Source: a virus. Taken from it: a stretch of 26,305 nucleotides of DNA. Positions 1 through 26,305 of the stretch are shown here, piece by piece. Under the pieces are notes generated by a model that was not told where the DNA came from, did not search any database, and was given only the letters and a program-made list of their open reading frames with translations. The stretch covers positions 1 through 26,305 of the IMG/VR virus record IMGVR_UViG_3300035698_001312; one strand, given 5' to 3'. Each line of letters starts with the position of its first letter. Position 1 is the first letter of the stretch. Both the position numbers and the translations under genes were made by a program.

Positions 1-1454
1 CCATCTAACCACTCCACATGTTGTACGGACCCATCATTCTTAATGATATCATCCATGTTATCAAAGGTGAATACCCCTTTCTTCTTCATCAACTCAACTA
101 ACACTGGGTTAATCCTGTTGATCTCTCCTGCTGCTGTGCCCTGTGTGAATGCATTCATATAGACAGGTTCAATTCCCTGACTTACACTACCACAAATTAG
201 AGCAGAGCTAAGGTTAGGGGCAATAGCAAGAAGGTGAGTGTTACGAACACCAAAGCCTCTACACCACTCAGGTTCGCCCAGAACTTCTGCCATCCATTTT
301 GTTGCTTCATCTGCTTTTTCTCTTATGTCTTTATAAATACGAATGTTTTCTAAGTGAGAATCAAGGCTATCAAAACTAAGCCCACGACGCTGAAGGTAAG
401 TATGGAACCCCAAGGTGCCGAGTCCCAATGCCCTTCCTTTCTCCGTGGCTCTAACAGCCTTCTCAAGTCCTTTGATCTTCTTCCCAACTTCTATAAACTC
501 CTCTGCTACACAATCAAGAAATACTGTTGCTACAAACACCGCATCAGTATCGACCCATTCATCTCTCTTATCTAGGTTCATACTAGACAGCACACAGGTA
601 TAGGTATGGTCCTCATCTGAATGTAAGGTAATCTCTGTGCAAAGGTTTGAGGCTTTGACACTGAGGTTATTCTTAGCATACATAGGAGGGTTATCTCTGT
701 TTACTTTATCAACAAAGAAGTAATACCCTTTACCTGTAACCATTTTGACTTTGAGAGACCTCTGGTACCTAGCCACTGCGTCTTCATCTCCGCTCTTAAG
801 GCGTTCAATGAAGTCATCACTGATAATCCATCCGACATTACAATCATCAGGGTTGTTAGTGAGGTGAGTGATAGACTCCCAGAAGTCTCCGTGATCTATA
901 GGTATGTACCCCGCCCATGAACCTCTTCTCGTACTGCCTTGGCTAATATCTCTAGCCATCTGTACGTGGGCCTTAAGGACTGGTACTATGCCATCAGCGT
1001 AACCACGTGCACCCTGTGATATAGGGGTACCTCGTTCCCTGATGTTACCTAAATACCCAGAGGTGCCAAACCCCTGTTGGGAAAGGATAGCCGACTCAAG
1101 CCTGTTATCATAGAAGTCATATACACTGTCTCCTACATAGGACCCTGAACAACTGACAGGACAACCACGTGTCGTCCCCATGTTAGCCAGCACGGGTGTG
1201 CTTAAAGCTAGCCATCCTTTCCATATAATATCGTAGAATCTTTCTTCCCATTCAGCTGACTCCGGCATGTGCCGTGCTGCTGCCTTGGCTACCCTACGAT
1301 ATATGGTGACCAGATCAGGTTCCTCGGTTGTGACATACTTCTCTTTGAGTATTTGCCAACCGGGTGTTGTAACCCAATCTGGTATACGCCCCTCTTTTTG
1401 GAGGCTCTTTCTTTCTTTACCAAACTCTTTATATATACTTATAGCTTCTTGCAT
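1..1454 (-). CDS. nrdA: Ribonucleotide reductase class I alpha (large) subunit, 3' end beyond window
   Basis: Reduces ribonucleotides to deoxyribonucleotides with the beta subunit encoded just upstream, supplying dNTPs for phage replication. The frame is open without interruption from an ATG at 1454 to the left edge (about 484 codons), so the C-terminus and its redox cysteines are not seen. Near residue 100 there is a GCPVSC segment, the position expected for the first active-site cysteine. Later the SNLCTEI segment carries the Asn-x-Cys-x-Glu catalytic triad, followed by TYTCVLSSMNL with the partner cysteine. The N-terminus is short and shows no ATP-cone, unlike E. coli NrdA, so the overall activity site is probably absent. 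Start choice: first ATG in frame, weak upstream AGAGGC. It overlaps the preceding 48-aa ORF by 16 bases. Confidence 0.93.
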   Translation of the reverse strand, partial: MQEAISIYKEFGKERKSLQKEGRIPDWVTTPGWQILKEKYVTTEEPDLVTIYRRVAKAAARHMPESAEWEERFYDIIWKGWLALSTPVLANMGTTRGCPVSCSGSYVGDSVYDFYDNRLESAILSQQGFGTSGYLGNIRERGTPISQGARGYADGIVPVLKAHVQMARDISQGSTRRGSWAGYIPIDHGDFWESITHLTNNPDDCNVGWIISDDFIERLKSGDEDAVARYQRSLKVKMVTGKGYYFFVDKVNRDNPPMYAKNNLSVKASNLCTEITLHSDEDHTYTCVLSSMNLDKRDEWVDTDAVFVATVFLDCVAEEFIEVGKKIKGLEKAVRATEKGRALGLGTLGFHTYLQRRGLSFDSLDSHLENIRIYKDIREKADEATKWMAEVLGEPEWCRGFGVRNTHLLAIAPNLSSALICGSVSQGIEPVYMNAFTQGTAAGEINRINPVLVELMKKKGVFTFDNMDDIIKNDGSVQHVEWLD

Positions 1455-1585
1455 GTAGCCTCTAGTCTTCTATTCATAAGTAGTAGGCCGAGTATCATTG
1501 CCCACTGTGCAAACTCACTCATAGTTACATAAGCATTTACTGCACCTGCATTATACCCTTCCGCTATAGCCTGTTGTATCATCAT
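1439..1585 (-). CDS. Small hypothetical protein between nrdB and nrdA
   Basis: A 48-codon ORF fills the otherwise unexplained 130 bases between the two RNR genes. Its ATG overlaps the nrdB stop as TAATG, which suggests translational coupling; no strong Shine-Dalgarno is seen. The product begins MMIQQAIAEGYNAGAV, has a short hydrophobic stretch (about residues 29-37) and ends with a basic segment containing one Cys. It ends 16 bases inside nrdA in another frame. I do not recognise the family. It could be a small membrane-associated peptide, or a coupling leader that keeps ribosomes moving from nrdB to nrdA. Confidence 0.5.
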   Translation of the reverse strand: MMIQQAIAEGYNAGAVNAYVTMSEFAQWAMILGLLLMNRRLEATCKKL

Positions 1586-2577
1586 TAAGTCCATGTAAAC
1601 TCACTCTCTTTCCAATCCCTGCTGTATGCATTCCCCACCTTAGCGAAGAAGTCATGCAGTTGACTGGACTGTATGTTTTTATAAAACCACTTAGATATAG
1701 GATCGTAAGTGATGGTGTATATGTCTTCATACCCAAGTTGGTTAAGACATAAGTTAAGCCTACTCTGCACAAAGTTATTGAGCTGTATGTCTGTGATACC
1801 ACGGATGGTACCCCTCTCAAATATCATGTCGATGATCTGAGACTCATGCTCTAGCATTTGATTACAGAACTTTTGTAAGTCCTTTTGCAATCGTGTACGT
1901 TCTGCCTTTGTAAGCTCTGACTCTTTAAGTAACTCATTGAATACCCATGCACCACCTAGTGAGTGTAAGTTCTCATCACGTACAGAGAAGTTAATACCTG
2001 CTACCAGATTCATTAACTTGTTCTTACCTTCAGCTTGGAAGTGTTTAAGGAATGCAAAGTTACTATACAGTATAGCTCCTTCAACGATGGAGAACGCACC
2101 TATAGATAGCAAGGCATCATACTCCGTCTTAACTGGTATACCTACCGTTGCTTCGATGTGCTCCATCCTACCTTTAAGTGTTGGGTTGTCTATATAAGAT
2201 GTGTAGAACTCGTCGGTGTTTAAACCTAGTAGCTCGTTGATCTTAGCATAGAATGGGGCATGTACCCCTAACTCAGTGGCACCAAACACAGCAAACATAC
2301 GCTGTAGCTCTGGCCTCTTGAACAACCTCATCATCCTACCCAACCAATAGTCAGTACCCACTTTAAGTTCATACTCTGTGAACAACTTGAGGACGGTGGT
2401 TACTCCGTGTAACTCTGCCTCAGTGAGTACCGTCTTAAGATCATGCAAGTCTTTCTCTAATGCAATCTCTGTATCGGTCCAGAAGATATCAGCCTGCTGT
2501 TCGGCGAAGCTGATGGCTTGTGGGTAGTCAAATGTATATACCTTATGGTTCTTTAGTATATTAGCTTTTGACTTCAT
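1585..2577 (-). CDS. nrdB: Ribonucleotide reductase class I beta (small) subunit
   Basis: The radical- or metal-cofactor subunit of class I RNR, 330 aa, ferritin-like helical fold. Visible ligand candidates are E70 (FTEYELKVG), E102 and H106 (GATELGVHAPFY), E166 (SIVEGAIL), and E202 with H205 (DENLH). Y110 lies four residues after H106, as the radical tyrosine does in E. coli R2. The E102/H106 pair is spaced ExxxH, not the usual ExxH (see findings). The gene overlaps the upstream membrane protein by 17 bases and its stop overlaps the start of the next small ORF. The ATG at 2577 follows GAGATAAAGG. Order beta then alpha is reversed relative to E. coli nrdAB. Confidence 0.92.
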   Translation of the reverse strand: MKSKANILKNHKVYTFDYPQAISFAEQQADIFWTDTEIALEKDLHDLKTVLTEAELHGVTTVLKLFTEYELKVGTDYWLGRMMRLFKRPELQRMFAVFGATELGVHAPFYAKINELLGLNTDEFYTSYIDNPTLKGRMEHIEATVGIPVKTEYDALLSIGAFSIVEGAILYSNFAFLKHFQAEGKNKLMNLVAGINFSVRDENLHSLGGAWVFNELLKESELTKAERTRLQKDLQKFCNQMLEHESQIIDMIFERGTIRGITDIQLNNFVQSRLNLCLNQLGYEDIYTITYDPISKWFYKNIQSSQLHDFFAKVGNAYSRDWKESEFTWT

Positions 2578-2899
2578 CCTTTATCTCTTTGTTGAAATGT
2601 TTATTATTATTCTTTCTGCGAATCCAAAAGGTTCTCAACAAACTAATCACTGTATAAGGCCAGCCTAGTAAGAATGCATCATAAGGAGTTATGACTACCA
2701 CATCCCTTAACATAAGGGGAAGTAATAAGAGGTTAGCCATCCAATTGAGGCCAAACCCCCAAAAGATGTTCTGCCAAGCCTCTATCATACTGTCCCTTAC
2801 AGACTGTCCACTCTCTTTGCTTGTATCCTTCGCAGCAATAGCTGTGAATACAATGCAAATGGAGAATGCACTTAATGCTACAAGTTCCATAGTAGTCAT
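2561..2899 (-). CDS. Phage membrane protein, DUF7220-like
   Basis: 112 aa. The N-terminus is a hydrophobic segment (about residues 5-23). A polar stretch leads into SMIEAWQNIFWGFGLNWMAN and a second hydrophobic segment rich in Leu, and a third near residues 75-90 ends in TVISLLRTFWIRR, followed by a basic tail. The pattern S-x-x-E-A-x-x-N-x-x-x-G-x-x-x-N and the closing TVISLLR-x-x-x-IRR are, as I recall, typical of a small phage membrane family (DUF7220) of unknown role. It is likely an inner-membrane protein. It overlaps nrdB by 17 bases and the upstream gene by 4, so it is co-translated with them. A holin-like role is conceivable but unsupported. Confidence 0.6.
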   Translation of the reverse strand: MTTMELVALSAFSICIVFTAIAAKDTSKESGQSVRDSMIEAWQNIFWGFGLNWMANLLLLPLMLRDVVVITPYDAFLLGWPYTVISLLRTFWIRRKNNNKHFNKEIKDEVKS

Positions 2900-3390
2900 A
2901 CATTATCCTCTATAGTCCAATGCTTAGGGTCCTTATCCTTATGCTCCTCTAGTATCAGGGGAACCTTAGAGTTAAGGGCCTGCATCCAACCTTTCTTACT
3001 GCTTGGGGGCCTATCATCTACGTAGTTACCACGTATCATAGAGTCCCTCATTACAACTAAAGAGGAGATAGCCTTACTAATGTGGTGTAAGCCAGCAATA
3101 CTGTCAGGGTCATAGTCTTCTCCCTCCCAGTAGTCCATCATATGCCGCATGGTAGCATCGTAGTAGACACTGCCCCTTACGCCAACACCACGGAAGTTGT
3201 ACTTGCCGTACTTACTTCCCCCCTCTAGCATGGCAAGCCCTATCTCCATCAAGACAGGGGCAGGTACCATAGACATAGGGACCTTAGTGGTTGAACCTAT
3301 TGCATCCTTTGGGTTGGTAGGCTTCTCACTAATTGGAGTGTCAGTAAAGAATACCCTGCCCTTTTTCCAACTGCCCATGTTATCGTGCAT
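2896..3390 (-). CDS. dATP/dGTP diphosphohydrolase N-terminal-domain family protein (DUF5664-like)
   Basis: 164 aa, a family common in phages. The recognisable core is NPKDAIGSTTKVPMSMVP, then EGGSKYGKYNFRG, VYYDATMRHMMDYWEGED and DPDSIAGLHHISKA, and finally DDRPP. The acidic and His residues in these helices fit a MazG/all-alpha NTP pyrophosphatase-like metal site. The assignment to a dATP/dGTP diphosphohydrolase is family knowledge, not shown here. Its place beside RNR fits a role in nucleotide pools. The start is uncertain: ATG 3390 has no clear Shine-Dalgarno, while ATG 3378 lies one base after the upstream stop (TAACATG), a spacing common in this genome. Confidence 0.7.
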   Translation of the reverse strand: MHDNMGSWKKGRVFFTDTPISEKPTNPKDAIGSTTKVPMSMVPAPVLMEIGLAMLEGGSKYGKYNFRGVGVRGSVYYDATMRHMMDYWEGEDYDPDSIAGLHHISKAISSLVVMRDSMIRGNYVDDRPPSSKKGWMQALNSKVPLILEEHKDKDPKHWTIEDNV

Positions 3391-3577
3391 AATGTTTCAA
3401 CATACTGTCTTCCCAAATCACAATGTGCTTTAGGAATTTGAATTTGAATTCAATTATGGGGTTACCCTCATCATCAAAATCAATTACATATGCTTCATCT
3501 ATATTTTCAATGGGCCAGTTAAACCCCTCGGGTGAACCTGTTAAGGTTACCCGCTCTCCTTTATCAAATACACTCAT
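3380..3577 (-). CDS. Hypothetical small protein, possibly SH3/KOW-like
   Basis: 65 aa, not recognised. It starts MSVFDKGERVTLTGSPEGF and later has AYVIDFDDEGNPIIEFKF, a beta-turn-beta pattern like the KOW/SH3 barrels seen in other small proteins of this window, but without their C-terminal tail. The ATG at 3577 is preceded by AGAGGAATTAAG, and the upstream endonuclease stop overlaps it as ATGA. It ends 11 bases inside the next gene as drawn. Function unknown; nucleic-acid or protein binding would fit the fold, but this is inference. Confidence 0.6.
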   Translation of the reverse strand: MSVFDKGERVTLTGSPEGFNWPIENIDEAYVIDFDDEGNPIIEFKFKFLKHIVIWEDSMLKHYAR

Positions 3578-4005
3578 CTTAATTCCTCTGGAAAGTTATG
3601 TTTAGTGTACCATTCAAACCCTTGGCTTGTGGCCCACTCCCCCATAGTGCGTTTAGTCCCACACTTCTTACGCTTCTTAGCACGAGGCATGGGTGTATCA
3701 GGGTTATAGAATAGGAAGATAAGCTTGTAACCTTCAGGTAATGCTTCTCTGACATGCAGGTACTTAGCGTACTCAGCTGCTGTCCAGAACCTACCCTTAG
3801 CTTCAAGGATTATCTTTACACCATCAATCTCTTTATTAAAATCAGGGTGGTAGTTATGGCCTATGACATACGGCAGCACAACGCCATGCTCTTCCCAACC
3901 TTTGAGGACTCCTTCGTGCAAGTCCTTCTCAAACTGGGAGTCATACCCATCCACCCGCTCATTGGGCCTAGCCTTACTAGGTTTTCTATAACCTCTAGCT
4001 GCCAT
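3574..4005 (-). CDS. T7-type endonuclease I (Holliday junction resolvase)
   Basis: 143 aa, about the size of T7 gp3 (149 aa). It should resolve branched DNA during replication and recombination. The PD-(D/E)xK core is visible: YDSQFEKDLHEGVL (the early Glu), PYVIGHNYHPDFNKE with the catalytic PDF, then ILEAKGRF with the E-x-K pair, followed by the ExxKGxW-like region. The C-terminus MGEWATSQGFEWYTKH matches the closing helix of T7 endonuclease I. Start: ATG 4005 follows GGAGG nine bases upstream, embedded in the 3' end of the preceding gene. Overlaps the next gene by 4 bases. Confidence 0.88.
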   Translation of the reverse strand: MAARGYRKPSKARPNERVDGYDSQFEKDLHEGVLKGWEEHGVVLPYVIGHNYHPDFNKEIDGVKIILEAKGRFWTAAEYAKYLHVREALPEGYKLIFLFYNPDTPMPRAKKRKKCGTKRTMGEWATSQGFEWYTKHNFPEELR

Positions 4006-4225
4006 GCCCCATGTCCTCCGCTGTTACTGTGAAGTCTTTATCACCTTTCTTCAGTTTCTTATAAAACCATTTGGATGAGTAAGGAGCCAAGCGTATGCCT
4101 GACCCCATTACTACATACTGTTCCTGATTAGCTTCAAAGAGTTTGACACTTTCTGCGTCAATGTTCTCTGCTTCATCCTCAGACACTAAGGTTTTAAGAT
4201 ATGCTGCGGCCAGTTCATAAGACAT
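3995..4225 (-). CDS. Hypothetical protein
   Basis: 76 aa from ATG 4225 (MSYELAAAYLKTLVSEDEAE). The in-frame extension to 4258 would need TTG and overlap the preceding stop, so I prefer the ATG, which has only a weak AAGAAAG upstream. The N-terminal half is probably helical and acidic; the middle has QYVVMGSGIRLAP and then a Lys-rich KWFYKKLKKGDKD segment. No family recognised. It carries the Shine-Dalgarno of endonuclease I in its last codons, so the two are co-translated. Confidence 0.55.
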   Translation of the reverse strand: MSYELAAAYLKTLVSEDEAENIDAESVKLFEANQEQYVVMGSGIRLAPYSSKWFYKKLKKGDKDFTVTAEDMGHGS

Positions 4226-4238
4226 CTTTCTTAAGTGA

Positions 4239-4487
4239 CTAGCTTTTTGTCGCTTCAACTAAAAATCTCCCCTTAATATACGCCAACATCTCATGAGACT
4301 TACGAGTAATTAACTTATCAGTCTCTGAGAACATGATAGGACCATCACCCTCCTTCACACCGTAGTGCTTGGCTATGTCCATGTCGTCTACTATATTAAC
4401 AAACGTCACCCTACTGTCCAGCTGCCTTAGGTTTACGAACTCTCTTAGGCTTTGTAGGTTTTGGTTCCGGTTTAGGAATATCTTCAT
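4239..4487 (-). CDS. Glutaredoxin/thioredoxin-fold protein lacking the CxxC motif
   Basis: 82 aa from ATG 4487 (AAGGAAAGCAGTA before it). The order of elements reads like a glutaredoxin: strand KIFLNR, helix NLQSLREFVNL, strand VTFVNIV, helix DMDIAKHYGV, then GDGPIMF where the conserved cis-proline strand would be, a turn, and the helix SHEMLAYIKG. The segment that should hold CPxC reads NRNQ, and there is no Cys, so it is unlikely to be a thiol oxidoreductase. A start at GTG 4409 would avoid overlapping the ClpP-like gene but would delete the first strand and helix. With ATG 4487 the two genes overlap out of frame for 77 bases. Confidence 0.55.
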   Translation of the reverse strand: MKIFLNRNQNLQSLREFVNLRQLDSRVTFVNIVDDMDIAKHYGVKEGDGPIMFSETDKLITRKSHEMLAYIKGRFLVEATKS

Positions 4488-5043
4488 TACTGCTTTCCTT
4501 CTCTGTATTGCACACCTTATCAATACGGCCAATGACTTGCTCTGACCCAAGGTGTATGTCCACACCAGATAGAACCTTATCTATCTCCTCCGAAGAGAAG
4601 AAGGGCTCATACACTGAGTGGAAGATTTTATGTATTAGTGCACGGTTATGGTCTGTAGAGGAATGGACATCAGATGTCTTACCCCCTGTGATCATTGAAC
4701 CTACATGCACTAGGAACGTACTTAAGTCTGACACACTTAGGATGTCCCCAGCGAAGAAGATTAATCCCCCCGCTGAAGCCACACAACCATCAGCATGAGT
4801 AGCAACTCTGCCAGCACATGCCCGCATCGAGTTAATAACCTGCATGGTTGTATACATGTCTCCACCTTCAGTGTTAAGATAGATGTTAACAACATCGTTA
4901 GGACTACAGAACTTGAGGGTTCTTATAAGTGACCTAGTGTTATCATCATTCTTAACTTCTCCCGTGAGGAAGTAGTTGTGTGCCGTGCTAAGCTCATGTC
5001 GGTGGTTAGAGTCTTGTTGACCCATAAGTTCATTAAACTGCAT
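4411..5043 (-). CDS. ClpP-like serine protease
   Basis: 210 aa, ClpP/crotonase-like fold. The sequence shows IYLNTEGGDMYTTMQVINSM (the glycine pair of the ClpP oxyanion region), DGCVASAGGLIFFAG with the nucleophile Ser in the A-S-A position, STFLVHVGS with the catalytic His, and SGVDIHLGSEQVIGRID matching the ClpP D-x-x-x-x-x-x-E-A-x-x-x-G-x-x-D end region. A Pro/Lys-rich tail (about residues 190-210) is unlike standard ClpP and is overprinted by the next gene. Possible roles are capsid or replication-protein processing, but it does not sit near virion genes in this window. Start ATG 5043 follows GGAG and overlaps the preceding stop. Confidence 0.8.
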   Translation of the reverse strand: MQFNELMGQQDSNHRHELSTAHNYFLTGEVKNDDNTRSLIRTLKFCSPNDVVNIYLNTEGGDMYTTMQVINSMRACAGRVATHADGCVASAGGLIFFAGDILSVSDLSTFLVHVGSMITGGKTSDVHSSTDHNRALIHKIFHSVYEPFFSSEEIDKVLSGVDIHLGSEQVIGRIDKVCNTEKESSNEDIPKPEPKPTKPKRVRKPKAAGQ

Positions 5044-5806
5044 TGACTAGTAGCTCCTTCTTAGCTCCTTTCGTCACTAAGTTAATACGTCCACGTGACC
5101 ATGAGCCACAATCATTACAACGGTACCGCTGGAAGGTAGACACATTGGTATGGTATTTGCCACGCTTCTGTAGATTCTCACTCCCACACACACGACATGC
5201 CTGTGTCTCGGACTCACTATATATATTAAAGTTAGGGAAGTTAGGTGCCCAAGGTAGGAGCTTAGTGAATAATTCTTCAAGGCCAACTGTGTCTTGAATA
5301 TTATATTCCTTCATCTCTTCCCAAGCTAAGGGGTTACCTGCTAAGCACTCTGTCCACAGCGTGTGGCCGGGAAAGTTCTTGTGCTTAAGCTTACCACTGC
5401 ACTCGAATACTTCTAGTAAATACTCTAACTTATTAGATGGGAATCTAAACTTATTCCTAGCTATCAACAGTGTATCTACCACCTTGAATGGAGACGGGGG
5501 CATGATACCGTGTGCTGCTGCTCTACCTTGTACCCAAGGCACATCAAACTTCTTACCGTTGTGTCCAACTACAATATCTGCCTCATCTAGTAACTTGATC
5601 AAGCGTTTGCACAGTACCTTATCATTTCCTTTACGGTTTTCAAAGTACTCTACTCCCTCTTCTTGATACCACTTGGCGGCGTAGGACATAATGTGCCCAC
5701 TCCGGTGTAGTTGGTTGAGACCTACATTGTTGTTCCACAATCCCCACACATCAGCGAGGTTGGGACTAGTCTCGATATCAAAGATTAAAATCTTAGGCTT
5801 CTTCAT
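5033..5806 (-). CDS. DnaQ/RNase H-like DEDD 3'-5' exonuclease with C-terminal zinc ribbon
   Basis: 257 aa from ATG 5806 (AAGGAAACGAGT upstream), preferred over the longer frame start at 5842. Exonuclease motifs are clear: ILIFDIETSP (D and E of motif I), VGHNGKKFDVPW (motif II Asp) and EYNIQDTVGLEEL (motif III). The C-terminal 70 residues carry CRVCG and about 20 residues later CNDCG, a four-cysteine zinc ribbon likely to contact nucleic acid. This is a stand-alone exonuclease in addition to the proofreading domain of the polymerase. The substrate (DNA, RNA, or branched structures) cannot be told. It overlaps the ClpP-like gene by 11 bases. Confidence 0.8.
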   Translation of the reverse strand: MKKPKILIFDIETSPNLADVWGLWNNNVGLNQLHRSGHIMSYAAKWYQEEGVEYFENRKGNDKVLCKRLIKLLDEADIVVGHNGKKFDVPWVQGRAAAHGIMPPSPFKVVDTLLIARNKFRFPSNKLEYLLEVFECSGKLKHKNFPGHTLWTECLAGNPLAWEEMKEYNIQDTVGLEELFTKLLPWAPNFPNFNIYSESETQACRVCGSENLQKRGKYHTNVSTFQRYRCNDCGSWSRGRINLVTKGAKKELLVNAV

Positions 5807-6056
5807 ACTCGTTTCCTTGTGCAAGTTCTCTACGTGTACCACCGAAGTCGGTGCGTAGGTCCACTGCCATAGCTTGGATATCTGCTCGCTCTTGTGTGTT
5901 GAACTGTTTAATGTATTCTTGTGCCATACCTAAACTCAACTCACCGAACACAGAATAGAAAGTAACTAGCCTGTTATGGGCACGTAACCGTGGTGTGCCC
6001 AGATTACTAAAGGTCTCGTAATCTCGAAATGTGTTTCTCTTATTATTATTTGACAT
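5793..6056 (-). CDS. Hypothetical protein
   Basis: 87 aa from ATG 6056 (MSNNNKRNTFRDYETF), with GAGAGG a few bases upstream, encoded in the last codons of the exonuclease gene. Polar and mixed-charge with Arg clusters, no hydrophobic segment and no Cys. The middle (RLVTFYSVFGELSLGMAQEY) and the end (ERADIQAMAVDLRTDFGG) are probably helical. Family not recognised. The genes on both sides are exonucleases, so an accessory role in nucleic-acid metabolism is possible but unproven. Confidence 0.6.
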   Translation of the reverse strand: MSNNNKRNTFRDYETFSNLGTPRLRAHNRLVTFYSVFGELSLGMAQEYIKQFNTQERADIQAMAVDLRTDFGGTRRELAQGNEYEEA

Positions 6057-6948
6057 AATACCTCTCGTCATATAAAACGTAGTGAATTATTTCACCACTT
6101 GTATCTACTTCTTGTATCATCCAAAGTAAAGTTGCTTGCTCTTTGAAGTACTCCCTAGTATTTTCCCTAGTTTTTACTCCATCTGAATTGTCATCTTTGT
6201 CTGTAAAGAAATCTTCATAGATATCCATGACCTGTGCAAACAGTGTTCCTTCGTCTTCACACTCATGCAACAGTGCATAAGCTTTTTTAGGGCCCCATCT
6301 AGGTATGCCTTGAATGTTATCAACAGTGTCCCCCATTAGCATCTGAGCATAAAAGAATTTAAGCCCTGTGCCAAACAGTTTACCATTATCAAGAATCTCT
6401 AGGTGACCTAATGGTTCCACGTAGTGTGGTCCCACTGCACTAGACTTGCCACACTCCCAACTATAGTGCCAACCCGGTGTTATGCGGAGGTCTTTATCCC
6501 TACTGCATATCACTGTGTCGTAATCTGTTGTGGAGTTTTGATCTATGCTGAGTTGATCATCGGCCTCTATCCCTCTACACATCACAACATCATACTCAGA
6601 AAGTATATACTCAGTAAGGTTGTCGAAGTGGAAGGGCTTCTCTGAAGCTCTTGTGCCCTTGTAGGGCTTTGTTACAGCAATAGCATCACGGAAGTTAGGT
6701 GTATAATCTTCCTTATGTCTAGCGGCGGTAGCTCTATCTTGTGTTAAGTAGAACGTGGGTGGCATGTTACTGCCACTCAGCTCTAAGATAACATCTACCT
6801 TGTGCTGAAGTAGGTTAAGGGCTGCCTCAAAGTCATGGATGAATACTCCATCCCCTTCCTTGAATTGAACCCCATGCCCTACTTCATATCTAAGCATATC
6901 AGCGTCTATCAACGCCTTAACTTTAGAATGTTTCTGGCGTTGCGCCAT
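6046..6948 (-). CDS. 5'-3' exonuclease (T7 gp6 / FEN-like)
   Basis: About 300 aa. Degrades DNA 5' to 3', including RNA primers and probably host DNA. Motifs in order: ALIDADMLRYEVG (first metal Asp), KPYKGTR (arch region), CRGIEADDQLSID (EADD), TVICSRDKDLRITPG, and GDTVDNIQGIPRWGPKKAY, the second metal site with helix-three-turn-helix. Start: ATG 6948 (MAQRQKHSK) inside the end of the SSB gene; the longer frame to 6999 would begin well inside SSB. A TTG further in (KALIDAD) with AAGG upstream is a lesser alternative. Placed between SSB and exonuclease genes, as in T7-like early/middle regions. Confidence 0.87.
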   Translation of the reverse strand: MAQRQKHSKVKALIDADMLRYEVGHGVQFKEGDGVFIHDFEAALNLLQHKVDVILELSGSNMPPTFYLTQDRATAARHKEDYTPNFRDAIAVTKPYKGTRASEKPFHFDNLTEYILSEYDVVMCRGIEADDQLSIDQNSTTDYDTVICSRDKDLRITPGWHYSWECGKSSAVGPHYVEPLGHLEILDNGKLFGTGLKFFYAQMLMGDTVDNIQGIPRWGPKKAYALLHECEDEGTLFAQVMDIYEDFFTDKDDNSDGVKTRENTREYFKEQATLLWMIQEVDTSGEIIHYVLYDERYYVK

Positions 6949-7603
6949 CTTCATCCATGTAGTTACCAGTATCAGTAGCAGCCTCTGGGCTTTGGACACC
7001 CGTTATCATTTCCTGTAGCTTTGAGCCTTGGAATTCTAGGTTGCTTGTGATCTTCTCTTTGATGAAGTCAGGTTGTGCATTAAACACTTCCATATTAGGT
7101 TCATCAGTGTCGAAGTAGACAGATGCATTGACTAGAGCTGGGGCTTTTTCTGAATCCCTAGCTCGCATCGGTGAGATATTACCTACATTATTAAACACTC
7201 GGCCTTCATTCTTACCACGTCCGGGGTTATTGACAATGGTTACAGTACACGGGCTACCTAGTAGCTGTGTCCAATCCCCATCATGTACCCGCTGTGGGTC
7301 CAGAGCTAGGTACCGCTGAGTAGACTTAGCACGTTCTGCTGCTAGGCTAAACAGTGGCATCTCTTCTGATATCCAACGTGGCTTATCCTCTAACGCTGTA
7401 CCATCCTCGTCTAGCATGAACTCGTCTAGTAGTTCGTAGGTCACGCTGATCTTATAGGCAGGGTCTTTCGACTCCCCTAGGTAACTTTGTGGCTGTAACC
7501 CTAGGTCAATGATCTTGACAATTCGTGCAGGGTACGGGCCAGCTTCCAATGGTGCTTGACGGAAGCCGCTGTTTGTAGATGTGTTGCTTGCTTTTAATGG
7601 CAT
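6923..7603 (-). CDS. Single-stranded DNA-binding protein (T7-like podophage type)
   Basis: 226 aa. The sequence contains YPARIVKIIDLGLQPQ, YKISVTYELLDEFM, EDKPRWISEEMPL, AKSTQRYLALDP and CTVTIVNN, a pattern I associate with SSB-type OB-fold proteins of T7-like phages, and it ends in an acidic, flexible tail (MDEDGATPETF). An acidic tail that recruits polymerase and helicase is a feature of such SSBs. The ATG at 7603 follows AAAGGAAAATAATAAT. Position directly after DNA polymerase and the coiled-coil ORF supports the call. Not identified from a structural motif, so the assignment rests on recalled similarity and context. Confidence 0.7.
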   Translation of the reverse strand: MPLKASNTSTNSGFRQAPLEAGPYPARIVKIIDLGLQPQSYLGESKDPAYKISVTYELLDEFMLDEDGTALEDKPRWISEEMPLFSLAAERAKSTQRYLALDPQRVHDGDWTQLLGSPCTVTIVNNPGRGKNEGRVFNNVGNISPMRARDSEKAPALVNASVYFDTDEPNMEVFNAQPDFIKEKITSNLEFQGSKLQEMITGVQSPEAATDTGNYMDEDGATPETF

Positions 7604-7617
7604 ATTATTATTTTCCT

Positions 7618-7752
7618 TTAGACCATCAATAGGTCTTTGAGTCTTTCGACTTCTTGTTTTAGTTGTTGTATCTCTTCTCTTGCATAGACGAGTTGGTCTT
7701 CTAACTGTTGTTCATACCCCCCATCGTCTTGACCTATACATAGATCATCCAT
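7618..7752 (-). CDS. 44-aa coiled-coil mini-protein between polymerase and SSB
   Basis: A 44-codon ORF in the 166-base gap between the polymerase and SSB genes. It begins MDDLCIGQDDGGYEQQLEDQ and continues as a highly charged heptad-like helix ending EVERLKDLLMV, with hydrophobics spaced every three to four residues: a likely single coiled coil. The start is 12 bases after AAGGAGG, somewhat long but with no better candidate. Its stop TAA gives way to the SSB Shine-Dalgarno (AAAGGAAAA). Family unknown; a small oligomerisation or replisome-binding peptide is an inference from location. Confidence 0.65.
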   Translation of the reverse strand: MDDLCIGQDDGGYEQQLEDQLVYAREEIQQLKQEVERLKDLLMV

Positions 7753-7769
7753 CTTTACTTCTTACCTCC

Positions 7770-9623
7770 TTAGTGAATCCCCGCATAGTTCTTGCCGAAG
7801 TCAATAGACACATCCAAATCTACATTAAGTTTTAACTCTTTATTAGTTTGAGCTATAGCCCAAGTTAGTAGCTTGGTGCACTTGTCTTCTGTGCCTTCAT
7901 CAATAGTTAGTATAATCTCATCATGGAATTGCCCAGTGAGTTCCGGTCGTATACTAAGCACATGCCATATCCACCTGTCGAAACAGTAGACACCCGTGCC
8001 TTGGTTTAACGTAGAGAACTTGTCTTTGTTATGACGTAGTGAGTACCAGAATCCACTAACTGGATTGTGTAACCACTTCTGCTCTCCGATAGTCTTAACT
8101 TTAACTTGCTTAGCGATAGCTTCCAGTGCCCAGTTACGTGCATGGTACGCAGTGTGTAACTTAGTGGCTGTTGCCATGTCTAGCCCGCTGTCGAATACTA
8201 ATCGTTGTGGACTGGCACCGTATGTGCAACTATAGTTAGCTTGCTTGGCACCATGTCTAAGGTTGTTGAAAGATTTATCTACCTTGTACTGTGCAGCTTG
8301 TTCGGAGGTCATGATTTTAGCTGACACCCCGATATCAAGATGGGGGTCAAAGTCTGAGGACTGCATATCCTTCACATACTCAGGGTCATGCTCCCACATG
8401 TAGTGCTGCTTGGTCCTATCTTCTAGTGAGGACATATCTGAACCACATAATAGTTTTCCATAGGGTGCGATTAAACATCCACGTATGAGTTCACCGTAGG
8501 GTTTACCAACACCGGGTAAGTTAACTGCCACCTTATGTTTAAATCTAAGGGTATTAGTCAGTCCACTCACTTGAGCCTGTATATAACCATCATCATCCAC
8601 ATCCCTCATGAATCCGTTAAGGATACCTATCCGGTGTGTGAGGATTGATAGTCCATCAAGTGCTTCAAGTTCTGGTTCTTTCTCAAACAAAACTCTTACA
8701 CTATCTGATACTCCGGGTTCCTGTGGTGGCCTTCGGTTAACCTGTTCGATCTTCCGTATGTCACCAGTCTCCTTGTTCCGTACATATTTAAACTCATTTG
8801 GAATCCAGCCCAGCGAGGTAAGCCAAGCTTTAATCTGTGGTACAGAGTTAGGGTTACCCTCTTTATGACCAGTGATAACCTCCACTGGGTCTTCATGTGA
8901 GGGGTGTAACCTGTGCTCTTCTAGTAAGTCATTCCATTTTACACCTAGCTTGGTCAGTTCACCTGTCTGTAGGTACATTTTCTTTGGCTTACTTCTAAGG
9001 GAAGTGGTCGGTACGTTAGGCATGACTCCTCCGAGTTGCTCTATACGTGCGGCCTTATCCTTCCTCAGTGTGTCAAGACCTGCCATACACCTGTCTACAT
9101 CCAAACGCCATCGGCTCGCTTCCTGTAAGGCCGCCTGCCGCATTTTAAATGTTAAGTATTCTGTCAGTCTATCCGTTTCTTCTTGTGTCTTATAGAGCTT
9201 CTGTAGGTACCCTTGCATCTGGTCCCACAATCTTCTATTAATCTCTACATCTTCCTCACATCGGTGGGTGTACTCTTCAACCGTTAAGTTTTCCCAATCC
9301 TCTATCACTGGCTTGGCAACACCTAACCTTTCCCCCCACTTTGCGAGGCCGTGAACTTCATAGGTACTGTATATATACCACGATAATGGTAAAGTATCTA
9401 TTACTTTTTTACATTTTATTTTAATACCTAGTAATCTTTCACAAACAGGTATATCAAAACGACAAATGTTGTGGCCGACTAAGCCATCAGCATTAGCAAA
9501 GAACTCTCTCATCTTTTCATATGAGGTTAGTGTGCCAGTTTTTCCTCCACCAGAGTAAGATAAACAATGTATCTTAGTGGGTACTAGCCCGTCACACTCA
9601 ATATCAAATACGTAGGTAGTCAA
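7770..9623 (-). CDS. Family A DNA polymerase (T7 gp5-like) with 3'-5' exonuclease
   Basis: About 617 aa. Replicative polymerase. The N-terminal proofreading domain starts TTYVFDIECDGL (motif I D-x-E), then GLVGHNICRFDIPV (motif II) and HRCEEDVEINRRLW (motif III Asp; the usual Tyr of YxxxD is Arg). The polymerase domain has motif A GSDMSSLEDRTKQHYMW, motif B from KSFNNLRHGAKQANY into SCTYGAS, and motif C GQFHDEIILTID. Start: the frame is open to 9674, but those codons lie within the endonuclease VII gene; TTG at 9623 is preceded by GGAG seven bases upstream and puts the first residue right before the exonuclease motif, as in T7. Overlaps endonuclease VII by 20 bases. Confidence 0.95.
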   Translation of the reverse strand: MTTYVFDIECDGLVPTKIHCLSYSGGGKTGTLTSYEKMREFFANADGLVGHNICRFDIPVCERLLGIKIKCKKVIDTLPLSWYIYSTYEVHGLAKWGERLGVAKPVIEDWENLTVEEYTHRCEEDVEINRRLWDQMQGYLQKLYKTQEETDRLTEYLTFKMRQAALQEASRWRLDVDRCMAGLDTLRKDKAARIEQLGGVMPNVPTTSLRSKPKKMYLQTGELTKLGVKWNDLLEEHRLHPSHEDPVEVITGHKEGNPNSVPQIKAWLTSLGWIPNEFKYVRNKETGDIRKIEQVNRRPPQEPGVSDSVRVLFEKEPELEALDGLSILTHRIGILNGFMRDVDDDGYIQAQVSGLTNTLRFKHKVAVNLPGVGKPYGELIRGCLIAPYGKLLCGSDMSSLEDRTKQHYMWEHDPEYVKDMQSSDFDPHLDIGVSAKIMTSEQAAQYKVDKSFNNLRHGAKQANYSCTYGASPQRLVFDSGLDMATATKLHTAYHARNWALEAIAKQVKVKTIGEQKWLHNPVSGFWYSLRHNKDKFSTLNQGTGVYCFDRWIWHVLSIRPELTGQFHDEIILTIDEGTEDKCTKLLTWAIAQTNKELKLNVDLDVSIDFGKNYAGIH

Positions 9624-10020
9624 TAGCTTTCTCCAACTTATCCACACTATCTCTAAAGAACCCAAGGCCTGCATTGCAACTGCTGCACAACAAGCCCCTT
9701 ACTTTTCCTGTGTCATGACAGTGGTCTATACAAAGTTTATCACTTTGGACATCACATATCAGACACCTACCACCTTGAGAGTCCACCATCGACTCATATA
9801 TCTTTGGTGTTATTCCGTATAACTTAAATCTTTGGTACTTTTTCCAAACTTTTTTCCTTGCTTCAGTGGCCTCCGGTGTCCGATACCTAGCTGCACTATC
9901 ATTACTATAGCACAACTTACATCTGGACCTGAGTGTGCCAGTCTTTTTACTTTTAATGTAGTAGTGTGTTGTTGGCTTGTTAACCTTACACTTGGTACAA
10001 ATTTTACTTTCTTCTGACAT
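9604..10020 (-). CDS. Recombination endonuclease VII family
   Basis: 138 aa. His-Me finger nuclease expected to cut branched DNA. The core is GGRCLICD, then KLCIDHCHDTGKVRGLLCSS with the D-H-x-H catalytic region, and CNAGLGFFRDS; four cysteines of the two CxxC pairs bind structural zinc. An extra N-terminal zinc knuckle (ICTKCKVNK with RCKLC) precedes the domain, as in many phage endonuclease VII proteins. Its 3' end carries the Shine-Dalgarno and TTG start of DNA polymerase. Together with endonuclease I at 3574-4005 the phage has two junction-resolving nucleases of unrelated folds. Confidence 0.9.
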   Translation of the reverse strand: MSEESKICTKCKVNKPTTHYYIKSKKTGTLRSRCKLCYSNDSAARYRTPEATEARKKVWKKYQRFKLYGITPKIYESMVDSQGGRCLICDVQSDKLCIDHCHDTGKVRGLLCSSCNAGLGFFRDSVDKLEKAIDYLRI

Positions 10021-10029
10021 GTGCTCCTC

Positions 10030-10503
10030 TTACTTTACTCGTAGTAAATCTCCCGCATCAAATGCTCTACTGCTTCTTGCCCCGTGCGGAGTCACTAGGA
10101 TTTCACCCAACTGATTCCTTCCTTGAACTGTACCTCTTTGCAGTATACCTCTAGTGTTGACGAACTGCACCTTGACACCCCTCTTATACTGGGCCGACTT
10201 GAATACAAGTATCCCCCCTTCAACCTCTCCATTGCTGATGGAGAATTCCTTTAGTTGTGGAGGCTTGACTTTTTGTTTGTACATAGGTTGGTTTGATTGT
10301 AGATTATCTATCCAAAACATTGTGGAGGCGAAGTCCTCCATATTGATTTCGCCCTCAGCTCTCGCAATTTGTGCCCTCGTCCGCCAAGGGTCAATTGGCT
10401 GTGGTATAGGCGCTGCTGCTGGCCTAAGAGGGCCCCCAATGTTTGCCCCTATCCTTGCCCTACCCACTCCTGCTGCTCTTGCTACTCCGAATCTACGTGG
10501 CAT
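10030..10503 (-). CDS. Hypothetical basic protein with C-terminal SH3-like domain
   Basis: 157 aa from ATG 10503, with AAAGGAG ten bases upstream; the longer frame start at 10611 lies deep in the sigma gene. The N-terminal 30 residues are rich in Arg, Ala and Gly (MPRRFGVARAAGVGRARIG), followed by a Pro-rich linker (PAAAPIPQPIDPW). A helix containing MEDFASTMFWIDNLQSN comes next. The last 50 residues have beta character, with NTRGILQRGTVQGRNQLGE and GDLLRVK resembling a KOW/SH3 strand-turn pattern. A nucleic-acid-binding role would fit the basic N-terminus. No family recognised. Confidence 0.65.
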   Translation of the reverse strand: MPRRFGVARAAGVGRARIGANIGGPLRPAAAPIPQPIDPWRTRAQIARAEGEINMEDFASTMFWIDNLQSNQPMYKQKVKPPQLKEFSISNGEVEGGILVFKSAQYKRGVKVQFVNTRGILQRGTVQGRNQLGEILVTPHGARSSRAFDAGDLLRVK

Positions 10504-10984
10504 TTTTACTGATCTCCTTTTTAAAGTGCATACGACTTTGTTTAACCGTATGGTAATTGACCCCAAGCTTCTTAGATATCTGACCAGTGCTGTGCCCCAT
10601 GACATGGGCAAGGTACAGTATATCTCTGTGGGGTTGTGGCTTAGCCTTGATAGATGAGACGACCTCGTCTATGTGTTGTTGTGCTTCAACAGTATCATCA
10701 TCATAGTGAGGTTCAAGATGCTCAGGGATATCTGACAGACTTCGACTGATGACCTGCCCCATTAGTATCCGTTGCTTATCATGGGTACGTACACAGTTAG
10801 ATACAATACCACTGAGCCACGCACCGAAGGGGCCCTTGCTGCTATTGTATCTATCGAAGTACTGGAAGGCTCTTGTGAACACCTCCTGACTAATGTCCTC
10901 TGCATCTTCTGGCGAGAACCTACGTAGCTTACGCATCACAGATTTCTTTTCTTTGTTGTAGTAGTACTCAAAATTCTTAGTCAT
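10493..10984 (-). CDS. ECF-like sigma factor (region 2 + region 4)
   Basis: 163 aa. Region 2 is visible as SPEDAEDISQEVFTRAFQYF followed by GPFGAWLSGIVSNCVRTHDK, the core-binding and -10-recognition helices of ECF sigma factors. After an acidic linker, region 4 appears as a helix-turn-helix, GHSTGQISKKLGVNYHTVKQ. It should redirect host RNA polymerase to phage middle or late promoters; phage phiEco32 encodes a comparable ECF-like sigma (gp36). No phage RNA polymerase gene is visible here, which fits dependence on the host enzyme. Starts at ATG 10984 immediately after the stop of the 57-aa gene. Confidence 0.82.
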   Translation of the reverse strand: MTKNFEYYYNKEKKSVMRKLRRFSPEDAEDISQEVFTRAFQYFDRYNSSKGPFGAWLSGIVSNCVRTHDKQRILMGQVISRSLSDIPEHLEPHYDDDTVEAQQHIDEVVSSIKAKPQPHRDILYLAHVMGHSTGQISKKLGVNYHTVKQSRMHFKKEISKNAT

Positions 10985-11158
10985 TTACTTCTCCCTATTA
11001 TCGAACACTCTATCCATACTTCTCCAAGGAATCTCCATGTATTCTTCTAAGAACTCACGGGGGATATTCCTCAGGGTTGAGTGGATTGCACATAGCCTTT
11101 CTCCTTTACTCATATCTTTTAAATCTTGCTTGTAGTTATCGAACCCTGACTTTGCCAT
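10985..11158 (-). CDS. Hypothetical protein
   Basis: 57 aa from ATG 11158 (MAKSGFDNYKQDLKDMSKGE). The start is two bases after the metallophosphoesterase stop and ten after AAAGGA, whereas the longer frame start is a TTG inside the upstream gene. Soluble, mostly helical, with IPREFLEEYMEIPWRSMD near the end. Its stop abuts the ATG of the sigma factor, so the two are probably translated together; a partner or regulator of the sigma factor (an anti-sigma role, for instance) is possible but nothing in the sequence shows it. Confidence 0.6.
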   Translation of the reverse strand: MAKSGFDNYKQDLKDMSKGERLCAIHSTLRNIPREFLEEYMEIPWRSMDRVFDNREK

Positions 11159-11160
11159 AG

Positions 11161-11730
11161 TTAAGTTATCCTTTTGTCCCAATAACTCTCATCAATAATA
11201 TCTTGGAAAGGTATTGGGTAGCCATTGTAAGATTCTACACAGGCTGAGATATAGTTTCTATCCCATAGTTCTGCTATTTTAGCAGGGCTGTCCCCTCTAT
11301 CAGCCATAGTTGCAGAACATACAGCCCCTGTGATCACACCATTTTGATGGGTGTGTCCGTGGATATTCTTTCTGCCCCTCAGCTCATGGGGGTGAATAGG
11401 GCAGTGAGATAGCCAGAACCCCTTGTATGACAGCAGTCCGTACACCTCCTCGAAATAGGAAAGATACTCTTTGGTGGGACGATCATCATGGTTACCCCTG
11501 ATAAGGATCAGCCTGCATGGTAGTTGTGCCAACATGAAAAGTTTGTTGTCCCTCCATGAGACATCCCCAAGTATATATAAGGTGTCCCGTTTGGTAACAA
11601 CAGAGTTGATCTTATCAATCAAGATTTGATCATGCTCTTCTATGTCACTGCCCTCCCTGTACTGTGATGCCCACTTAAGGGCACCAGCATGACCGAGGTG
11701 CAGGTCGGAAATAAAGTATACCTTACTCAT
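11161..11730 (-). CDS. Calcineurin-like metallophosphoesterase
   Basis: 189 aa. The full metal-site series is present: YFISDLHLGH (D-x-H), YILGDVSWRD (GD), IRGNHDD (GNHD), WLSHCPIH (H) and NIHGHTHQN (GHxH). This size and motif set match phage and bacterial stand-alone phosphodiesterases; the substrate is unknown (cyclic nucleotide, nucleic-acid end, or phosphoprotein). The gene begins at ATG 11730, overlapping the preceding gene by 8 bases. Placement among sigma-factor and primase genes puts it in the early/middle block. Confidence 0.87.
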   Translation of the reverse strand: MSKVYFISDLHLGHAGALKWASQYREGSDIEEHDQILIDKINSVVTKRDTLYILGDVSWRDNKLFMLAQLPCRLILIRGNHDDRPTKEYLSYFEEVYGLLSYKGFWLSHCPIHPHELRGRKNIHGHTHQNGVITGAVCSATMADRGDSPAKIAELWDRNYISACVESYNGYPIPFQDIIDESYWDKRIT

Positions 11731-11959
11731 TGATCTTCATCTTAGCAGCTAGGAGGTATACACTGTTGAGGGTTACAACCTCATCACCCTCGGTCAGGAG
11801 ATCAATAGGGTAGTCATGTGGATTGATACTTGAGGTATGTATAACTGTACCATCATCAAACCTGTCATTAACATCCCCATGTATCCTACCCCACACTATG
11901 TAGGTAGGTCCTGTCTCTTGTACCCACCAGTCGGTGAGTGTACCTGTTATACTATCCAT
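11723..11959 (-). CDS. Hypothetical small beta protein
   Basis: 78 aa from ATG 11959 (MDSITGTLTDWWVQETGP), preferred over 11995 because GGGGG lies seven bases upstream and the preceding stop ends one base before (TAATATG). The protein alternates short strands: TYIVWGRIHGDVNDRF, DGTVIHTSSI, then GDEVVTLNSVYLLA. This reads like an SH3-type barrel, similar in size to other small proteins here but without the Pro-rich tail. Function unknown. Confidence 0.6.
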   Translation of the reverse strand: MDSITGTLTDWWVQETGPTYIVWGRIHGDVNDRFDDGTVIHTSSINPHDYPIDLLTEGDEVVTLNSVYLLAAKMKINE

Positions 11960-11960
11960 A

Positions 11961-12182
11961 TTAAAACCCCCAATCATCATCAAAGATATCACCATCTAAA
12001 GCATCACCTAGTAATGCACCAGTAAAACTGCCACCTAGGATACCACCTAGTAGGGTACTACCTGTCACCGCACCTATTACTGCTGAGGTTAATACATCCC
12101 CATTAGGTTGTGGTGTTACATACTCACGCACCACTGGGCAGTAGTGTCTGCCTGCGGTGTTACATTTACTACATCTGGCCAT
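11961..12182 (-). CDS. Small protein with N-terminal CxxC and glycine-zipper segment
   Basis: 73 aa. It begins MARCSKCNTAGRHYCPVV, a possible zinc knuckle. It continues into a glycine-rich hydrophobic stretch (TSAVIGAVTGSTLLGGILGG, about residues 31-50, and GALLGDALDG) with G-x-x-x-G spacing typical of glycine zippers in membrane-inserting proteins. The C-terminus is acidic (DIFDDDWGF). ATG 12182 follows AAGGAG by seven bases, just after the primase-helicase stop. The last codons (TGG GGG TTT) hold the Shine-Dalgarno of the next gene. Role unknown. Confidence 0.6.
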   Translation of the reverse strand: MARCSKCNTAGRHYCPVVREYVTPQPNGDVLTSAVIGAVTGSTLLGGILGGSFTGALLGDALDGDIFDDDWGF

Positions 12183-12186
12183 TGGA

Positions 12187-13863
12187 TTACTCCTTTATTT
12201 CATTGAACAAACCAGTCTTGCCATCCCAATACAACCTAGTGGTACCTGTCTCACCGAACTCTCGGTCAGCTAGGATAACTAAGTCACGTATGTGTTGTTC
12301 ATGTGTGGGCAACTTGGGGTCTTTATTCCCTTGCAATCCAAGCACATAGTTACATGATCTGGCCATAGCACTAGAGCCAGCTAGGTAGTCAGTGGTTATG
12401 ATGCCACCCCTATCCCAAGGCGTAGTACCTTTAGTTGGTTTGTTTAGGTGACAGAAGATAAAGATAACTATATCTAAATCCTTAGCTACTGCCGCTAAAT
12501 CCTGAGCCACCATTTGTAGATGCTCATTGATCTGACTGCTGGTCATGCCATTAGTCAGGTTGGTGATAGGGTCAATGAATACTGCCTTGACTCCCTCACC
12601 TGCTGCTGAATAGATATCAGACTTGAGTGTCTCCCAATCTATATGTTGGTACAGATTGAGCATACACACATTGTCTTGTACTTCTAAGCCACCCTTGTCA
12701 TAGGATGGTTCATCAAACTTAATCTTAGGGTCATGGTAAATCTTACCTGTAACCTTGGACACCAGTAGTTTGTAAGTCTTTACGTTAGCTTCTTCAGGTT
12801 TGGCTAATAGAATCTTTAGCTTATGCTCTTTGATTAAGTGAGCACCTAATGCATTAACTATCTCTGACTTACCCATCTTCTCCCCAGCTGCAATGTAGAT
12901 TGTTTCACCGAATCTAATCCCTCTGGTTCGTTCCGTTAGTGATGCCCAAGGCCATGACAGCCCCCATTCCGCTTGCTGCTTACCTTGTTCATGTATCTCT
13001 CGGCCCCAAATAATCCTACTGTTCTTTGGTTTATCTGAGTGAAATGCTACCGCCTTTTGAGCAGCTTGTCCCTTGCCTTGAATGAGACAATCGTTTGCAT
13101 CTTTAGCAGGAAGGTTTATGACCTTCGCCTCAGGGATAAACTTACAGACTTCCTCGGTGGCCTTCTTACCAGCTGCATCATTATCGAAACATATGCTGAT
13201 ATCTTTGAAGAACTTCCTGATCTCAGGTAGAAGTCTACGCAAGTCCCTTGCAGCTGTGCCTGCTCCGTTAGGTATGCTTACAATTGCTGGGATATAATCT
13301 TTGTACGCAGCTTTGGTATGCACCTGCATGATACGTCTGAGGGCTGGTGCATCGAACTCTCCCTCTGTTATGATAAGTCTTTTAGCTCCACTAGCTTTGG
13401 CTTGTTCCCACCCGAACAGGTCTACGTCACGACTAAGGCTGATCCACCACACATTTCCTGTGGGTAAGTGCTTAACTTTGTAACCTACTAGTGTGCCTTT
13501 CTCAGTGTACGGGAAGTATGCATAGGTGGGGGTAGTTCCGTCTACCTCACTGACCCCTATCTTAATATCGTAATGATCTAGAATACTGGCATTGAGTTGT
13601 CTCTCTGCCAAGGGCAAGGCTGTTAGCTTCCTGCTTACAAACCCTATCTCCTTCTCTAAATCCTCTGAGGTTTTCTTGTTCATCTTGACTGGCTTAAGAT
13701 CACTTACTCCCTTACCTTCCCCCATTGGGTCTGGTATGAAAGTTCTACAAGAGAAACAAAAGCCTGTTAATGAACCATCCTCATTCTCGAATACTTGTAC
13801 ACCATCTGATGACTCACACTTATCTGTCTTGTGACTCATACGAGCCACGCATTGACTACTCAA
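12187..13863 (-). CDS. Bifunctional primase-helicase (T7 gp4-like)
   Basis: 558 aa. Primes and unwinds DNA at the phage fork. The N-terminal zinc module has C5, H11, C16 (KCESSDG) and C36/C39 (GFCFSC), matching the CGSSDG-type primase zinc finger. TOPRIM motifs follow: LIITEGEFDAPAL (Glu) and ISICFDNDAAGKKA (D-x-D). The RecA-like helicase has Walker A IAAGEKMGKSEI, Walker B AVFIDPITNL and the H3-like IFIFCHLNKP. Start: TTG 13863, with AAGGAG at ideal spacing; the first in-frame ATG (residue 9) has no Shine-Dalgarno and would lose C5. An 83-base promoter-like gap lies upstream. Confidence 0.93.
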   Translation of the reverse strand: MSSQCVARMSHKTDKCESSDGVQVFENEDGSLTGFCFSCRTFIPDPMGEGKGVSDLKPVKMNKKTSEDLEKEIGFVSRKLTALPLAERQLNASILDHYDIKIGVSEVDGTTPTYAYFPYTEKGTLVGYKVKHLPTGNVWWISLSRDVDLFGWEQAKASGAKRLIITEGEFDAPALRRIMQVHTKAAYKDYIPAIVSIPNGAGTAARDLRRLLPEIRKFFKDISICFDNDAAGKKATEEVCKFIPEAKVINLPAKDANDCLIQGKGQAAQKAVAFHSDKPKNSRIIWGREIHEQGKQQAEWGLSWPWASLTERTRGIRFGETIYIAAGEKMGKSEIVNALGAHLIKEHKLKILLAKPEEANVKTYKLLVSKVTGKIYHDPKIKFDEPSYDKGGLEVQDNVCMLNLYQHIDWETLKSDIYSAAGEGVKAVFIDPITNLTNGMTSSQINEHLQMVAQDLAAVAKDLDIVIFIFCHLNKPTKGTTPWDRGGIITTDYLAGSSAMARSCNYVLGLQGNKDPKLPTHEQHIRDLVILADREFGETGTTRLYWDGKTGLFNEIKE

Positions 13864-13946
13864 GGTAATCTCCTTACTTATTATTGCTATTATATTTTGT
13901 CTAGCATACTACTTATACTTACATTTTTAGGATTTTTCTATTTGGA
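13864..13946 (-). promoter_or_regulatory. Intergenic region with promoter-like sequences before primase-helicase
   Basis: One of only two sizeable gene-free gaps in the window. On the minus strand it holds a TATAAT hexamer (13894-13889) some 26 bases before the primase-helicase start. Seventeen bases upstream of that the sequence is a poor match to -35. Further up is AAATGTAAGT (core AATGTAA at 13925-13919), which resembles the extended -10 element known for the phiEco32 sigma (TAATGTATA). No hairpin with a T-tract follows the amidoligase stop. A start site here would separate replication genes from the ligation island; this is inference. Confidence 0.4.
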
Positions 13947-15086
13947 TTAGAACTCATCATCCAGTCTAGGTCTTGCCACCATGCGGTGGATTTCCCTTAG
14001 CTCATGTAGGTGTCGTTCCCTCCGAGCAGCTAGGACCTCTTCGCCAGGGTTTTCAGTAACTCCTAATCCCCCTCTGACGGGTGGCACCTCTTGCCACCTG
14101 CCGGAGCCCGGCGAGAACACCATATGGGGCAGCTCAGAAGGGGCTGTCAATGCCTCATTTAACGACACTCTGGTAGGCTTAAGATACTGGACCTTAGGGG
14201 GACGTGTCCTTGGGAACAGCCCCACTATCCCTGACCCATCTTCTACCGGCATCGCAGCGGCGAAGGGGTTGGTATTCTTACCTACATCCACAGTGTCCCA
14301 ATCTATATGGTAGGCTATCTGCTGTGCATTGCTAAGGCCCAAGTCTAATAGCTCTTCCATATTGTCTGTGGCTAGGAAGTCCAAAGTCTCCCCAAGGTTT
14401 CTAGTAACAAACTCTGTACGGTTCTCCGTGAAATCCTTGACCATGTCAGAGGGGTTGGCGTAAGTCAGGGAAGACTCCCTGATTTTAAGTAGCGCCCTAG
14501 TCCAAGACTTCAGCACATCATGGTCGGTAGTGCTACGCATCCCACGAAATTCTACACTGCCATGTTCAAGCAAGGACTTGAGGTTTATGAAGGAGTATCG
14601 GATAGCATCGGTGTAGAACAAACTTAAGTTGCCGGTTTGTGCCACCTGCCTGATGACCTCTAATAGGTACGGGGCATCGGTAGTCCTAAGGCAGAACAGG
14701 TTACCTACCCTACTCTTTCCGCAGTACTCAGCCAGATTATTTTCAAAGATAACCGACATGGTGATGAAGTTAAACAATTGTAATACACTCAAGTCTTGTA
14801 CATTGACATGGGTGTGAACACCCGCCCTTACAGTTTGATTAACACTAGACCGGCTGGCTGTGAAAGCCTCTGATAGCTCACGCAACGCCCCACAGAACTC
14901 CTCGTACCCACTAGGTTTCTTTAGCACGTACTCTCTAGCCCCAGCCCCCCGAAGGGAGCCGTCCATTGTCACGTGCCAGTTGTCCAGCCCTTCGGGTAGG
15001 TGGTTACCCTCGTGCTCAATCTCGAAACCTATTTGACCTGATACTAATTTCTTCTTAGAGAAACAACACAACTCCCCTATATTCAT
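13947..15086 (-). CDS. Amidoligase (Amidoligase_2-type COOH-NH2 ligase)
   Basis: 379 aa. The glutamine-synthetase-like amidoligase fold is predicted from SGQIGFEIEHEGNHL (the opening G-x-E-x-E), HVTMDGSLRG (D-x-S), GVHTHVNVQDLS (H-x-H) and RYSFINLKSLLEHGSVEFRG, where the late N-x-x-x-x-x-x-G-x-x-E-F-R box is characteristic. These families join a carboxylate to an amine using ATP. The C-terminal 100 residues are poorly conserved in appearance, Pro/Arg-rich and probably extended. ATG 15086 follows GAGGAG by six bases and overlaps the preceding gene by 4 bases. The substrate is unknown; context points to peptide or gamma-glutamyl bond formation. Confidence 0.8.
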   Translation of the reverse strand: MNIGELCCFSKKKLVSGQIGFEIEHEGNHLPEGLDNWHVTMDGSLRGAGAREYVLKKPSGYEEFCGALRELSEAFTASRSSVNQTVRAGVHTHVNVQDLSVLQLFNFITMSVIFENNLAEYCGKSRVGNLFCLRTTDAPYLLEVIRQVAQTGNLSLFYTDAIRYSFINLKSLLEHGSVEFRGMRSTTDHDVLKSWTRALLKIRESSLTYANPSDMVKDFTENRTEFVTRNLGETLDFLATDNMEELLDLGLSNAQQIAYHIDWDTVDVGKNTNPFAAAMPVEDGSGIVGLFPRTRPPKVQYLKPTRVSLNEALTAPSELPHMVFSPGSGRWQEVPPVRGGLGVTENPGEEVLAARRERHLHELREIHRMVARPRLDDEF

Positions 15087-15661
15087 AGCAGACTCCTCTG
15101 TAAATCCGTCTGAAGGTACTGGTAGTCAGGGAATAACTCGGGAGTTCCGTTGCTAACTTCCCCGACATGGGTACCAAACTTGTGGCGCAGTGCACCTTGA
15201 TCATCCACTGTCCAATCATTACTCCATGCCATTGATCGCATAGCCTTGTTATCCCCAGTGAGAACTGCTGTTATACACTGCTCAAAGGTTGGATAGTCCT
15301 TAGTAAAAGTTTTATAAAGGTCTCTTCTACTAAGGTCCCGGATGTTTAATCCATAGTGGCTGTGCAGGTTTTGCATCCTAGTACCCTGCCGGTAGTCACT
15401 ACGTTTAGGCATCCGGCATATGTAAGAGGACGCACCCCTCGCATTGACATAGCCTATTTGAGGGGGGCACAAGTCTAACTCCGACAGTGGTACGACATTG
15501 GAGATATCCTCATCCTCCAAATCCCTTACTGTTGCCACTGCATTGTTGCCTATCCCCTCTACACGCACGACAGTCACAGGTCTGCTGTTGTGATGCACAA
15601 TAGTATTACCTAGCCTAGTCTCGGCATAATCTCCATCACCATCATAATGTGAACCAATCAT
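15083..15661 (-). CDS. Hypothetical protein between the two amidoligases
   Basis: 192 aa, not recognised. The N-terminal 65 residues look like a beta barrel (SRPVTVVRVEGIGNNAVATV followed by VVPLSELDL). The rest is mostly helical, with a basic run (RMPKRSDYRQGTRMQNL) and the acidic segment TDQG-like region near WSNDWTVDDQGALRH. GGGGG lies four to five bases before ATG 15661. Tight linkage on both sides (4-base overlap downstream, 9-base gap upstream) suggests it works with the amidoligases, perhaps as an acceptor or scaffold; that is inference. Confidence 0.6.
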   Translation of the reverse strand: MIGSHYDGDGDYAETRLGNTIVHHNSRPVTVVRVEGIGNNAVATVRDLEDEDISNVVPLSELDLCPPQIGYVNARGASSYICRMPKRSDYRQGTRMQNLHSHYGLNIRDLSRRDLYKTFTKDYPTFEQCITAVLTGDNKAMRSMAWSNDWTVDDQGALRHKFGTHVGEVSNGTPELFPDYQYLQTDLQRSLL

Positions 15662-15670
15662 ACTGCCCCC

Positions 15671-16507
15671 TTAAAGTTTAGGAAGTGGGATGTTATTGGT
15701 TTTGGCCAAGTAGGGCACATTGAATATATCAGCTTTATTAGAGTTGATATACTCAGATGGTCTTACCTTTTTAGTCAGGGACTTACCGGACATGAGGTTG
15801 TCAAAGGCCAGCTTAGCATTACTAAAAATCCACTCGGTTAGTACATCATTACCTACCCAAGCATTGGAGGGGGTGCGGTACTCTACACCGTAAGGTTTGA
15901 CACGCATTGCACCAGCCTTGCCATACAAAGTCTTGCGTAGTTTGGCAGGCTCACTGCTATCTAACCATGCCATGATCATACCAATGTAGATGTCCAACTC
16001 TTTGACAAGCATGGAGCAAGCTTCACGGTGTCCGGGGTCATTGATGTCCATACCCTCTGTCCAGCCGATATGGATATGACCGGAGCCAGTGCGGTACTTA
16101 ACCTCTGGTGTGGGTGGCTTGTTTTCCTCCATTGTGTAAGCATTAAGATCAGGCTCACAACCCAGCTCCCGCTCCTCATCTACAACACCCTCCCAAACTT
16201 TATCCGAGAATGTAACCGAAGGTCTGTTAACCAACTCATACTCCGGCACTAACTTGGACAGCTCTATCAAGACCTGCTTGTTGACCGCAACAAATTCCGC
16301 AGCTGTGCTGGCAGGGTTAATGTTGTACTCAGCAGCCATGCCATCATGTTGCACTGCACCACCTTCGACAGGATGGGGCTTCTTCTTAGTGCCGGGAACT
16401 AAGTTAAACGCAGACACCCAAGGCTTGCCTTGTGTAGTTGCTCGCATAAATAATTCAGGGTCAGCACCCATTTTAAATCCTAGTACGCCTTTAGTTTTTT
16501 CAGTCAT
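15671..16507 (-). CDS. phiEco32-type amidoligase (COOH-NH2 ligase)
   Basis: 278 aa from ATG 16507 (AAAGGAG, seven bases before); the in-frame TTG at 16513 has poorer spacing. The family signature is clear: FKMGADPELFMRA, AVQHDGMAAEYNINPAS, RTGSGHIHIGW with the H-x-H motif, and YGKAGAMRVKPYGVEYRTPS near the C-terminus. The Glu/His/Arg residues in these boxes build the ATP- and metal-binding site of glutamine-synthetase-like amidoligases. The family was described from phage phiEco32 and relatives, linked to ATP-grasp and glutamine amidotransferase genes, the same neighbours as here. Expected to form an amide bond on an unknown peptide or small molecule. Confidence 0.87.
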   Translation of the reverse strand: MTEKTKGVLGFKMGADPELFMRATTQGKPWVSAFNLVPGTKKKPHPVEGGAVQHDGMAAEYNINPASTAAEFVAVNKQVLIELSKLVPEYELVNRPSVTFSDKVWEGVVDEERELGCEPDLNAYTMEENKPPTPEVKYRTGSGHIHIGWTEGMDINDPGHREACSMLVKELDIYIGMIMAWLDSSEPAKLRKTLYGKAGAMRVKPYGVEYRTPSNAWVGNDVLTEWIFSNAKLAFDNLMSGKSLTKKVRPSEYINSNKADIFNVPYLAKTNNIPLPKL

Positions 16508-16532
16508 AATCAATCTCCTTTGTAAAAATTAC

Positions 16533-17936
16533 TTAACACTTAACTACATCATTAACATCACATCTGGGACACACAGGCTCGCCGGAGTACCAGTCTAATT
16601 CTTTCTCATCCTCAACATCAAGGTGATCCCCACATACACAACAGCCGTTTTTAAGAATACGCTCAAAAGTAGTCTTGTCCACTAGGTCCCCACCTTGGAT
16701 AGTGTAGATGTTACTGTCTGCTGTACCTTCCCCATCATCATGCTCGATAAGGAGTGGACTTTGGTTAGGGCCACCTGTCAATTCAATAAAGGTCCTACCT
16801 GCATCCTCTATTGTGTTGACCTTCATCAGCAGGTAACTTCCTTTGGACTTTCTTACCAGTCCCCTGAAGACTTTACCGGGTCGGCATACCTTAGTCCAAC
16901 TAATAGTACTCACAATAGGGGCTATCCTAACTTCCACATCAGGTTCTAACAGCACATGCCCTTGTATGTATGGTGTCTCCTTGTTGGGGAACACGGACCC
17001 ATCTATTTGAAAGTATATGGGGGCTAGGAAATTCATTTTAGCTATGGCAGGGTTATCAGACTTCTCTTTAGACACCTTGTTTATGGGGATGACATTACCT
17101 TTGATATCCCTGATAGGGGCACGAGGCAGGGGGCGAGTGCGGAACCCTCTGTACTCTGTGTAATCATCCCAGTTACTAGCCGAGTAGTTCTGCGAACCAT
17201 GATACGTCTGGTGTTTGAAGGGTACACACTTTTTTATACGGAATTTACCGAACCTTTTATTTGTCATGTTTCCCGTGGTCGGCGGCAATTCAATTTTGTA
17301 ATGGTGGTTCTCTAAGAACTCATACATCTCACAAGCAGTAGTATCCACCTTAGCTGCCTTAGCTGCACGACGGATAAAGTACGTTTCACTTGCCCAGTAC
17401 ATAGTGCTAGCATCAGCGGACATACACCAGAACAAAGGCCGTTGACTATTACGGATGAAGTTCAGGGTGTTATCCCCCTCATCATACCATGTAAGGGCTA
17501 GTGCCCCACTAGCATTGCTGAGTGCAGACTCTACGCCATCGCTGGCGATGTGATCGAACAGTGCCATACTGTCCACAGGTAGGTCAGGATTGTTCAACCC
17601 AGACACATTCCTAAGGGTGCCGTTATGGGCACCGTATATAGTGCCGTAGTTAAATGGGTGGGCATTCTCTTTGTTCACAACACCCAAGGTTGCAGCACGA
17701 TTATGTCCCAACAGCAGGTTTAAACCTTTGGCCTCCATGTTTTCAATGAAGTCCCCATCAAAATATAAGCCTAACCAAGGCACCCCTGTATCTTTAGCTA
17801 TAACAGTACCAACATCACTGTTAAATACCACACCTGTGGAGTCCTCACCACGTATGGTATCTAACTCCAACATCTTTCTAAACATTTTCTTATGTGGAGG
17901 ACGTATGTCCCCCGCTATCCCTACTAATCCGCACAT
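16533..17936 (-). CDS. Class II glutamine amidotransferase with C-terminal zinc ribbon
   Basis: 467 aa from ATG 17936; the start is fixed by MCGLVGIAGD, since Cys2 is the Ntn nucleophile, and by GAGGGG upstream. Further class II GATase features: TIRGEDSTGVV, LLLGHNRAATLGVV, NAHPFNYG and AHNGTLRN, then SMALFDHI and GALALTWYD. The N-terminal domain (about 200 aa) releases ammonia from glutamine. The middle has no recognisable synthetase domain, so the acceptor site may lie in a partner such as an amidoligase. The last 40 residues hold CCVCG and CPRC (zinc ribbon). Lies between the paralog trio and the amidoligase. Confidence 0.88.
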   Translation of the reverse strand: MCGLVGIAGDIRPPHKKMFRKMLELDTIRGEDSTGVVFNSDVGTVIAKDTGVPWLGLYFDGDFIENMEAKGLNLLLGHNRAATLGVVNKENAHPFNYGTIYGAHNGTLRNVSGLNNPDLPVDSMALFDHIASDGVESALSNASGALALTWYDEGDNTLNFIRNSQRPLFWCMSADASTMYWASETYFIRRAAKAAKVDTTACEMYEFLENHHYKIELPPTTGNMTNKRFGKFRIKKCVPFKHQTYHGSQNYSASNWDDYTEYRGFRTRPLPRAPIRDIKGNVIPINKVSKEKSDNPAIAKMNFLAPIYFQIDGSVFPNKETPYIQGHVLLEPDVEVRIAPIVSTISWTKVCRPGKVFRGLVRKSKGSYLLMKVNTIEDAGRTFIELTGGPNQSPLLIEHDDGEGTADSNIYTIQGGDLVDKTTFERILKNGCCVCGDHLDVEDEKELDWYSGEPVCPRCDVNDVVKC

Positions 17937-17937
17937 A

Positions 17938-18258
17938 TTAAATCCCCTCTGGGTTGAGTCGTTTGTACCAGATACGTACTCTGGTATCAGGGTGGTTAGT
18001 CTTCTCTGCCCACCTGCTGTGAGCAAATCCTGCCTCCCTTAGGGATGCGATGGCAACCTCTTGATCATCAGAGGTAGTAGCTGTCAATACCGCCATACCC
18101 CTAAGCCTTTCTTCTTCACACTTCTCTCGAATCTCTATCACAAGTTCGGGTTGTGTGTACTCCGCGTCACGGCTATGCAGCCCGCCATGCGCTGACTGGC
18201 CGAAGCCGGTCAGAACTCTCATCGTGCAACAGTTAGGCATTGCTACTACCGCAACCAT
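17938..18258 (-). CDS. Paralog trio, member 3: CC-motif protein
   Basis: 106 aa, most divergent of three tandem relatives. Shared features: an N-terminal Cys pair (MPNCCTMRVL), then MAVLTATTSDDQEVAIASLR followed by EAGFAH, and a final strand RVRIWYKR, matching AVMIA[ST]T..QQ..A..IL...GF ... I..W in the other two. The C-terminal half resembles the last helix and strands of a GNAT acetyltransferase, but no acetyl-CoA loop (R/QxxGxG/A) is seen. ATG 18258 follows GGGGAATGTTTAG. Its final codons (GAG GGG ATT TAA) supply the Shine-Dalgarno of the GATase gene. Confidence 0.65.
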   Translation of the reverse strand: MVAVVAMPNCCTMRVLTGFGQSAHGGLHSRDAEYTQPELVIEIREKCEEERLRGMAVLTATTSDDQEVAIASLREAGFAHSRWAEKTNHPDTRVRIWYKRLNPEGI

Positions 18259-18588
18259 CTAAACATTCCCCAATGGTGCGGTCCACACTCGGATAGAATT
18301 ACCACCTGCACTGGGGGGTCTCTCACTCTCAGAGGCCATAGTAAACCCTGCTGCCGTCAGTATCTCAGAAGCGTAAGGTTGTTGTGGGGTAGTGGTAGCA
18401 ATCATCACAGCCCGCCCACTACTTTTGGCAGTAACCATACCTTTCTTAACCGAGGCGACATCTTTGGCTAGTCCCGCCTGACCAAAGATATTATTAGTTA
18501 TAGCTGGGGCCTCACCATATGGAAAGTCGTGCATATACGCTACACCACAACAGCTCATGCTATTATCACTTGAAACTAAGTTAAACAT
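18259..18588 (-). CDS. Paralog trio, member 2: CCG-motif protein
   Basis: 109 aa. Starts at ATG 18588 with GAAGGAG eight bases upstream. It shows SCCGVAYMHDFPYGEAP near the N-terminus, directly comparable with CCGIAEISNFPFDGG in member 1, then GRAVMIATTTPQQPYASEIL and AAGFT, and a late NSIRVWTA strand. The middle (KDVASVKKGMVTAKSSG) is probably helical. The three genes follow each other with 0-3 base gaps, so they arose by tandem duplication and diverged. Function unknown; possible substrate, carrier or GNAT-like fragment of the ligation system. Confidence 0.68.
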   Translation of the reverse strand: MFNLVSSDNSMSCCGVAYMHDFPYGEAPAITNNIFGQAGLAKDVASVKKGMVTAKSSGRAVMIATTTPQQPYASEILTAAGFTMASESERPPSAGGNSIRVWTAPLGNV

Positions 18589-18591
18589 AGA

Positions 18592-18942
18592 TCAATCTCC
18601 TTCCGCAAGGATGCGGTCTTCTTCCTCAGTGTACTCATGTACACCCCTTGTCCACAGTGTAATACTGTTGCCCTTGTTAGAGTCCCGCCGATGTGATACT
18701 CCGTGTGCATCCACAAATCCCATACTGCTTAGTATCTTAGCTGACTGAGACTGCTGATTAATGGTGCTTGCAATCATGACGGCCCTATTATGTCGTCTGG
18801 CCCGTTCTATTTCCATGTGCAAATCATTACGGATGGATTGTAAATCCATTTTCCTGTACTCCTTGTCAGAAGAAATGCCCCCATCAAAGGGAAAGTTAGA
18901 TATCTCTGCTATTCCACAGCATTCTAAAGTCGCTTGATCCAT
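18592..18942 (-). CDS. Paralog trio, member 1: CCG-motif protein
   Basis: 116 aa from ATG 18942 (GGGGG five bases upstream, one base after the ATP-grasp stop). Begins MDQATLECCGIAEISNFPFD, continues with a charged helix (LHMEIERARRHN), then RAVMIASTINQQSQSAKIL and SSMGFVD, a basic patch (SHRRDSNKGN) and SITLWTRGV. An acidic tail follows (EYTEEEDRILAEGD) that the others lack. Same family as the next two genes. The Q-S-x-x-I-L-x-x-x-G-F segment is what the terminal helix of GNAT proteins looks like, but the enzyme's cofactor loop is absent. Confidence 0.68.
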   Translation of the reverse strand: MDQATLECCGIAEISNFPFDGGISSDKEYRKMDLQSIRNDLHMEIERARRHNRAVMIASTINQQSQSAKILSSMGFVDAHGVSHRRDSNKGNSITLWTRGVHEYTEEEDRILAEGD

Positions 18943-18943
18943 A

Positions 18944-19819
18944 TTAACCCCCTACCAGTTGTGCATTATCTGAAATTGCAGGATGTATAAACTTTCTATA
19001 GCCCCCACGTCCTTCCCGTAATGGGATACTTTCTTTACTGTTGTTGTTGAACATGTAATCGAAACACTTAGCCATACATGCTTGACGGTGGGTTGGGTCC
19101 CCATCCTCTTTGAGGGGGAGGCTAGGCGCTGAGTTGATCTCGATGATATAAGACCTACCATCTTGATCTGTCATCACGTCCACACCGCCGAAGTCTAGTC
19201 CACTTAAGTTGAAGGCTTCGACAGACTTACGTACTGCCTGCATTGGCCAATCATCCCAACGTACATGATCGAACCTGCCCCCTTGTGCTACGTTCCATGC
19301 TACAGCAGTTCGATCAGCTGGAGTCTTCTCAGCTACCGCTGCTACCCTACCCTGTACTACAAACACACGGTACTCAGCTACCTTGTTAATAAGTTCAGAG
19401 ATATAGTACAAAGGGTAGCGAGCACATGCCCTGCGTAACTCTTGTAAGTTGTTGCACAAGTGTAACCTACGGCCTTGTGAGTGTACGTTAGGACGTACTA
19501 TACAGGGGTAAGTGACTCCAGCATCATCAACATTGTACCATGTGTTAGGGGCTAACTCCGTGCCCTCCGTGACTAACTGCCGCCGGAAGTTAAGCTTATC
19601 ATTCACACGTTGAATGGCAGCGGCGGGTTGAATGACATTAAAGTGTTCAGGTACTGTGTCTGTACAACCCCAACGCACTAGCCACGGATGCCCTGTTTGG
19701 TACCCTCTTCGGTTACGTACATCGTTACGTGCTACCACTATCTCGTGCTCAGATAAACGTCTGATACCGTGGCACGACCCTGCGCCTAGCCTACGTCTTC
19801 TCAAAAATATAGCTGTCAT
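18944..19819 (-). CDS. ATP-grasp ligase
   Basis: 291 aa. ATP-dependent carboxylate-amine/thiol ligase fold. Features: a substrate-binding N-terminal domain ending near NDKLNFRRQL, a lid/ATP region with PCIVRPNVHSQGRRLHL (Lys replaced by Arg at the first ATP-binding position), ISELINKVAEYRVFVVQGRV, and the metal box DFGGVDVMTDQDGRSYIIEI followed by NSAPSLPL with the Asp/Glu/Asn ligands. The family is linked to GATase and amidoligase genes in phiEco32-like phages. ATG 19819 follows GGAGAT encoded in the tail of the upstream small gene. Substrate unknown. Confidence 0.87.
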   Translation of the reverse strand: MTAIFLRRRRLGAGSCHGIRRLSEHEIVVARNDVRNRRGYQTGHPWLVRWGCTDTVPEHFNVIQPAAAIQRVNDKLNFRRQLVTEGTELAPNTWYNVDDAGVTYPCIVRPNVHSQGRRLHLCNNLQELRRACARYPLYYISELINKVAEYRVFVVQGRVAAVAEKTPADRTAVAWNVAQGGRFDHVRWDDWPMQAVRKSVEAFNLSGLDFGGVDVMTDQDGRSYIIEINSAPSLPLKEDGDPTHRQACMAKCFDYMFNNNSKESIPLREGRGGYRKFIHPAISDNAQLVGG

Positions 19820-20085
19820 AATTTTGTATCTCCATTGGTTATCGTTCCATTACTAATAACTGATTGATGTAAAATTGGGATAGGGAGTACCACAGGTGGC
19901 AGTAGTTGGTCCTTGTGGTAGACGTGCCCGTTCTGCATACCTATCATTTCCCCCTCCATGTAGGTGACTATAACTTCATCTCCCTCTGTGTGGTTCATTG
20001 TTTTCCAACCTTCCCAGTAGCTGTTTGTGATGCTGAAGTCCCCCACTACAAACCTGTCCCCTATTTTAATACTTGAGTTACTCAT
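19816..20085 (-). CDS. Small SH3-like protein with shared C-terminal tail
   Basis: 89 aa from ATG 20085. The body begins SSIKIGDRFVVGDFSI, has GDEVIVTYMEGEMIGMQNGH and HVYHKDQL: short strands with turns, likely a small barrel. The end LPIPILHQSVISNGTITNGD belongs to the Pro/Leu tail family seen in seven other small genes here; its codons AAT GGA GAT contain the Shine-Dalgarno of the ATP-grasp gene (GGAGAT, start 19819, 4-base overlap). Being wedged between the GATase-like hydrolase and the ligase, it is a candidate accessory of the ligation island. Family not recognised. Confidence 0.65.
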   Translation of the reverse strand: MSNSSIKIGDRFVVGDFSITNSYWEGWKTMNHTEGDEVIVTYMEGEMIGMQNGHVYHKDQLLPPVVLPIPILHQSVISNGTITNGDTKL

Positions 20086-20347
20086 GGGATATCCCCCCTG
20101 CCCTGATACTTATTAAAGGTAGCACCGGCAAGGTGGCAGTTTCAACAACTGAAAGCTGATCTATATCAAATGTATTAGGCCACTTTCTCCCCTCAATTAA
20201 GACTCGTACCCCATCTCCATGGACAGCACTTACACCTTCAACAACTCCCATTTTTCCTACATTGTTGCCCAAATTTTCACTGCCAGACCAAAACCTAAGG
20301 TTAGGGGGTTTAAATTTTACCTGAACTTTTGTACCTTGTGGAAACAT
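20078..20347 (-). CDS. Small SH3-like protein with shared C-terminal tail
   Basis: 89 aa from ATG 20347 (AAGGGG at good spacing); the in-frame GTG at 20353 is less likely. Body: GTKVQVKFKPPNLRFWSG, GKMGVVEGVSAVHGDGVRVL, then TFDIDQLSVVE, a KOW-like pattern. Tail: ATLPVLPLISIRAGGISHE. The codons for the closing Gly-Gly-Ile give AGGGGGGATA, the Shine-Dalgarno for the next gene (start 20085, overlap 8 bases). Second tail-bearing gene within the ligation island. Confidence 0.67.
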   Translation of the reverse strand: MFPQGTKVQVKFKPPNLRFWSGSENLGNNVGKMGVVEGVSAVHGDGVRVLIEGRKWPNTFDIDQLSVVETATLPVLPLISIRAGGISHE

Positions 20348-20352
20348 AAGCA

Positions 20353-20967
20353 CTACCCCTTATCAACTAAGTGATTCCAGATCAGTTGGAAATAATAGGC
20401 AGTGAGTTGGTCATACCCACTGTGCTCTGGGTGTGGCTGGAAGCATAGGGATTTAGTCTTCTTAATCACTGCCACTTCTATGCCCCGTGTTGAGCCTGCC
20501 CCAGCGGTTGCGCCATTGTCCATTGAGTACGCTAACACATGACTCCACATGCCAGACTTCTCACTGGCTTTCATTGCTTGGTGGTGGGTAGAATTAGCTC
20601 GGCATATGACACCCTCAGAGGGTCCACCGCGAAGGTCATGGCCCTGTTTATGGCCTGACACATCTTGGTACAACTTACCCCCATTCATAACCCAGAGGAA
20701 CTGTGCCCCTCTACACACACCGGCCATAGGCTTCTTGCCTTTATACCTGTCATATATTTCTTTCTCGTAGCGGTCCCGCTCAGGCTTGTTACGGGTGGTA
20801 TGATGTCGCTGTTGTTTATATAAGGAAGGGGTGACATCTGCCCCGCCTATGAACTGGATCAAGTCAGCTGAGTTTATATCCCCAGTCACTCCCCACCCAT
20901 TGGCTAAGAACATATTAGCAAAGGGACTGACAGGGTTGTATCTAGCTGGCACTATGAATACTTTCAT
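20353..20967 (-). CDS. Class I glutamine amidotransferase-like hydrolase (peptidase C26-like)
   Basis: 204 aa. Class I GATase fold. Visible: FIVPARYNPVSPFANMF, a loop with FIGGADVTPSLY, the nucleophile elbow MAGVCRGAQFLWVMNGG (Cys), NSTHHQAMK, and FQPHPEHSGYD with the His and Glu of the triad. The GAD-x-x-P-x-x-Y and STHHQ features resemble gamma-glutamyl-GABA hydrolase and folate gamma-glutamyl hydrolase rather than a biosynthetic GATase subunit. It probably cleaves a gamma-glutamyl amide. ATG 20967 follows AGGAG and overlaps the upstream gene by 26 bases. With GGCT at 21831-22211 it makes a likely breakdown arm of the island. Confidence 0.83.
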   Translation of the reverse strand: MKVFIVPARYNPVSPFANMFLANGWGVTGDINSADLIQFIGGADVTPSLYKQQRHHTTRNKPERDRYEKEIYDRYKGKKPMAGVCRGAQFLWVMNGGKLYQDVSGHKQGHDLRGGPSEGVICRANSTHHQAMKASEKSGMWSHVLAYSMDNGATAGAGSTRGIEVAVIKKTKSLCFQPHPEHSGYDQLTAYYFQLIWNHLVDKG

Positions 20968-21844
20968 GCTGTAGCTCCTGTATTGCTTTGGTTAATATTT
21001 TAGAGAAGGACACCAGTGCCTTCACCATGTCAGTATCACTGGCGTAGGTTTGAGTTGGCTTAAGGACGGGGGGAGCGACGCCAAACGGATTGGCTTTGCA
21101 AACGATGGCAGGCTTGACCTTGAAGTTATTATTTATTAACTCTTGCAAGGTGTTGGGACTGTCACAGTTTGAGTACAACTTTCCTGATAGGTAGCAACTA
21201 TGTACAGAGTGGTAGTCAGTCTGTTCCCTGAAGGGCATCACATCACGCTGTGCCTGTCCCCTAAGGAAGTTATCACAATCCCGCACTGTCATTCTTTGCA
21301 GGTCAAGTACAGTGTGGGTTGAGTAGCTTGAGCCAAACTTGTAGGTACCCTTGTGCCCACAAATACCTTCCGATAATAGGAAGGCCATGTTATCGCCAAG
21401 TCCCACATCAATCATCTTGCTAAACATTTTAACACGGTGTGGCTTAGACCACAGGTTACGAACCCCGAACATGCCAAGCATCATGATGTTGCTAGCACAA
21501 GATGTATTGAACACCGACAGACCTTGGTCTTTGATATGTTCTACATCCTTGCTTAAGAATGCATCATTAAAAGGGCCAGTCAATGTTAGGTACTCTAGGT
21601 ACCTAACTTTATCAAGGGCACTGCTATCAGACCATCCGTGCTCTTGCTTTTGTAAGACTGAAACAACAGCCTGACACCCATCAGGGGCAGAAGTTAGCCC
21701 TCCGTAGCAGCCAGTGCCTGCTGTCCTAGCTATACTTCCACCGGCATCAACAGTAAAACTGAGTGAGCCTATGTCGTAGTCTTCAAGTGGGTCTATTCTC
21801 ACCACAATTTTTTCTAAAATACTTTGGATGTCAACCACGGACAT
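20942..21844 (-). CDS. Unrecognised Cys/His-rich protein in the ligation island
   Basis: 300 aa from ATG 21844 (MSVVDIQSIL), preferred over 21862 because GGAGG lies just upstream. About eight Cys are scattered, e.g. GTGCYGGLTSAPDGCQAVV, FNTSCASN, EGICGHKGTY, RDCDNF and HSVHSCYLSGKLYSNCDS. The first 40 residues have strands with acidic residues (VRIDPLEDYDIGSLSFTVDA). No membrane segment. Motif order does not match any enzyme family I know. The central part (NLWSKPHRVKMFSKMIDVGL and NMAFLLSEG) is helical. Position between a GATase-like hydrolase and GGCT-like gene suggests it acts in the same pathway. Confidence 0.7.
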   Translation of the reverse strand: MSVVDIQSILEKIVVRIDPLEDYDIGSLSFTVDAGGSIARTAGTGCYGGLTSAPDGCQAVVSVLQKQEHGWSDSSALDKVRYLEYLTLTGPFNDAFLSKDVEHIKDQGLSVFNTSCASNIMMLGMFGVRNLWSKPHRVKMFSKMIDVGLGDNMAFLLSEGICGHKGTYKFGSSYSTHTVLDLQRMTVRDCDNFLRGQAQRDVMPFREQTDYHSVHSCYLSGKLYSNCDSPNTLQELINNNFKVKPAIVCKANPFGVAPPVLKPTQTYASDTDMVKALVSFSKILTKAIQELQHESIHSAS

Positions 21845-22211
21845 GTGACCTCCAATCCCCATTAGGGACTACAGCGTGTGAATCCACTGAGTGATTGAAC
21901 TGGTAGACAATGGCTTCAATACTGCCGTAACTCGTTTGCACCACATGCTTACTGTACAGAGAGCTTGGCACATTGCCACGGTGCCCTTCGTAACTGTCTA
22001 ACCTAGGTAGGATAGCGTCATCAGTAACTTCATACAGCTCCCCTTGGACCTTGTCTTCCCCCCCTAGTATGATGCCGGGGAATCCCCCATTAATATCATA
22101 CATCTTACCATCAACAGTGGCAGTACCAAGCAGCTCGGCCCCTGCCTGTAGCATGGGGTTGGCACCGAACCCCGTCATTAATGTGCCGTAAACAAATAGG
22201 AATTTAGACAT
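21831..22211 (-). CDS. Gamma-glutamylcyclotransferase-like protein (AIG2/GGACT family)
   Basis: 126 aa. The family's signature is at the N-terminus, FLFVYGTLMTGFGANPML (Y-G-T-L/S-x), followed by LLGTATVDGKMYDINGGFPG, VQGELYEVTDDAILPRLDSY, where the catalytic Glu lies in the next few residues (DSYEGHR). These enzymes release 5-oxoproline from gamma-glutamyl amines or peptides. Start ATG 22211 has GGAGG upstream, encoded in the previous gene. It overlaps its neighbours by 8 and 14 bases. A role in removing gamma-glutamyl groups fits the neighbouring ligases and hydrolase. Confidence 0.87.
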   Translation of the reverse strand: MSKFLFVYGTLMTGFGANPMLQAGAELLGTATVDGKMYDINGGFPGIILGGEDKVQGELYEVTDDAILPRLDSYEGHRGNVPSSLYSKHVVQTSYGSIEAIVYQFNHSVDSHAVVPNGDWRSHVRG

Positions 22212-22632
22212 CCTTACTCACCTCCTGAACCACAATATCCATGTTACTATCTGTGAGTATCAGTGTTTTGTCCGAGTCAACGAACTCACTGTACTCCCCC
22301 ACATCCATACTAACTTCTGACACTTCCACTTGGGACTCAACACTAACTTTATCCCAAGCCCCAGTGTGTACACATACAGTGCACTCATTCCTATCAGCCA
22401 CACCTTTAAGGGCCATAACACCCTCTCTAGAGTGTGCCGGTGGTATGAGTACTGTGTGTGGCACCTTCACTAGGGTGTGGTTACCCCCAACACATTGCAC
22501 AAACGTCTTAGCTTTCTTTGTCACTATAAGTTCCTCCTCAAAGGCTTCTTTCTTTTTAAATTTTAACATCAGTAGGTAAATTATTATGTACCCCACCAGT
22601 ATCATAAAGTACTCACTCACAAAGCCACGCAT
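22204..22632 (-). CDS. Single-pass membrane protein with soluble domain
   Basis: 142 aa. The N-terminus has one hydrophobic segment (FMILVGYIIIYLLMLKF, about residues 9-25), followed by a Lys-rich stop-transfer sequence and a soluble part with VQCVGGNHTLVKVPHT and ECTVCVHTGAW, an acidic beta-rich end (DVGEYSEFVDSDKTLILTD). The gene can start at ATG 22632, overlapping the previous stop as TAATG, or at ATG 22605 (MILVGY), which has GAGTGAG upstream. The latter gives a tidy N-terminal anchor. Role unknown; may place a ligation-island partner at the membrane. Confidence 0.62.
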   Translation of the reverse strand: MRGFVSEYFMILVGYIIIYLLMLKFKKKEAFEEELIVTKKAKTFVQCVGGNHTLVKVPHTVLIPPAHSREGVMALKGVADRNECTVCVHTGAWDKVSVESQVEVSEVSMDVGEYSEFVDSDKTLILTDSNMDIVVQEVSKDV

Positions 22633-22925
22633 TATATATCTAAACGGGAATTGTAAAGGGTCGGCACAATAATACTGCGGGTGGGGCTTATCTTCTCTTG
22701 TAGTAATTGAGTTTTCTTTTCGTTGAGGTACGCCTTGAACACACCTGCCCGCTTGCAGTCACTGAAGACCCTGCCACCCACTGCTTGCAGGAAGTCTGTA
22801 CTTACACCAAGGTTTGTTCGCTGTATGATATGGCTCATGATAGGCTCTCCTACCAAATCCCCTTTGATGTAGTACACAACCGAGCCGAAGGCTAAGTCTA
22901 CGTTATCCCATGTTTTCTTTACCAT
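22632..22925 (-). CDS. Hypothetical protein
   Basis: 97 aa from ATG 22925 (MVKKTWDNVDLAFGS). I prefer this to ATG 22940 because GGAG lies nine bases upstream, formed by the tail codons of the preceding gene. No membrane segment; one Cys. A middle Gly-rich turn (FLQAVGGRVFSDCK) separates probable helices. It lacks the shared C-terminal tail, ending PTLYNSRLDI. Not recognised. Overlaps both neighbours, so translation is coupled. Confidence 0.58.
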   Translation of the reverse strand: MVKKTWDNVDLAFGSVVYYIKGDLVGEPIMSHIIQRTNLGVSTDFLQAVGGRVFSDCKRAGVFKAYLNEKKTQLLQEKISPTRSIIVPTLYNSRLDI

Positions 22926-23238
22926 TTTTAATCGCTCCATTTTTAATTGATTTGTATTTAAATTTAGGGGGTGGTATCAGGGGGGGTGTCTCGATTAATA
23001 ACCGGCTAATGTACACCTGTTCGTAAGTATCATGCACACTTCCTATGATCACAGTACCATCAGAGAAGATGCGCTGCACTACGAAGCTCCTTTCATACTC
23101 AAAGCAGGGGTCTAAAACTCTGCCCACTACCACTGCCATAAGAATTCTTTTCCACCTTGGTATCAGTACAGCTGGCTGTCTTCGTGGGATAACAGCTGTC
23201 TTTGATAGCAAGTGCTGCTCTATTAAGTAACTAATCAT
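22903..23238 (-). CDS. Small SH3-like protein with N-terminal extension and shared tail
   Basis: 111 aa if started at ATG 23238 (MISYLIEQHLL), two bases after the stop of the 27-aa minigene. The domain proper begins near residue 34 (MAVVVGRVLDPCFEYERSFV), where an internal ATG with AGGTGG 12 bases upstream could also serve. Body: FVVQRIFSDGTVIIGSVHDT, YISRLL. Tail: PPLIPPPKFKYKSIKNGAIK, a member of the shared Pro/Ile tail family, its AAT GGA GCG ATT codons giving the Shine-Dalgarno of the next gene (start 22925). Unlike its relatives it carries a basic N-terminal segment. Confidence 0.6.
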   Translation of the reverse strand: MISYLIEQHLLSKTAVIPRRQPAVLIPRWKRILMAVVVGRVLDPCFEYERSFVVQRIFSDGTVIIGSVHDTYEQVYISRLLIETPPLIPPPKFKYKSIKNGAIKNGKENMG

Positions 23239-23240
23239 AC

Positions 23241-23324
23241 CTATCTCACTTGGTTGTGTGTAAGAGTGCTAAAGCCCACTATACACGCAACTGCCTCAGG
23301 TGTTCCCAAATGACCTACTCCCAT
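23241..23324 (-). CDS. 27-aa minigene with strong Shine-Dalgarno
   Basis: A 27-codon ORF beginning MGVGHLGTPEAVACIVGFST. Its ATG at 23324 is preceded by AAGGAGGATTAGT, one of the best ribosome-binding sites in the window, and its stop lies two bases before the ATG of the next gene. Peptide features: Gly/Ala-rich, one Cys, weakly hydrophobic middle. It may be a real micro-protein, or a leader that couples translation. Family unknown. Confidence 0.5.
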   Translation of the reverse strand: MGVGHLGTPEAVACIVGFSTLTHNQVR

Positions 23325-23325
23325 A

Positions 23326-23502
23326 CTAATCCTCCTTAACTAAAGTGAAAGATACCCAATTATCTTGGTTGATTATTTCAATAACTTGCATACCATTTTC
23401 TATATGTGCTACACACAGGTGCTGCTTAACACCTATCGTGGGGTTGTCTGCGTTTTTAAATATCTTAACACCATTCCGTGAGGTTCTCACCCTCACTTGC
23501 AT
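23326..23502 (-). CDS. 58-aa small protein
   Basis: Starts at ATG 23502 (MQVRVRTSRNGVKIFKN), eight bases after GGGGAG that lies in the tail codons of the preceding gene. The sequence alternates strands with turns (TIGVKQHLCVAHIENG, then MQVIEIINQDNWVSFTLV), so probably a beta barrel or sheet like its neighbours, but it ends LVKED without the Pro-rich tail. The last codons encode the strong Shine-Dalgarno AAGGAGG for the 27-aa minigene. Not recognised. Confidence 0.65.
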   Translation of the reverse strand: MQVRVRTSRNGVKIFKNADNPTIGVKQHLCVAHIENGMQVIEIINQDNWVSFTLVKED

Positions 23503-23747
23503 GATTTAATCTCCCCAGCTATGACTACTGTTGTAAGATCAAACACAGGGTAGGGTTCACAGCAGCCAAAGTTAAGATGGGATTGCCAGCTATAAACTTT
23601 CCTTGCAGCTGACCCATCATCTGGGTATCGAAGAACTCTTATCCTACCCATCTCAATTGATACTTCATACAATTTATAAAGGTCCCCGCTTATTCTGCCT
23701 ACCAAGGCATCACCTATTTTTAGCCCTTCAAATTCTGTTTTAGTCAT
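23493..23747 (-). CDS. Small SH3-like protein with tail (cassette E)
   Basis: 84 aa. Starts MTKTEFEGLKIGDALVGRIS after GGGGAGG in the codons of cassette D. Body: KLYEVSIEMGRIRVLRY and KVYSWQSHLN, likely a five-strand barrel, with GDALVGRI similar to the G-D/G-Q opening of other members. Tail: EPYPVFDLTTVVIAGEIKSC, with ATA GCT GGG GAG carrying the Shine-Dalgarno of the next gene (start 23502). Similar tails occur in cassettes A-D, suggesting duplicated modules. Function unknown. Confidence 0.66.
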   Translation of the reverse strand: MTKTEFEGLKIGDALVGRISGDLYKLYEVSIEMGRIRVLRYPDDGSAARKVYSWQSHLNFGCCEPYPVFDLTTVVIAGEIKSCK

Positions 23748-24012
23748 ACTTGAACCTCCCCATTCTTAATGACAGTGTTGGTAAGTGTGGGGGAGGGACA
23801 TGGGCAGCTCGACTTACAAGTACTATCTCCCTATCAAATAAGGTGGTGCTCCGCATTGCTTCATTATTAATTCTAAGGTTGGTGAGTTGGGGGTTACTTT
23901 CGGATACTGTGTAGGCCTTATCCAAAATTAAATTGAACATATCAAGATTCTTAGCGACTATACTGTCGGGATTTACCCTGATCTCATCCCCAATATTAGC
24001 TATCCTGGACAT
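23740..24012 (-). CDS. Small SH3-like protein with tail (cassette D)
   Basis: 90 aa. Starts MSRIANIGDEIRVNPDS after AGGAGGT, eight bases upstream, which is the Gly-Gly part of the preceding tail. Body: KAYTVSESNPQLTNLRIN and DREIVLVSRAAH, again short strands. Tail: VPPPHLPTLSLRMGRFKYD, the ATG GGG AGG codons serving as Shine-Dalgarno for the next gene at 23747. Shares the IGDEI-R-V opening with IGDRFVV at 20085. Function unknown. Confidence 0.66.
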   Translation of the reverse strand: MSRIANIGDEIRVNPDSIVAKNLDMFNLILDKAYTVSESNPQLTNLRINNEAMRSTTLFDREIVLVSRAAHVPPPHLPTLSLRMGRFKYD

Positions 24013-24253
24013 GACTGATACCTCCTGAATAAATAACAGTTAACACTAGAGGGGGTGTGGGTTCCCTAGGGGCGGCAGTAACCATAGTAAATATATCTTG
24101 TGGGTACTCTCCCCAAAGGACTTCATCAGGCTGGTACTCTCGGACACGAGCTATCGCTAACATATGTTGGCCCTGTTTAAATGAGCCCAGCCCTACCACA
24201 CGGTACAAGTCCTGCGTATTTTTCAGTAAATCCCCCACTATAAACTTATCCAT
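23996..24253 (-). CDS. Small SH3-like protein with tail (cassette C)
   Basis: 85 aa from ATG 24253 (MDKFIVGDLLKNTQDLYR), which follows GGGG in the tail codons of the preceding gene; the ATG at 24271 has no such signal. Body: LYRVVGLGSFKQGQHMLA, ARVREYQPDEVLWGEY. Tail: EPTPPLVLTVIYSGGISHVQ. The Ser-Gly-Gly-Ile-Ser-His codons spell AGGAGGTATCAGTCATG, that is, Shine-Dalgarno, spacer and start codon of cassette D. Probable paralog of A and B. Confidence 0.68.
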   Translation of the reverse strand: MDKFIVGDLLKNTQDLYRVVGLGSFKQGQHMLAIARVREYQPDEVLWGEYPQDIFTMVTAAPREPTPPLVLTVIYSGGISHVQDS

Positions 24254-24509
24254 GTGAGATAACCCCATCAAAAATGGTATTAACTGGGAGGCTAGGCAAT
24301 GGCTCTTCTTCTTGCAAAGTGCAGTACTTATTCCAGATGGCTAAAATCCCAAGCCTCTCGTGTACTACGCTGATTGCCCTATCAGGCATCCCTTTGTAAG
24401 GTCCCAACACTCTGTAAATTGACCCATCTAGCCTGCTTGACATATACTCAGGGGCCTTGTAATAAACTCGTTGGCCTTCCCTAAATCTTTTATCAGTTTC
24501 ATGTGACAT
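24246..24509 (-). CDS. Small SH3-like protein with tail (cassette B)
   Basis: 87 aa from ATG 24509 (MSHETDKRFREGQRVYYKAP), seven bases or so after GGGAG; the frame start at 24527 is unsupported. It aligns along its length with cassette A: F-x-x-G-Q-x-V/x in the opening, then S-R-L-D-G-S-I-Y-R-V-L-G-P versus S-L-R-G-K-V-F-M-V-V-G-P, and later AIWNKYC versus VFWSKHC. Tail: EEPLPSLPVNTIFDGVISHG. This is the clearest paralog pair in the array. Function unknown. Confidence 0.7.
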   Translation of the reverse strand: MSHETDKRFREGQRVYYKAPEYMSSRLDGSIYRVLGPYKGMPDRAISVVHERLGILAIWNKYCTLQEEEPLPSLPVNTIFDGVISHG

Positions 24510-24759
24510 GTTCAATAACTCCCGCATTTACTATAGTTACTGGCAATTTAGGTGCCAGTTCTTGATGAACTGCGTAGCAGTGTTTACTCCAGAAAACTAT
24601 ATGTCCAACCCCCCTGTTGTAGACATGTATTGCAAGGTCAGGGTTGACTAAATTAGGGCCCACCACCATAAACACCTTACCACGGAGGCTACTAGCTCCT
24701 GGGGGCATGAACCTAACTAGCTGGCCTTTACAGAACTTTCCTATCTTTTCTTTAGGCAT
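24499..24759 (-). CDS. Small SH3-like protein with tail (cassette A)
   Basis: 86 aa from ATG 24759 (MPKEKIGKFCKGQLVRFMPP). The upstream frame extends to a GTG at 24837, but the ATG follows the previous stop by two bases, has GGGG upstream, and gives the same length as its paralog cassette B. Body: SSLRGKVFMVVGPNLVNPDL, HIVFWSKHCYAV. Tail: ELAPKLPVTIVNAGVIEHVT, with GCG GGA GTT ATT holding the Shine-Dalgarno of cassette B. One-quarter of its residues appear identical to B by eye. Confidence 0.7.
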   Translation of the reverse strand: MPKEKIGKFCKGQLVRFMPPGASSLRGKVFMVVGPNLVNPDLAIHVYNRGVGHIVFWSKHCYAVHQELAPKLPVTIVNAGVIEHVT

Positions 24760-24761
24760 AC

Positions 24762-25049
24762 CTAATACCCCATATGATCTGACAACGATTGGGCCTGACT
24801 CATGCTCACCATTGCCAGTTGTGATATCTTCTCCCACTCCTCCTGCTCCTTCGCAGCAGTGCGTAGGATTAACATACCTTCCGGCCCCGTTGATTGGTAT
24901 AAGGGTTGGTGGTGTGCAGCAGTAAAGTCAGCTACCTGCCTAGCAAATTCCTCTTGCTCATGCGGGTCGGTAGCAGGGAAGTGCATTTGTCCCACGTTAC
25001 CTAGATTGGTGGCGATTGCTGCTAAAATACTATTACGATAGATCGTCAT
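24762..25049 (-). CDS. Hypothetical helical protein
   Basis: 95 aa from ATG 25049 (MTIYRNSILAAIATNLGN), with GGGGAT eight bases upstream; the ATG at 25064 has no ribosome-binding site. The protein is mainly helical and acidic: HEQEEFARQVADFTAAHHQP and AAKEQEEWEKISQLAMVSMS. No Cys, no membrane segment. Not recognised. It starts the run that leads into the tail cassettes, its final codons (ATG GGG TAT) forming the Shine-Dalgarno of cassette A. Confidence 0.6.
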   Translation of the reverse strand: MTIYRNSILAAIATNLGNVGQMHFPATDPHEQEEFARQVADFTAAHHQPLYQSTGPEGMLILRTAAKEQEEWEKISQLAMVSMSQAQSLSDHMGY

Positions 25050-25284
25050 CGTGGAAATCCCCATTGAGAATTACTTTAGTTAAGTTGCGGTCAGATTTTT
25101 TGTAAGGCTTCTGTCTGGGCTTACCTCGGATAGTCTTTGGACCTCTGGTATAGGCAGGCATCTCCCTTGTCTGTGACTTAGCGAACACAGCAACACCACC
25201 TACCCAATCCTTGGCACGCTGGTTCTTAATAATTAAACGACCTTCCCCATTCCAATCTTGCAGGCTTTTCATTTCATTACTCAT
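25033..25284 (-). CDS. Basic hypothetical protein, first gene after the intergenic region
   Basis: 83 aa from ATG 25284 (MSNEMKSLQDWNGEGRLI); ATG 25272 is an alternative with GAG upstream. Strongly basic centre (GPKTIRGKPRQKPYKKSDRN) and acidic end (GDFHDDDLS), so DNA or RNA binding is possible. It is the first gene downstream of the 189-base gap and so may be an early gene of this transcription unit. Not recognised. Confidence 0.6.
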   Translation of the reverse strand: MSNEMKSLQDWNGEGRLIIKNQRAKDWVGGVAVFAKSQTREMPAYTRGPKTIRGKPRQKPYKKSDRNLTKVILNGDFHDDDLS

Positions 25285-25473
25285 AAGAATACTATCCTAA
25301 GTGGTTGATTTAAATACATATCTATAGTAGCAGCAATAACACTACGACTATGGATAGGTACTAAAGCGGGGCTCTATACCGCTTGCGCCTCATTGAATTA
25401 GGTCATGGTGTGCATCCCCCTTTACATTATTACTGGTAGTCCTCGGTGCGTTAAGGCCGCACGTACCTATAAA
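25285..25473 (-). promoter_or_regulatory. Intergenic region with hairpins and a promoter-like motif
   Basis: Largest gap without a gene (189 bases). On the minus strand: a hairpin GTGCG-loop-CGCAC just after the upstream stop (25462-25446), flanked by a GGTA/TACC extension but with no T-tract; then AATAATGTAAAGG (core AATGTAA at 25428-25422); then a second hairpin AAGCGG/CCGCTT (25384-25364); and an AT-rich stretch before the start at 25284. No tRNA fold and no ORF of useful length. Likely a leader or promoter region for the downstream operon; the exact start point cannot be read. Confidence 0.4.
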
Positions 25474-25971
25474 TTATTTAACTAATTGTGCAGCATACTC
25501 CAACAACCACACCTTAGGGGCTATCCATATCTGTAGCCATTCTATATTGATTAAAAAGAAGGAAATGAAAATAGAAATGACTGAAATAACACAGGCGAGG
25601 GCCACAATAAAATCCCCATCAGAATTAAACCGTATGTCCCAATTAGGGCCATTAACCGCACAAGTTTCACCGTTCCTCTTTTCCAGATGCACTTTAGTTA
25701 GCTCAGAATATTTTTCGCCATGCGTGTACTTATATCCCTCCCCTTTATTATAAGGCTTACTAAACTTTTTAATAAACACTACAAAAAATGTAGGCACCAG
25801 TATAATAAGCACTAGACCAAACAACATCATCATGAAACTGTGAACACCATGCCACAATAACAGTTGGTAGACTACATCAGGTATCTCTTCTTGAAGTACT
25901 TGCAATCCCCCTGCTACCCCAGTTTGCACTTGGGTTAGCATTTCTAATAGTGCTTTATTTAATTCTTCCAT
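25474..25971 (-). CDS. Membrane protein with N-terminal helix and three transmembrane segments
   Basis: 165 aa. ATG 25971 follows AAGGAG with six bases between. The N-terminal part (LLEMLTQVQTGVAGGLQVLQ then EEIPDVVYQLLLWHGVHSF) leads into hydrophobic segment one (FGLVLIILVPTFFVVF), then a soluble loop with basic and aromatic residues, segment two (ALACVISVISIFISFFLI), and a third amphipathic one (WIAPKVWLLEY). The IPDVV-x-QLL-x-W motif recalls small phage membrane proteins, some annotated as holins, but I cannot confirm that. Located directly after a two-segment membrane gene. Confidence 0.7.
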   Translation of the reverse strand: MEELNKALLEMLTQVQTGVAGGLQVLQEEIPDVVYQLLLWHGVHSFMMMLFGLVLIILVPTFFVVFIKKFSKPYNKGEGYKYTHGEKYSELTKVHLEKRNGETCAVNGPNWDIRFNSDGDFIVALACVISVISIFISFFLINIEWLQIWIAPKVWLLEYAAQLVK

Positions 25972-26006
25972 ATTTATCTCCTTACAGTTATTTCAACTGA
26001 TTTCTT

Positions 26007-26204
26007 TTATGGATTAGCCGCGTGATAGGTTAAAATTGCAATCATAATAACAAGGGAGACTGCCCCAAGTTTATGGCCCAATAAAACATAACTTCTATCC
26101 CTCTCAAAAAAGCACATTATTTCCTGTGCCAAATAAACCCCAGAAAAGACAGCTGAAATTACCCCCACCAACAACGACATTACTACAATAAATCCTTCAA
26201 TCAT
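26007..26204 (-). CDS. Small two-segment membrane protein
   Basis: 65 aa from ATG 26204 (MIEGFIVVMSLLVGVISAVF), seven bases after GGAGG. The longer frame start at 26273 would run through an intrinsic terminator hairpin and has no ribosome-binding site, so it is rejected. Two hydrophobic segments (about residues 4-22 and 44-60) are joined by a charged loop (MCFFERDRSYVLL). Holin-like topology, but no family recognised. The pair with the next membrane gene suggests they act together. Confidence 0.7.
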   Translation of the reverse strand: MIEGFIVVMSLLVGVISAVFSGVYLAQEIMCFFERDRSYVLLGHKLGAVSLVIMIAILTYHAANP

Positions 26205-26227
26205 ACTATACCTCCAATTATCAAGTA

Positions 26228-26264
26228 TAAAAAAGCCCCTACACAGTGCTACCTGAGAGGGGCT
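26228..26264 (-). terminator. Rho-independent terminator
   Basis: On the minus strand AGCCCCT (26264-26258) pairs with AGGGGCT (26240-26234) across a 17-base loop, followed directly by six T (26233-26228). GC-rich 7-bp stem plus T-tract is the standard intrinsic form. It ends transcription arriving from beyond the right edge, only 24 bases before the start of the small membrane gene, so that gene needs read-through or a promoter overlapping the terminator. Confidence 0.78.
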
Positions 26265-26273
26265 ACAAGACAC

Positions 26274-26297
26274 GCCAACGAATAGCTACACATTGGC
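26274..26297 (-). other. Hairpin upstream of the terminator
   Basis: Minus strand GCCAATG (26297-26291) can pair with CGTTGGC (26280-26274) with one G-U pair and a 10-base loop. It lies 9 bases before the terminator stem. It might be an RNase III site, an antiterminator competitor, or the 3' end of an RNA that begins outside the window. Confidence 0.35.
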
Positions 26298-26305
26298 ATG
26301 GGTTA

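Follow-up and report, generated by a model that had tools for sequence, protein, structure and literature searches.

A putative peptidoglycan modification cassette of podoviruses, which includes a gamma-glutamyl cyclotransferase (GGCT) and a glutamine amidotransferase (GATase), has already been described (PMC5498523, PMC11945000). In the passages of these two papers that draw on Hardies 2013 and Iyer 2009, the phages named as carrying it are RIO-1, PSA-HP1, phiEco32, PA11, LUZ24, and CW02. In PSA-HP1 the module genes are expressed immediately (PMC7082346), which fits host takeover better than virion assembly. No tested substrate for any of the module enzymes was found in the literature located.

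The window analyzed here is a whole stretch of viral DNA of 26,305 nucleotides. It covers the early half only, and its relation to the Zobellviridae is drawn from the module, the primase, and the polymerase. A direct DNA search for near relatives of the window found none. Both bond-making and bond-cutting early phage genes, acting on amide bonds according to their families, are encoded. The sequence-only reading had claimed six enzymes between positions 13947 and 22211, and all six families are recovered there. The genes of this run lie on the minus strand and mostly overlap or abut:

13947..15086, minus strand: Amidoligase_2 ligase (GCS/GS-like), 379 aa, core; PF12224, E 2.5e-8; phrog_7469, E 6e-62.
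15083..15661, minus strand: P192, a small beta-barrel protein of 192 aa, core; phrog_11055, E 2e-30.
15671..16507, minus strand: COOH-NH2 ligase of the phiEco32 type, 278 aa, core; PF14395, E 1e-12; phrog_3815, E 1e-69.
16533..17936, minus strand: class II GATase (Ntn, Cys2), starting MCGLVG, core; PF13522, E 1e-14.
17938..18258, minus strand: CC-motif paralog 1, accessory; phrog_8299, E 3e-19.
18259..18588, minus strand: CC-motif paralog 2, accessory; weak match to phrog_8299, E 0.012, CC motif by eye.
18592..18942, minus strand: CC-motif paralog 3, accessory; weak match to phrog_8299, E 0.0018, CC motif by eye.
18944..19819, minus strand: ATP-grasp ligase (RimK/R2K-like), 291 aa, core; R2K_3, E 5e-9; RimK, E 6e-8.
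19816..20353, minus strand: two small proteins (19816-20085 and 20078-20353) with a loose common C-terminal segment; neither has a family match.
20353..20967, minus strand: C26/class I GATase-like gamma-glutamyl hydrolase, 204 aa, core in Zobellviridae; PF07722, E 4e-17.
20942..21862, minus strand: P306, an unrecognized protein of 306 aa and possible new enzyme, core; in 45/47 loci.
21831..22211, minus strand: GGCT (GGACT/AIG2-like), accessory; PF06094, E 9e-23; phrog_2520, E 5e-23.
22903-23238, 23493-23747, 23740-24012, 23996-24271, 24246-24527, and 24499-24837, minus strand: six small proteins with a loose common C-terminal segment, whose link to the module is uncertain.

The three CC-motif proteins, already read as paralogs, belong to a single family, as all match phrog_8299, two of them weakly. 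Phage tail proteins, which had also been placed in the region, drop out: the proteins of 13947-22211 have no match to a tail family, and the neighbors are replication genes. None of the six proteins tried matches an anti-phage defense family in PADLOC.

As in the RIO-1/phiEco32 type of module, a COOH-NH2 ligase, a second amidoligase, an ATP-grasp, and a class II GATase stand in one early run, and a GGCT is present. The gene run is a member of the known class of putative peptidoglycan-modification modules, with functions assigned from families. It shares with the published cassette the two amidoligases, the ATP-grasp, the GATase, and the GGCT in an early replication region, but differs in that the ATP-grasp stands between the C26 and CC genes, the CC proteins are three paralogs, and the GGCT is found upstream of P306. 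The gene set of the window recurs in PA11 and CW02 in nearly identical order. In LUZ24-like UFV-P2, gp21-gp29 likewise comprise a COOH-NH2 ligase, a protein of ~190 aa, an Amidoligase_2, a class II GATase, an ATP-grasp, and a GGCT before the primase; in contrast to the window, this phage is without C26, its GATase follows the Amidoligase_2, and its CC protein is located several kb off.

Relatives of the COOH-NH2 ligase occur in 317 phage records, which makes the module common. A collection scan for this ligase with a single sequence gave nothing, and an alignment-based scan succeeded. Co-occurrence was examined in 47 IMG/VR loci with sufficient flank, the COOH-NH2 set being picked by similarity. 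The ATP-grasp, the class II GATase, both ligases, and P192 are found in 47/47 of these loci, C26 in 46, and P306 in 45. Rare co-occurrence would have spoken against the maker-plus-breaker pathway of the sequence-only reading; instead, the core is accompanied by a cutter, either C26 or GGCT, in every one of the 47. Among the extra components that this reading had listed, the unrecognized protein (P306) belongs to the core, whereas the CC proteins (10/47 loci) and GGCT (13/47) are only accessory here. When C26 serves as the anchor, the COOH-NH2 ligase is recovered in 63/63 loci, a set that has contigs in common with the COOH-NH2-anchored one.

The position of the module is constant, beside the primase/helicase and the DNA polymerase, and the Zobellviridae examined characteristically carry it. 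The same gene set is present in PA11/TC6, CVT22, Klyazma, and CW02. Shorter forms occur in LUZ24-like, Kuravirus, Lahexavirus, and Rhizobium phages, and were recorded for UFV-P2, the ZRK32 phage, NJ01, LAh_8, and Rhizobium N3_13. Because LUZ24-like UFV-P2 and Kuravirus NJ01 have none, C26 is not universal. That synteny is maintained across tens of divergent phages indicates clustering beyond chance, and shared descent could explain the conservation among related phages as much as shared function.

The catalytic residues of the six enzymes are kept across 42-128 relatives. In the Amidoligase_2 protein, E22/E24/E26, E52, H91/H93, R126, E179, and R181 are all conserved at 100% (rounded, n=119). 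The GATase has the Cys2 and the Arg/Asn/Gly/Asp glutamine site of the class II (Ntn) family: C2 is kept in 98% of 123 relatives, and R29, N79, N105-G106, and D122 are conserved. Its C-terminal part additionally harbors a zinc-ribbon-like segment of four cysteines (C432/C435/C456/C459, each in 95-98% of the same set). C26 carries the Cys/His/Glu triad that had been noted at first reading (C85, H179, E181), with C85, S126-x-H128-H129-Q130, and H179-P-E181 at 99-100% in 110 relatives. In CC-motif paralog 1, C10-C11 and G77 are invariant among 19 sequences.

The ATP-grasp exceeds the Pfam cut-off for R2K_3, RimK, R2K_2, and TTL alike. Its K75, E149-x-R151, K165, D214, and E227-x-N229 are kept in 99-100% of 128 relatives, and the ExR, Asp, and ExN motifs of the broad ATP-grasp peptide ligases are thereby present. 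The hallmark of the R2K.3 family is the replacement of ExN by ExGD in the last kinase-like strand (PMC4431377). The window protein and its relatives carry E227-x-N229 at this point, so that they are more safely called RimK-like than R2K.3, the Pfam score notwithstanding.

P306 is described here for the first time, on the basis of sequence comparison, as a core component with an invariant Cys/Arg/His set. C52, R135, and H183 are kept in 99-100% of 96 sequences. A Glu at position 139 is kept in 99%, but the window protein lacks it and has S139. The AlphaFold model has a pLDDT of 88 and a pTM of 0.89. The protein remains as unrecognized as first described: among 28 PDB matches the lowest E is 1, re-examination of the top Foldseek chains with VIA gave Z scores of at most 3.2, and no known fold is assigned with confidence, though a match may have been missed or be distant. 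Its structural relatives occur in module-bearing phages. P192 is modeled with a pLDDT of 94.6, and its G70, R83, and R87 are conserved at 99-100%. About 60 residues of its N-terminal part match Tudor/chromo-like barrels (Z up to 6.7); with regard to function, structure comparison gave this small-barrel similarity only, over part of the chain.

The early-expressed seven-gene amidoligase module (P306, C26, ATP-grasp, class II GATase, COOH-NH2 ligase, P192, and Amidoligase_2, with GGCT and the CC proteins as accessories) probably encodes a pathway of successive amide-bond formation, a statement on the pathway and not on any one substrate. Judged by family, glutamine would be the source from which the GATase releases ammonia. 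At the expense of ATP, the ATP-grasp and both GCS-like ligases would form successive gamma-glutamyl or isopeptide-type amide bonds on a common acceptor carboxylate. C26, together with GGCT where present, would cleave a gamma-glutamyl bond, so that the product is trimmed, recycled, or reversed. P192 may be an adaptor for binding, and P306 may add a further enzyme activity that depends on Cys/His. The advance over the described cassette lies in the defined core, the addition of P306 and P192, the cutter in every locus examined, and the candidate substrates with common C-terminal tails discussed below.

In the Puu pathway, the GS-like ligase PuuA makes a gamma-glutamyl bond that the C26 hydrolase PuuD cuts. 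The module resembles it in pairing a GS-like ligase with a C26 protein, but adds three ligases and a class II GATase, and neither a Puu oxidase nor a Puu dehydrogenase turned up in the scan of window proteins.

A host peptidoglycan precursor or envelope peptide is a plausible, if tentative, acceptor. The ligases would put unusual linkages on a cytoplasmic precursor, and C26/GGCT would take away gamma-D-glutamyl linkages of the host or the phage, either for superinfection exclusion or in preparation for lysis. This proposal is repeated in print (PMC5498523, PMC11945000, PMC10580990) and agrees with the Gram-negative hosts of most isolates listed and with the immediate expression in PSA-HP1. However, no module component is muropeptide-specific, and ATP-grasps of the R2K/RimK/TTL type are mostly predicted or known to target proteins or free amino acids (PMC4431377; partly general knowledge).

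A soluble metabolite or nucleotide as acceptor is possible but doubtful. For the ZRK32 phage, whose genes are the same, a supply of nitrogen or amino acids to the host through glutamate/glutathione-like metabolism has been asserted (PMC10945688). The assertion is based on the growth of bacteria given the whole phage and not the genes, and a set of several ligases plus P192 and P306 far exceeds the needs of nitrogen assimilation, so that such a role is very improbable. Modification of nucleotides or DNA bases with an amino acid or amine would suit the constant site by the replication genes; it is nevertheless improbable, as no hydroxymethylase, transglycosylase, or kinase family partner appears among the window proteins scanned.

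ATP-grasps are also known to modify the C-terminal tails of proteins, as LysX does on LysW, RimK on S6, and TTL on tubulin. LysW is a zinc-finger carrier of amino groups whose C-terminus is EDWGE-like. The ATP-grasp of the module belongs to the same broad group. In some module-bearing phages, several small proteins share a short, often acidic C-terminal tail, which makes them candidate ligase substrates. Unlike in the known cases, several proteins per phage are tailed and modification is hypothesized only; no LysW homolog was found, and comparison of the tailed proteins that were tried with PHROGs yielded no carrier. A common tail on at least five small proteins, conserved at the protein level, occurs in 13/92 module-bearing contigs versus 0/39 control loci (Fisher p 0.008; p 0.11 with a first, smaller control set, and the contigs are not fully independent). 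The sets are phage-specific (LENE, LENK, LEENV, LEDWM, EEYM, EDIWL, TEDDI, and FKGN). Within one genome the tails vary in concert, and on the ligase tree they form clusters; the tailed genes are intercalated with the module or lie beside it and are absent from the virion half of CVT22. A general habit of small-gene-rich phages is rejected by the controls and by the stretches of T4 and SPO1, in which no tail recurs.

Since the next start codon often follows a tail, a Shine-Dalgarno artifact was considered seriously. Codon variation in the 13 contigs is near that elsewhere (synonymous observed/expected 0.74-1.13), and a pure artifact is rejected for L171, L104, L138, L028, L048, L152, and L156 (0.87-1.10). 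The ribosome-binding site does account for the conservation in module-less L194 (0.11) and for part of it in CVT22 (0.50). Most module-bearing phages, including the one with the nearest architecture (L010), are without such a tail set, Glu is not required in the tails (FKGN), and a separate common binding partner would account for them equally. Modification of phage-specific tails on small proteins by the ligases is therefore a possibility we regard as somewhat unlikely. A complete protein-tagging system, in which the ATP-grasp and GCS-like ligases modify the tails, P306 helps, and C26/GGCT remove the tag, is unlikely. If tagging holds true, the tail sets provide the first candidate substrates for the module and, together with the core definition, make its chemistry directly testable. 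The window itself has only a loose version of the tail, with the strict motif in 4/43 proteins and a Z of 0.8 in the right-anchored test. Among its six small proteins between 22903 and 24837, the only clear paralogs are those starting at 24246 and 24499 (E about 1e-14).

The window, a virus record 26,305 bases long, spans the early half of a podovirus-like genome. Its genes include those for ribonucleotide reductase, exonucleases, a family A DNA polymerase, a sigma-like factor and a primase/helicase, which are followed by the module discussed here. The features referred to in the text are:

4411-5043, ClpP-like or head-maturation-type protease gene amid the early replication genes (phrog_1827, E 2e-43)
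13947-22211, the module, all genes on the minus strand
15083-15661, minus strand, P192, a 192-aa protein (phrog_11055)
17936, minus strand, start of the GATase II gene
20942-21862, minus strand, P306, a 306-aa protein
19816-24837, eight small proteins encoded by overlapping genes

The sequence-only reading had named an ATP-grasp ligase, two amidoligases, a class II GATase, a C26-like hydrolase, a GGCT-like protein and tail proteins in this run. All of the enzyme families are matched with clear scores, but no tail proteins were found within 13947-22211. The GATase begins with MCGLVG and thus has the Cys2 residue.

The module itself is already known and is not new. In RIO-1-like phages it is described as a seven-gene peptidoglycan modification cassette that is common to phiEco32, 7-11, PA11, tf, LUZ24, PaP3 and CW02 and is credited to Hardies 2013 and to Iyer and colleagues (PMC5498523, PMC11945000, PMC10580990). 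In the Pseudoalteromonas phage PSA-HP1, the module genes are expressed immediately, ahead of the replication genes (PMC7082346). A paper that ascribes its phage to a Planctomycetes strain labels them nitrogen-metabolism genes, on the evidence of growth with the whole phage (PMC10945688). The literature search turned up no experiment on the chemistry of the module; the product had rightly been called unproven, but the published putative peptidoglycan role had been missed. The best-supported reading of the module is a putative early multi-step amide or gamma-glutamyl pathway. Interest beyond the known module is added by P306 and by the C-terminal tails of small proteins.

The genes form a real cluster, and an old one. 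The COOH-NH2 ligase has relatives in 317 of 50,697 phage records, all at less than 60% identity, and the annotated Zobellviridae examined (TC6, CVT22, Klyazma, CW02 and two oyster-associated phages) share the module gene set. An alignment-based search with this ligase gave 80 IMG/VR loci, for which the gene order was obtained by profile searches; presence was counted in the 47 loci with enough sequence on both flanks. ATP-grasp, GATase II, P192 and Amidoligase_2 each occur at 47/47 of these, C26 at 46, P306 at 45, primase at 43, GGCT at 13 and a CC-motif protein (CC, phrog_8299) at 10. The parts belong together, as had been proposed. When C26 is taken as the starting point, the COOH-NH2 ligase is found at 63/63 loci with enough flank, a set that has contigs in common with the first and is not independent of it. 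The nearest architecture among the loci read is that of L010, with the order P306, C26, ATP-grasp, CC, CC, GATase II, COOH-NH2 ligase, P192, Amidoligase_2, primase; the window matches it except for one extra CC gene and an upstream GGCT. Two ATP-grasp genes are present in the module phages L034, L038, L041, L049, L062, L066, L067, L097 and L116.

In alignments of all six module enzymes, the catalytic residues are kept across relatives. These are K75, ExR, K165, D214 and ExN in ATP-grasp; E22/E24/E26, H91/H93, E179 and R181 in Amidoligase_2; C2 and the glutamine site in the GATase; and C85/H179/E181 with a strict SxHHQ motif in C26. Four cysteines at the GATase C-terminus are also conserved and probably form a zinc ribbon. 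A bond cutter, C26 or GGCT, is present at every one of the 47 loci, the sole locus without C26 has GGCT, and UFV-P2 and NJ01, in which no C26 was seen, carry GGCT as well. This supports the proposed pairing of bond making and bond cutting, but that cutting reverses making is not demonstrated by co-occurrence.

P306 and P192 are two further core parts of the module. P306 has no match in the Pfam search. With its confident AlphaFold model (pLDDT 88, pTM 0.89), Foldseek gave no PDB match at an E below 1, and a second structural comparison gave a Z of at most 3.2. Among predicted viral proteins it has significant matches, with CVT22, CW02, RIO-1 and Aeromonas phage 4_4572 among the named sources, and weaker ones in Proteus 3H10_20 and Aeromonas LAh_8; the phages with named matches are module carriers, per the present analysis or the literature. 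Across 96 sequences, C52, R135 and H183 are 99-100% conserved, and position 139, a few residues after the invariant arginine, is glutamate in 99% and serine in the window. We infer that P306 is a putative Cys/His-dependent enzyme. P192 is modelled as a small-barrel protein (pLDDT 94.6) with invariant arginines, whose N-terminal part is similar to Tudor and chromo barrels (Z up to 6.7).

Some relatives carry numerous small genes interspersed with those of the module, and the proteins that these small genes encode have similar ends. LENE ends about 17 small proteins in CVT22, LENK about 10 in Klyazma, forms of QxGDTEDDI 11 to 13 in Rhizobium phage N3_13, EDIWL eight in L156 and forms of LEEYM a dozen in L104. 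Outside the tail, the proteins belong to different families (FKVGD-type and MDH-type in L104, for example). The tailed genes sit in the module and the adjoining replication region; in CVT22, the virion half has none. L005, L006, L028, L042, L048, L104, L124, L137, L138, L152, L156, L162, L171, L277 and L280 have sets of 5-14 small proteins that share a phage-specific tail, in most cases at protein level; most module phages, including L010, have no shared-tail set.

Such tails could be trivial if the following gene has its ribosome-binding site within the final codons. The codon test asks whether conserved tail residues use different codons, as synonymous differences against expectation. In CVT22 these reach half of expectation, so the ribosome-binding site matters there, and L194, a ThyX control locus in which the module was not detected, is exactly the trivial case: at about 15.4-20.6 kb, at least five small proteins end in FGVEE with nearly identical codons (0.11), owing to the ribosome-binding site and start-codon overlap, and the locus serves as a negative example. 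In L171, L104, L138, L028, L048, L152 and L156, however, synonymous differences amount to 87-110% of expectation, hence the amino acids themselves are conserved. With a protein-level tail required in five or more proteins, 13/92 module contigs and 0/39 control loci are positive (Fisher p 0.008). With an initial control set of 16 the p value was 0.11, and there is relatedness among the 13 contigs, so the association with the module is no more than suggestive.

On a quick ligase tree, the tailed phages fall into a few clades made up almost wholly of tailed members, each with a tail that may differ from its neighbours'. This pattern, a single tail in each genome that changes in concert, suggests that the tailed proteins have a recognition partner in common. 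Some ATP-grasp ligases of the same broad group are known to modify the C-termini of proteins, which makes the module a candidate partner; the tailed proteins would then possibly be ligase substrates or carry a binding signal. For the window, a C-terminal tag is not claimed: its eight small proteins, two of them clear paralogs, share a loose segment, [ST][IV]xxGxI, that is not significant in the anchored test (Z 0.8), occurs in strict form in 4/43 proteins and partly overlaps ribosome-binding sites.

The same tree places the Poriferisphaera phage ZRK32 (OP650935, L009), which has a LUZ24-like form of the module, beside UFV-P2. The published phylogeny, which points to Pseudomonas, also suggests this placement, and it may be worth checking the assignment to a planctomycete host.
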